Notes under the pieces: model-generated
Database searches by the model: none
Seen by the model: the letters and a program-made list of their open reading frames with translations, nothing else
What the model was told of the DNA's origin: nothing
Source: Schizophyllum amplum
Taxonomy: Eukaryota > Basidiomycota > Agaricomycetes > Agaricales > Schizophyllaceae
Direction: 5' to 3'
NCBI GenBank assembly: GCA_007026445.1
Contig: VDMD01000002.1
Coordinates: forward strand, 248,001 to 312,000
DNA length: 64,000 bases
In this document: positions 1-64,000 of the stretch, one piece after another
Position numbering within the stretch: position 1 is the first letter of the stretch
Layout: each line of letters opens with the position of its first letter
Position numbers and translations under genes: made by a program

Positions 1-201
1 CTTGTCTGGCTTGAACTTTTTGATAGCATGCAGTTTGCCCGGATCCTCCTGGCTCTGGGCCTTGTACACTCGCCCATAGGTGCCAGACGATATGAAGCCT
101 AGGATATGGTATTTCGCCGCGACCGTGCGGCGGCTGGCGTCGCGTTTAGCGCGGTACGCTCGCATCGGGTCGTGCACTAGTTGATTATTCCAGTCAGCCA
201 T
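1..201 (-). CDS. SSN3: CDK8-type cyclin-dependent kinase, 5' end only
   Basis: The first 67 codons of a kinase run off the left edge of the window on the minus strand. The start codon is at 201-199 (MADWNNQL...). Residues 36-50 read YHILGFISSGTYGRV, the Gly-rich ATP-binding loop in the form typical of fungal SSN3/CDK8, and residues 61-67 include AIKKFK with the ATP-binding lysine. In the family this kinase joins cyclin C, Med12 and Med13 in the Mediator kinase module, which phosphorylates the RNA polymerase II CTD and transcription factors in the nucleus. The catalytic loop lies outside the window. It is divergent from the metallopeptidase gene, with about 630 bp between the two starts. Confidence 0.88.
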   Translation of the reverse strand, partial: MADWNNQLVHDPMRAYRAKRDASRRTVAAKYHILGFISSGTYGRVYKAQSQEDPGKLHAIKKFKPDK

Positions 202-833
202 TGTAGAGATCCAGAGTTCCAGTATAGAGTAAAAGACTTCGCCGGACGATGAAAGAAGAAAGGAAAGAACAAAGGATGCCATATTCGGCTGTCAGGTGAT
301 GTAAACGGCAAGTGCCGAACGAATATTGCTCTCCGAATCGCCGATTCGGCCTCAGCGGCCATCATGTTGAACTCCTTCCTTGCGATCTCGACGCTATTCT
401 CGCTTCCTACCTGCTGCCTCTACAGTCCTCTTGCGCAATAACCTAGAAGCCTCACCAACCTATAAATCTTCAAAAGGCCAAATAGAGAAATTCAGCAGTG
501 GTCATACTCATCGCGCGCCTCAATTACTGTAGCCTACATCACTGCAATCTATCGAACGCGACGAGCGCCCGATGCCTTGGCCAATCATGGCCATAGTGCC
601 AAGACCAGGTACTATACCTCTCTCTATAACTTACCTCAATGGTCCCTATACTCATTGCACATAACTTCTATCTTAGCGCGACTATACAGACCGGGTACAG
701 ACACACATGCATCACCGACGTCGAGCACCGTCCACCGCAACGCTGAAGATAGCGAGAGCAGTATAAAAGCTGCATATCTTGCTGTCCACATCCCCAAGGT
801 CTTCGGATCTCTCGCACTCCAGCCTCCAGAACA
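202..833. promoter_or_regulatory. Divergent intergenic region, kinase / metallopeptidase
   Basis: This gap separates two diverging genes. A TATA-like TATAAAAG at 762-769 lies about 70 bp upstream of the metallopeptidase ATG, the usual spacing for a strongly expressed fungal secreted enzyme. No convincing TATA is seen for the kinase, which fits a housekeeping promoter. Short open frames here look like chance. Confidence 0.5.
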
Positions 834-2159
834 ATGTTCGCGCTCTCCCTCGCCGTCCTAGCTCTCGTCGGTTCTGCCCTCGCTGGCCCGCTCAAGCGTT
901 TCGATGGTCTCACCATCGACGTCAGAGCGCCTTCAAGCGTTGCGTCGCTCGATGAGCTCAGCCTTACGGCAACTGTCACGAACACCAACTCGGAGGACGT
1001 CAAGATCCTGAAGGCAAGAGGAGCGCTTCGTCAGCGTATCCCGCCCGGCGGCTTACTTTTTTTACAGTACGGCACGGTCCTCGATAGCCTTCCGACCCGC
1101 TCCTTCTTCGTCTCCAAGGATGACGCCGAGGTTCCCTTCGCGGGCGTCAAAGTCTCTGTCGAGCTCTCTGATGACGCGTACACGACCATCAAGTCCGGCG
1201 AGTCGGTGTCCGTCGTGCACAACAGTGAGTCTCCCTTCCCCGTTATTGACCCTAGGCTGATTTCGTCTCTCAGTCGCGGCCCTCTATGACTTCGAGTCCG
1301 CCGGCACTGGCATCTTCACCTTTGCGCCAAAGGTGGAGCTCAAGGTCGGCGCCGCCGACGAGGCCATCTCCGAGAAGGTCCAGTCGACCGCCAACACCGT
1401 CACAGTCGAGATCGGCAATGTTGCCAAGCGCCACCTCGAGGAGAAGCGCGCGACCGTGTCCTGCTCCAACACGTCGTACCGCTCCTTCATCTCGTCCTCG
1501 TAATTCTGACCTATGCCTTTACCTGCTCTTACTCATCGCTGCCTCGCCTCCAGATACACCGAGGGCAAGGCTCTCGCCTCGCTCGCCGCGTCATACATCA
1601 ACTCCAATGGCCGCAGCTCACTCTTCACCGCGTACTGGGGCCAGAGCTCGACCTCGACCGTCGCGAGCAAGTTCACCGCCGTCGCCAACGAGAACTCGTC
1701 CTCGCGCACGCTCAACTGCTCCGACCCGTATGGCGTCTGCGACGGCAACGTCATCGCTTACACCCTCATCGCGACCACGAACAGTGCGTATCTCCCCTTA
1801 CGTCGCTCTCCTGCTCCGTCCCTACGCCTATCCTCTTGCTGACGCACCAATCTAGTCTACTACTGCAGCATCTTCTACAACGAAGTCGCGTCAACCCGCC
1901 TTTGCTCGGGCACCACGGTCGCCTCGCGCAACGTTCGCGGTGGAACCACCCTCCACGAGCTCACGCACGCCGTCGCGGACACGGACGACGTCACATACGG
2001 CTGCAGCGCCGACCAGGCTCTCTCTGGTACGTCTACTCATGAATGCATATTGAGTGTATGTTCAGCGCTGACGCCCCGCTTCCAGACTCCCAGTCGGTGA
2101 TCAACGCTGACAATTACAACTGCTTCGCCACCCAGGTCTACCAGAACACCCAGTGCTAA
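834..2159 (+). CDS. Secreted peptidyl-Lys metalloendopeptidase (M35, aspzincin)
   Basis: Secreted zinc protease of the deuterolysin family; fungal members resembling this one cut before lysine. Residues 1-17 form a signal peptide (MFALSLAVLALVGSALA), followed by a basic pro-region and the catalytic domain. The zinc site is HELTH, followed by DTDDVTYG, matching the GTxDxxYG aspzincin motif that carries the third ligand Asp. Ordinary introns are 1225-1273, 1500-1553, 1784-1855 and 2027-2085; the joined frame ends in CFATQVYQNTQC. A further intron, 1014-1067, is very likely: it is a 54-nt GC-AG intron, in frame and stop-free, and its removal restores the family sequence ILKYGTVLDSLPTRSF. The protein is then about 345 aa, close to the Grifola enzyme, instead of 363 aa. 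Confidence 0.9.
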
Positions 2160-2413
2160 ATGCTGGCTGCGCTGCCGTGCTTCGTCGGGAGACTGCAAGG
2201 GCGAAATTGAGGTATATGGCTAAATTGTATGAGTAGGTGAAGATTCGAGATGCGAATGTATGTATGGTATGATCAGGAATGTGCCCGGGCTTGGAAAGAA
2301 ATGGAACAGTGTATTTTGTGCGAAGCTACTGGTACCGTTCGCGATCCCTCGGCATACGTCAACGACGCGGCATAGCGCGAGTCCGAGTGACCAATGACCG
2401 GCGAGCGTTGGTC

Positions 2414-4115
2414 TCATGGCACTTGCATCTTCTGCATAATTTTGAGACGGCTAGACACTCGCACCATGGGAGGGTCACTCACCATTTTCCGTTCGTAATC
2501 GCGGTACCAAAGCACATGATCACCATATACTTCGGCTTTGGGTTCCAAATGTCTGATACGTTCGACAGTGTCGTAATCCCCAAAATAGTCATGGTCGACC
2601 AGCTCGATATCCAGAACCAGGACATCCAGCGGATATCCAGCCGCCCGGCGGGCCTCGTACATTCCTAATACTGTTGCTCCCTGGTAGCGACCCGGTCCTG
2701 CGATACTGAACTCCTTCATGTCCTTCAGCAATTCCGGAGACCCATCTCCAGAGATGGCGCTCAGAGCGATGAAGTCGTCGTCCGTGAGCGGCACGTCGTC
2801 TCGGACGTGGATTTCCAGAGCGCGCAGACCGCGGAACGCCGCGTTGGCGCATCTTCGCTCGCTAGCGGGTACATTGCGAAGGGAAAGATGATGCAGACGA
2901 CATAGCGACCGTCCTAGCAAGCGGCTCACGTGAACGCCACTGTGCGGCTCGCTGCCTTTCGGAGTCTCCGCGGCCCAGGTTAAGCCAAGACTTTGCAGCG
3001 CGGATGCGGTCAGGTAGTCGAGTATCGCGGAACCGTCGAGAGCGTCGAAGTGGATGCGTGCGGTGCGCAAGTCGCCCAGGGTAATGTGAGGGAGATTTGT
3101 GCGTGCATGATGGTCGACGGGAGGCTTCCGTAGGTGAAGCACCAGCGTGGCGAGACTCGAGCAACGATACAAAACCTCTACAGCGTAGCTCACAGACAGT
3201 CAAGCTCAATATCCGTGAGCTGCGACCATGGCAGATGCGGCATCTCCATCACTGTAGGAGTCGAAATATTCGACAGCTTGACGCTTCGCAAAAGAGGTGC
3301 ACGGCTCTCGAGTATATCCTTTGCGCGGTCGTCTGTGACATGGGACGCATCGCATTCCAACCTGTGTAGCTGGGAGAATGACCGATCTTTGAGGTCGTTC
3401 CATATAGGCAGGCGGGCCCACGACTTGATCACTAGGGACGTCCATTGATCAGAATACTGGACCAAGACGTTGAAGGCCCTCCAGTCTTCTGAGAAACTAG
3501 ATACGTCGACTTCGTGAGGAAAGGGGAGTCCTTTTGAGTTCTGCAGGCATCGATGCATCATCCTCCGTGCATATGCTTCAGTGGAACTGAAAAATGAGCG
3601 ATATTCGAGGTAGCTCCAAGCTTTAGGTAGCTCATATATCAAGTCTAAGCTAAAGCTTCAGCCATGGAGAATGAATCTGAGACTGTGCTTTTCACGTACC
3701 ACGCCACAACTTGCACACTTGACTTATGACCATGGGTACACAGCGGTAGGAGCTGAACCGTTCCCCGCGAGAGCTCCACAAGAAGATTTCCGACAGAATC
3801 TCGTTCGGGAGACGTCTGACTGGCGCGATGTATGCGCGCTGTCTCGTCATGATCTCTTCCAGAGCGATTGCCCTTGAGGATCGACGCAGCTGCCCAAAGA
3901 TATTCCAGTTCCTCCGTGATCTCGTATAGACACTCGTCGGCTTCTTCTATAGAGTGTTTAATGCTGCGTATCTCAGCCGCTGAGGGGACGAGGCCGGCGC
4001 GGAGGTCGATGTCTTCGCAGGGCTCCGGAGGCGCGTCAATTTCGATGACAAACTCGTGAGCGCAGTGGGAACATATCTCGATGGATTCAGAGGCTCTTCT
4101 GAATCCTTCTATCAT
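2414..4115 (-). pseudogene. F-box / LRR protein relic with two frameshifts
   Basis: Agaricomycete-type F-box protein. The N-terminal part (from about 4115) holds an acidic segment and a coiled coil (SAAEIRSIKHSIEEADE). The F-box proper (YIAPVRRLPNEILSEIF, then QVCKLWR) is in a different frame, so a one-base insertion or two-base loss lies near 3870-3895. A 55-nt intron at 3645-3699 joins WR to DLIYELPKAWSYLEY. LRR-like repeats follow to about 3190, where a second slip (one base missing) puts the frame from TDIELD into LSVSYAVEVLYRC; the frame then stays open to the stop at 2414. Intact relatives are substrate adaptors of SCF ubiquitin ligases. Two independent slips suggest a decaying gene, although assembly indels could mimic this. 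The true start is uncertain: an acceptor-like site near 4150 suggests an upstream exon. Confidence 0.72.
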
Positions 4116-4398
4116 TTCTGATGTAGGATGCCCTAGAAGATCGTCTGGAATGCAGGTTTAGGCCGTTAGCAAGTCAAGCTCGTGAACGCAAACTGCAGCA
4201 CAAGGGCGGTGCCGGGCGGCAGGCGGACCGGGGTTGGCCACCGGCGAGGTCCGGACCGGAAGTAATTCAAATGGGAAAAGGAACAATGGGCGCGTAATGT
4301 TTGCGTAAAGTGGTCAACGAAGGGCCCGCCGCACGTGAACGCATCTTGAACCTCCCCCGCCATCATCAGCCATCCCTGCCACTCATACACTGGTAACG

Positions 4399-5207
4399 AT
4401 GCCGAAAGTAACAAGCAGAACCTGCGAGCCAGACGTGGTACGCATAAACCGTTCACACATGGCGCGAAGCTCACCGTTGGTTTGCCACAGGTCAAGCAGC
4501 CAAAAGTCATCGCCCGCAAGTTCATTGGAAAGAGCATCGTTATGCTTCACTGCGAGTCCTCCCTCGACTGTCAACAGATACGCCTACAATACCGGGATGG
4601 AACTCCCCTCCCAAGGCCAAACGTCGTCGGCTTCGAGCTCATCGACCGTGTGACGCGGAGACCCGCGAGCTGGCACGGCTTTGGGACGCCCCTCGTTTAC
4701 CGATCCTGGATAAACAAGCGCGGCTCGTATGCGCTTCGCTACAAAGGCCGTGAAGTCTGGACATATATGTCAGATGAATGGGCCGAATTTCACAGGTTCA
4801 ACGAGGTACGTTCTGATTATGAGATCCCATGCAAGGTTTTACTCATGCCTTGCCAGGAAGAAGCGAAGGTCAGCAATTAGTTACATGTTCGGGACACTGA
4901 ATGTTGAACAGCTACAGAAACCCTACGACATGGACAAGTGGAATCGTATCATGGAACACCTCGCGAATAGCGCGCGAAACCCCAAGCCCTTCAACGAGGA
5001 TAATGTATTGATGAAGCAGGGCGATCTAACTGTGGCTGACGTGCAAGAGGACTATCCGGAAGACTTATTCACGCGCTGCGATGTGAGTCTCACCATTTGC
5101 CGAGCATGCAATCGCCCTAACGCGATCTTATCCCGTAGCTTGAGCCGACACATCAACTCCGACAATACAAAAAACGGACTGGTACATACCTCCGTCTTCC
5201 TGCCTAG
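4399..5207 (+). CDS. Hypothetical protein, family A/B/C member A
   Basis: I do not recognise a known domain. Exons 4399-4437, 4491-4805, 4857-4868, 4912-5082 and 5139-5207 join in phase 0 throughout and give 201 aa. The third exon is only 12 nt (EEAK). The second exon (105 codons) ends with GSYALRYKGREVWTYMSDEW. This layout and the aromatic GxxVW-type motif match the gene at 5535-6488, whose second exon is 107 codons and is likewise followed by a phase-0 micro-exon, so the two look like old paralogues. No signal peptide or membrane segment is seen. The 3' end is the least certain part; a longer C terminus after another intron is possible. Confidence 0.5.
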
Positions 5208-5534
5208 CTGTATTATTTGTCAATTATATGTTTCGATTGCTATCTTGTTGATGCTCCCCGACTTGGGTGAGCCGGACGAGGATCCTGACCTCGACTTTAC
5301 GAAGGAATGCAGAGGTATTCAGAGCCAAAAACCTAAATCTACAGGTGCTTAATGATTTGTACGAAGGTAGAGAGATCTACTCTAGCGGAAGCCCCTATGC
5401 CTTCTTCGCTTAGCAGAAGAAGACCAGCATGTGTATTCACCGAAAGGCAGAGCCATAGACGAGCGGCATTGTCTCTCCAACTTCAGAGTTCGAAGCCCTC
5501 CATTCGGCGCGCGCGTCGCCGAGGTGCGTGAGTG
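5208..5534. other. Convergent intergenic gap
   Basis: 327 bp between the 3' ends of two converging genes. An acidic open stretch near 5265-5310 (GEPDEDPDLDFTKE) could be a missed last exon of the upstream gene; otherwise nothing is recognised. Confidence 0.3.
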
Positions 5535-6488
5535 TCAGCGGGCGATAATAGGCCGTGTATCTAGAAGGGTCTCTCGGCAGCTAAAGCCATTGGTTGAGTA
5601 AGAAACGAGGCGGGGATAGTGGCCACGTACGTCTACAAATGTTATACCCGGATAGAACGGCGGAAGCCAATGGTCGACAAAGCCAGGTGTCGGATCGAAA
5701 GACAAACGAGTCGACACCGTGGCACGTGGTGCATCGCTGTTCGGGTGCGTAGACGTGGCAGACACTGGATCGTCCCCATCGTGGTGGGCCTTGTTCACAA
5801 GGCCGGCAAGGACCGCAGCTGCATCGCGTTGCACTGCGCCCCACACTGACTCGGAACGTGGATCCTTACAAATCGTAAAAGACGGTGCGTGCAACGTAGA
5901 AGGAATAGACTAACCTCGAACTGACAGAAATGTCCATTGATCAGCGAGATCTAGTATGGCCGGCAGATGCAACGCACCCTCGCAAGTTCTACAAATTCCC
6001 GTGCTTCGCCATACAGCCAGAGTACCTCACCGTCCTGGCGAAATGATAGGACATAGCGATTTCCAGGACGAAGAAGGAAGAAGTAAAAGATAGGGTAGCC
6101 AGGGATGAGAGCGCGCCCGATCGGTAATGTTTGCATGCCTGATGACCGGATCTCGAGACGCAGTCGGTCGACACCATGCTTCGGTAATGGATATCCAGTA
6201 TCGTCCCCAAAATAAACCAACTGATCTTCCTCGCCAATGTGAATGCGGATGGCACGAATGGAGGGGTGGATCAAGGTGTTTTCCATGATAATGTCATCCT
6301 GTACGACATCAAGCGCAAGCCGGTGATGTTTTGGAGAGCAGACGCACCGTAAGGGGTATGGAGTCTGCAAAAGGCCAAATATCACCTAAAGTGAAGGAAG
6401 GGCCGGTCGGCCTGAACTCGCCAAACGCCGCCATTGAGGAAATGGGCGGAAATCTGGCTTCATCGCAAATCACCTCGGAGTCGCTCAT
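5535..6488 (-). CDS. Hypothetical protein, family A/B/C member B
   Basis: No known family is recognised. Exons (minus strand) 6488-6348, 6298-5978, 5920-5915 and 5864-5535 all join in phase 0 and give 265 aa. The third exon is 6 nt, coding Phe-Glu, between introns of 57 and 50 nt; the second of these has a GTTAGT donor and an unusual AAG acceptor. The central exon contains RYVLSFRQDGEVLWLYGEAREF, matching the YALRYKGREVWTY segment of the neighbour at 4399-5207. ATG at 6488-6486 opens MSDSEVICDEARFPP. The protein is probably soluble and cytosolic or nuclear, as it has no signal peptide or membrane helix. Confidence 0.55.
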
Positions 6489-7005
6489 TTATAGTGAGTA
6501 GAGTCAGGCCAAAAAGGAGGAACAATTTGCCTCGTTCAATCCACATCACTCATCACGGTCATTGAATCATTGCGACTATGCAGGGAACATGCGCAGGACT
6601 TGGGGCACTGCGGACAAGGACCGTCACAATGATCCTGTGACCTTTTTGTCCAGTCACGTCACAGGATACGCGTCATCGATGATCGGCGCTTGTCGTCCTC
6701 CGAGCTGAGTACAGGCCACGGCGCAACTTGGACTCTCAACCACCTTCTTTAAAGCGAAAGGAGCAACTTCCTGGCTCATGTAAGCTCAAGATCGAAGCCG
6801 TACCCCGAGGCATGATCGTCCAGGCCACACCTGTATGTCCAAAAGGCCATAAACCATGCCATCAGAGGACCAATGGTAAATCCTTTTGGCCATGCTTCTT
6901 CAGGTCTTTTTGGCCTCGCTTTTGGCCGCACTGCCCGAGTCCACTTCATGATAAAAGATGAGTCTGCCATCTTACCCGGCCTCCTAACTTCGCCCTCTTC
7001 ACATC
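6489..7005. other. Intergenic region between B and C
   Basis: 517 bp separating two divergent members of the A/B/C family. It holds several scattered TTTTGGCC octamers or near matches (about 6840-6925) and no supported gene. The TTTTGGCC repetition may be promoter or local repeat structure. Confidence 0.3.
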
Positions 7006-7497
7006 ATGTACCCCGCAAGAGCTACCGGATACCGCCAAAATCCAGCTGGTCTCTCCCACGCGGCGGGAAGCATGTCTTTCCTTGGCCCAGCACTGCACCG
7101 GGTTCGCGTCTTCTTCGTTGGGATCTTGTCTGTCCCTGGCTTCCCGCAATTTCATACCTGCACTGCCGAGTTCTTCTCAGATGCGTACGGGCGTGTCAGT
7201 GTGCGCTTCCACCCCAATCACATCCAGGTCAACAACGGAGTAGTGCAGCAGATCATTAATCCGAATGTCGTGTTCAACGTCGCGCCTCCTCTGGCCGCGT
7301 TCCGCATCGAGACGCCGAACGCTTTCGGGGTGTGGGCGCCGCTCCAGTTTAATGCTGTATTTGCATCATATCGAATGGACTGGGGCCCGGAGTATCGCAT
7401 CTATGTCGGTGGCGTGCTTTGGGAGCTATGGCGCCCCCAGTTGCAGATGTCGCGCCAGGCCTACGGACCTGGCCAGCACAACGTGGCTTTACAGTAG
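7006..7497 (+). CDS. Hypothetical protein, possible family A/B/C member C
   Basis: Open frame of 163 codons from ATG at 7006. The C-terminal half (PLAAFRIETPNAF ... YRIYVGGVLWELWRPQ) repeats the pattern seen at the end of the central exon of the two upstream genes (Tyr-rich strand, Gly, then VLW). The N-terminal half may be partly untranslated or intronic. A donor at the 3' end (7493) could extend the protein by one short exon. No function can be assigned. Confidence 0.35.
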   Translation: MYPARATGYRQNPAGLSHAAGSMSFLGPALHRVRVFFVGILSVPGFPQFHTCTAEFFSDAYGRVSVRFHPNHIQVNNGVVQQIINPNVVFNVAPPLAAFRIETPNAFGVWAPLQFNAVFASYRMDWGPEYRIYVGGVLWELWRPQLQMSRQAYGPGQHNVALQ

Positions 7498-8907
7498 TTG
7501 CTTTCGGTCAGCTCATCCCTTTCAATTATTTCGACACGCGCCTGACACTGCATTAGATGGTTGGTGGAACCAATCGTTATATGGATCGCAGTACGGTGTC
7601 GCCATGATAACGTATGGTATTGAATTCCATCGTGCCGGTGCACCGAGACGGTCGCCCATGATAGTACAATTGCAAGCATGCCGTCCGTCTCGCACTTCAG
7701 GATGTGCGTGCTTATTTATATTTATATCTCGATTGTGGCATAGGCGAACAGCGAATACCCAATCGCAAGACGGGGAAATACTTGGGCAATTGTTTGCAAC
7801 CTCCTATCCTGGAATCCCTGGATTCCTCCGTTCATATAGGCGATCCTGAGTCGGTGCGAGCGGTGCTGCGCGTGTCCACCTGGCCTCATTCATATGTCGT
7901 CACGGTAAGAGTCAAGTGCACTGTAGACATGCATATTCACTGACACCGATAACAGTACTTGCGAAGATGTGGGTACTGCAATTTCAACACAGCACTCGTG
8001 ACTTTCTCGTGACTTGCTTGCTCTGCATTGGATATCTTCGTCACGGGTCTTCGTGCCGAGCTGGTGCGCCTCTATCTGCTCTTCATATTCTCAGTGACAG
8101 CATTCCATGCTTTATCTAGATCCTCTAGAACACGCACCGACGCGCGTCTCTGGTCAACGGGCACGCGGCAGACAAACAGAAAACAAAAGACAATGACTCT
8201 GAGCTCCGCAGGTGAGAACAAGGCAACACGTGTTTGCTGTTCTGAGACAAGGCAGCTATTTTCCCTCCGACCGAACAGCGGAAGCCTCTGCAATTGTGCT
8301 CTCTTGGCCCTCGAGGGCCTATTTACCTACGGGAGAATGATTTGGATAGAACTCTTGCAACGTGTCAGCGTTTCCTCTGGATCACGATCGACTGTCGGCT
8401 TTCAGCGAGGCCCCAACTAACTAGCACACCCGTGCGCCACACTTGCTCTGATTACGATCTTGAAAGCTATCGGATGTACGGTGAGGCACCTGTCGCAGTC
8501 CTCAAAGCCAGATCGCACTGATGAGTCAATCAGCAACCCCAGCATGAATCGTACGTTCCTATTTCTCTTTCAGAAATGTCTCTCCCCAGGATGACGCGGA
8601 TGTGTGGCGGCCCCATAATGGACTGCATTCACGATCTGAGCATGGTAGGACAATGCAGCGCTGCCTTCGCCGTTTGAGCCGTCCGGCGGCAGACACCGTT
8701 CCCCCGTGCGTTATTGTCATAGAGAAGCAGGTTTATGACTTGTTTGTGAACCTATGCTGGGTCCTTTGAGGGAAAGAGGTACTATATAAGTGCTGGCTCG
8801 TATGCGTTTCGACTTACATTCCCTCACTCGCAGCGACCCCCGTTGTCGACTTCCGTCCGCTCGACTACGTCGTTCCCTCCCAGTTACATCATCCTACACT
8901 GACTGCC
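7498..8907. promoter_or_regulatory. Intergenic region and upstream region of BED-like gene 1
   Basis: No gene is supported from 7498 to about 8200. From about 8205 the sequence resembles the upstream regions of the two other BED-like genes. It has a GAGCTCCGCAGGTGAG block at 8208-8223, TATTGTCATA and GTTTATGAC near 8714-8741, and a TATATAAG box at 8783-8790, about 120 bp before the ATG. The order and spacing are the same in all three copies. Confidence 0.5.
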
Positions 8908-10097
8908 ATGTCGACGACTTCCATCCCGTACGTCGCCTATTCGCGTCTGCCCTTGTTGTTGTTACTGAGACCTTCCTCTTATAGACGCGGCCGCTCGATG
9001 CGGGCCATCAAGGGACCGGACCCCTGCTCTCCTTCCCCCTCTTCCTTTTCCTCGTTGTCCTCCGAGTCCGAGCGCTCCACATCCTCGACCAGCTCGCGAT
9101 GCTCCAGGTCCAAGCCCAAGCCTCGCGCCCTCAAGACTGCCGCGCCCCCACCGCCCGGAGAACATGCCGCGTATCGAACGGAAGCGGAGCGCTTCGAGTT
9201 ATTGCGCGCCCATCTCTGGATTGCCTCGTTCTCCGCCGTCGGCGCGATCTGCGCGGCCTGCCGCCGCCGCATCCTCGCGGACATCCGTAGCAGCGGCCGC
9301 TTCGTAATACCCAACTTCATTCGCCACACGGAGGAGAAATGCAAGGCGCGGCGCCGGATCGAGAAGGGCGAGCGGGCATTCCCCCAGCCGAAGGCGAGTG
9401 AGGCGTCGTTGATGGACGACGAGAGGAAGGGGCGGACGGGCGTGAAGTTTGAGGTGTATGAAGGTGGCGCGCCGCGCCCGGGGACTGTCTTGAAGAAGAA
9501 GAGCTCGCGGAAGGAGGTCACCGTGACGGCGAAGATGGAGGTGGATGAGAACAACGACCATGACTTGACCGACTCTAACGTTGAGGTGAGTACTACACTG
9601 CTTTAGAGGAAACACCGCTTATCGTCTTTCAGGTTGAGGGCAAGTCCTCGATGGAGCTCCGCGCTGCACCTTTCTTTTCACTGGCACCCACCGTCATTTG
9701 CACTCCGCAGACGACGTGTCTACCGCTACAATCGACGCACATCCCATCGCCGTCGGCGTACCGCCTCCAGATCGCTCCGTCGCAGCCCTCGCCCAACTTA
9801 TCCTCGACTATACGCGATCGGTCGCCCTCCATGACTCTGGGAGAGCGTACGCCATTCGAGATCCCGCGCGAGGTGGCACCCTTCGCGACTCTGCGCGCGC
9901 GATCGCCATTCACGATCGATGAGTCCCTTTCTACGGGCATGTCGCCTGCCCAGTGGGACTCCGACTGCTCTGACGACGATGATGAACCCATGAACGATGA
10001 GCCCATAGTCAGTGCATTCAGGATGTACCACGGCGACCTGCGAGTTACTCAGAGGCTCTCGGAGGAGCGGTCAACCGCGTCCTCGATGTTTGAGTAG
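8908..10097 (+). CDS. BED-finger-like protein, copy 1
   Basis: Exons 8908-8927, 8985-9585 and 9633-10097 give 361 aa. The core has an aromatic-rich lead (LWIASFSAVG), then Cys-x2-Cys (CAAC), about 22 residues, and His-x4-Cys (RHTEEKC), the spacing of a BED-type zinc finger, followed by a very basic KARRRIEKGE helix. The N terminus is Ser/Pro-rich with a run of prolines before the finger. The C terminus carries a conserved acidic MSPAQWDSDCSDDDDE block and ends LSEERSTASSMFE. Both intron positions and phases match the copies at 31805 and 62675. BED fingers bind DNA and often derive from hAT transposases; here no transposase domain is present. It is the most diverged of the three copies. Confidence 0.68.
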
Positions 10098-10620
10098 ATT
10101 TCTTGACAGGTATCGATACTCCTCAACATATGTTCATATTCCTCTGCATACTCATCGACATCTACTGCCCACGCATTCAATATTCCTTTGTATTCTTACC
10201 GCATATGCACTGCACTTAACACTCTGTATACTTACCGCCCTGCACTAGATAATCTAATGGCGCTCGTGTAGAGCAATCAATCCATGGGTCGTGTCCTTAG
10301 ACACGCGCAAACTAGCGGCGAGCTGTAAGTCGGGAATTTGCAGAATAAGAGTCGAGGGAGGAGACCACCGTTCCAGAAGGTCATCAGCTGAAGGCAGCAG
10401 ATCCGTAAATAGAGATGAACAAGGCAGCTCATAATGCGTAGACATGAACGAGCAGACAACTGCACTGCCTTGAACTTTTTCTGCGGCAGAGCAACGGAGA
10501 CGGATGAGCAAGATATTATTTGTTCGTGTGCACAGTATGTACAGCGAGTCAGGGAGTGCGTCTGACAAGAGGCAAGTGGAAGGCGTGAAGTCCAAGAGGA
10601 GGTTACAGCAGTTGCCAGTG

Positions 10621-10709
10621 ACGTTGGAACCGGGAACCCGGGACGGAGTCCCGGCCCCAGGCCGCTGCCCCGAGGTCTCCTCGCCGGGCCCGCTAGGCTA
10701 TTCCAACGT
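10621..10709. repeat. 89-bp GC-rich foldback with 9-bp terminal inverted repeats
   Basis: The ends ACGTTGGAA (10621-10629) and TTCCAACGT (10701-10709) are perfect inverted repeats. Inside, CCGGGAC-GGA-GTCCCGG (10638-10654) forms a perfect 7-bp hairpin with a 3-base loop, and the rest is about 70 percent GC or higher. No target-site duplication is visible. It could be a tiny mobile-element relic, a structured RNA or a regulatory hairpin. Confidence 0.4.
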
Positions 10710-11464
10710 GAATTACAAAGACAGGAGAGATCCAGAGCGATGATGAAGCGCGTCAAGCGAGAGGCGGCCATCAGCAAGTGCGTTGAAGCGGGGCTTTATG
10801 AGCGGTACCGCAAAAGGTGAGGCGAGATACTTGTGAAGGGCGACACTTGCCTTGCAGCTAGACGACGAGAGCAGTCGATTTTGACGTCAAATATGCAAAA
10901 GCGAGGACGTGTAATGTTGAATCTGCATGGAAGAAGGCTATGAGCAAAGTAATGGCCGTAGGAACAGACGTTGACCTAGAAAGCCAGCCGCAGACCGCCA
11001 CGGGGTCGTAAAATGTAGAGCATATGATCACAGCCTCGACTGTACGCGAGCCGAGAGTCCTCCCAAGGGGATTGGAGGTGCCGGTAAGATGCTCGACATC
11101 CGCGCAGGCGATGAAGCTGTGACAAGCTACTTCATCCCTGCCTGCGCATCGGGCAAGCCGTGCACCAAGTAGAGAAGCCGGTAGCAGGTGGCAATTGGTA
11201 TGTTGAAGCAACCAAGGCCCGAGTCCGTCCTGTTTCAGTCCCAGCTTCGAACAATGCGCCAGTGAGATACCTCTCAGCCCAGGGACTCGAGTCAATATTG
11301 TTCGAGCTCGCATTCAGCGGGCCTCAGGCTTATACGGACCACAAGCAAGCGTCTCCAGCTAAATCAGACCAGATCTGCACAACATTGTCTCGCGAAAGTC
11401 GGCATCGCTAGGTTGGGCGCTATCGGGATGAAGAGAGTCGCCGTACGCAGTTGCCAGTAGTAGA

Positions 11465-11647
11465 TTAGAGCGCCGGACCGTCGTTGTCCTCGTTAGCGGC
11501 TTTTGCGAGCAGGAGCTCGACCAACCAGTGTGTTGTAAAGGCAGTCCAGGCATCGGTGAGAATGGGCAAGGACAATAGAAGACGCACGGTGGCGGGGATG
11601 AACGCGAACTTGTTTAGGCGATCAATTCTGATTTCCTTTTTCGGCAT
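11465..11647 (-). CDS. Small ORF, doubtful
   Basis: A 60-codon frame with a true ATG (MPKKEIRIDRLNK...) and a hydrophobic middle (ATVRLLLSLPILTDAW). No homologue is recognised and no introns are needed. It lies in an otherwise empty region and may be a fragment of a decayed gene. Confidence 0.15.
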   Translation of the reverse strand: MPKKEIRIDRLNKFAFIPATVRLLLSLPILTDAWTAFTTHWLVELLLAKAANEDNDGPAL

Positions 11648-11952
11648 TTCCGAACATCGTCGGAAACGGTTGTTGGTCGTCGTTCCGAACGACGAGCACG
11701 ACTTTCACGTCTAGTTACGACTGCCACGAACACTGTGCCCTCCATCCTGTGGGCACTTGCTTGCACTTAAAGGACCCAACTACTCGAAATTGCGCTTGAA
11801 GCCGAGCACGTACCGAACACATACCAGCCTACAGGACGCGACGCGTGCCCATTGTATCGAGGTGCGTGGCATGCACTCTGCTAAACGCCTGCTAATTAGA
11901 TCTGCAGTCCGCGTACTCCTTGTGATACGCCCTTCTCAGTTATCTGGTCAAG

Positions 11953-14133
11953 ATGGGCGGAAGCTCGTCCAAGATGGAGGGCGCGCAGCGTTCGAAAAGC
12001 GCGCCAGCTGCACCTGGCCAGTATCCTAATGGATACACCCCTGGTCCATGGCCTGGCTACCCTGAGGGACCAGTTATTCCTGCTGCTCCGAAGAGAAAGA
12101 ACTCCGCGACAAAGGCATTCAAGTCCGTCTTGAAAAGACCACGAGGTGCGCTCAATCCCCGTGCGCTGAAGGCGCGCTGAGACTGGTCCCCTCAGGATTC
12201 CCCATCAAGTTGCAAGCGGGAGGTCGTATGTCCAGCATGCCCTCTCCCTCTCCTTCCGCCATACCCCCACCCCCACCCCCACTTGTGGCACAGGGACATA
12301 GCCCCCAGCCTCAATTCATCCAACCTATAGTTCCCCCGCCATCAGTCTCGCCTGCCCCTCCACCGCAGGACCGTCCTCCTCCAAACTTTGTTCCCATGCC
12401 GTCGCCACATCCAGAACCCGCGCCGATAGACATACTCCCTCCAAACTTCGTGCCAGACGGCATGTCAGGTGCGTGTTTCGTTCTCCTCTAAAACCGTTGC
12501 ATGTGCTGAATAGTATACGCAGCCATGCCGCCGCCTGGGTCCGCGGTCATCCCCCCTCGCATTCCGCCCGTGTTCACGCCTGGCGGTCCTCAAATCAATG
12601 GCTTCACGTCAGCCTCGACGTCCCCGGAGCCCGAGCACGGGCTCCCACGGCGTACGCAGACGCCATATCCGGGCCCTAATGAGCGAGTCTACTCCGAACC
12701 CACCGCGTCGGAGTCCTCCAGCGAAGATTCTGAGCGTCCCAACTACCGCAGCATACCTCCACGCTCGCCTTATGGTGTGGCTCCGCCGCCCTCAATCTAC
12801 CCGCAACCTGGGCAAGGGCAGCCGCAGCCACAATATCAGGCGCAATATCAGACTCAGCCGCAATTTCAGCCCCCGCCGCCTGTTATGCCTCAGGGGATGC
12901 CGGTTCCACAGGCCACGCCTGCGCCTCCGCCGCCTCAGTTGTCTGGATACCGAACTCCGATGCCTGGGCAGCAGCAACCAATGCCGCGCTATCAGCCTGC
13001 ACCACAACCAAACTACCAGCCTGCACCACAGCCAAACTATCAGCCTGCTCCTCAGCCGAACTACCAGCCTGCCCCGACACCTGCGCCTGCGCCCACCCAA
13101 TCTCGTCACCGATCTCGCCGTCATCGCGAACGCGACTATGAGGCCGACCCCGACGAAATCATTGCCCACCCATACTCCCCGCAGCCCGAAGGCGCGCCTG
13201 TCTTCGGTCCTGGCGGCTCCTTCGGAACCGGGCGGGCCGACAACCCGCTCCCTCCGCCACCGCGCGATCTATACGAGTTCTCGCCCTGGAAGCGCCTCGT
13301 CGGTCTCCCCACCACGGAGTTCCTCATGCGCGACGGGTGGCAGCGGCCGGACGTGGACGCGCAGCTCCCGCCCGACCCCGAGCCAAAACGCGGTGGCTTA
13401 TTCCGCGCGTTCGGGAAGAAGGACAAGCGGTCGAAGCACGCGAGCGAGGTGCGCTACGTGCCCGTCTTCCCCGACCGGATAGCGGAGGAGGCGGGTGCGC
13501 TGGGGACCGGCGGCCACGGGCACACGCGCGCACGGTCGGAGCCGCCCGACCTCGAGAACCTCAACCGGGGGTGGTCGCATAACTTCGTGCAGCCCGCGCC
13601 TGGCGCGGCGCCTCCGGGGCCGCAGCCTGGGCGCGCGGTGGTGTACTTCACGCAAACGTCGCCCTTCCCGGGGTTCATGCAGCACTCGCCGCATCGGGTC
13701 CTGCACAATGGGCACGAGTACCCGACGGCGCATCACCTGTTTGCGGCGCTCATGTTCGAGGGGCGGGAAGATATCCAGCGCTTGATCCGCGGCGTCGCGG
13801 TTCAGGAGACCGGCGCCGTCGGCGCGCGATACGAGGGCCAGTCGGATCCCAACTTTGACCCCCTTCGGGCGGTGAGTTTTGAGGATGCGTAGCGGTCGTT
13901 GGATGTGCGCTAATTTGCTCAATATGCAGGTTGACCAGGTGTTGCGGCTGAAGTTTGCGCAGCACGCGGATCTGGCGCTGCAGCTGCTCGGCACTGAGGA
14001 CGCGGAACTCATCTACAGCGACATGAGCGATACGTGGTGGGGCATTGGCCCGGACGGCTCGGGCTCAAACGAGTTCGGCAAGGCGCTGATGCGCGTGAGA
14101 GGCGTGCTTGCCGCCCGGGAACGCGCGCCGTGA
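11953..14133 (+). CDS. Proline-rich NADAR (YbiA-like) domain protein
   Basis: Exons 11953-12145, 12196-12468, 12523-13871 and 13930-14133 give 672 aa. The N terminus MGGSSSK fits the N-myristoylation consensus, so membrane attachment is likely. Residues about 65-420 are disordered and Pro/Gln-rich and contain a tandem YQPAPQPN octapeptide. The C-terminal 130 residues (from about 527) form a NADAR domain: HEYPTAHHLFAALMF, then VLRLKFAQHADLALQLLGT, then WWGIGPDGSGSNEFGKALMRVRG. Family members include YbiA-type N-glycosidases acting on riboflavin-pathway intermediates and domains proposed to act on NAD/ADP-ribose derivatives. The substrate of this fungal form is unknown. The last intron splits the NADAR domain in phase 0. 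Confidence 0.82.
12990..13077 (+). repeat. 24-bp coding tandem repeat (YQPAPQPN)
   Basis: About three and a half units of 24 bp, each coding YQPAPQPN, inside the proline-rich part of the NADAR protein. Synonymous differences between units show that the repeat is not brand new. Confidence 0.7.
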
Positions 14134-14451
14134 ACGTAGGATGTGGAACGTCCTCGTTGTGGGCTGGGCTTACGACAAGTTGATGATTGTGTTACTTACG
14201 GTTCTGGCAGTGCTTCACATGGGCCTACTATATGTATATTGATTGCTGACGTCTCATCGTTCTACCTGTTTAGAATAACGCTCTATGCTATGTACCTACC
14301 TACCCGCGACGCCCCCCACCCTCCCATGTAGCATTCGCATTCAAGTATACCGCTGCGCTAGGTTGCTGATGATGTTCGTGTATTGCGTTTTACTCGATTA
14401 CAGAATACAGAACTACGCTTCGACCTGCACCTGCCGCAGTCTCGACTGCAG
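14134..14451. other. Convergent intergenic gap
   Basis: 318 bp between the 3' ends of the NADAR gene and the first CPLC/SGWC gene. It probably holds both 3' UTRs; nothing else is seen. Confidence 0.4.
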
Positions 14452-15265
14452 TCAGATATCAGTAGCCTTGCGGTCTCCGGGAACAATGACAGGCTGGCCC
14501 TGCTTGACCGCCAACTGCGCGAGCCCGGTGCACCAGCCGGAGAGGAGGTGCTGCGACAGCCAACAAGGCTTCTCCATCGGGAGGAGCGGCGGCGGCTTAC
14601 GCAGGTCGCATGAGCAGAGCGGGCAGAGCGGAGCGGCCTTGAAGTGCTCTACCAAGAGGTGGAGGGCAAGGACCGCCTGAATCGTGGAAGGACGGGCAGG
14701 CGGCGTTGTGGTGGACGCGACGACATATCCGCAATCTTGCCATGGGCAGATGGATTGAACGTAATGGAGGTGTATATCGACGCTGGACTCCAGGGGGTGT
14801 TTCTTGATAGGCGCCCCGCATAGGTTTCCGTCTTCACGAACGCAGAGACATGGGTCGCCACCGTCGCCTTTGAAGAGCCCTTGGCACTTTATTCTAGTCA
14901 GGTCAAGCTTGTAGTATTCGGCGAGGTAGACCAGGGGCGTCAATTCTTGAAAGGTGGCGGTGGCATGACTGGATTGTGCGAAGAACGACTTCATGTCGAT
15001 GTAGCGAGCTTGGTCGAAGACAGGGACCGGAGATTCGTTGCGTCCTGGGCGACGCGCCGGGCGGTGGACTATGGGTGCCAGAACGGGATTCTTCACGGTC
15101 GATGACATCCTGGATTCCTGGTCAGCAGTGGCAATGGATTCGAGCAGATTCGACGTACTCGTAAAGCCTATCGCTATCACTGAACAGATGCTGGCCTTCG
15201 TCAGGAAGCCCTTGGAGCAGGACGGAGAGCGGCTTCACGCCGTCAGGATAGGCTGGCGCAGACAT
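14452..15265 (-). CDS. CPLC/SGWC Cys/His-rich protein, paralogue 1
   Basis: Exons 15265-15159 and 15109-14452 give 254 aa; the 49-nt phase-2 intron is in the same place as in the three paralogues downstream. A short variable N-terminal exon is followed by the shared domain: CLC-x7-CG-x5-H, then CPWQDC, then HLLVEHFKAAPLCPLCSCDL, then HLLSGWCTGLAQLAVKQGQPV. The spaced Cys/His pairs suggest two or three zinc sites, one like a C2H2 finger (C-x4-C ... H-x4-H) with a long insertion. I know no named family with this order. No signal peptide or membrane helix is present. It is divergent from RUB1. A TATATAAG box (minus strand) lies at 15314-15321, about 50 bp upstream. Confidence 0.62.
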
Positions 15266-15803
15266 GCTGGAGAAAGCGTTGGGATGCTGTTGGGGAGACG
15301 CACGGTGACCGTCCTTATATAGTCTGACCGGATGGCCTCTCGGTTTTGGGACCATGGCTTTTTGGCCGATGTTAGGGCCTCGAAGACTTGTTATGGACAG
15401 TCCGTGTGCGGGATACGTACTTTTATGGCGCATCGGCCACAAAAGGCTGGCCATTATTGCATTTGACAGTTGTATTGAATGTCAGACAGTGATGCCAAGA
15501 TGTTGCTTCGTCGTCAGGTTACCGGTGTTGGAGATCGATTGAGTCGATACTCAGTGCTAGGATCTGCAGACTGCGAGCACAGTGTGGTCACAACCAAGTT
15601 CAACTTGCTTGATTTGGACGATGATCGTGCCGAAGTCACGCGATGTGACGGGTCGGGCGCTTCGACGGCCGGGCCCGTCAGCGTCACAAAGACAGCCCGT
15701 TTCCTTGTCTTCGACGTCCACGTTCGGCACCGCGCTGCCACTGCCTGCGCGCCCGCACTCTACACATCCGCAAGAACCCCTTGCCTATCACTAATTCTCT
15801 ATC
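15266..15803. promoter_or_regulatory. Divergent promoter, CPLC/SGWC paralogue 1 and RUB1
   Basis: 538 bp between divergent starts. TATATAAG on the minus strand at 15314-15321 serves paralogue 1. A palindromic GTCACGCGATGTGAC (about 15635-15649) resembles bZIP/CRE-like half sites and sits in the middle; similar GTCAC/GTGAC pairs occur in the promoters of paralogues 3 and 4. Confidence 0.45.
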
Positions 15804-16274
15804 ATGTTGATCAAAGTCAAGGTGCGTGGTGCAGCGCTGCCCCGCGAGTACGCTTACTGACCGGGCTATCGCAGACGTTGACCGGGAAGGAGGTGCGGCG
15901 CCCCAACTGAACTCAATGTATGCCGCAGAGACTTACTAGAGCCTGTCGCTGGTGAACAGATCGAGCTAGATGCTGATCCCGAGGACAAGGTGCGTCGACC
16001 ATGGACCATGCACGCGCCACAGATGCTCATCCACGCGCGATCTCACAGATCAGACGCGTCAAGGAGAAGGTCGAGGAGCAGACCGGTATCCCTCCTGACC
16101 AGCAACGACTCATCTTCTCCGGGAGGCAACTGTGAGTTGTGCCGATCCTCTTATACTGGCACGCGAGCTCACTGGCCTCCGTCACGCAGGAAGAACGAGC
16201 AGTCTGTGCAGGAGGTTGGCATCACCCCGGGCTCGGTTCTACACGTCGTCCTTGCGCTCCGCGGTGGACAATGA
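15804..16274 (+). CDS. RUB1: Ubiquitin-like modifier RUB1/NEDD8
   Basis: Exons 15804-15821, 15875-15892, 15960-15989, 16049-16131 and 16190-16274 encode 77 aa: [50 protein letters not shown] and a C terminus LALRGGQ. This is the NEDD8/RUB1 fold and length. The protein is trimmed after Gly-Gly (here a single Gln is removed), activated by the NAE1-UBA3 E1 and Ubc12, and attached to cullins to switch on SCF-type ligases. The helix-end segment [15 protein letters not shown] replaces the more usual DDKTA-type sequence, so this copy is somewhat diverged. The first three coding exons are only 18, 18 and 30 nt. It sits between CPLC/SGWC paralogues 1 and 2. Confidence 0.88.
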
Positions 16275-16695
16275 GCGGAGAGTCGCTGGAAGAAGTTGTA
16301 CGAGTGCCGTGCCGTCGAGATCATCACCTGTAACCATCCTTTGTCCTATTAGACTGCTTTCCATCGCATTCTCTTCCATGATTTCCTCCTCTTCGTCTCG
16401 TCTCTCGACCATCTTGACTCTATATTCACTCTGATGACCGGACCCTCAACTCGCAGCGTCCTTCGCGAGGTGCAATGACCGGTGCGCCGTGCAAGGACCT
16501 TCCTTCACCATGCATTTTGACAAATTCTTGGCGCGTGCGCACTGCATTGTGCTCCATTTCGATATGAATGTTCATACCCAAGGTTAACGCCGCGCCTCTT
16601 TTATGACCATCCCGCTCCAGCGTCAATGTTATAAAGGAGCGCTATGCTGGCAGGGACTGTGCATATCTACACCCCGCCGCTCCCCGACTTGCACC
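16275..16695. promoter_or_regulatory. RUB1 3' region and promoter of CPLC/SGWC paralogue 2
   Basis: 421 bp. TTATAAAG at 16629-16636 lies about 60 bp upstream of the paralogue 2 ATG. No other element is recognised. Confidence 0.45.
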
Positions 16696-17637
16696 ATGTC
16701 GACCACGCTCACCCAAGGAAACGTTCGCAGCGGCACTGCGGGTCTTGCCCAATCATCCGAACCCGCTGTCGTCCTACCGTCGTTCCAGGAGCTGACTGCC
16801 ACACTCTCCTCGGAGGATCGCCACGAACTCGCCGCTGAGGAAGTTCACGCTGACGACTGCGATCCCACCCAAGCCTCGTCAGACGGTGTCGTTCTGCCGT
16901 CGTTCAAAGCCTTGCTCGACACGCTTCCACTCGAAGCCCGGCGCCTAGCTATAGATCCTCCGTCGTACGAGTAAGTCCAGTCCAATATTAATTGCCGCTG
17001 ATGTGCTGACCCAGAATGCAGGTCATTGAGTCGACATGCCCCTCGGCCAATGCCACCACCGCCTCTGCGCGTGCCCTGCTGTCCTAGGCCTCCAGTTCTG
17101 AACAACTGCAACGACCTTTCCATCTTCAAGTCGCCGTCGAATTACCACACCGTCTCCTTCTCCCCCTTCGCCACCCTTGCTCAGATCGCACAGTTCTTCA
17201 GAATCAATCTGAGTCCGCTGCCGGCTTACAGTTTCTACCAGGACGTCACAAAGCCGTGTCTTTGCATCCTGCAGCAACCTTCCCCTCAAATTTGCGGCGC
17301 GCGCATCGCAGACCATTTCATCAACGACACCCTGTTCTCGCACGTCGACCTTGGGCAGGTTGCCTGTCTGTGGCATGGCTGCGACTTCATGGTACCGCAC
17401 CAGATGGTCGAGCATACAGACCTGGCAAGGATGTTGCTCACGCAGCACATCCTGATCGACCACTTCAAAGCCATTCCCGTATGCCCTCTTTGCCGTTGCG
17501 ACATGAGGCAGCCGCCGCCGCTGCCGCGCATACAGGGACATACATATACAGTGAAGGAGCACATTGGATCTGGCTGGTGCATTGGACTGGCGCGTATCGC
17601 GCTCGCACAAGGACTTCCTGTTATGGTACCGCAGTGA
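16696..17637 (+). CDS. CPLC/SGWC Cys/His-rich protein, paralogue 2
   Basis: Exons 16696-16970 and 17022-17637 (51-nt phase-2 intron) give 296 aa, the longest of the four. The first exon holds two copies of a short motif, VVLPSFQELTATL and VVLPSFKALLDTL, each followed by a charged Glu/Arg-Leu-Ala end, which look like duplicated short linear motifs. The second exon carries the family domain: CLC-x8-CG-x4-H, CLWHGC, HILIDHFKAIPVCPLCRCDM, then HIGSGWCIGLARIALAQGLPV. It is probably an intracellular zinc-binding protein. Function is unknown; candidate roles are nucleic-acid or protein binding. Confidence 0.62.
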
Positions 17638-18358
17638 AGAAAGTCGTCTCGTTCAAGCCCTGTGCCACAAATCTTTGTATCGTCATAATGTATACTTGTG
17701 CCATAGAATAGACCGGAACATAATCCAGACTCGAAAAGCTATCAATCCTAAGTATCACCGCGCTTGATGCGACGTCCTGAACCCGTTGTGGGTCCAAGTT
17801 CAACGCAACGTCATGAATAGATCACGTGGAATCCGTCTGTGGTCACGAAAGCGTGACTATAGTCACAATATATCCTTGTCTTCGACCGACTTGACGGTCG
17901 GTACGCTGCAGCGACCGACGAGCTCGCTGCTCTCTCCGAATTGAAGCAACTACATGCGTCTCTCAAATTTACTGAGATGTCTAAGGAGCCCTTCCCTTGT
18001 ATCCTGCTAGAGACTTTGCTTCTGTTGCAAACGTTCAATCTAACTCCTCTGATGCCCATCCTCAGACTCGCTCAAATTCCTCGATTTTGCCCTGCACTGC
18101 ATCGTTCTAGAGGACCAGCGCCACAGCGCTCTCTATACACGCTAGTGCCTGACCACATGCCTGGGGCCGCGATGACATTCTCTTGTATGGCCATCATTTT
18201 TGTGATTTTTTTGTTTCCTCGCAGATGCACGCACGCTCCTACCCGCTAATGGCGGTGCATCTCTATGACCATGGTCTAAGCCTACCCGCGAGCCAACGAT
18301 ATATAAGGCCAGGTATGCTCAGCAGGACCCACATCGACCACACTCAGCAAGCCACACC
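17638..18358. promoter_or_regulatory. Intergenic region with homology unit R1
   Basis: 721 bp. The stretch 17782-17890 (CCCGTTGTGGGTCC ... CACGTG ... GTCACGAAAGCGTGAC ... CTTGTCTTCGACC) recurs after paralogues 3 and 4. A near-palindrome GTCGGT/ACCGAC follows at about 17890-17920. TATATAAG at 18300-18307 lies about 55 bp before the ATG of paralogue 3. The stretch 17920-18180 shows no supported gene. Confidence 0.5.
17782..17890 (+). repeat. CPLC/SGWC intergenic homology unit R1
   Basis: Roughly 105-bp unit downstream of paralogue 2. The same order of blocks (GTTGTGGGTCC, an ACACGTG/TCACGTG E-box, a GTCAC-GTGAC pair, CTTGTC-TCGAC) is found at 19371-19475 and, more diverged, at 20949-21053. The alignment was made by eye. 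Confidence 0.5.
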
Positions 18359-19249
18359 ATGTCTGCCAGACGCGCTCCGAAGAACGATCACGACCATACT
18401 AAAGCGGCACAACGCCAGCCATACAAACCCGCCTTAACAGAGCTACAACAGTACTTTATCTCAGAGCCTCTCGACTACATCGTCATCCCGTCGACTGAGC
18501 CCTTGCTCAACGCGCAACAAATTGACGCTCGCTACGTGATCAGGGATCCTGCGGACGGGTGAGTCCAATCCGTCATCTAGTATTGCCTTACTTCTGACAC
18601 GACTCTTAGACCTGTATCATTTCGTCGAGATCTCACGCGCCCACTCCAAACGGAAGGTTCGCTCAACAGCTACCTCGACCTCAGTGTTTACAAGTCCCCC
18701 TCGGCATTCGAAACCCAACTCCTCGCCGCCGATATTAAGCTCAAGAAGATCGCCCAGCTCTTCGAGCTTAAACAAATCATCGAGAAGACACACATATACT
18801 TCCCGACCGCCTCCAGCCATCCGTGCTATTGCTACGACGCAAGGACTCGTCGTATCTGCGAGAAACCCATGTCATCGGAAACACATTTTCCGGCATTGGC
18901 GAGAGCAACACCATATCTCCACGTTGGCTTTCACGACTCTGTCTGTCCCTGGCAAGGTTGTACGTACGCGATCCCGCGCAACGTTGTGGACTCTATGCTC
19001 TCCGTCGTCAGCGCAACCGGGCCGGGGCAGTTGCTGGAACAGCACGTCCTCGTCGAGCACTTCAAGGCAATCCCACAGTGCCCCCTCTGCCAGTGCGACC
19101 TGAGGCACCCGCCGATGTTGCCGATCCAAAGAAGTACTTATTATGTGCTGACGACTCATCTGGCATCGGGGTGGTGCGTTGGGCTGGCGCGTATTGCGCG
19201 CGCGAAAGGACTGCCTGTACCCGAACCGTGGAAGCCGGCGCGTCCTTAG
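18359..19249 (+). CDS. CPLC/SGWC Cys/His-rich protein, paralogue 3
   Basis: Exons 18359-18558 and 18610-19249 (51-nt phase-2 intron) give 279 aa. The N-terminal exon is unrelated in sequence to that of paralogue 2. The domain reads CYC-x7-C-x8-H, CPWQGC, HVLVEHFKAIPQCPLCQCDL, HLASGWCVGLARIARAKGLPV. The Gly after the third Cys is lost (CEKP). The promoter has TATATAAG 50-60 bp upstream. It is cytosolic or nuclear by absence of a signal peptide. Function is unknown. Confidence 0.62.
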
Positions 19250-19969
19250 ACAGTTCGGTGGACCAGTGATGTATTGGAGAACGAGATAGATTATACTATG
19301 GCAACATGTAATTTCAGCAATTGAACCCTTTGCGTGCAATCCCTCATTATTCGTCGTCTCGAGTGAGCGCCCCGTTGTGGGTCCATAAATCGAGCATGAT
19401 TCGGACACGTGGGTGCTATCCGTCACGCGTCACGACGTGACTCTGGATTTCTTACTACACTTGTCCTCGACAACGATATAAGCTGGTGCTGCAGCCGTCA
19501 ATCGTGCATGCAGATAAACCGTGATTGCGGACACTAGCACCTTGTATCCCTACTGGAAGGATGGGTGACGACGCTGTAGGAGTTGCTCATCAAGAACACA
19601 ATTGCAAGACAAATTGACGATAGGCTGCTACTTGCAATGCTAACCAACATCATTGCTACTCAAGTGCTACTGCTAGTCTGCTACCACTGATGTATCCCCG
19701 TGGCGCACGAGGGTGATGGTGATATCCGCTCACTCTCCCGAAATTATCTCTGGCGGCCCCTCGTGCTCAGACCCGCGCATGAACTTGTTATGACCGGTCC
19801 TTTGACCCTCGTTTGGGATTTCAAACATGCAGGTGCGCCGTCTACTATCGCCATTCTGTTCACAGCCATCGTTCATGACATTCTTTTGTGAACAGGTCAC
19901 AAATGAGCTGTAGTATAAGACGTCGACGACGTTACGACGGCACCCTCACCCCGCCTAGCAAGTTTAATC
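19250..19969. promoter_or_regulatory. Intergenic region with homology unit R2
   Basis: 720 bp containing unit R2 (19371-19475). An ATATAAG near 19476 is followed by no supported ORF; this may be the ghost of another duplicated promoter. TAGTATAAGA at 19911-19920 lies 50 bp upstream of paralogue 4. Confidence 0.45.
19371..19475 (+). repeat. CPLC/SGWC intergenic homology unit R2
   Basis: Second copy of the unit described for 17782-17890: CCCGTTGTGGGTCC, ACACGTG, GTCACGCGTCACGACGTGAC, CTTGTCCTCGAC, in the same order and near-identical spacing. Confidence 0.5.
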
Positions 19970-20855
19970 ATGTCTGCGACATACACCACGGACAGCGCAT
20001 ATGCCTACAGCCAATTCGGGCTCGAACACGACTTGTCCGAACCTGATATGGACGTTCTGCTAGACATGCTTCTGACCCCAGAGGGTCGCGACGGACTTGT
20101 GGATCCGACACCGTATACGTGAGTCTAGCGCCGCGTTGTTCGCCATTCTCATCGCTGACACCAATTTCAGCCCACAGAGTGCAAGCACTCCCGCGAAGAC
20201 GCTAGCCATGCCTCCGCCGCCGCTTCTCTTCGCGTTCTCGGGCCGTCCAGGGCTTCCCGCTCTCGCTCGCGCCGACGACCTCAAAGTCTTCATCTCGTCG
20301 AGGTCTTATCCTACTCGATCCTGGGAGTCCACCGCCACGCTGGCCCAGATTGCCGCCTTCTACGAGCTAGACCTGCGCCACCTGTCCGATGTCGACTACT
20401 CCCCCTCGCAGGACCTCACTCGCTCTTCGTGCGACTGGCATCTCACAGGTCATCGCACCTGCGGCCTACCGATCGCCCAGCACATCGGCGAGTACCTTAC
20501 TACGCACACGACGCCCACCGATACCGTGTGCCGCTGGTCTCGATGCGCCTACAGGATCCCTCTGGAGATGGCTGCGCGCTGCAAGGGGTTGATGACCGTC
20601 CATGTCACTGTCCGCCACCTACAGGTCGCGGTGATCTGCCCGTTATGCAGGTGCAACCTATATCAGCCTCCTGGCCTGCCGGAAATGTCGGACAAGCATA
20701 AGCCGTACAAGCTGGAAGCGCACCTCGCTTCGGGTTGGTGTTTTGGGCTGGCGCAAGTGGCGCTCTCGAAAGGATTTGCTGTGCCCGCCCCGCAGGGAAT
20801 GTTAAGTCCACCTAAACGGAGGGTACTCACCATCGCTCAAGCTCTGGGTGTGTAG
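19970..20855 (+). CDS. CPLC/SGWC Cys/His-rich protein, paralogue 4
   Basis: Exons 19970-20118 and 20171-20855 (52-nt phase-2 intron) give 277 aa. The domain reads CDWH-x7-CG-x5-H, CRWSRC, HVTVRHLQVAVICPLCRCNL, HLASGWCFGLAQVALSKGFAV. The second Cys of the first pair is replaced by Trp, with a His one residue later that could take over metal binding. An extra basic tail (SPPKRRVLTIAQALGV) follows the shared end. The start MSATYTTDSAYAYSQ is supported by the conserved intron phase. Function is unknown. Confidence 0.62.
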
Positions 20856-21339
20856 GAAGGCAATATAATGTTGCCTAGTAATTTAGAACCGTATGTAATG
20901 TGTATTTGTGCCGCAAATAAGCGATTGAGGCTATTTAATTCGGCAAGTTTTGGGTCCACTTTTCAACATCATCAGACACGTGACGCGGACACGCGAGCGA
21001 TGTCTGAATGCGGACAGCCATTGTCACGGCATTTCTTGTCCTCGACGGTCGACTGGTCGGAGCTGACAAGCGTGCGCCCGGCGCCTTCCCCGAGGTTCTC
21101 TTCTGAAGATATTTCCTATCACTTGCATCAGCAACTCTGTCGCTTTTCGAGACTACACCACGCCGCGTCCGGACATCGACCTACGGCTTGCCCTTTCCCT
21201 GATCCGAATCGCCCTCGCATTGCCACCGGACGGTTCCCCAACACTAGGCTGATCACGCCGGAAGATACCACAGACCTATACTCTGCCTCTCATCTCTTGA
21301 TACCCTCGACATCGGCCGCGGTTGCCCTCGTAGCCAACC
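20856..21339. promoter_or_regulatory. Intergenic region with homology unit R3 and Boi1-like promoter
   Basis: 484 bp. Unit R3 (20949-21053: TGGGTCCA, ACACGTGAC, GTCACGGCA, CTTGTCCTCGAC) is the third and most diverged copy of the array repeat. The remainder is the 5' region of the SH3-SAM-PH gene, with no TATA box seen. Confidence 0.45.
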
Positions 21340-24300
21340 ATGGCGGAGTACGTGTATGCGCTACACGACTTTCTCCCGGAAAACGAAGATGAGATCGACT
21401 TCAAGGCGGGAGAGAGGATAGAGATTGTGGAAAGGGACGAATTGTATGGGGATGGCTGGTGGAAGGTGAGTCTCCTCCGCGGGTGATCGTACCACTTCTC
21501 CTCCGGTCTTAGACAAGCGAAGGATAATGTCCCCTTATAATGGACGCCCACGCCCCTCTCCCTGCACCTCCTTCCACATTCGATGTCGTTGCATGAACGT
21601 TTCTCACTCTTCAATTCTAAGGGCCGCAATCTCGCCGGCAAAGTCGGCTTGTTCCCTCAAACGTACACCGCCCCCGCTCCCGCCGCTTCTGCCAGCTTTG
21701 ACGACGCTCAGCCAACCCCCACCAAAGCAACTGCACAATCAATGGACGGAGATACCCCCGCTTCCCCTGCCCTCTCATCCACGGAACCGCCTGCGATCCA
21801 GCTCAATGGCCTCGACGCTGCGTCGGACGCCGAAAGCACAGACGGCGTCATGAAGGAGACCATGACCGATGTGCAAAAGGCCCTTGAGCAGCTAGGCGCA
21901 CGCCGCGATGGCGATGGCCGCAGCTTCAGCTTCACCAGCACGCAAGACGACCGCGACACCGAGACCGACACGGACTATGACATCAGCGACGTCGACACCC
22001 AGGACGGCGAGAACTGGCATAAGGGTGCGCGCCGCAAATTGGCCGAGAAAGCGCGTAGGGCTGTCGAGGAAGCGGAGAAGCTTGAGCTCATGATGGGCAG
22101 CTACCGAGATGGCGAGCGGTTGGTCGCGCCCCCTATCGACGTGGAGATGAGCGACGAGAGCGAGGACGAGCACGACGAGCACGATGACCGCTTCGATCAC
22201 GACCGCGACTACACCTCCCACTCGTATCAGCGCGACCACCCCTATATTCCCGAGGAGAGCGAGGAGGACGAAGAACCTGTGCGCAAGGCCGAGGCAGCCG
22301 ACGCCGTGTCTCCGATGTCGGACGACCTGCAACTGCCTGCGCATGACGAGGACGAGCCCGCGACAGCTACCGCGCCTCGAACACGCATCGGTGTTCGGAG
22401 TCGATCGCCATCGCGCTCGCCGCCCCCGGCCATTCCACCAACGGCAGAAAACGCCGACGCGTCACCTCAAGTACTATCCACTCCCATGCTTCCTGCAACA
22501 GAGATAACTCCCACTCCGTCTGCCAGTGTCTTGCCGTTTCCCGAGCGCAAGGCAGCTTCTCCGGCGCTATCCAACGGCTTGCCTTCACCAGCGTCTTCAT
22601 CATTCGGAACCGCACACAGCCGCCAACCCTCACAACCTCTGCAGCTGTCCGCGGCGCCGTCCAAGCACAGTAGCTTCGCGTCCAGACCCTCGTCACCCCC
22701 GCAGCCACCACATACGGCTTCGTCCCTTCAGCCTACCCTTGTGGACGAGAAGCCAGATAAAGTCAAGGGTCACCCATCCGAGTGGACCGTTGACGACGTG
22801 ATTGACTGGTTGCGCTCGAAAGGCTTCGGCGATGATGTATGCGAGAAGTTCATTGGTACGCAGCACAGCCCAATCATCGAATTTGAGACTAACTCTCGAG
22901 ACAGAGCAAGAAATTACCGGCGACGTCCTCCTCGAGCTTGACGTCAACCTGCTCAAGTCCGAGATCGGCATCATGGCGTTTGGCAAGCGTATGCGCATTG
23001 CGAACGCTATCACGGATCTGCGTCGCCCACCATCCGTGGTGTACTCCGACCACATCGAGCCATCGACACCAATTTCACCCGCCCAGCAGCACTCGCGCAG
23101 TCAGAGCCAGTCGCACAGCCACCACTCGTTCCCTGGGACGGGCGCGGCCTCCTTTGTGTCGAACTTGGGTCCTGCAGGGGGTTCACTGGTGTCGCCGACA
23201 CTCAACGATGGGCAGCCCTCACCGAGAATGAGGACATTCGCAGAGCGCGACGGCTCGGAGCGGAGTGCGAGTGTCGATGACGGCGCCATCGGGATGGCTC
23301 TATCTCCCGAGACGTTTACCCGCGGCTTCGGTGTAAGCAGTTCTTTCTGCAGACATATAACTATACAAACATAGATTCCACAGCTTTCCCTGTCGCCGAG
23401 CGATGGCGCTCTCAATGCGAAAGCCGTGTCTGACATTCAAGAGGAGGCTGAGGAAGACCGGGGGGTACTCAGCGAGGTAAGAGGCTAACTTACTATCGCT
23501 CTGTCATACTTACGTCGTATAACCAGAGCGAGGCCCACCCAGCCAACAGCAGTAGCGTTCGCCGGCGTATCTGGGGCAGGTCGCAGGACTCGGGCAACTC
23601 CGCTGAGAAGGCTTCAAGGCATTCAGCCGGTGCCGCATCTCCGTCTCCGTCTTCGCCCTCCCAGGAACACAAGGAGGAGAAGGAGGAGAAGAAGAGCAAG
23701 GACAAGGACACTGCTCGTGGTCACCGTGCCCGCAAGAGCATGGATGGCAACACGGGCAGAGGCAGTGAGCGCCTGAGCATCTTTGGCGGCTCGTTGCCCT
23801 TGGGCCGCAGCCGGAAACCTCCTCCGAAGTACAATCCGTTCGTGTGCATGATTAATGGTGCATGGAGGTACTGACTCTTCCTCAGCGAGGACTCCTCCGA
23901 GAAGCCAGGGTCTTCCTTCACACTCGGACGCATGAGCGGCAGGAAGACGTCGAACGGCCGACCATCGACTTCCGGCGGCCTCACGGAGAAAGAGCACCAG
24001 AAGGAGAAGGACAAGAAGCCTGCAAAGGAGAAGAAGGAAGGCAAGGAGAAAGCCAAGGATGCGAAGGAGAAGGCGGAAGCCGACAAGCGCGACCCACCGC
24101 AGTCGCCTACACTCTTGCGCAAACGCACATCGTCCACGCCGCACATGCCGACCCTTCAGGACAATGGGAAGGACAAGGAGAGAGCGACTGGTCCGCTCAA
24201 ACAGGGCCAGAGCATCCTGGAGCAGATCGGCGAGCCTGACCATGCCGGGTGGATGCGCAAGAAGGGCGATCGGTACAACAGCTGGAAACCGCGGTACTTT

Positions 24301-25435
24301 GTCCTGAAGGGCCCGCATCTGTATTACCTTCGGAGCAACAGCACCAGCGTAAGTACTCTAATGCGCTCTATACGAAGTAAAATGCTGAGAGCCTGTGTAG
24401 GAGACGAAGATCAAGGGCTACGTCAACATCCTTGGGTATAAGGTCACCGTGGACGAGAGCGTTGATCCGGGGCGCTATGGCTTCCGGATAGACCACGACC
24501 ACGACAAGACGCATTACTTCAGCTCCGAGGAGAAGACGGTCATTCGGGACTGGATGAAGGCGATCATGAAGGCTACCATCGGGCGTGACTACACCAGTAC
24601 GTCTGCATATATCAAGTTGTCTGCTAGCCGCTCACCGCTTTGCAGGACCGGTCGTATCATCCGTAAACATTCCTACCATCCCCCTCATGGTTGCGCAAGC
24701 CATGAACCCTGCACCCCGCCCGCCGTCGCCGACCGCGCGTGAGGCGACGCAGAAAGCGATGCGCAGAGAGAACCCCAACCAGTTGTCCAGCCGCGATGCG
24801 CGGGTGCTCATGGGCCTGCCGTCGAGCACGGACACGAAGGAGGAGCGCGCTCGTTTGGAGTCGTTCTTCACGAACGAGACTGTGGAGCCGGATGCGATAC
24901 AGCCAACGGACACGCCCAAGCTTCCTCCCCCACGCCCGTCGCGCGAAATGCGGCGTCTGAGCTCGCAGCAGCCGTCGGTGCGCATATCTCTCACACGCTG
25001 CCGACATTTCACTGACAAACATGCGTACAGGTCCCGCTAGACGATGCCCTCATTGACTGGGCGAACTCGCACCTCCCCGCCAACCTCCAGATCCAGGACG
25101 GCGGCAGTCCCCTCATCGGCGGGCTTGGCCTCCTCCGCCTCGCCGAGTCCATCAAGGGCCAGCCCTCCAACCCGCCCGTGCCGGACTCTGCGTTCCCCCG
25201 CGACGCGGGCGACGACCGGCTCGACGGGCTCTTCCGCTTATTCGACTTCCTGCTGGACAACGACGTGAAGATGGGGAGCGTGAGCATTAACGATGTGCGG
25301 CAGGGGAAGCGGGATAAGGTGATTCAGATTATGCGTGCGCTGAAGGCGTGGGAGGACAAGCGGAAGGCGATCGCGCAGAGCATCGGGAAGGGCGCGGTGC
25401 AGGCGGGGCAGTTCATGGCGCCGGCGTACACGTAG
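21340..25435 (+). CDS. Boi1/Pob1-type polarity protein (SH3-SAM-PH)
   Basis: Nine exons: 21340-21465, 21622-22855, 22905-23332, 23375-23476, 23527-23837, 23886-24348, 24401-24596, 24646-24977 and 25031-25435; 1198 aa. SH3 domain at residues 1-57 (ALHDFLPENEDEIDFKAGE ... GWWKGRNLAGKVGLFP), split by the first intron. SAM domain (EWTVDDVIDWLRSKGFGDDV ... ELDVNLLKSEIGI) near 430-500. PH domain (AGWMRKKGDRYNSWKPRYF ... KTVIRDWMKAIMK) near 845-950. The C-terminal 130 residues (ALIDWANSHLPANLQ ... FLLDNDVKM ... INDVRQGKRDKVIQIM) resemble a calponin-homology domain. Yeast and fission-yeast relatives act at sites of polarised growth with Cdc42/Rho and formin. Long acidic, Ser/Pro- and Lys-rich linkers separate the domains. 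Confidence 0.87.
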
Positions 25436-25930
25436 GTCAGGCTTTGTGTCTGGGCTAGTCGAGCTGTGCGGTGTCGTTTCGGTGTTGTGGTGTTCGGGCG
25501 AAACGGCATTCCTTTCTTGTTTTTTTGTATTCATGTTCATATTCGACCCACATGCGATACCGCGACCACTCTCATTTGGCTCCCGACATCGTTACCGTAC
25601 CGTACAAGATAGTAGAAAGATCCGACAGCGTACAAGGTAGTTTACAGTAAGTTATCCAGCAATCACGACGGAGGGAGACTTCCGGACTCTTTCACAGATC
25701 TGCCGTTGTTAGTATCTATCGTTTCCGCTGTCACATACGTACCCTCAGTTGTTCTTGTATTTAGGATGTTCATGAATTCGACGCTAGCGTTTAACGAAAT
25801 ACGTCGGAGGGAACATGCGATGAATTTGGTACTTCAGCAAGGCAAGTTCAGTAGACATCGTTTTGGGAAGATGAGGTAGAGAGGTAAGTAGGTAAGTACA
25901 CAGAATGAAGATCAATCGAAGATACAAACA
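25436..25930. other. Convergent intergenic gap
   Basis: 495 bp between converging Boi1-like and SAP18 genes, probably both 3' UTRs. No further structure is recognised. Confidence 0.4.
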
Positions 25931-26929
25931 TCAATCGTATCGTGGTCCACGTCTTCGCGGAGGCGGAGAACGAGATCTTCTGTCGCCCCTGCCACCACGA
26001 CTACCCCAGCCAACATCCCCGCCACCACGATGAGGAGGTGAGTCGCGTCGAGGGGGTGGCGCACGCCTGTCCCGGTCCCGGTCAGCGTCCCGGTCTGGTG
26101 ACCGGCGCACCGAGTCGCGGTCTATGCCTCGTCCCCTCCCTCCCCCGCGTGGCGCGTTCGAGTCGCCCCTCCAGTGACCGCCCCCGCGCCCCGCCGCAGC
26201 CGCAGGGCCCAGCGGTGCACCCCACCCCGCGTCACCTCCTCGCCCGGTCCCCTTCTCCGCGGCAGCCTTCCACCCATTCGACGCAGGCGCCGCGGTCGCG
26301 CTGCCCTTGATATTGAGCTCCGTGCCGAGGTTGACGCGCTGCGGGAAGAGCACGGCGACAAGCAGATAGTCGCCGGGCACAAAGCGCAGCTCGTCGAGCG
26401 TGCGCTCTGCCTTCTCCGGGTCCGCGGGCGCGCGCGGCGCGTCGTCCGTGTCCTCGAGGAGGCGCGGGGCGGTGGTGCCGAGCGCGCCGGGCTCGCCGAG
26501 GATGTCGCGGGAGTAGACGATGCCGAGGTCCTTTTGGGAGAAGCGGCCCTTGGTGCTGGAGTCTGCGTAGACGGTGCGGAAGCTGAAGCGGGCGAGGGGG
26601 TGGCGGTATTCGGGGACGTGGGGCGCGGTGTTGCGCAGGGTGGACACGACTTCGCGGAGGGTGGCGTCTTTCCTGGGGGGTGTGGTGAGTGAGGGGGGAG
26701 GGGTAGAGTGAGGCGATACGCACCAGGTAAAGAGCTGCTGCTCGTCCGTTGTTGGCAGGGTTCCGTCTTCGAAGAAGGTGAGCCTGTGGAAGCTACCTAT
26801 TTTGACAAAAGTGCGGATAAGAAATGGCACTGTCTGATGCTCATTAGCTTCAGAGTAGTGGAATTGCACTATTCTAACCTTTTCGCGGTCAATGATAGGC
26901 GCGCCGGCTGGGGTGGTGTCGACCTCCAT
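25931..26929 (-). CDS. SAP18 (Sin3/ASAP complex subunit) with long RG/RS tail
   Basis: Exons 26929-26724 and 26672-25931 (51-nt intron) give 315 aa. Residues about 10-165 are SAP18: IDREKVRIVQFHY ... HYSEANEHQTVPFLIRTFVKIG ... DEQQLFTWKDATLREVVSTLRN ... RFSFRTVYAD ... FVPGDYLLVAVLFP. SAP18 binds the Sin3-HDAC corepressor and, with RNPS1 and Acinus, forms the ASAP splicing/exon-junction complex. The family is usually about 150-170 aa. Here a low-complexity tail follows, rich in RGG, then DRDRDRR and RS dipeptides, ending SRSPPPRRRGPRYD, which looks like an SR-protein or RNA-binding tail. It is divergent from the amine oxidase gene. Confidence 0.85.
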   Translation of the reverse strand: MEVDTTPAGAPIIDREKVRIVQFHYSEANEHQTVPFLIRTFVKIGSFHRLTFFEDGTLPTTDEQQLFTWCVSPHSTPPPSLTTPPRKDATLREVVSTLRNTAPHVPEYRHPLARFSFRTVYADSSTKGRFSQKDLGIVYSRDILGEPGALGTTAPRLLEDTDDAPRAPADPEKAERTLDELRFVPGDYLLVAVLFPQRVNLGTELNIKGSATAAPASNGWKAAAEKGTGRGGDAGWGAPLGPAAAAGRGGGHWRGDSNAPRGGGRGRGIDRDSVRRSPDRDADRDRDRRAPPPRRDSPPHRGGGDVGWGSRGGRGDRRSRSPPPRRRGPRYD

Positions 26930-27305
26930 GACGGTCAAGAACAAAGCGCGTATTATTTGGTTATTGATGCGCACAAACAAGCCATTGTTCGACTTTTCCT
27001 TCCTTTTTTGGTGTTCTTTGTTCTGTGCTCCTCCGTGTCCGTATCGGAGGCGAGCCCAACATGTCCGGATCGCCGACAATGGCTATCTCAATAGCCTCTG
27101 TATACCGCCTCGAACCCGCAAGTCAGCCGCAAGTCAGTCGCAGAACCTGATAAGGCAGGCTGATAAGCTGGCACTGACTCCGATGATGAGCCAAGCCGGG
27201 CGCTTGCCAGTCCCCTCGTTGTCGACCTGACGATAAGAAGAGACTGCCGCGGCCATATAATAAGCTGAGGGTGCGCCTGCATATCGAGGTTCTTGACAGC
27301 CTGCC
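26930..27305. promoter_or_regulatory. Divergent promoter, SAP18 / copper amine oxidase
   Basis: 376 bp between divergent starts. CATATAATAAG near 27255 is a TATA candidate about 50 bp upstream of the amine oxidase ATG. Two nearby CAGCCGCAAGTCAG-like repeats occur at 27117-27140. Confidence 0.4.
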
Positions 27306-30288
27306 ATGACGGCCCCCGCGTACGCGTACGAACCTCTCAAGCAGGAGGACGCGCCGGCCCAGCCCGCGCCCTCCAGCGCCCGCCGTCGCCTCGGCGCATT
27401 CGCCGCCCTCTTCCTCGGCACCATCGCATTCTCCGCGATTGTCTTCCGTCCCGCTGCGCAGATCGAGGATCTCATCTTCCACGACGCTGCCGCGGAGGAC
27501 GCGCCTACCCTCGCCCAGTGCGCGGCCCCCGTTGTCTCCGCGGCCAAGCCCCCCGCGCCGATCAACCCGTGGGCATCTCTCACTGTCGACGAGACGTCGG
27601 ATGTGCAGCGATGGCTTGAGGCGCCCGAGCGTGGCCTTAACCTCACGCGCGCGCAGGGATCAGTCATGTCCGACAATGTCATCTTCCTCATCGAGCGCCA
27701 CTACCCTGCCAAGGTCGATGCGCTCGCCTACCTCGACAATCCCGTCCCGGAACTGGAGCCGGCAAAGTACGCCCGTGTCTCCATCCATGAAGGCACTATC
27801 CCCGCGGTCAAGGTTTACCTCGTCGGCCCCTTGCCCACCAGCGAGGAGACGACGATGCGGGAGCTTACGGAAATCTACCATCGCGACATCCCCTTCAACG
27901 CACGCAGCTACATCACCGGCGACGAGCTCCCCCAGATGCTGGGCAAAGTGATCCCGCCACTCGCGGATGCCATGCAGGTACGTTATCGCACATATCGCTC
28001 TGCCTGCGACTAACTGGTAACTCAGGAACTCTTCAATGGCAGTGCTCGCGGTTTACCGAACGATACCTTCGTCGCGTCAGGCAGCGCACCCTTCAGCTAC
28101 GATGGCGAGTTCCGCCGCATGTGGATCTCCTGGCGCCGCAACGCTCCCGGTCCCTGGCTGCACCCCATCGGTTTCTGGCAATACGTCGACATGTCCGGCA
28201 CCGATCCTGAGGAGTGGAAGATTCTCAAGGTTTCTACTCTTGTTTTATTCCATCCTTCCCCCTCACTGACTGATCCCACCCAGGTCGTCTATAACAAGCA
28301 GGTCTTTGATTCCGTCGACGACTTCAACGCCGCGCTCAAGGACGGGACGCTCGTGCGCTCCCATCACGACTCCAACGCCGACGTCTCGTGGGCGACGCGC
28401 AAGCCCAGCGGGCCCGTGCGCGACCTCGAGCATCTCCCCGGCCCGCGCTCCGTGTCCTTCGCCGGCCTGCGCTTCCGCATTGACCGCAAGACGCAGTTCG
28501 TGAGCTGGATGGGGTGGAGCATGTACCTCGGCTTCGACCGCGACATGGGCCTCAACTTCTGGGACATCCGCATCAAGGGCGAGCGCATCATCTACGAGGT
28601 ACCTGTGCCCTTGCTCGACGTGGGGCTTCATACTCACCCGCGGCCGTTTAGTTGTCCCCTCAGGAGGCTATTGCGCAGTACTCGGGCAATGACCCCCTGC
28701 AGGCTAGCACGGCCTGGCTGGACCGCCACTTCGGCATGGGCAAGTCCGTGCGCGACATGTTGCCCGGGTACGATTGCCCCCACGAGGCCGTCTTCCTCCC
28801 CGCCACGACGCACTCGGGCCTCGGCAGCGTCCGCGTCGAGCGCGCTATCTGTATCTTCGAGCAAGACTCGGGCAAGCCGATCACGCGCCACACGGGCTAC
28901 CTGGCCGGCGAGTTCGGCGCCGTCAAGGGCTACACTCTGACTATCCGGAGTATCAGCACGGTCGGGAAGTGAGTGATGTTTTTGAATGTTGAGTGGCCAA
29001 TGAGCTGACCGATGCTGTTTCTAGCTACGATTATCGTGAGTGGATGCGCGTGGCTGATAACTCGGTATACTGACGTTGCGCAGTGTTCGATTACCTTTTC
29101 CACCTCGATGGGACCATGGAGGTCAAGCTTTCTGCCTCCGGCTACCTTCAGGGAGGCTTCTGGGAGCCTTCGCAGAACGGGTACGGTGGCCGCATCCGCG
29201 ACTCCAGCAGTACGTCCACCTCCCTTTCCTCTCTTCCCAGTCTTACCCCCACTGACCAAAAATTCCAGTGGGTAATCTTCACGACCACATCATAAACTAC
29301 AAGGTCGACTTCGACATCGCCGGCGTCAAGAACACGCCCGTGAACACGACGATCAGCCAGGAGGTCGTGCACCAGCCGTGGTTCAGCGACGACTGGGGCG
29401 CGGACGTCACGCAGGGCCTGATCACGAAGACGTTCATCAAGAACGAGGACGAGGCGTTGCTGAAGTGGCCCGCGAACTTCCAGGGCGGGTTCTCGGTGGT
29501 GAACCAGGCGGAGAAGAACAGGTGGGACATGCCGCGTGGGTATGCGGTGCACCCGGGGATGTCGCCGATTCACAACGTGCGTCGACTTTGTGGTTCATGG
29601 AGTCTTCTAAGGCCGGAAAGCTGATGGGGACTGGTGCAGACGGTCGTGGGCTCGCGCCGCATGCTGAAGAACGCGAATTGGGCGCGGTACAACATGGCGT
29701 TCTCGCGGCGGAAGGAGAGCGAGCCGTCGTCGAGCAACGCGTGGAACATGAACCTGCCCGGCGCGCCTGTCGTCGACTTCCACGACTTCTTCGATGGCGA
29801 GAGTCTCGAGCAGGAGGACGTCGTCGCGTGGATCAACGTTGGCATGCACCACTTGGTACGATACCTCTTGCGTGACTCTTACAGTCCAAGCTTACCTTCC
29901 CTTAGCCCCAAGCTGAGGACTCGCCTAACACCAAGACCAACATCGCTACCACTGGGTAAGTCTTCTTACTCTCTCCCTTACTATACCCCTTGCTTACGTC
30001 CCCTCACCCAGCTTCATCCTCACACCCCTCAACTTCTTCGACTCCGACATCTCGATGGAGATGTCGAACGCGATCGTGCTCACCGCGCCGCTCAACCCCG
30101 GCGACCCCTTCACCTTCGACAACTACGGCGTCGACCTGGGTCTGACGTGCGTGCCCGCGGCGCCGGCGCCGTTTGAGTACACGCCGTTCAAGAGCTTCGA
30201 CGTGGAGGGGAAGCAGATGCCGTATGGCAGCATGGAGGATGTGCGGAAGGATGCGGAGGGGTACCATCGTATTAGGATCGAGCTGTAG
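27306..30288 (+). CDS. Copper amine oxidase, membrane-anchored
   Basis: Ten exons (27306-27977, 28026-28229, 28284-28598, 28652-28968, 29025-29035, 29084-29209, 29269-29576, 29640-29855, 29906-29955, 30012-30288) give 831 aa. Residues 26-48 are a hydrophobic segment (LGAFAALFLGTIAFSAIVF) after a basic cytosolic end, so it is probably a type II membrane protein with the enzyme outside. It oxidises primary amines to aldehydes, releasing ammonia and H2O2. The cofactor motif STVGNYDYLFDY contains the Tyr converted to topaquinone; this Tyr lies in the 11-nt fifth exon. Copper ligands are the HDH pair (NLHDHIINY) and the His in GMHHLPQAED. Length and motif order match the family. Confidence 0.9.
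29025..29035 (+). other. 11-nt micro-exon coding the topaquinone Tyr
   Basis: CTACGATTATC, flanked by CTAG on the left and a GTGAG donor on the right. With its neighbours it completes Asn-Tyr-Asp-Tyr-Leu. Introns of 56 and 48 nt flank it. Skipping it would remove the catalytic Tyr and shift the frame. Confidence 0.85.
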
Positions 30289-31804
30289 GGGGCTGGGAAG
30301 TACGAGTGTGAAGAGAAATGTTTAGGTAGAGGGGGTACCGGATGGAGGGGGCTTGGAACATGTATGTACGATACAAGAAGTGCGAAATGGATGCATTGGA
30401 ACTGACGTCGTGCTCGAGATGAACGTGCTTGCTGATAAGAGGAAGGGTCTTTTTTGGGTGAGGTAAGCGGAGACGCGAGCGAGGCAAGCTACTTAGTACC
30501 TAGCTAGAAAGCAAAAATTTGCCCTTGACGTGTCGTATCCACACGTGACCATTAACCCCCTACATGCCTCTCCGTGTTCATGTAAAGTCAAGCCTCTGTA
30601 GACGCAGCGCCGGGATATGCGCGACCTCATTTAGGAAGCAGTAACACGTCGACATGCATGCGACTCGCAGCGGCAATGTGAATTTGCGAAGTTGAACATC
30701 GCGTCATGTGACTTATGCGTAATCTTGCCTTCGGATCAGAATCCCGAGTGTACTTACTCCCGGTGCCGGGAATTGGCCGGGAACACGGCTCGTTTGACCA
30801 TGGCGACCATCCTCTCCGCGATTCGTCAGCTCGTCATCCTGCCCTGCGGTCTCTGCTGTGCTTCTGTATACAGAAACAATGACAGTACTTCTTCAGCATT
30901 CAAGTCAACGCCAGGACGTCTAGCGAGACTTTATCGGAATTACGCGAGAACGACAAGAGAACACTGTCTTTTTTCGTCGATGCAAGCGCTTAGGTAATGC
31001 CAACGCGCTGCGACTTCCTCCTGGTTCTCTCAAAAGGTTCATGAGCGAGGACCTCCACGATTGAAGCCGAAGTACACGCGTCGAACGCGCACTTCCTATC
31101 AGGGAGAACAATAGACAATTAGCTCCGCAGGTGAGTACAAGGCAGCGCGTGCTTCTGGAACAAGGCGAATGCTTTTCTTCTCGGTCGATGGCGGACGCAG
31201 CTACTATCTACCTTGACCCTTGAGCACTCAATAACCTGCAGAAAGCCATGACCTCAACTGCAGGTTTGTAGTGTGGCGCAAAAGCTGTGTCGTCGACGGC
31301 GGCGATACCCTCAGTCCCGCCGCCGGTGAAAGAAGCGATATGCATCTGAGAAGAAGATCCTTTCATGATACAGCGTTACGAGTCTCTCAATGCGAGCCCC
31401 GCGCCATGTCAGGCGAGACTGAAGTGAGTTTTCTGCTACCTCACCGCTCCATCTTACACAGACTTGTCAAAGAGATAGCTTTGATGCGCACTTCATCAGC
31501 ACGGCACATTCGTAGACAAGAAACGCACCTTCATAGACAACTCAGACCTTTTCTCAACAGGGCGCTTGGATGGACAATGCAGTGACGACCTGTCGTGGGA
31601 TATCCGCACCGCAATTGCAGGTCCTGCCGCGTGCTATTATCATAAACTAGCTGCTATGCATGTTTATGACCTGCATGCTGGTCCTACACTCAGGCCCTTG
31701 CGGTATATAAGAAGCACTTCCTCTCCATACCCTCTCCACACCTCTTGACCACAGCGACGAAGTTCCTCGATTTCCTTCCACACAAACTACAATACTCGTC
31801 GACA
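30289..31804. promoter_or_regulatory. Intergenic region; left part of inverted duplication
   Basis: No gene is supported. From about 30950 the sequence matches, in inverted orientation, the region 62676-63560. The best-conserved part is about 31571-31690 and includes GTTTATGACCTGCATGCTGG. A CAG/GTGAGT donor-like block is at 31129-31141, and TATATAAG at 31704-31711 lies about 95 bp before the ATG of BED-like gene 2. Confidence 0.55.
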
Positions 31805-32919
31805 ATGTCCTCTACATCTGCCAGGTACGTCGCATCACCGCAGGCGCTATTGTTCACACTGAGACTTTTCCTGATTAGGCCTGGGTTCTCGATGCGCGTC
31901 ATCAGCGGGCCGAATCCCTGCTTCCAACCTGCCTCCTCTATCCTCGACTCGACGCTAGCGGCACGCCCAGCATGCCCGACTCTCTCGCGATCTTCCAAGC
32001 CGAAGTCCAAGGCGAAGCCCAAGCCCAAGCCGCGCACCCTAAAGACCGCCCCGCCGCCACCGCCCGGCAGCCGCGCCACCTACCGCATGGAAGCCGAGCG
32101 CTTTGACGACTGGTCCGCCTACATCTGGGTCGCCGCCTTCTCCTCCGTCGGCGCACGATGCGCGGCCTGCCGCCGTCGCATCCTCGCGGACGTCCGATCC
32201 AACGGGCGCTTTGTGATCCCGAACCTCACGAGGCATATTGAAGAGAAGTGCAAGGCGCGGCGGCGCATCGAGAAGGGCGAGATGCCATTCCCGGAGCCTA
32301 GGCGATATGAGGCTTCGCTGGAGGACGACCACAGGAAGGGGCGCGAGGGCGTCTTATACGAGGTCTTCCGGGGCGGTGCGCCGCCTCCGGGGACGATCTT
32401 AGCTGAGAAGTCTTCGCGGGAGGAGTTGGGGCCTGTGATAGAACCGGCGGCGAAGCAGCAGCAGCAGCAGGAGGAGGAGGAGGAGGAGGAGGAGGAGCGA
32501 GACGATGAGGACAACATCCAGTCGTCTATGACTGACGTATGTATCTCTTCTCATTGCTCAGAACATCGCTCATCTCTTCGCAGATTACGAATATACCGTC
32601 GGGATTGCCACTTCCGCCTGCATCTGGCATCTGTCCCGCGATTCACACCATCCAGACAAAGCAGCCTCCTTGCCCGCGGTTCGTCTCTAGAGGATGGTCT
32701 GCGTCCAAGCCATCATCGACTCTGCGGGAGTGCTCGCCATTTCGAAGCAGCCAACCTGTTCATCTCGGCATGTCGCAGGCCGAGTGGGACTCTGACTCAT
32801 CCGACGACGAGCTCATGGATACGGACGACGTGTACCCACCGTACGACTATGGCCTGAGGGTACAACAAGCGCTCTCGCAAGAGCGGTCGACGGCCTCGGT
32901 GGACGTCGATATGTGCTGA
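31805..32919 (+). CDS. BED-finger-like protein, copy 2
   Basis: Exons 31805-31824, 31879-32536 and 32584-32919 give 337 aa. The finger core reads YIWVAAFSSVGARCAACRRR then RHIEEKC, that is Cys-x2-Cys ... His-x4-Cys with an aromatic lead, then the basic KARRRIEKGE. A Pro run precedes it and a PKSKAKPKPKPR basic stretch lies upstream. Near residue 205 a repeat-coded Gln5-Glu8 tract (32453-32503) is unique to this copy. The C terminus keeps the acidic MSQAEWDSDSSDDELMD and QERSTASVDVDMC blocks found in copy 3. Intron sites and phases (2, then 0) are identical in all copies. It is probably nuclear DNA-binding; no transposase is attached. Confidence 0.72.
32453..32503 (+). repeat. CAG/GAG triplet repeat
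   Basis: Five CAG codons followed by about eight GAG codons inside BED-like gene 2, coding a Gln-Glu tract. It is absent from the other two paralogues, so it expanded after duplication. Confidence 0.7.
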
Positions 32920-33750
32920 TTCCGCATCCTATGTATCTAAGCCTGACACTACCTCTATCTTACGCACTGTATTAGTTATGTATCATCATCCATCCAAGAG
33001 ACTTCAAGCTTTATCATCAGATTATTCGTTGGCGTGTTCTCTGCGCACACTAGCTACAGCGGGTTTCTCCGATGCCGCATTATAAATCGAAATGTATCTC
33101 ATATCCGCATGAGTTGGAGAGCTTCCGATGAGGGCGCTGTCCAGGATAGCCACTATTTCCATCGAAAATCGACCGAGACCTACAGTGGATATGGCTGCCA
33201 TAGCCGGTACTGCACTTGTAGTGCCGGCGAGCGACGTACTGGCTGCCAACGACATATGCTTATAGGTGTTTGTATTGGTAGGCGCACCTCGGGAGTTCCC
33301 GAACCATTGTTTATGCTGTCTCCATTTGGAACCACATTGTGCTCTCTCTTCCCCCCAACTCGCCCATGCCCACCGGCTATCCTCGATCTTGGTCGTTTGA
33401 GGGTTATGCACGCAACACATAGGCTTAATATCTGCGCAGGCACCTCTGCCCACGGCGGTCCAAACCGTCCGTATGAAGGACGCGACGTAAACATCGGTGT
33501 TTGTCAAGCGATGCCTGACCAGCAACTATGAGAATCAAAGCCTCGATTGAGGCGCCTGGATGCGTCTGATGTCAATGTCCGTCTGCGGCATGCTAAAACG
33601 ACAATGGCTCAAGGTATCGCTCAGCAGGTGCGTTGACCTCTTCATTGTCAGTGGGTCTACGCTCATGTATGTTACCAAGCCTGTTTGTGTTCTGTGACCG
33701 ACTCACGATGGTCGAGTTCCATCAGCTGTCTTAACGGGTCCTCTCTGTAT
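32920..33750. other. Intergenic region
   Basis: 831 bp. A 167-codon minus-strand frame (33525-33022) starts with a non-ATG codon and shows no family likeness, so I do not call it. Nothing else is recognised. Confidence 0.35.
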
Positions 33751-34828
33751 ATGTACCTCATGGAGCCACTCGCGGACCGGGCAGGACGAGCAACGAACCT
33801 TGACATGGCGCGGCACCCTAACTTTCAATACCCACTAGAACCCCAGCTGCGCGCCATATACGAACATCCGTACGCTACAGGGGCGTGCCGCGCCTTCTGC
33901 AAGTACGCCGAGATCGACCGTGATCACTGGGATGAATATATGTACGGAAGAGGCAGCCATATTCAGGTGCGTGGCTCTCGCTTGCAAACGTTCATGTTCT
34001 TACCAGTCTCAGGGGATTGCGGAGCCTTCGTGCGATTCACTTCAAGTTCCTTCGATACTTCAAGATACCCCCTTCATCATACGTCCTCCACTGTGCTGTG
34101 GTAGAGATGACTGCGACATCTGTACGCCCACTCTTCTTGTGGGCGGCATGTTTGGTTCTTGGACTGCGCCTATCGGTGATCCTCCATCAATTCAACAACC
34201 ATTTCCGCCAACTTCGATTCTGGAAACGCCCTCCTCTACTGTAGACTCGGGATGCAAGGCAGACTCCAATGTTCATCGTCCGATCGCGGAGGCCAATGTG
34301 CCATACCCATCTCTTGGGGTCGCAAAGCACGTCGATGCTCTGCAACAAGACGGTGCAGTGCAACCGGACGACAAAGTCAATGATATTTTACTTCTGCAAT
34401 TCGACAAATTCGTACGCGTCATGCGGTGGCTCGAGGAAGTCGAAAGTACTCCTGAACTTCCAGTCGATAACCAGCCGACTATACCGGCGATGAAGGAAGA
34501 GCATGAATTCGATCAGGAACTCGTCAATTTTGCGGGTTATGAAGGCCTGTATACGCTGGACAGCGTCGACGACGCGTCAACAGAGCGGTCGAATTCTGAT
34601 CCTGGCGACGAGTCGACCAACGAGGACGGTGCCACCGAGGCCCACCCTCTCGATCCAGAGCCAGAGCCATTTAACATGATCACGCGATATCCTCCGCGGC
34701 CCATGTACTTCGTCCTTTGGCAGCCTTCCACGCCTGAACCAACCTATACCCAAGTTCAGAAGGATTTCAAGGAGTTGACGAGACAGGCGGAGCGTGCCTT
34801 GGCTGTTGCTGGTTACCCTCTGTGTTAG
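33751..34828 (+). CDS. Hypothetical acidic protein
   Basis: Exons 33751-33966 and 34013-34828 (46-nt intron) give 343 aa, starting at MYLMEPLADRAGRA. The middle has a small Cys cluster (CCGRDDCDIC) that could bind a metal. The C-terminal half is acidic (DDASTERSNSDPGDESTNEDGA) and ends with a short aromatic/charged region (FVLWQPSTPEPTYTQVQKDF). No known domain, signal peptide or membrane helix is recognised. The second exon is uninterrupted, which supports real coding. It may be lineage-specific. Confidence 0.5.
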
Positions 34829-35295
34829 TTATGCAGCGCTGGTCGCTGCATCTACCATCGCTCGCATGCCATCCCGTCGGCAGTGTACTTATAGTAAACA
34901 GGTAGTCCGCGATAATTGATGTTGTGCCCCTTCCCCAGTACCACTGAATGATTATGTAAGTATGGCAGCCGTGCGCGTCTAGGATTGGCAATCACGGGGT
35001 CTCCTTCTCAACTTGGCAGCTTCACATGATTGATCAATTCTACAGGTGCGCTCTTCTACTGCTGTGGTGGCCAGAATGCTGTTCTGGGCGCCTAATACAG
35101 CTTCATTACTGTCTGCGCGCCTATGATACATGACGCCTTATCGACTTACAGCATGCCGCCGCACCGCCTCCACGTCAAAGCCAGGTGCCCCTGCACGGTA
35201 CTTCTACTGCGCGATTGCGCGTCGACAAGTGTCTTCCGCCCACCGTCGAGACTTGTCTACGCTCTCTATTATAACAATCATCGCCTACATCGCAG
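34829..35295. other. Intergenic region
   Basis: 467 bp upstream of a membrane-protein gene. It may contain part of that gene's 5' leader; nothing specific is recognised. Confidence 0.3.
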
Positions 35296-37261
35296 ATGCG
35301 AATATGCAGATCATCTCGCAAGTGTGCGTGCCCACGCATCGCTCTAGTCCCGCTTGCTCATCCGCATCTGCCGCAGCCCAATAGCTGTATTGTCCATCTC
35401 ACTCGGTGGACTCTTTCCTCTTGCTCAGGCTGCAATCAGCTTTGACAAGTGTCTGGATGGCATCAGGAAGGGACCCGCCATCGACGGCGTCACCGACAAC
35501 CACGGCCATCCTATGCAGCCGTTCCCCACATGCGCCTCGGAGACGCCATTCTGCAATGCGACTGCCCTCACTTACGACCTCTGCATCGACCGGTGCGGAC
35601 ACGGGCCGGTACCTTTCTCCTGGGGGCCGTTCTCACAGCAGTTCGGCGCATGGCTTCTGCCGTGGCTCGCCCTCGTTTCGCAGCTTCCCTTCGGCTCGCG
35701 GTACCGCCCGGACGACGTGATGGCCATGCTGCTAACCGTCGGCTCTCCCGCACTAGCTGCGTATACACTCGTCCTCAACGTCCTCAATGCTCGCTGGATC
35801 GCGCGGCGTCTCGCTGGTGCACGCTACCCGAATGCGCGGCTTGCAGCACGTGCACTCAACCATCTGCAACAGGCGGCGCTCAAGGTGGACGCCACTGGCG
35901 GTCGCCTCGCTGCGTTGGTTGTGCTACATCACAACGATGGCTGGTGGGAGGAGCTCGCGCGCTTGCTGGAGTACAAGCGCACGTGGTCCATGGTCGCCGT
36001 GGCGAACGTTCTGTGGGTCGTCGCGGCTTTCGTATTGACAATCGTGAACGCCTTCTCCGCAATCGAGTGGAAGGCGAACTCCGAGGGGCAGGCGGTCGGC
36101 GCGCTCTGGCTCTGGCTACTGCCAGTAACCGTCGGATGGATGCAGATCTCACCGCGATGCGAGTATCCGCGCCTGCGAGATGCGATGCGGAAGGCGAATC
36201 GGCGAGCATACGTCGCAACGGAAGATGGGACTGTGGTCGCTGCAGACGCCTTATCCGAGCGACGAGGTATTTCGTTTCATGAGGACGGTAGCCGAGACAC
36301 GCTGTTCGACGATGAGCAATGCACGGCGCCGATTTTCAGCTACGCGCGCGTCTTTTCCTGGGCTCGTGCTGCAGAGGATGTCGCGTCGGCGTTCACCGCG
36401 GCGAGCGAGAACGCGACGAGGCGCATTCCTGTGTCCAGCGATAGAACTTGGACGTCGGCCTCCGATAAAGGACACGGAAAGCTGGCGGCAACAGTTCATC
36501 CTGACAATCGAGAAGGCCGGGTGGACGAGGTCGCCACATATTGCTCAAGCGTCAAAGCTGGTGACCCTCGCGGGAATACTGTTTGGACCCGGATCGCGGT
36601 GGCCTCCCTGGCCTCCCTCGGCCTGCAATGGGCGACAACAGGTGCTGCTTTGATGATTGTCATGGGTGCACCGACTGTCGGTGGGTACTTTAGCCTACGG
36701 CAGAGAAGCTGAACGCTCACTTCAGTGGTAGGGTTCAGCTGCCGCTCTGGCACGTATCTGATGTACGGTCAGTGTCGACCTTCCTGTCGCTTCCGGCGCG
36801 TTGGCCTGACAAACGAGTTTGCAGGGGTCATGTCTACGGTTGTTTGGATTTGCATGGTCCTCTCAAGTATCCTTGCGGATCATGCGTTGCCGCGTCCCGT
36901 ATCTGCAAACAGGATGGCCGAAATGGGCCCCTCCGCTTCAACGGTCGTCTTCTCGCCCCCTCAATGGTTATTGACGCAGCTCTCCCTCGCTCTGCGCCGA
37001 GCTGGCAAAACCCTCGCTATAATGAACAGTGGTTGGGTCGTTATAACGTGCGTCATGCAGTTCAGCAACCTCTTCCGAAGTTGTTATTGCAGCGGCTGCG
37101 TCTTGAGTCTCGGGAAACGGTTCGCATACGTTGTGATGTCGCTGAATCCGGAAGATATTCCAGCGCTGAAGAGAGCTTGGATAGGCGGGATCGCACTTTC
37201 TACAGTGAGCACAGGGGCTTTCATGTTTTTCCTCTATCTCTGTATGGACTCGGATAACTAG
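35296..37261 (+). CDS. Secretory-pathway multi-pass membrane protein, unknown
   Basis: Exons 35296-35321, 35377-36680, 36726-36767 and 36825-37261 give 602 aa. The short first exon (MRICRSSR) joins AVLSISLGGLFPLAQA to form a signal peptide. A Cys-rich luminal head follows (DKCLDG ... CASETPFCNAT ... CIDRCGHG), then about seven hydrophobic helices (for example WLLPWLALVSQLPFG, MVAVANVLWVVAAFVLTIV, GALWLWLLPVTVGWM, STVVWICMVLSSILA, AWIGGIALSTVSTGAFMFFL). Proteins of this plan are common and uncharacterised in Agaricomycetes. The motif GFSCRSGTYLMYG spans an intron. A transporter or receptor role is possible but not shown. Confidence 0.65.
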
Positions 37262-37624
37262 GGATGATTTTTGGTTGGATCTTGTGCGCCTAGAAAAAGC
37301 AATATCGGCTCTCGGAATCGAACGGCCACATATCTCCCACGAGAGGGATAAGACAGTGCTTAGGGACTCGAATAGTAACTTTACGTAGAAGCAGAGGCTG
37401 TTTTCCACGATAAAAAATGATGTGCACAGGTCAAGGACAGGCGAGTCTCGAGTCAATAAAATCTGAGAACTGTTTGCTTGGGAACTCCAACACTTGGTCA
37501 GGTGGAGGCTGGGTGGAGGTCAGGCAGAAGGGACATGACGTTGTGCCAAACACGTACAAAGTCACTGTCATTGTTCTCTCCCTTCATCCTCGAACGCGAC
37601 GCGACGCGTGTCCCGTTGGCCGTC
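37262..37624. other. Intergenic region
   Basis: 363 bp. A stretch on the minus strand near 37290-37400 has a TTCGA T-loop-like word and a T-run, but it does not fold as a tRNA. Otherwise it is the Chs5 5' region. Confidence 0.35.
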
Positions 37625-39191
37625 ATGACCACCAAAACGCCCGACAGCTTCACGTTTACGGTGGGCAAGCTAGGTGAATGAGGGCGCTCCGCTGAACAGC
37701 TCACCGTGGACCTGACATTATGCCTCGTAGATGCTGGAATGGCGGTAAGCGCGTACGCGTGTCCTGGGAGAACGGTGTAACCCACACTTTCGATAGATCT
37801 TGCTGGGGGAGCGGGCTCATTTGATTGAGTTCCCGTCTGTGCTGCTGCCCCCAGGAGCAACAGCGGGCTCCATAGTCAACATTGCTGTTTACCAGAACCA
37901 CGCGGAAGAGAAGCGACGCGACGAAGAGTTCTGGTCACTGCAGCACGCTATCACAGAGGAGTTTGGCATGCGCTCGCCCGAGCCGCCTGACCTGCAGGTG
38001 CGTGACCCGCTCTTCCGCCGTTCTCTCCATCCTGACGAGGGCTGGCAGGTTCGCAACGTAACGCAGACATCCGTCACCCTGGAGTGGCCGTCCATCAAGC
38101 TGGCGACAGCGCGTCTGCGGTCCCTCGACATCTATCGCAACGGGCAGAGGCTTGCCGCGATACCCTCCGCGCTCACGAACACGTCGACGAAACTCTCGGG
38201 CCTCGAGCTCGACTCTGAATACACCTTCCAGCTCGTGCTGCGCACCTCCGCAGGCACGTATCCGTCCAATGTTGTCAACGTGCACACACACACCATGACC
38301 GATACCTCTGGCATCTCCGTCTGCTTCGGTACCGTGGAGGACCCCGCGTTGTTTGAGGCCAGCAAGGAGGCGCTGCAGGAGATGGGCGCTCGGTGGAGCG
38401 ACAAGATCCAGATCGACACAACACACTTTGTATGCACGACGCCAGCTACGACGCCCGCCGGGGCGCAGGCGAGCGGAAGCAACGTCCCGACCAACGCACC
38501 CGGCATTGAGTACCAGCGCGCGCTGCAGCTGAGCATACCCGTGGTGCAGCCGCAATGGATTCTCGCCTGTCATTCGAACAAAAGGTACGCATATACGCGC
38601 TTTGTGATACTGCAGAAACATAACGCACGGCATAGGATGATTCCTATTGGCAAGTTCTACCTCGGCGCCGACCCCCCACCGCCCACGGGCCCCTACTCGC
38701 GACCCCAATCTATGTCGCAAGTCAACGTCAAGTCACCAGCAAGCCCCCACGCAAGCCGCGCGTCTATGCCCGCGCCCGCACGCACGCCCGACAACGCCTC
38801 GCCATTCGTGAACCAAGGGCCGCAATCCCCGATACAGCGCACGCCGCCGCAGCCCATCGCGGAGGAGCCCGCGGAGGGCGGCGAGCGCTCCCGGCCGCTG
38901 AGCCAGGACAGCGCACACAAGCGGAGCGGGACGATGAACCGCGAGTTCAAGTTCCCGACGCCGGTGTCCTCGCCGGTCGTCACGCAGCACCCGATGCCGA
39001 TGGGGCTGGGCGCGGAGGCGGCGGCGGCGGAAGAGTCGGGGCGGGGGTCACCGCGGAACACGTTGGGCGGGTCGATGTCGAGGATAGAGGTGCCGCCGCC
39101 GCCGCCAGTGGAGAAGGAGCCGTCGACGGGGGCGGAGCCAGAGGGGGACGGGAATGATGATGTGGGCGCGACGGTGGAGATTCCGTTGTAG
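37625..39191 (+). CDS. CHS5: Chs5, exomer scaffold (FN3-BRCT)
   Basis: Exons 37625-37673, 37731-37744, 37797-37997, 38049-38584 and 38636-39191 give 451 aa. The N terminus ([27 protein letters not shown]) is the conserved Chs5 dimerisation/Arf1-binding start; the DAGMA part comes from a 14-nt exon. A fibronectin-III domain follows (VRNVTQTSVTLEW ... LELDSEYTFQLVLRTSAG), then a BRCT domain (ISVCFGTVEDPALFEASKEA ... VQPQWILACHSNKR). The tail is Pro/Ser-rich and disordered. Exomer carries chitin synthase III and other cargo from the trans-Golgi to the plasma membrane. Two 51-nt introns (37998-38048, 38585-38635) are in frame and stop-free, so a naive ORF reads through them. Confidence 0.9.
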
Positions 39192-40855
39192 TTGCTGGTT
39201 GTCTTCGCTAAGTGTTCGGCCCTGGATTGGCTTGCCTTACTGATATTTTTGCCGTTGTGTAATACATGGAGTGTTCATGGACGGGACATGCGCTGGATGT
39301 CTTTGAGTGGTTGGCCGGGAGGCCGCAGCCACGCAGCGTGCTAAGCACGGCCACCGCTGAACATCACATTGCGTAGACGTGCATACTAGCCAGTACAAAA
39401 GTCGCAGGGCTGGTCGCTTCCACCGAATTTGCACTGGTCTGCGCACAATGAGTCTGTACGGAGAAGTTAGCGATCTTGGTACCAGGGGTGTCCAGAGTTT
39501 TGATCAGGAATCAGGCCCAGGGAGAAGTCCGTCAGCTCAGGTCGCGCGACGTAGTGCCAGGTCAATCTTCAGTTCATTTCTCGGGAAATGAACGACTCTG
39601 ATTCAGCGACATCGAGCCAGATACAGACGGAAGAATTCGAAGTCGTTTCAATTTCTGAAAATCCAGGATTCTGACCTGAAAGTTGTGAAATTTACGAATG
39701 CCTCCCGAATGAGAATCGCAGCCCACCGCACGAAGTCGAAAATCTGACGCTGACCAACTTGCGCGCCAGCCACCGTGAGAAAGGCAAACTGCCGACTGTA
39801 AAAGGAAGGCGCCTGGTGCTCTGAGTTTCTTCGCTACTTCCACCATGTGCATGCCCTACCGCTCCTTTGACTGAGGCTCTTCGACGTTCGTGCAGCAAAA
39901 TCCCATGAAGAGGGTGGACGGAGTGCCGTTGTCCGGGCCCTGCGTTGAGAGTCGCTCAACGCTCCCTTGTGGGATGTTCACGGAGGTGCGTGCAAGCTTT
40001 CTCCCTCTAGCACCCAGTTTTCTCACCGGCCTCTCAGCATCGTGGGCAACGACGGGTCTCCCGATAGTTTTACCGCGTGGCTCTGTGGCGACGATGCCGT
40101 CAGCCGCAATGTACGCGCTGGCACACGGTCATGGTCGGCACGCGCTAACAGCCTCAGTGTTGCCGGGCCCCCCATCCCCCATCTCATGCTTGTCAGCTCT
40201 CGCTACTCCCGGTCGTCCACAGTGTCACGGTAGGCATGTAGCTCAGTGTATTCAGTAGTAGTACTAGTATAGCAGTATGCAATGCACATTCTTTGACACC
40301 TCCCTTCGCGCTATCGAAAACCCGGCTCAGAATCAAGATACGAAGAAGAAGAAGAAAAGTATCGTCGCGCCAGGTGCCGCCAGAACAAGCCAGATAATTG
40401 TGCTGAAACACTTGGAAAAGAGGAACGATCTCGCGCGACCTCGCGCGATGTGGCGCGAAATGTCATAGTGCGTGCATTGGCGACATCGTACCATATCGAG
40501 ACCAAACTATATTTCCCTATCTCGCGCGACCTGAGCTGACGGACTTCTCCCTGGGAATCAGGAACTATAAGAGCGCCTCCTGTATGTAGGCAGGACATGA
40601 CGCATGAGAAATTGGGATGGACGAGTCGGAGAAAGTGCTCGAAAGTTCAACAATATGCACGTGAATGAGTCTGACGCAGTGCTGTCTCCGTCACGTGAGA
40701 ATCAACGCGACGCGCCACTTCACTTTACGTCTGCTTGGCGCGTCGCGCCGCATATAAAGCTGCGTCCCTGACGACCGGCTCTCTCACTGACCACCATCAC
40801 TATCTCCTCGTCCTTGCTCACTTCCACTGCTCTTCCCTCCCCCCCCTCTATCGCA
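39192..40855. other. Intergenic region carrying a TIR element
   Basis: The gap between Chs5 and the next gene is filled mainly by the TIR element at 39516-40555. Outside it, 40751-40760 (CATATAAAGC) is a TATA box about 100 bp upstream of the ATG at 40856. Confidence 0.5.
39509..40562. mobile_element. Non-autonomous DNA transposon with 34-bp TIRs and 7-bp TSD
   Basis: A perfect 34-bp inverted repeat bounds the element at 39516-39549 and 40522-40555, with outer ends CCCAGGG / CCCTGGG. Directly outside both ends is the same 7-mer AATCAGG (39509-39515 and 40556-40562), a target-site duplication. The element proper is 1,040 bp. It carries no transposase-like ORF, so it must be mobilised in trans. 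The right sub-terminal part repeats TCGCGCGA several times (40420-40530). TSD size and TIR do not clearly name a superfamily; hAT and P elements make 8-bp and Mutator-like elements 8-11-bp duplications. Perfect TIRs and TSD suggest a young insertion. Confidence 0.85.
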
Positions 40856-41766
40856 ATGCAGAGCACTCTGGACACCTCTATTGTCGGCGCGAAGGTACGT
40901 GAGAACGTCTCGGCGCGTGCGATGAGTCTTTCCCAATGCGTCTACTGCATTGAAGTTCCCTTTGTCTTCTTGTGACTAGTCTCCCCCGTAGCTCACGCTG
41001 ATTTATGTCCCACAGCGCCCCCTCGAAAGCGACGCGTCGAACGCTGCCCCCGCTGCCAAGCAGCCGAAGACAACGAAGGCTGCAGCGCGCAAGTCAGCCG
41101 CGGTAGGCTTCTGCAGTCTCAACAAGAAGGACTTCGGAGACACGATCAAGGAATGCTTCAGGTACGTCTTGCTATTGACGCGTTGAGGTCCACATTCCCC
41201 CAGCATTCCCCCTGACATATCCTTCGTACGCACGTCCCCCGATCATCGCAGCGATAGTCCCCTCCCAATTACTTGCGTCCCTATCCGCTACACTCCTTCA
41301 CATCTCCGACCTGTTGCGCATCGGCTTGACGCGCTTCACGAGCGGCGGACCTGTATGCTGATCGCAACCCTCAGACTGGAGAAGTACGACGTGCAACGTA
41401 TGACGTTCACGGTACGCAGCACAGCGTGTTCGCTGTCCTTATTCTGATATCTCCTCAGGTTCAAATGGACGTCCACTTCTTCCGCAACTTCTTCGTCGCT
41501 CCTGGCACTATGATCGTCCCTCCAGGTAAGCCAACGAGTCCCTCCGCCCACGTTTCCTCCCGGCTCTTGCTCACAACATTCCTCCCCCAGCGTATGATGA
41601 GACTACGCCCGTCGTAGTCGCCACTCTCGGCAACCGAGCCGCAGGCGAGACGTTCGGCGTTAGCAAGATCAAGAACGGCAACCGCATGAAGACCGTCAAC
41701 TTGTCTCTCATGACTGTTGTCTTCTACCCTCCCACCCAACAGGCTCAAGTCTGGGTCAGCATCTAG
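40856..41766 (+). CDS. Small hypothetical protein
   Basis: Exons 40856-40894, 41016-41161, 41375-41411, 41459-41525 and 41591-41766 join in frame to 154 aa. The N-terminal third is basic and Ala/Lys-rich (AAKQPKTTKAAARKSA), possibly a nuclear signal. The rest (QMDVHFFRNFFVAPGTMIVP, GETFGVSKIKNGNRMKTVNL, LMTVVFYPPTQQAQVWVSI) alternates beta-type segments. A strong TATA box and TC-rich leader suggest good expression. Introns of 120 and 213 nt are longer than usual here, so the third exon is the weakest. No family is recognised. Confidence 0.45.
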
Positions 41767-41998
41767 GGTAACCCTTGACCTTCCAATGAATCTACCACTA
41801 TCGTAAGCTTCCCCTTCCTGCTGTGCACATCCTGGCGCTGACCCCGACGTCAGTTGTTCTTGAATCCCTTGCTGTATAACAGCGTCTTTGTATCCTTATT
41901 CTGCTTCATCTTCTCCCACATCGTCTCCTGGTTACACATATCCTGTAGACGATCGCCCTGATGTACATACATACAATATATCCAAACCTATTGTGCAG

Positions 41999-44942
41999 CT
42001 AGATCCCAAATCCCTCCATTTGCGTGCCCATCAACGTATCCCGCTGAGCGAGCGCATGAACGTCCGTATACAGCCATTGTTCCCAGTGCGATATGTTCAC
42101 GGTCATGTCGTGTAGCCCTTCGGTATAGATGCTTTCTTGCGGTGGTATCCAACCCGGCATGTCCCAAGAAGCTTCGAACGGCGCAGACGCAGTTCCTGCA
42201 GTTTCCCTCGACGAGCAAACGGAAGGGAGACCATCCATCGACATCCCCGGGCCCTGCACTCGTGATCGTAGCTTGGCGAGCTCTGCGTCGATGGCGGGTA
42301 TGGCGTCCAGGCGCTCGAGGCCGATGAACGAACTGAACTGGATCAGATCGCGCAATCTGGACGCAGTTTCGGTCAGCATTGAGCCAGAGTCCGAGGCCAG
42401 CCAACGTGAGCTAGTAGCTAAAGAGCTCAGCCACGCACCTCACAAGTGTCTCCACACGCTCCTCCGCACTGACGCGATAAATGCCATCCTCCGGATAGCC
42501 GTCCTCCTCCGTCCCGCTCTCGATGAGCACGCCCACCCAAGCCTCGAACCCGCTCGGCTGGTTGAGCCCGAGCCAATGCGGCGCGATCACAATATGCATG
42601 TCCTTTGTCATGTCCACCACGGCGCGCACCGCGAGGGCGCGGGCGCGCGCGGCGAGCTGCGCGGCGAGGCTTCTTCCCCCACTGATGTAAGAAGTATTCC
42701 CTCCTCCCCCATCCTTACCCCCAGCCCTCACCCCACTTACACCGGCCCTCGTCCCCAACGCCCTCCCCAGCGCCAGCACCAGCGCACAGTGCGCGAGCGC
42801 GTTCGTGTGGAGGCAGTACCGCAGGCCGGGCCCGGCGACGAGGTCGCGGGCGAAGTGGCGGAAGCGGGTGAGGTGGGCGTGGTGGTGCTCGGCGGCGGAG
42901 AGGAGGCGGAGGACGGCGAGGTCGTCGGCGGGCGGGCAATGGCGGAGGGGGACTGGGGGCAAAAGGTGGTGAGTTGGGGAGGTGAGTGGGCGGGTAGTCG
43001 GGGAGATGGAAGGCGGAAAGGGGGGAGGCGGGGAGATGGGGAGATGGGGCGGGGAGGCGGGGAGTAGGTCGAGGAGAGGTGTAGATTTGGGAATGAGTGA
43101 GAACGGGGAGCAGGGCAGTAGGTGAAAATGGGGAGGGGAAATCGGAAAGAAGAGAACGGCGGCGCACCTGCGACCAACGTCTCGACCGCGTCGCGGATGA
43201 TGCGGATGCAGCGCGCGGTTACTGTGGTTTATTGTAAGTATCTCGCTGTGCAGACTAGACGGATCTCGTCGTGTAGACCAGATGGATCTCGTCGTGTAGA
43301 CCGGACGGATTTCGCTGTTTCGCTGTGTATACTGAACGGAACGAATCTCGTCGTGTATACCAGACGAAATCTCGCTGTCATGTAGACTAGACTGGCACAC
43401 TTACTTGCTTTCACAAGCTGAAAGATGTACATATCTTGGGGAAGACGTGTCCTTTGCTCAAACGCGTCCTCCAAGGACATCGGTTCCGGGCCGCATATCA
43501 GGAGCTCGTCGAAGGTCGAGCTGGGTGCGTGAGGTAAGCTCGATCAGGCGGGATAGCGAGGCGGGTGAAGTGGTGCGAGTGAGAATTTGAGGCGGAACGA
43601 GGAGGTAGACGAGAGGTGGCGGGATGCAGATTGTGATTTGTGGCGGGGTGAGGATAAGAGGGTGCTGTCGTGAATATGTGGGGCTACACGTACAAAGGCA
43701 GACTCTTCCCGTTCTTGATAGAGTAGTAGGCCATCAGCAGCTGCAAGTAAAATACATAAATATAAAAAGCAGACGTGAGGAGGGAGAAAAAAAATCAGTA
43801 TATATTCAGCATCCTTGAAGGAGAACCAGCACAACCCACCATAGATCCCCGCATCTGTAAGACCGTGATATCTCGCTCAGAGACTTCATTTCTCTCGATG
43901 ATTGGGTCGAGGGGTGCGCGCTCAGAGAGCGTACGCAGTTGCCAGACAAAGGCGGTCGCCCAGGGGACATCGCTGGTCGGCTTGTAGACTAAGTGACTTC
44001 ATTAGGGGCGACATGTCGAAAGACCAACGGACGCTCACCCCCGTCCAAGAACGAGAGCAGAAAGCACGAAGAGGCGTTCTCGCGCGACGCCAGCGACGTG
44101 ATCCCGTCCTGATGCGCCTGCCTTACCGCCTCCCCATACAGCTGCGCGCACATCGTCTTCCGCCGCCTCCCGAGCTCACGCGTCTCGGGCGCGCCCATGC
44201 TTGCGGTGGTGACGCTCTCCCACCTGAGGTGCGCGTCGGAGAAGCGGTGCCCGGCGGCGTCGTGCCCGACATAGGCGGGGTCGACGGAGACGAGGGAGGC
44301 GGTGGCGAGGAGGCAGAAGGAGAGGACGCGCTCTTGCGGGGGGAGGAGGTGGATGTCCCAGCCGCAGGTTTCTATATGGGATTGGTATACTTCGAGGGAG
44401 AGGATGGGGCAGGCGGAGGGGAGCATAAGGGAGAAGACTGGATGGAGGTATTCAATTGATTTGTGTGACCGCGATGAGGGTGCAGCGACGCACTTCTGAT
44501 GGCATCCTGGACAAGCCTGGCGGGGATGGCTTGTAGGGAGCTGATGAGGGGGGAGGATATGTCTGTTCTAGATTCTGTTCGGAGCGCAACAGTGTTGCTG
44601 TGGAGTGGGCTGGCGCTGTCTTTGCTGTTGCCATACTTCTCTTGATTCGAAGCAGCCTGCAGTGCTCGCTTGGCGAGTGCCTTTGCGCCTGTGCCTCGGG
44701 TCTTCCTTGGAAGAACTGTGGTTGTGCAACTACGTATGTAGGATAAGTTCTATGTTTCGACGGACCTTGCGGAGAACGTACTCCCGACCCTTTTCGATAC
44801 AGCGTGGGCACGGTTTTCCGTCCGTCTGGGGGTGACAAATCACGCGTTTCGCCTTGCAGTAATCGCATGCTCGCTTCTTCCTCTTGGTCGCTGAGTCGTC
44901 TGCCGGAGAGTCCTCTACCGGAGACTTCTCAAACGCTTCCAT
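41999..44942 (-). CDS. Zn2Cys6 transcription factor A
   Basis: Nine exons on the minus strand: 44942-44782, 44729-44494, 44437-44039, 43988-43840, 43740-43694, 43520-43405, 43221-43168, 42952-42439 and 42356-41999; 677 aa. The N-terminal zinc cluster is CDYCKAKRVIC-x8-CPRCIEKGRDC (C-x2-C-x6-C-x8-C-x2-C-x6-C), with the last Cys supplied by exon 2, followed by a basic linker. The rest aligns along its length with the divergent neighbour at 45147-47519, including LLICGPEPMSLEDAF, CIRIIRDAVETL and LRDLIQFSSFIGLERLDAI. Five introns occupy equivalent places, but four of them here have grown to 99, 173, 183 and 215 nt. It is a nuclear regulator; targets are unknown. Confidence 0.82.
43238..43400. 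repeat. Minisatellite inside an intron of factor A
   Basis: Imperfect tandem units of about 22-26 bp built on ATCTCGTCGTGTAGACCAGA and GGATTTCGCTGT fill most of the intron 43222-43404. The equivalent intron of the sister gene is 56 nt and has no repeat. Confidence 0.7.
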
Positions 44943-45146
44943 GGCGAGGGGACGAGTCAAACAGGGAAAGAGGGCCTGGAGGCTGGGACGCAGATCATCA
45001 TCATTGATTGATACTAAGTTAAGCGCCTGCCGCTCCGGAACTCCGGTCCGATGATCGTCGGTCCGCGAACCGCTTTATGATCATCAGCTCCCCCTGAGCT
45101 CCCCCAGACTCCCCTAAGACTCCCCCCTTCATCCGCATCCGAGACC
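44943..45146. promoter_or_regulatory. Bidirectional promoter between the Zn2Cys6 pair
   Basis: 204 bp between two start codons. It contains two direct CGGTCCG words (45044-45050 and 45059-45065, 15 bp apart) and a TCCGGA palindrome just upstream. CGG triplets are the usual half-sites of Zn2Cys6 proteins, so auto- or cross-regulation is plausible but not shown. Confidence 0.45.
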
Positions 45147-47519
45147 ATGGAGTCCCACTCCCCAGAACCAGCAAGCGACGGCAAGAAGAAGAAGACGGCT
45201 TGCGACTACTGCAAGGCGAAGCGCGTTATCTGCCACCCCCAGACGGACGGCAAGCCATGCCCGCGCTGCGTCGAGAAAGGCGTGGAATGCACGACGACGA
45301 TCCTCCCCAAGCGGACGAGGGGCAAGGGAAAAAAGACGCTAGCGAAGGAGGCAGCGGCGGCGGGCCTCCCACTACCTCTTCCATCTAAAAAAACAGAGTC
45401 TCGCCCTGTATCGAGAGCTGCGTCTAGTAGCACCCTCACCATACACGAGACCCCAGAGCCTCCACCGCTCATCGTCCCGAGCACCCTGATGCGGGAGGCT
45501 CTTGACAGTGCGTACGAACGCTCCCATCCCACGTCAGTCCCCCTGACCGTCCCTCAGTCTTCGTCCGCTTCCCACCTTCACAGAACCCGCTCTTCTCCGT
45601 TGACACCCTCCGCGAATCCCTGGAACAGGTCAAGTGGGACAGCACCAAACTCGATCCCAGCCGTCGCGTGCTCGCACACTGCATCCTCGCCTTTTCCTCC
45701 CTCGTCTCTGTGGACCCCTACTACATAGGCTGCGACGAGCGCGGGGCGCCATTTCCCGACCGCCTCATGCCATGGGACGCACTCAACCACAATGGCAAGT
45801 CGAGCGCCAGTGCCGGGTCCACGCTCGGCGGACTAGATGTCGCAGAGATCGGTCGACGGCGCAAGGTCGTCAGCCACAGGCTGCACATCGAAGCCACTCG
45901 TTTAGCGGAACGGGAGGGTATCGCGACAAATGCGTCAGCAGAGAACGCGGCGTCTTGTTTCCTGCTGGACTGCATCGACTCTACAGATCCGTCTACGTAC
46001 ACCATGGCTTGGTCGGCTGCTTTCATATGGAATTTTAGGACGCTCGCCGAGTCGGGCGAGCTCGAGTGGCAGTTTGCAGTCACCCCACTCGAAGCCCACA
46101 TCATACGAGTCCAGTGGCGGGGATCTTTTGTGAGTGCACGCCTTTTTGCGATTTTGTAACCGGCTTACGCATTTCACACAGCTGGCCATCGCAATGTACG
46201 CACTGAGTATCGACAAAACACTGCCATTGTACGTGTTTGCTGTTTGTCATTCGGTCGGATGGCAACCGACGTTCATGTAGCACTGTGCATGACGAAGAGT
46301 TGATATGCGGGCCGTCACACGTATCCTTCGAGGATGCCCTGGCGCGCGCATCATCGCTCCCTCCAGAGCCGGCCGTGACGGTCCTGATGAACTCGCGTGA
46401 GCAGCAACTCACGGCCGCCCCCGCTCCATCGCACACTGATCACTCCTCCAAGTCATCACTCGGGCCATCCGCCTCGCGCGCGACTGCCTTGAGACCATCA
46501 GCGGAGGTGAGCTGCGGGCCTCGTTCCCCCTGGTCGGCTGTGCTGACCGACCTCCCCTCTCCAGCCGCGGCCCGCCGCCGCCAGTTCAACGAGGTCGCCG
46601 CGCTGCGCATGATCTCCGCCGTCGAGCTCTTCCAGTCGAGCGCCAACCGCCTCCGCGCGTACCTCGTCTCCCTCGGCAGCGGGCCGAACCTGCGCATCTG
46701 CCTCCACGCCAACGCGCATGCCCTCGGCACGCTCGCCGTCGCGCTCCACCGCGCCCTCGACGCGCGCGCCGCGGAGTCGGGGCTCCTGGACGCGGCGGCG
46801 GCGCAGAGGCTTGCGGCGCAGAGGCGCGTGGCAAAAGCGCTGGCGGTGCGCGCGGTGGTGAAGGGGAGCATGGATATTCGGGCGGCGATGTCGCCGTATA
46901 GGCTGCGGTTCAAGCAGTTTACGGGGCTGGATGCGTGGGCGAAGGTGTTGATCGGGGACCGGTCGGGCGCAGCGGGGGCAGATGAGCGTGCGGAGGCGCT
47001 GGTTAGGTGCGTGCGGGGGGCGTCGAGCATTGTCGCAGCGAAGAGGAATGTTGGGTTGCTGATTGATCCATCAGGCTGCGGGATATCATCAAGTTCAGCA
47101 CGTACGCGGGCGTGGACATGCACTCAACCGTCGCCGCGATTGATGTCGAGCTGGATGTCATCCGTGCGGGGTCGGGGACGCAGGCTGACGACGCCTCTTG
47201 GGAGGGGTCGAACCCCTGGAGTGGTTTCTCCATGGACGCGAACGCGAACGCCGTGCACCAGAATGCGAACCAGACGCACTCCTCGAACGCCGGCGGGATG
47301 CACGCCAATGCAAGTGGGATGAACTCGGGCTTCATGTCCAGGAACGCGAACGCTATGGAGAATAGCGTCGGCATGGATGGCGGAAGCCGCCTGCCATGGG
47401 AGGGCAACCAGGGCTTCAACGCTGGTATGGACAACCTCTACGCCGCGGATCCGCTCATGATGGAGGGCCTATTCAACAATATGTATATGCCCAACAACGG
47501 TGGTTCTGCGGGGCCTTGA
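45147..47519 (+). CDS. Zn2Cys6 transcription factor B
   Basis: Exons 45147-45507, 45558-46129, 46182-46228, 46281-46396, 46453-46506, 46565-47006 and 47075-47519 give 678 aa, one residue more than its sister. The zinc cluster CDYCKAKRVIC-x8-CPRCVEKGVEC is followed by the basic ILPKRTRGKGKK. Shared blocks include HCILAFSSLVSVDPYYIG, RVQWRGSF, EELICGPSHVSFEDAL, NLRICLHANAHALGTLAVALHRALDA, AKALAVRAVVKGSMDIRAAMSPY and LRDIIKFSTYAGVDMH. A Asn/Met/Gly-rich tail (about 100 residues) may be an activation region. The 54-nt exon 5 equals the 54-nt exon 7 of factor A. It is probably a nuclear DNA-binding regulator; targets are unknown. Confidence 0.83.
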
Positions 47520-48011
47520 CAATGACTGTCCAGTCAGTGTCAGTAGCCCCGTTACGGTATATTGTAGCATAGAGCATGTTTCGTTGCGGGGCTACTCTCG
47601 CAGGCTTGCGAGGATTTGATGTATTTATCTTGTATCCGGCTCTGTCCATCTATGTCTTTCTTTCTTGCTTCATTCCATCGTGTTGTGGATTACACTACAT
47701 ACAGGTCAACCTATCCTAATAGTCTACCAGAACCGCATTCCTTTCAGTAGTTATATCTGTACGGTGTGCCGATGATATTCGGTCGCACCCATCTTAGACG
47801 GACATACATGCTCGGCAACGTCCTGCCTGGTCAATAAAGTATCCTCACTCCGAGTTAAAGCCCGCAACTGGGTGAGCAGACTCGGAGGGCCGGAAGTCGA
47901 ACCGTGAGAACCGCATAAACGCTAAGCGCCGGGACGCCGATCAGGGATCGTCTCGTCAGCGCGCCGCTCATTTACTCATATACGGAGTCATCTCCCTCAT
48001 CGCCGGCGGCG
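47520..48011. other. Intergenic region
   Basis: 492 bp: factor B 3' UTR and the ASADH promoter. A TTCGA-type word near 47890 does not fold into a tRNA. No further signal is seen. Confidence 0.35.
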
Positions 48012-49270
48012 ATGGCGCAGCCTTTGCAACCTACCGACACGACAGAATTCCCCCCCAGTCCCCTCTTGCACAAGTACCCTCGCTCTCACATGGCAGACGG
48101 TCGCCAGAAGATCAAGGTCGGCGTGCTCGGTGCCACGGGCACCGTCGGCCAGCGCTTCATTGTGCTGCTCAGCCAGCACCCCTGGTTCGTCATCCACAAG
48201 CTCGGCGCGTCCCCCAGGTCAGCGGGCAAGCCCTACGCCCGCGCCGTCAACTGGAAGCAGGCTGTCCCTATTCCGAGCGCGGCCACGGACATCGTCGTCC
48301 ACCCCTGTCAGCCGGAGCACTTTGCGGACTGCCCGGTCGTGTTCTCTGGGCTCGACGCGGACGTCGCGGGAGACATTGGTGAGCAGCTCCCGATAACCTC
48401 CGATCGCGCCCCCCTCACCTGCGCGCAGAGTTCGCCTTCCGCGCAGCAGAGCTCGCCGTGTTCTCGAACGCCAAGAACTTCCGCCGCGACCCGAACGTCC
48501 CCCTCATCGTCCCCCTCGTCAACCCCAATCATCTGTCCATCGTCCCTCAGCAGCAGCGCCTGTGCTCCCTCCGCAAAGGCTTCATCGTCACAAACGCCAA
48601 CTGCTCTACCACCACCATCGTAGTCCCGCTCACCGCACTCGAAAAGGCATTCGGCCCCATCGAATCCGTGCTTGTCACGACCATGCAGGCCATCTCCGGC
48701 GCGGGATACCCCGGCGTGGCATCCCTCGACATCATGGACAATGTCGTGCCCTACATCGGTGGCGAGGAGGAAAAGATCGAGTGGGAAACGCTCAAGATCC
48801 TCGGCGGCGTCCAGGCGAGCGATGATGGTGCGGATGGCAAAACCCTCGCATTCGACATGCACGCGCGCCACCCCCTGCGCGTCAGCGCACAGTGCAATCG
48901 CGTACCCGTCATCGACGGCCACACCGAGTGCGTCTCGGTGCGCTTCGCCCGCCGCCCACCGCCATCCCCTCAGCAGGTGCGCGAGGCGCTCGCCGCGTAC
49001 ACGCCCGATGCGCAGACTCTGGGCTGCCCTAGTGCACCTCGGCGCTGTATCGTCGTGCACGAGGAGCCCGATCGGCCTCAGCCGCGCCTCGATCGCTACT
49101 TCCAGGACGGCGCAGGCGTCTCGGTCGGCCGCGTGCGCCAGTGCCAAGTGCTCGACATCAAATTTGTCGCCCTCGCCAATAACGTCTCGATCGGCGCGGC
49201 GACGAGCAGCATCATCAACGCTGAGTACGCGGTGCTGAAGGGGATCGTCGCCTTGCCTCAGCAGGCTTGA
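48012..49270 (+). CDS. HOM2: Aspartate-semialdehyde dehydrogenase
   Basis: Exons 48012-48378 and 48429-49270 (50-nt intron) give 402 aa. It converts beta-aspartyl phosphate to aspartate semialdehyde using NADPH, the branch step to threonine, methionine and isoleucine; a drug target in fungi. The NADP-binding loop GVLGATGTVGQRF and the active-site Cys in NANCSTT are present, followed by QAISGAGYPG and GEEEKIEWET. The usual start corresponds to the internal ATG at 48090 (MADGRQKIKVGVLG, 376 aa); the upstream ATG at 48012 adds 26 residues that could be a weak targeting or alternative leader. Confidence 0.93.
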
Positions 49271-49881
49271 TTGTATATGTATAGACTCTAGAAGGGCTGT
49301 AGTTACTAGTGAAGTGACACTGTAAATGTACGATTGATTGTTCCGGGTGCTCATGTGGCGATGCGACGACTTGTAGGAATTTTTATGCTTGCTTACTGCA
49401 TATACACCAGCAGTGAAACGTCGTGACAGGGCGATGGTGCGAATACGAGGTGTCCGGTTCATTGTTGACCAGAAAAGGAATGCTTTGTCCTTCTCGCGGC
49501 ATATGCCGGAGCCCCTGTCTCTGCGTCTAAGCGTGGGCCAAGCGCGGGCGCCTAAAAATTGCTCCTTTCGTTCTCTTTCGGCGCTTCCACGGTGCGCGTG
49601 CTGGCTCGTGCGATGTGTTCCAAACTCATCGATGTACCATCGGTATCTTTGCAGAACGAGTCCTTTTGTGCATTCGACCGACGGTGACTGTAGACGTCCC
49701 AGCTTTCCCAGCAAAAGGGAGAATAATTCAGCGTCCTTCCGAATTACTCATCGCCAGACGCGCCTTACTCATCGCGCCCATCGATTGCCACCATTCTCGG
49801 AGCATGACAATTTGCCACTCATAGTTCATCCAAACGATCTACCCCAGCGTTTTGCTTCGCGCCATCTTTTTCTCCTCGACA
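49271..49881. other. Intergenic region
   Basis: 611 bp between ASADH and the TTC27 gene. Frames here have no ATG or family support. No promoter motif is clearly recognisable. Confidence 0.35.
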
Positions 49882-52800
49882 ATGAGCTTGCCGACTCTGG
49901 AGATCGAAAAATGTCTCGTCTCCAGCCGCTGGGACGACAAACTCTCGCGGGACGACCCCGTGGCCGCGGTAGCCCGCGCTGTCGTTGAGGGAAGACTCAA
50001 AGACGTATTCTCCGCCTCCGTCATAAGGGACCTCATCAGTGCCACACCATCGCCTGACGCTGGGCTGGCCGACCTTCTGATATCGCCTACTACCAATACA
50101 CCCACGAGCTCATCTACCGAGAGCAAGAATGCGGAACTTCTCCAGCTCTGTCTCGCCGCTGCCGCTCTACACGCGTTCGTCCAGGCGAACTGGACCGGCC
50201 CCGACCTCGACTTTGCCCCAGGAGATCTGTGCTCTACCATTCCAATAGCTGAGCTTGACCGCCGCGCGCTGCAGGAGCTCGCGTACGGCGGAGAGCCGGC
50301 GTACCACCTCGCTGTACATCCCTTCCTCTTGCGCCTTGCCCAAATATGCCTCGATAGCGTTTCCGACGCTCTCCCGACCCGCGCGTGGTGGCGACTGCGT
50401 ACTACCCTCGTGCATGCTCAGCTACTCGACGAACCTGCGCCGCCAGCGGAGGATCTCGAGTCGGGGATCCAGAAGCTATCCGGTGTCATACGCGGAGAGC
50501 CTGCGCTACTAGGATGGCTGCGAGTAGAGGAGGGTCAACTGCAGCAGCATCTCGGGCAGGAGAAAGCCGCGCGAGAGTGCTTTGAGAGCGCAGCGGGGGA
50601 GACCGGTCTCGTCTATGAGCTTTCTGGAGCGCTTGGGAAGCGGACAAAATTCCAGCAGAATGAAGTCAGCCAACTGGTCCTGCTTGCGGAGAGCAAGCTC
50701 GCGATAGATGATGGGGCCGAGGTCGACGCAAAAGCTAACGGCGTGGTGGCGACGTCGAGCACTGCGAAGGATCTGCCAGAGAACCTGGCGCTGAACGACG
50801 ACACGCTGTTGGAGCAGACGGTGTACTCAGCGTCGAAGGAGGACCCGCGCACGGGATCGAAACTGGCCCATCTGGCGCCAGATGCACAGCCGGCGCTGCA
50901 TCCCATCGACCAGTGCATTGTCCTCGGCCTTTGCGTAGCGCACCTCAAGGCTGCGCCCTCACACTCGCTCAGCCCCTTCTCGAACGCGGCGGGTATAGAG
51001 GCACCGAGCGGCTCGTCCATCACCACCGAGGAAGCGAAGCCGTACGTCGCCCGTGTTATCTCGCACCCGCTGAACTGGAGTGTCCACACCGCGGCGCTGC
51101 TGCTCCGCTCACGGCTCGAGGCCTCACGCACGCGCACCGTCGAGCGTGCCACACTACAGCTCCAGGCTCTCGTCGACCAGATGCGAGCGGCGGATGCAGT
51201 GAAGGACGCCCCCGCAGCGGCCCGCCTGCGCTACGCATACGCGCTACCCCTCCCCAGCCGCTGGGCGCTTGAGCGTGAGGTCGGTCTGCGGTATCTCTCG
51301 CTCGGTGTCGTGCGGTCCGCTCTCGAGATCTTCGAGCGACTCGAGCTATGGGAAGAAGTCGTTCAGTGCCATGTCGCGCTCGAGAAGCACGCCGTAGCGA
51401 CGACTGTTGTGCGTGACCTCCTCGAGGGACGCAAGGGGGGCGGGGAGGAGATGGATGCCGCACGGCGGGCGAAGCTGTACTGCATTCTCGGCGACCTTGC
51501 ACTCGCTGCTCAGCCGTCGGACATCGCCGCAGCACGGACTGCGTACGCGGAGGCTCAGCGGCTTGTGGGCGACCGTAGCTCGCGTGCCCTGCGCAGTCTG
51601 GGATACCTTTCATTCCAGCTCGCGGCTCGGCAGGAGGAGGATGACGCTGCGGCGGAAGGCTTCCGGGAGGCGGCTGGATACTTGCGCCAGGCGGCTGCGA
51701 TCAATCCTCTCGTGGGCAAGGCGTGGTTTATACTCGGGTGCGCGTACCTGCGTGTTGAGGACTGGCTCGGAGCACGCGAGGTGAGTGAACACTTCTTCCG
51801 TCGCTTCTCCGCTTCTACATGTCGTCTCTGCTGCCTTTCATGTCCGCCTTCCTTCTCTTGGCGAACTGCCACCTGCGCACAAACCACCCGGCTCACCGGC
51901 GTTCATCCGCTTCCACCACCTACCTTTCCTGCTCGTCATCTTCAATTAAGGATGACATATGCGATTACCACGTGTGGCCTATCCTGGCGTTATCTGTCTA
52001 GTCGTGGACTGTCGTGCATCACATCTTCTCGCGATCGGTATCGCCATTTGTATTGGCATCCCCGCCAGGGCTGGCTGCGTGTTTGTTTCCCCGCGCAGGC
52101 CAACCATATACTCGCCTGCCGCACCTCCCTCGCGTGTACGCTATTGCCACGCTCCCGCGTCGGTCATGGTAGTTATTCACCACGTCATGCTCCTACCAAG
52201 CTCCGATTTCTGCTCTTCCTCCTCAATATACTGCATGTACTTCGGCAATACTTCTCTCACGAGGGACGAACTAACGATGCGTCGCGATCCTTACTCCTCT
52301 TTTCTTCCGTCCTGTCCGTCCTTCTCTTACATCTGATACGTCCATCTACTCGTTGCATCCCATTTGTCGAGTTGTTTATGGCGCTTCATGCTAATTCACA
52401 TCTCGACTACGTCTGAGCACTGCTAACCAAAACTACAGGCCTTCAGCGCGTGCGTCCGTATTGATGATACTGACCCCGAGAGCTGGGCGAACCTCGCCGC
52501 CGTGTACTTGCGATTGCGCGAGCTCCCACCTGCCGACGACGAGGCTTCAACACGCAAGGTCAGTTGTCCTTTGTTCCTTCCCACCCACCTCGTTGACTGT
52601 CCGCAGCCTCCTCCCCCGTACCCGCTTCTGGCCTTCCAGGCCCTTAAGCAAGCTCTTCGCAATGCGCACTCGAACTGGAAAATATGGGCGAATTACATGA
52701 TCGTCTCCGTTGACGTCGGCCAGCTTTCAGAGGCAGCGCGCGCGCTGGCGCGCGTCGCCGAGGAAACTTCCGGTCAGGGCATTGACGCGGACGTGCTCGA

Positions 52801-53431
52801 CCGTCTGGTCGCTGCCGCTGCAAGAGAAGGAGAAGTGGGCGCAATTGAGATTACTGCGACAGGTGACGAAAACAGCGACGTGGCGGTGGACAGGGCGTAC
52901 ACCTCCATCCTTACTCGCACGGTCCGCACGCTCTTTGACTCCGCGCTCCTGCCGCGTTTGGGTGGATGCCCACCTGCGACCGCAGCTCGCGTACATCGCG
53001 CACACGCTCGATTGTGCTCTGCAGAGGCGCGTTGGCTGGAGGCAGCGGAGTCCGCCGCCGCAGAAGCAGCCCGTACCGGCTCAACAGCACTGAACGGAGC
53101 TACGGGCACGACGAACGGCTCGGCGAGCGATACCTCTACTTCAACCACGCCGGCGGAAAAATGGGATGATGCCCGTGCCGCCTGGCTCGAAGCCTTCCGC
53201 TGTATACGTGACGATCCGGATACATCCTTCGAGGAGCGGGTGGCAGCCCTGGAGGAAGTTGTGGAAGTGCTGAGGAATGTTGGCGGCAGCAAGTGGCGGC
53301 TGCAGGCTCGGAGTCTCGTGCGCGCTCTCATCGGGCGTGAGCGCGACGAGCACGAAGGGGAGGCGGGATGGGAGCGGCTCCAGGCACTCTCGGAGGAGTT
53401 GAAGGGTGGCGCTCGGGCTGACGATGAGTAA
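49882..53431 (+). CDS. TTC27/Emw1 tetratricopeptide protein
   Basis: Exons 49882-51780, 52439-52558 and 52607-53431 give 947 aa. The N-terminal half is helical; TPR-like repeats follow, for example REVGLRYLSLGVVRSALEIF, RALRSLGYLSFQLAAR, AAINPLVGKAWFILGCAYLR, VRIDDTDPESWANLAAVYLRL and NAHSNWKIWANYMIVSVDVG. The family includes human TTC27 and yeast Emw1, which is needed for cell-wall integrity; a chaperone-like assembly role has been proposed. The intron 51781-52438 is 658 nt, more than ten times the local norm, pyrimidine-rich, and open in frame for over 600 nt. The 48-nt second intron is in frame and stop-free. Confidence 0.87.
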
Positions 53432-54519
53432 AATGTAAGTTGTGTCCCAGACTTGTCCCAGATTGGGCAGGTGCGACGCACCAGCACGTCAGGTGCTGGG
53501 CAGCGCGACGCGGCCAAAAAATTTGATCTGTACCAGTAGTGCAATTCCCTCGTCCCTCAGGCAACGCCAGGTTGAACTTCCTTCTGCGCTCGGCGTGGGT
53601 GCCCATCTTCCAGGCTCCACGACAGGCACATATCGCTGTGGTGTAAATCATAATTTGCAGCGCATCCGTTCTCCATCAGCCAGTCGGATTTGCTCCTGAT
53701 AATTGATTCTTTGGCGTGCCATCGTACTGGTGTTTGTCGGACGGGACGCCGAAACAAGCACGCACATAGACACCCGCAGCCGAAGGCCGTGGCCTGGGGC
53801 AATGGATCACGACTTCGTACTTATCTGCGGCGCCAGATTCAGCTGGCGGAAGAGCGGTGGCACTCCCACGGGAAGGGGCGTGGAGAAAGAAACGGGCCGC
53901 AACGGTGATGAACGAGGGAAGAAGTAAAGCAGTGCACGACTATAAGTTACAAAGACAAGTAGTCGTACAAAGGTGTCGCAAGATCGTGCATAGTACGTAC
54001 ATACAAAATGGGTCAGCGTTGGCTCTATCAAGATGACCGATGAGTAACAAGGTAGCGCAAGGTATACTAGTCATACAAAGTGCGTCGAACGGCAGGAAAA
54101 CGACAGACAAGAGGCCAGGGATAAATAAATACTGAATCCAGAAGACGTGGTTGAGGAGTCACATGAACGTTGATTGTCGTCGCGTGGCAAGCCGCCCACG
54201 CGCACACCCATCAACTCCCACGGTTCCCGACCTGCTTCCCACGCCCTCGACTGTGCCTCTCACGGCGAAGGTCGCGTACGCGAATCTTCCCCGTCTCGCG
54301 CGGCGCAGCCGTGAGCCTGCCTTTCCTACACCGGGAGCCACCTTCTGCGCATGCTCCTCCATGCTCTCCATGCGCGGATCCCTCGCGGGCCGGCGTGCAC
54401 AAACGCAGGCGCCTCGCAGATCTCGGCTCGGCCGTGAGGTCTCTGCCGCGGCAGAGGTAAAGGATCCCGGGGTATAGGGCTGGCGGCTCGCAAGATATCC
54501 TCCGCGACTCGACGATGAT
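53432..54519. other. Convergent intergenic region
   Basis: 1.09 kb between the 3' ends of TTC27 and the DUF6593 gene. A minus-strand 70-codon frame with ATG (54371-54159) is basic and lacks any family likeness. Nothing else is supported. Confidence 0.35.
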
Positions 54520-55432
54520 CTACCAACCGAGTGCGAGCGCCATGCGATTTAGGACGAGCGTCGTCAGGATTTCGGTGACGATGGGGATACCGGCAGGGCG
54601 AACGGTGAGTTTCGCGTGGAAGTCATCGTCCGGGTGGGAGACCTCCCAGACGGCCAGCGTCGTGCGGCCGTCGACGCACTGGTGGGAGTGAGAAACCGCG
54701 AGAAAGCAGGCGGAAGACATGGCGTGGGTGCGGGGGATGGGGATTTTTTGTGGGGCGATGACGGTCAGGAAGCGGGTCGCAGACGATATTGTAGTCAATG
54801 TGGTACGAGGAGCGGTGGACGGAACGGGCGAAACGCAAATTGGGCCGTTAGCGAGGGAGTAGAAGCTTCGCGCACACGCGCACGTACCTCCATGCGAGTG
54901 GGGGTGATCCGCCACTTGTAGTCCTTCCCGCTCTGCGCGGTAAAGTGGCGAGACCTGGACCTGAGTTAGTCGCGGGGTAAGGGGCACTCTAGAATGAGTT
55001 GGACCACAGCCACAACGTACGTCGTATTCTCCCTATTTTGTCTAAGGAAGTGTGGCATGGCAATCGAGTTGCGGTTATTGCCGTAGACGACATAGCCCGG
55101 GCTTTGGGACGGCCCAAAATAGAGGTACGAATTTGCAGGACCGAGGATGCCTTCATGGCGGTCCGCCCATGGCGCCTCGCGCGTGAGCTTGACGATAATG
55201 TTCGGCGCACTGGCCGCCTGCGGGGGCGTCAGCGGGGGGCGGCGCGCATCGAGGTAATCTGGGCGCGCGCCTCTTCACTGTCAGAGGAAAAATCAGCATG
55301 TAGGTAGCAACATGCAGTCCACTCATACAGCGTGATCGCCGCGCGCCCCTCGAGATCCTCGAAGCGCGCGGTGAAAGGATTGTCGCCAAACTGGAGGAGG
55401 ACGAGGGCGTTCGCGGTACTGTTCGAGGGCAT
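54520..55432 (-). CDS. DUF6593 protein
   Basis: Exons 55432-55323, 55272-55021, 54960-54888 and 54678-54520 give 197 aa. DUF6593 is a basidiomycete-expanded beta-barrel-like family of unknown function. Recognisable parts are LVLLQFGDNPFTARFEDLEGR, an internal YLYFGPSQSPGYVVYGN, SRHFTAQSGKDYKWRI, LAVWEVSHPDDDFHAKLTV and the helical end PIVTEILTTLVLNRMAL. The first intron uses a GAAG acceptor that keeps the frame into PDYLDARRPPLTPP. The third intron is long (209 nt). Small soluble protein without a signal peptide. Confidence 0.68.
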
Positions 55433-55859
55433 GGGGGGACTGCGCGGGAGGGTTCAAAGAGGAGGATGCATGGGTGATGGGCGCGTCCGCTTTTGAACGG
55501 CAAGCGCGTCCGCATTCCACTCGGCCTGCAAGCCCGGATCGCGCCCCGGGCTCTTCTTTGGGCCACGCGATTGGCCACATGCGCACACGTGTATGATCAT
55601 CGCAGCCACGTGGGGCTGCACTCCGAGATCCCAGCGCCAGATGAGCCGTCGGCGCACGCCCGGCACGCCGCTATCGATGGCTTCCCCCGCGCTCACCGTC
55701 TCCGTCCCCCCAGTTTCACGACCCCGGGCTGGCTCGCATTCTGCACATGTAATCCGAACCAAGAACCAAGTACAGCGGGAAGTGTATCTGTTCGCGCCGT
55801 GCCTGTGCTCCCCAGAATTAAAGCTGCAGGTACCCATTGTCATCGCGCACGCGTCCCAT

Positions 55860-56332
55860 TCAGTCATACACTGCGGAACAATGACAGAACACGTCAGAAC
55901 GACACGCGAGCGGGGCAGCGCGCTAGACGCACCGTGGACGATTCCTGTCACCCCCGCGTGAGTCAGCCACGCGACAACAAGCACTTATGGCCCACGCGAG
56001 GACGTACCGTAAAACAGCGTCCAGAGCAGCACGAACGTAAATGCGTTGTCCTTGCCCGGGTTCACGAGCGCGGGGAGCCCGCCGGGAACGTACCGCGCGG
56101 GTGAGCCGCGGCAGTTGAGAGCGAATAGGCAGAACGCCGTCAGCAACGTAGACGCGCCGAAGAGCGCAAAGCCCTTGATGTGCTGCAAGCCCAGAATGCC
56201 TGCGACGGCGCCCGCGAGACTGGCGGTGGTGAACTTCACAGTGTGTATGGTTGAGTTCACCTGCACATTCGGAGGGTATATCAGCTGGACCGCCGCATCA
56301 GGCGCAGGCGCTGGTCCTTGTTGTGTCGCCAT
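55860..56332 (-). CDS. EMC6: EMC6, ER membrane complex subunit 6
   Basis: Exons 56332-56008, 55944-55933 and 55870-55860 give 115 aa. The body reads QLIYPPNVQVNSTIHTVK, then a hydrophobic helix (AGAVAGILGLQHIKGFALF), another (STLLTAFCLFALNC), then SPARYVP and NAFTFVLLWTLFYG. The ending IVHVYD is assembled from a 12-nt exon and a final 11-nt coding exon; without them the gene would look truncated. The EMC inserts tail-anchored and multi-pass proteins into the ER membrane; EMC6 is a core membrane subunit. Introns are 63 and 62 nt. Confidence 0.9.
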
Positions 56333-56641
56333 CGTCGTCGTTTGGAAAGAGCGGTGGGCCGTGGGAGCGAATGCACCGTGTCAGCACGTGATACTCGGCA
56401 GTCACCGGACATGTTCAACTTTGGACACCGGTGCTGTCCAGATGTTACATCACTCTGGCAGACTTATAGGTTATGCAATGATTGAAATATCTAGAGCCGG
56501 ATATATAGTACATTATGCGTTGCACAACAACAAATATAGTGTAAGGGTAAACAGTCAGACAACAGGTCGCGCCGAGTATGAGTAGATGCTACTAGGTACC
56601 GCATATCCAGAGAATTGAGAATACTACCGCAAAATAAGTGC
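56333..56641. other. Intergenic region
   Basis: 309 bp between the EMC6 start and the MFS stop, on the same strand. It must hold the EMC6 promoter and MFS 3' UTR. Nothing specific is recognised. Confidence 0.35.
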
Positions 56642-59076
56642 TTAACGAGCTCTGGAGCTCCTCGCACGCATAGCCTCCCCATTATACCACAGGTAAACAG
56701 GGAACGGGATGCCAAGGACGATAGACAACCCTATCCAAGCGTCTAGTATCAGCATCCCCTTCCACGTCTCACGCAAGAAAGCTGCTTACCCGCCAACAGC
56801 GACATCCCGCCGCCCAGACCGAGCGTGTCAAACATATCTTGCGCGAACAGCGGAAATGCAAAGCCAAACAGGGAACGGAAGAACTTGGGGGTCAAGATGA
56901 GCGTAGGGTCGCACGTGTGAAAGAGCAACAACGCACCGCCGCGGCAGACACCGCGCTCGCAGCATAGGTGAACGTGTCCACGAGGTATAGTTGTATGGGG
57001 AAGAACGTCAGCATCTGGCCTGAATGACTGTCAGCTACTTTGTCCCGCCCACATCGTGACGAGCAACGTACCGAAGCCATAGATGGATGATCCAATGATG
57101 GGCATGATCCCTGGGTAAACGTCAACAACAAATTATGTCGGGACAGGAGGCTAGTATATGCTTACAGTGAATCTTCGCTTGGGCGGACCAGCCGTACCAC
57201 CTGCCTAGCGATGAGCACTGGTTCCACGCGTGTAGTCTGATAACGCAGATATTCACATCAGGCCGATCGGAACGATCAACGATCCAAAGATCAACGACTA
57301 GAGGAAGAATGAGCGGAAGGTGCGGACGATGCGCAAGGCATGCATACCGGAATACGATACTCTGGCTTCCCCTTCCCGCCGTTCAGCTTGTTCGCAAGCT
57401 ACAGCAGCTCTCAGCAACAAACCAACGCGAGATACAACGGCGGACATACATGACAATACACCTGATTTCCGTATTTTGCACCGACGAGGGTTGCAGCGAA
57501 GAACCCGACACCGAGTCCGATGTAGACGAGCCCGTTGATGCCGGCGGAAAAGCCGTACGTGGTTGAGAAGAACTCTACCAAGGAGGACGTCAGAGAATTC
57601 GTGTCAATGATTAAAAGTACGCACCGGGGAATGTCGCGAACATAAGGTAGTAAATGCTGTCGACTGAGGTTGAGCCTACGCTCTCGAGCCCACACGTAGG
57701 GTCGGTCTTACCCGTATACACTGGATCACGTCCGTCAGTGACATAGTCTCGCGCGCGTGACTGATAGCACTCACAATGCCATATAGAAACTAAGTGCGAA
57801 GCAGATGATGTCGCCAAACAACAGCTGCACCGGACGCGCGATGTTCACCCAGAACAGCCGACCATTGCTCATCTTGGCTTGCGAGAACTGCGGATGATCC
57901 CCATCGAACAGTTCCACGTCCCCTTGGATCTTCGCCTGCCGGATGCGCAAAACAGGGTGGTACGTCTCGCGAAGGAGGGGAATGCCGACGACGGCCGCGA
58001 CACCGTTGAGAATGGCGGTGACGATGAACACCCATTTCGGGCCTATGCTCTGGGCTATGAAGCCGCCGCATACGGGACCGATGACGGGTCCGAGTAGAGG
58101 GCCGCTGCATGCAATATGAGCAAAAGGCATCCGGCGAGGGGTGATGGAAGGCGTACAGAGTAAAGAGCGCCATCGCACTACCGCGGGAGCGTTCATCGAA
58201 GAGATCACTGATGGATCCACCACCTATGGCAATTGAAGCGGAGCCCGCCAGGCCGCCTGGGAAGCGAACGGGTCAGGATGAGGCTCATCTCAGTTGACTG
58301 GCCACGTACTTAGGAAGCGGAATGCAATGAGAGCCGACGTAGTAGGAGCAAAGGCGCCTGAGTGTCTGGATTAGTTTCGTTCGGGTGAATATACAACGAA
58401 GAGACGCATACAGCCAAGGTTGAAGGCCAGTGAGAGGAGGTTGGATATATGTAGAACCTAACAACATGGGTCAGCAAGCATCGAGCAAAAGACAAACAGG
58501 GAGCATATACTCACCCAGGTGCGTCCAAAGATCTCAGATAATGGACCGATCACGAGTGGCTGGCTCGTCATCAGAGATGTCAATACTTCAGAAGCTTATA
58601 GCACTCACGCCTAGCGCCAGAGCCAGCACGAAGATACTCAACGTGAGCGCCAGGATGGTGGTGCTCGTGATCCCGTACTGCAAGGCGACCTCAGGCAAGC
58701 CAGGCGCCATCATGGACGATGTGAGAGGTGGAATGAATCTGCGAGGGTCAGCGCTCCATGAGTGGTATTAAAGTCTATAGACGGACGTGTAGAGGGAGAT
58801 CTGTATGGAGAATCAGGCGGCGGGCAAGATACACGGCAATTTGCTACGTACCACCCCGACGGAGCTCCATTTCTTCCTCGTCGTCCAATTCCGTGGGTTG
58901 ACGGGGTCGCAGATCCAGTCTTCGTCCTCCGGGCTCTCCTTATTGTGCGTCTCTTTGCCTCCCGGCTGCGCTGACTCTTTCCTTTCCGCCTCAATGGTGC
59001 TCGAGGAGTCGAAGTCGGTCGGTCGCGTGAACTCGACAGTTATGCCCGTCGCGTGGTCCTGCGCATCCGTCGCCAT
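56642..59076 (-). CDS. MFS drug:H+ antiporter (DHA1-type)
   Basis: Multi-exon gene from ATG at 59076 to the stop at 56644-56642. The cytosolic start is charged and ends PRNWTTRKKWSSVG. A 14-nt exon (58800-58787) codes ISLYT and joins FIPPLTSSMMAPGLPEVALQYG. Motif A is GPLSEIFGR; the motif C region is GPLLGPVIGPVCGG; the cytosolic loop is RIRQAKIQGDVELFD. Later helices include YGFSAGINGLVYIGLGVGFF, MPIIGSSIYGFG, LVDTFTYAASAVSAAA, and the end reads VLGIPFPVYLWYNGEAMRARSSRAR. Twelve helices are expected. Relatives export drugs or polyamines at the plasma membrane; the substrate is unknown. At least ten small introns interrupt it, and not every boundary was resolved. Confidence 0.82.
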
Positions 59077-59644
59077 CTTGACGCGTCCTCGTCGATGAGA
59101 TCGAGTGCTGCTCGCTGTGGCCTTGACCTTGTCGTTGTCGGTGTCGCGCTGGTTAACGCGGTGGAACAAGGATGAGGGTTCGGTCCAGGACGTGATTTGG
59201 GAAAACTGCTCGCGGATCCCGCGCACCGCTCTAAAAGCCCTTGAGAGCTTCTTAGACAGAAAGAAGCACGGAGTGCTACCCGGGCGAGGTTGTTAGACGG
59301 GCTCTGGACGGGCTTTCTGCTATCGTGAAACGTGTCGCCGTCAAGCATTTCCTTCGTCATCCTTGTGAACAAGCGACTACATCGTGCTAACAACTTGCCT
59401 GCCACACAAATGAGCAAGGCTATCGCACCGAGAAGCGGCGCTCCAAGATCGTCGCCTATCGCTCAGAATTGGCTCAGCAAGCGCGAGTAAAGTTCGCCCT
59501 ATAAGCAAGAAGCCGGGATCTTGAAGCTACCAGGAAGCCAAGAGAAGAGCTTCATGCAAGGAGCCGACGGGGCGAACGCAAATGTACACGAAAGGAAAGC
59601 GGACGCGAGCTAGCAGACTGAGCACTCGGACAGGTAATGAGAGC
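59077..59644. other. Intergenic region upstream of the LTR element
   Basis: 568 bp between the MFS start and the LTR element. Frames extending from the MFS N terminus (59226) are probably 5' leader. Its last 4 bases, GAGC (59641-59644), form the left target-site duplication. Confidence 0.4.
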
Positions 59645-59819
59645 TGTAGGGTCTGGTATCTGGCTAGGCTTGGATTCCATCACAGGTCACGTGTCCGCGT
59701 ACATACATCGTCACGTCTCGCATTGTATTCCTTAGCTCACTCCAGCGCGGAGGTTACGAAGCATCCCATTCTACCGCACGACATTCCGATTCTCTGCCAG
59801 AGCTTCCAGCCATCCTACA
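59645..59819 (+). repeat. 5' LTR (175 bp)
   Basis: Starts TGTAGG, ends CCTACA, and is identical base for base to the 3' LTR. An internal TCACGTGTCC E-box-like word may be a promoter element. Confidence 0.9.
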
Positions 59820-60069
59820 TCTGGAGCCCACCGCTCGGTTGAGATTAGAAGTTTACGGGTCTGACAACGATTTCAGAGGCCCACCGAGGAGCGAGCGAGC
59901 GCAGTTCGAAGGAGATCGAGGACGATCAGGAGATCCAGGAGGAAGGACGAGTAAAGAGCTGCCGTTATCCAAGCTATCTGGGGAGAGCAGATTACTAGGG
60001 CAGAGCGAGTTCCCCATCAGCCGTGCGCCACCGTCGTTTTCATCGCACCGAGCACTCATCATCATCACC

Positions 60070-60894
60070 ATGCACATCCGTATCGTCTTACGTCCACGCA
60101 TGCCCCGAGGCTCACGCATCCGCGACTGGCGGAAGCGGCGCTGCCAGATGCGCGAGGTCCTCGAGATCTTGTACACCGAGCCGATTTACCGCATCTACTA
60201 CACGAAACATACATCCCGAGCGATCTTCAGCCGTGCCGGGAGTGGCTCCCCTCTGTTCACTGGCGGCTACCACGATCCCCGCGATGTCGACCGCTTTCTC
60301 GAGTACCAGTACTACCGGCAGGTTGCGCTCATGCTCCGCCGTCTCGAGGCCGGCTACACTGTCCACACCACGAACCTGCATGATGCTCTCGTTCAGCAGG
60401 CTGCCGTCGACGCCACCGCGCACTTCCAACTCTTGATGGCCGATTTGTATCATTCCATCCCGCCTCTATTCCGTGCAGACCTCGTCGCGCGCGATCTACA
60501 CACATCACCATCACCGCCTTTATCCATCTCGGGCTCATGTGATGCCTTCGACCTCGAGCACCCACGGAGCCCACCGAGCAATCCATCGGCGAGTCAGATT
60601 ACAGTCGGCGACGTCTTCAGATGGGATCGGCAGGGACGTGATTCGCCGTCCACGCAAGATGTGCGCGATGCATGCAAGAAGACAGCGAGGAGGCGGAGGA
60701 GAACGAGGCGGAGGATGAAGAGGGTCCTGGAGGCGAAGCAGACGATACCAAGCCATGCGAGTTCGCTGCCGCTCCGTCCGTATGCCGGCCGCGCCGTCAA
60801 CCGTTATTTGCCGCCAGTTGTCGAGCAAGTCCGTGCTCCGCAGCCAAGGAGGAGGTATGGAGGTGGAAGGAGCCCTTTTTTACGATGGAGTTGA
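60070..60894 (+). CDS. Single ORF of the LTR mini-element
   Basis: 274 codons from ATG at 60070; the same frame is open upstream to 59839 but without an earlier ATG. It fills most of the 1.13-kb internal region. The N-terminal part (MPRGSRIRDWRKRR, then VLEILYTEPIYRIYYTKHTSR) and a helical middle (FLEYQYYRQVALMLRRLEAG ... VDATAHFQLLMADLYHSIPPLFRADL) are not recognised. The C terminus is strongly basic (KKTARRRRRTRRRMKRVL ... RRRYGGGRSPFLRWS), as in nucleic-acid-binding Gag tails. No zinc knuckle, protease or polymerase motif is present. It could be a divergent Gag or a captured host gene. Confidence 0.55.
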   Translation: MHIRIVLRPRMPRGSRIRDWRKRRCQMREVLEILYTEPIYRIYYTKHTSRAIFSRAGSGSPLFTGGYHDPRDVDRFLEYQYYRQVALMLRRLEAGYTVHTTNLHDALVQQAAVDATAHFQLLMADLYHSIPPLFRADLVARDLHTSPSPPLSISGSCDAFDLEHPRSPPSNPSASQITVGDVFRWDRQGRDSPSTQDVRDACKKTARRRRRTRRRMKRVLEAKQTIPSHASSLPLRPYAGRAVNRYLPPVVEQVRAPQPRRRYGGGRSPFLRWS

Positions 60895-60951
60895 TGGTCA
60901 TTGGTGTGTAGGTGCACCACGGAGGGTGCACATTTGAGAGTGGGGAGGGGA

Positions 60952-61126
60952 TGTAGGGTCTGGTATCTGGCTAGGCTTGGATTCCATCACAGGTCACGTG
61001 TCCGCGTACATACATCGTCACGTCTCGCATTGTATTCCTTAGCTCACTCCAGCGCGGAGGTTACGAAGCATCCCATTCTACCGCACGACATTCCGATTCT
61101 CTGCCAGAGCTTCCAGCCATCCTACA
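60952..61126 (+). repeat. 3' LTR (175 bp)
   Basis: Identical to the 5' LTR and directly preceded by the polypurine tract (60936-60951). Confidence 0.9.
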
Positions 61127-61587
61127 GAGCATCTCGCAGATGCTCAAGTAGGGCACATGCCCAGAGACGACGGGGGGGAAGAACGAGGAGCAGTGATGGG
61201 AAATCGCGGGAAGTTCCGAGGCGGTTCCGAGGTACGGTTGAACGCGAACGGTCACAGAGCGTGAGTCACGGTTATGGGCCCATCGCGCAATACATTGCGT
61301 CGACCAAGCGCCAAAGCAAGCTTCAGTTGCACTCTCAACATGTTCCCAATGTACGGTTTTATTTGATAGAGTACGTGCAAGAAAACAGACATTTGTAGAC
61401 CCAGATGTGCGCGAGTAAGTTATGTTAGATACGTAGGCAGAACACGCCAATGAATAATCTAAATGTAAGTATATTGGTGCAGTCCTTTGAGTGTGATCCA
61501 TAGCTGAATATCAGTAGTACAGTGTAAGGTATGAAAGCCAAGGGCAGAGGTACATAAAGTTATCATTAAATGCAGAGGATGCGGGCA
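61127..61587. other. Intergenic region
   Basis: 461 bp between the LTR element and the 3' end of BED-like gene 3. It begins with the right target-site duplication GAGC (61127-61130). No gene is supported. Confidence 0.4.
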
Positions 61588-62675
61588 TCAGCACATATCG
61601 ACGTCCATCGAGGCCGTTGACCGCTCTTGCGAGAGCGCTTGATGGACACTCAAACCACCGTCATACGCTTCGTACGCGTCGTCCATGAGCTCGTCCTCGG
61701 ACTCATCCTCAGAGTCCCAGTCGGCCGGGGACATGCCGAGATGGACAGGTTGGTTGCTTCGGAATGGTGACCGCTCGCGCAGAGTCGATGACGGCTTGCC
61801 AGACGCACGCCATCCTCTGGAGATGAACCGCGGACAAGGAGGTTGCGATGTCTGGATGGTGGCGATCATGGGGTAGGTCGATGCGGAATAGAGCTGCTTT
61901 CCCGAGGGTACATTCGTGACCTGCAAAGAGATGAGCGACATTCTGAGCCAGGAGACGAAGCACATACCTCAGTCATGGATGGCTGGAAGTTTTTCTCGTC
62001 ATCTCCCTTCTCCTTCTCTTCCTGCTTTGCCGGTACTTTTACCACCGGGACCAACTCCTTCTGTGAAGACTTCCCAGCCAAGACCGTTCCCGGAGGCGGC
62101 GCGCCGCCCTGGAAGACCTCGTATAAGATGCCCTCGCGCCCCTTCCTATGGTCGTCCTCCAGCGAAGCCTCATATCGCCTGGGCTCCGGAAACGACATCT
62201 CGCCCTTCTCGATACGCCGCCGCGCCTTGCACTTCTCGTCAATATGCCGCGTGAAATTCGGGATCACGAAGCGCCCGTTGGATCGGACGTCCGCGAGGAT
62301 GCGACGGCGGCAGGCCGCGCATCGCGCGCCGACGGAGGAGAAGGCGGCGACCCAGATGTAGGTAGACCAGTAGTCGAAGCGCTCGGCCTCCATGCGGTAC
62401 GCGGCGCGGCTACCGGGCGGTGGCGGCGGGGCGGTCTTCAGGGTGCGCGGCTTGGGCTTGGACTTGGACTTGGGCTTCGGCTGGGAGGATTGCGAGAGGG
62501 TCGGGCATGCTGGGCGTTTGGCGGGCGATGAGTTGAGGATAGAGGAGGCAGGTTGGGAGGAGGGCTTCGGCCCGCTGATGACGCGCATCGAGAACCCAGG
62601 CCTAATTAGGAAAAGTCTCAGCATGAACAGTAGCGCTTGCGGTGATGCGACGTACCTGGCAGATGTAGAGGACAT
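61588..62675 (-). CDS. BED-finger-like protein, copy 3
   Basis: Exons 62675-62656, 62601-61968 and 61920-61588 give 328 aa. The finger core is YIWVAAFSSVGARCAACRRR ... RHIDEKC, with the same Cys-x2-Cys ... His-x4-Cys spacing as the copies at 8908 and 31805. It differs little from copy 2, but lacks its Gln-Glu tract. The C terminus has MSPADWDSEDESEDELMDD and LSQERSTASMDVDMC. A TATATAAG box (minus strand) lies at 62768-62775, about 95 bp upstream. Probably nuclear, function unknown. Confidence 0.72.
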
Positions 62676-63560
62676 TGTCGACGAGTATTGTAGTTTGAGT
62701 GGAAGGTAATCGAGGAGCTGCTTCGCCGTGGTCAAGAGGTGTGAGCGGGTATGGAGAGGAGGTGTTTCTTATATACATCAAGACGACTGGGTGTAGGACC
62801 AGCATGCAGGTCATAAACATGCATAGTAGCTGGTTTATGACAATAGCACGCGGCAGGACCTGCAATTGCGGTGCGGAAATCCCACGACAGGTCGTCACTG
62901 CATTGTCCATTTAAGCGCCCTATTGACTCGGAGAGAGAGAAGGTCTGAGTTATCTATGAAGGTGAGGTGCTGTTGAAGTGCGCGCCAAAGCTATCTCTTT
63001 GTCGGGCCTGTGTAAGACGGAGCTTGAGCGCGTGAGGTGATAGCAAGCTCACTTCAATCTCGCCTCCCATCGCTATGTGACGGGGGCACTGCGAGTTATT
63101 GAGAGGACCATGATGAACAACATACCGTGTCATGAAAGGACCTTCTCTCCAGATGCGTATCGCTTCTTTGACCAGCGGCGGAATAGCGAGCATCGCCGGA
63201 GTCAACACTGCTTTCGCGCCACACTGACGACTGGAGGAGGTCAATGGGTATCTGCAGGTCAATGAGCGCGCCAGGACCAATATTCACAATATCAGGACAT
63301 GCGTCCGCCATTCGCCAAGAAGGAAATCATCCACCTTGTACCAGAAGCATGCGCTGCCTTGTGCTCACCTGCGGAGCTAATTGTCTATTGTTCTTCAGAT
63401 GAGCAGCGCGCGTTCGACGCGTGTATCCCGGCTTCGCGATGGTCCTCGCTCGTAACTTTGTTGAACGGCCGAGTGGAGTTCGAAACGCTTTGACATTGAG
63501 CGCTTCGGCTCGCCCGCGTCCGCGAAAAAACGAAGTGTTTTGCGTGATTCCCATAACATC
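61590..63560 (-). repeat. Inverted ~2-kb segmental duplication, right copy
   Basis: Reverse-complement partner of 30950-32935, covering BED-like gene 3 and about 0.9 kb upstream. The CTCCGCAGGTGAG block is at about 63367-63381 on the minus strand, roughly 700 bp before the ATG, as in the other copies. Confidence 0.7.
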
Positions 63561-64000
63561 AGGGCCTTTTGGCGCTGACTTGGATGCTGAAGGAGTGATA
63601 TCAAAGTGATATCAATGCTGCAAGTGTATAGCAGCACGAAGGGGGCGACAATGGCTGTCGAATTGTGGATAGGAATCAAAGGTCGCCGTCTGGTCGTCGT
63701 CGTTTACGAGACTAGTCGTCGTCGTCATTGGTCAACCGAGCACGGAAGTACACTCGGCATGATCCGAAGTCAAATCACGCTCTGTCACATGATTTTATGT
63801 TCGACTTCTCAGGCTCACACCACCTCTGTTTGCGTGCCGCATGCATGACGGTGAGGCTCAGCATTGGTCTCGATGTGTCCGACGTTATCGCATCCTAGCT
63901 CGCTACAGTGGGATATGGCAATATTCAGTATGGACGCACTGTACCATGCACACCGTCAACATGAGCGCCTCAAAGTTTCCAAAGGCAGACTTCGCCAAGG
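62676..64000. promoter_or_regulatory. Upstream region of BED-like gene 3 and right end
   Basis: 62676-63560 is the duplicated upstream region. From 63560 to the end no gene is supported; a GTCGTCGTC-rich stretch occurs near 63692-63727. Confidence 0.4.

Follow-up and report, generated by a model that had tools for sequence, protein, structure and literature searches.

Several kinds of non-autonomous LTR elements have been described. TRIMs, as defined in PMC4717578, are shorter than 1,500 bp, are represented by two full copies or by one full copy and a solo LTR with different target-site duplications (TSDs), and are without coding capacity, while PMC10886601 puts them under 1,000 bp. TR-GAG elements are LTR elements with a single gag ORF, for which PMC8704663 reports a new insertion in Arabidopsis, belonging to an ATCOPIA subfamily, and the same source names BARE-1 and BARE-2 as a helper-parasite pair.

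In the window (the whole 64,000-nucleotide stretch of Schizophyllum amplum DNA analysed here), we detected a mini-element that is, with high probability, an LTR retrotransposon without reverse transcriptase (RT) or integrase, in which one predicted gene replaces gag-pol and which probably relies in trans, for both copying and insertion, on proteins of the kind encoded by two full-size elements, A and B. The mini-element shares with A and B the primer-binding site (PBS), a hairpin, the polypurine tract (PPT), the LTR ends and the GAGC/GCTC target, and is therefore interpreted as a non-autonomous, TRIM-sized hitchhiker.

Anatomy and age of the mini-element

The mini-element has a total length of 1,482 bp, with an internal region of 1,132 bp. 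Its features are the following.

59641..59644, + strand: target-site duplication GAGC, left copy (sequence reading)
59645..59819, + strand: 5' LTR, 175 bp, TGTAG...CTACA, without internal ATG (repeat comparison)
59820..60069, + strand: leader of 250 nt without ATG, between the 5' LTR and the ORF
59822..59834, + strand: PBS TGGAGCCCACCGC, 13 nt complementary to the CCA-extended 3' end of tRNA-Lys
60070..60894, + strand: 274-codon ORF, pI 11.0, with a basic C-terminal part, in the same direction as the LTRs (ORF translation)
60909..60934, + strand: 26-nt block with a 7-bp hairpin (stem 60912-60918/60925-60931)
60942..60951, + strand: PPT GGGGAGGGGA, adjoining the 3' LTR
60952..61126, + strand: 3' LTR, a 175-bp copy of the 5' LTR (repeat comparison)
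61127..61130, + strand: target-site duplication GAGC, right copy (sequence reading)

The sequence-only reading had proposed a recent LTR element of this length without polymerase or integrase, and each part of the proposed anatomy was recovered. The 5' and 3' LTRs agree at 175 of 175 bases and have TG...CA ends, the 4-bp GAGC duplication flanks them on both sides, the primer-site candidate starts with TGG 2 nt past the end of the 5' LTR, the PPT abuts the 3' LTR, and the intact ORF with its basic tail is in place. Paired TG...CA LTRs with a TSD, together with a PBS complementary to a host tRNA and a PPT ahead of the 3' LTR, characterize a non-autonomous LTR element, and the interior is without RT or integrase, its sole long ORF having no Pfam match. 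This anatomy is more than chance, with a 13-nt tRNA match and a 3' end found again in two further LTR elements. Scanned against Rfam (E up to 1), 59400-61400 gave three matches, none at the gathering score and no tRNA.

The absence of differences between the LTRs (0/175) corresponds to a divergence below 1.7% (95%) and supports a recent insertion. We searched the 49.65-Mb assembly (309 contigs) with the mini-element and obtained six matches: the element itself, three LTR-only places, and two places carrying the final 50 or so bases of the interior together with the LTR start. The three LTR-only relatives are 86% (L007), 84% (L008) and 73% (L009) identical to the mini-element LTR, suggesting earlier movement of this LTR type. 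L007, on contig C266, is an older solo LTR of the mini-element type with the TSD CCTG, and L008 and L009 are without TSD. The sequence-only reading had proposed a search for further copies with different flanks; the solo LTR has a different TSD, and no second full-length copy is present in the assembly. An empty allele of the mini-element site was not found in this assembly.

Two duplications were observed in addition. A perfect 927-bp inverted repeat lies on either side of the solo LTR (L007:1-927 and 7029-7955). In the window, 61566-63435 and 31063-32940 form an inverted duplication of about 1.9 kb with 82% identity, with a partial copy near 9103-9492.

Candidate helper elements and the shared signals

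Each of the two partial matches of the genome search is the 3' end of a complete LTR element; we call these elements A and B.

Element A: contig C241 (L014), reverse strand, 7,778 bp; identical LTRs of 201 bp; TSD GAGC
Element B: contig C286 (L015), 7,766 bp; identical LTRs of 178 bp; TSD GCTC, which is GAGC on the other strand

Each contains one open gag-pol frame (2,397 codons in A and 2,421 in B), in which the domains for aspartyl protease, RNase H and integrase zinc binding follow one another as in Gypsy elements. In A, RVT_1 was detected only below the cutoff; it is not listed for B, which is 78% identical to A across the whole A RT-RNase H piece; the integrase core domain is listed for neither, and the integrase is recognised by its zinc-binding domain only. 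By this order of protease, RT, RNase H and integrase domains, A and B are of the Ty3/Gypsy type. The A/B polyprotein has 246 protein relatives at E up to 1e-20, and Leucocoprinus, Candolleomyces, Trametes, Ganoderma and Acaulospora are named among the 120 matches listed. The A RT-RNase H piece has 103 matches in the genome, and the next full-length ones after B are 42-44% identical. At C112:1650335-1650905 (L038 and L039), on the same contig as the window, two neighbouring pieces are 83 and 85% identical to the A RT-RNase H; they are short and broken by stop codons.

In the coding DNA aligned by BLASTN, A and B agree at about 74%, and in their LTRs at 59%. The first ATG lies 827 nt after the 5' LTR in A and 653 nt after it in B, with the gag-pol frame already open ahead of it. 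Over 166 aligned codons of this upstream frame, the differences between A and B number 86, 62 and 112 at codon positions 1, 2 and 3, a coding-like pattern, and the alignment score is 95 versus a maximum of 88 in 300 shuffles. The Gag of A and B may start at a non-AUG codon or via splicing. A 369-codon open frame extends from the B 3' LTR into the flank (L015:8602-9708), and B may therefore sit within a host gene.

For element A, an empty site with a single GAGC at the junction was found on contig C269 (L070). The A 3' flank and C269 are 92% identical over 1,361 bases, and the joined flanks are 95% identical over 802 columns. We take C269 for the other haplotype of the A locus, although an older segmental duplication would give the same empty site; parts of the assembly seem to be present as two haplotypes, 92-95% alike (C241/C269). 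No empty site was found for B, whose 3' flank has no matches elsewhere other than short repeats or sequence at 67% identity.

The likeness of the mini-element to A and B ends within the PBS and returns about 50 bases before the 3' LTR; the sequence between is unrelated, with no other convincing similarity to the two in the interior. The 26-nt block TAGGTGCACCACGGAGGGTGCACATT occurs at three places in the 49.65-Mb genome at up to three mismatches (reversed control, 0), one each in the mini-element, A and B, just ahead of the PPT and LTR, and folds into the 7-bp hairpin in all three. Over the 49 bases of the hairpin, PPT and LTR start, 46 are alike between the mini-element and A, 47 between the mini-element and B, and 44 between A and B. 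The PPT-LTR junction at 0 mismatches is likewise found at three places, namely these three elements; at three mismatches the pattern has 99 places versus 139 in the reversed control and is no commoner than in the control. The last LTR bases are also similar in the three elements. A and B are thus candidate autonomous partners with shared cis signals. The idea of an autonomous element sharing the mini-element LTR holds for the LTR ends only, and not for the whole LTRs, which in global alignment are only 58-60% alike between the mini-element and A or B.

The insertion targets are GAGC for the mini-element, GAGC for A and GCTC for B, two words that together account for 1.2% of all 4-mers across the first 59 kb of the window; this agreement rests on three sites, and the solo LTR L007 has CCTG instead. 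The hairpin was not found in 1.7 kb near the 3' end of a more distant element on C79, where the LTR of that element was not identified. An exact 21-nt hairpin match is absent from the IMG/VR and GTDB contigs, neither collection being fungal. By title and abstract opening, none of the literature matches listed concerned the mini-element, its LTR or the hairpin.

The PBS leads to a host tRNA read as tRNA-Lys. With CCA added, the tRNA-Lys 3' end is complementary to 13 nt of the mini-element, 19 nt of A and 18 nt of B, and the 13 PBS bases of the mini-element are identical in A and B. Twelve genome places end in GTTCGACCCTCGCGGTGGGCT and five more are one-base variants, so that 17 fit the tRNA 3'-end pattern without mismatch; with up to one mismatch allowed, this pattern has 32 genome places versus 11 in the reversed control. 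For ten of these loci, excised, standard ARAGORN called Arg (2), Lys (2), Val (1), an undetermined tRNA (3) or nothing (2); with introns allowed, nine of the ten gave Lys(CTT) (4), Lys(TTT) (2), Arg (1), Ala (1) and Val (1). We interpret the ten loci as tRNA genes with an intron, and the majority of the program calls, though not every one, point to tRNA-Lys. By eye the tRNA bodies hardly differ, and the Arg, Ala and Val calls obtained with introns allowed are therefore regarded as miscalls due to the intron.

Two other candidates were rejected. A tRNA pattern in which the acceptor stem pairs throughout (GCCCACC...GGTGGGCT) had three places, none tRNA-like by eye, and two in the reversed control; the acceptor stem of the actual tRNA has a G-T pair where this pattern assumed full pairing. 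A PBS-like place on C277 with one mismatch is not preceded by such an LTR within 260 bases, by eye.

The 274-codon ORF and the competing explanations

The ORF is predicted to be coding, with translation starting at the first ATG in the element. Under each of the two codon-usage models its frame outscores the other two forward frames (z 6.0 and 3.7 versus shuffles), its third-position GC is 68% versus 60 and 52, and the 425 nt from the LTR start to the ORF ATG contain no ATG (P 0.02 under a first-order model, 0.0024 under base shuffle). The frame stays open through the 250-nt leader, with codon usage there that is not coding-like. The predicted protein has a pI of 11.0 and a charge of about +25 and is most basic over its last 79 residues, a tail that suggests RNA binding.

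The protein appears to be an orphan. The profile search proposed by the sequence-only reading, run with an E-value limit of 10, matched no Pfam family. A six-frame protein search of the genome gave no paralogue (best other match, E 1.9), and no homologue beyond its own database entry was found among 5.77 billion proteins with the whole ORF or residues 28-150, in a search of limited sensitivity whose candidates must share exact 5-residue words and have similar length. The public gene model BD626DRAFT_564379 (P0001) coincides with the ORF over 197 residues, beyond which it enters the 3' LTR and flank, an extension that is probably an annotation error. That gene model is what favors an ordinary gene flanked by chance repeats; however, such repeats are ruled out by the PBS, hairpin and PPT shared with other elements and by the LTR relatives elsewhere, and with the TSD in place and the model itself crossing into the LTR, we assign this explanation a vanishingly small probability.

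Three further readings concern the origin of the interior. A fortuitous ORF, with the interior as non-coding filler and the element as an ordinary TRIM, would fit the orphan sequence. In 2000 Markov simulations per model of the internal region, a + strand ORF of at least 274 codons with an ATG start appeared by chance in 0.1% under the first-order and 6.6% under the second-order model; the ORF length alone, only mildly unusual under the latter, is the weaker evidence. Moreover, with the window ORFs as codon model, one reverse frame scores 9.3 versus 5.6 for the true ORF frame. Against this stand the codon usage relative to shuffles and the ATG-free 425 nt, and we regard a fortuitous ORF as rather improbable. 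A captured host (or viral) gene, acquired by a template switch between helper RNA and cellular mRNA, would explain why the likeness to A and B breaks off in the PBS and is back only shortly before the 3' LTR, with unrelated sequence in between, but searches of the genome, with DNA and with six-frame translations, and of the protein database yielded no source gene or fragment, at limited sensitivity; we regard capture as rather improbable as well.

The position of the single ORF where gag would be, its correct orientation and its basic C-terminus are what a TR-GAG-like derivative would have, in which the ORF would encode a Gag that has evolved so fast as to be no longer recognisable and that assembles jointly with helper particles. 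The comparison with the A and B polyproteins speaks against it, with no similarity by blastp (best E 0.083 over 26 residues) and a probability of 0.3% by hhalign (a single sequence against two), as do the missing Pfam match and the lack, by eye, of a CCHC knuckle like that of element A. The single-sequence fold prediction (mean pLDDT 44.7) is too poor for a fold search and does not help this reading. We consider it unlikely. The earlier alternative of a new Gag type or a captured host gene was backed on neither side, as neither polyprotein similarity nor a source gene was found.

Proposed mobilization and comparison with known systems

For the preferred reading, a hitchhiker on Ty3/Gypsy-type elements, we infer from the shared signals that the mini-element is mobilized in trans by A/B proteins. 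Its LTR would drive an RNA, which the helper Gag would package, perhaps through the hairpin. At the PBS, tRNA-Lys would serve as primer for reverse transcription, the PPT would initiate the plus strand, and the helper integrase would recognise the LTR ends and insert the copy at GAGC, while the ORF protein would be made from the first ATG of the mini-element. The LTR bodies differ from those of A and B, and a closer helper may therefore exist that was not seen; the shorter PBS match (13 nt versus 18-19 in A and B) also speaks against this reading, as do the lack of a second full copy and of an empty allele in the assembly, the missing TSDs of L008 and L009 and the CCTG of L007, and the incomplete RT and integrase domain matches of A and B. 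The actual helper may be A or B, or else an element not seen here that has the LTR body of the mini-element.

A more speculative extension, which we hold to be distinctly improbable, is a two-part parasite that combines a minimal cis set (PBS, 26-nt hairpin, PPT and LTR ends) for copying by a Ty3/Gypsy helper with its own new, non-Gag RNA-binding protein, aiding competition for helper particles. If this were true, the hairpin would be a packaging or reverse-transcription signal of the helper family.

The mini-element, A and B amount to a natural deletion experiment, in which 49 bases are kept (44-47 of 49 per pair) amid diverged coding DNA and LTRs. The hairpin, PPT and LTR start are thus a short candidate for the cis signals of the fungal Ty3/Gypsy machinery, and the same genome keeps a surviving empty site for one candidate helper insertion, that of A. 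The orphan ORF raises the question of whether hitchhiker elements carry genes of their own.

Compared with TRIMs, the mini-element at 1,482 bp lies within the limit of 1,500 bp given in PMC4717578 and exceeds the 1,000 bp of PMC10886601. It has LTRs, a PBS and a PPT and no recognisable retrotransposon protein, as TRIMs described in PMC4717578 do, and its one full copy is accompanied by a solo LTR (L007, 86%) with a different TSD (CCTG versus GAGC), a combination included in the same definition. It differs in that a predicted 274-codon ORF with mostly coding-like codon usage fills its interior, whereas TRIMs lack coding capacity according to that paper. The Helenus TRIMs of PMC10886601 are LTR elements that are likewise short and non-autonomous and occur in basidiomycetes, some Agaricomycetes among them; they are described with a tRNA-like sequence in the LTR and with 5-bp TSDs in fungi, whereas the mini-element has a 4-bp TSD and no tRNA by Rfam.

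With the TR-GAG elements of PMC8704663 the mini-element has in common two LTRs, one ORF and autonomous relatives in the same genome. The Arabidopsis case of that source is an ATCOPIA element, whereas the mini-element is tied to Ty3/Gypsy-type elements. Its ORF is without detectable Gag similarity, unlike the single gag ORF of the TR-GAG kind. The BARE-1/BARE-2 pair likewise combines an autonomous element with a non-autonomous one that would rely on it. Most of the coding region is retained in BARE-2, whereas no part of gag-pol was found in the mini-element. Taken together, the size, the copies and the lack of a retrotransposon protein agree with TRIMs and the ORF does not agree with TR-GAG; the mini-element would therefore work like a helper-dependent mini-element and is filed as a coding variant of the TRIM kind.
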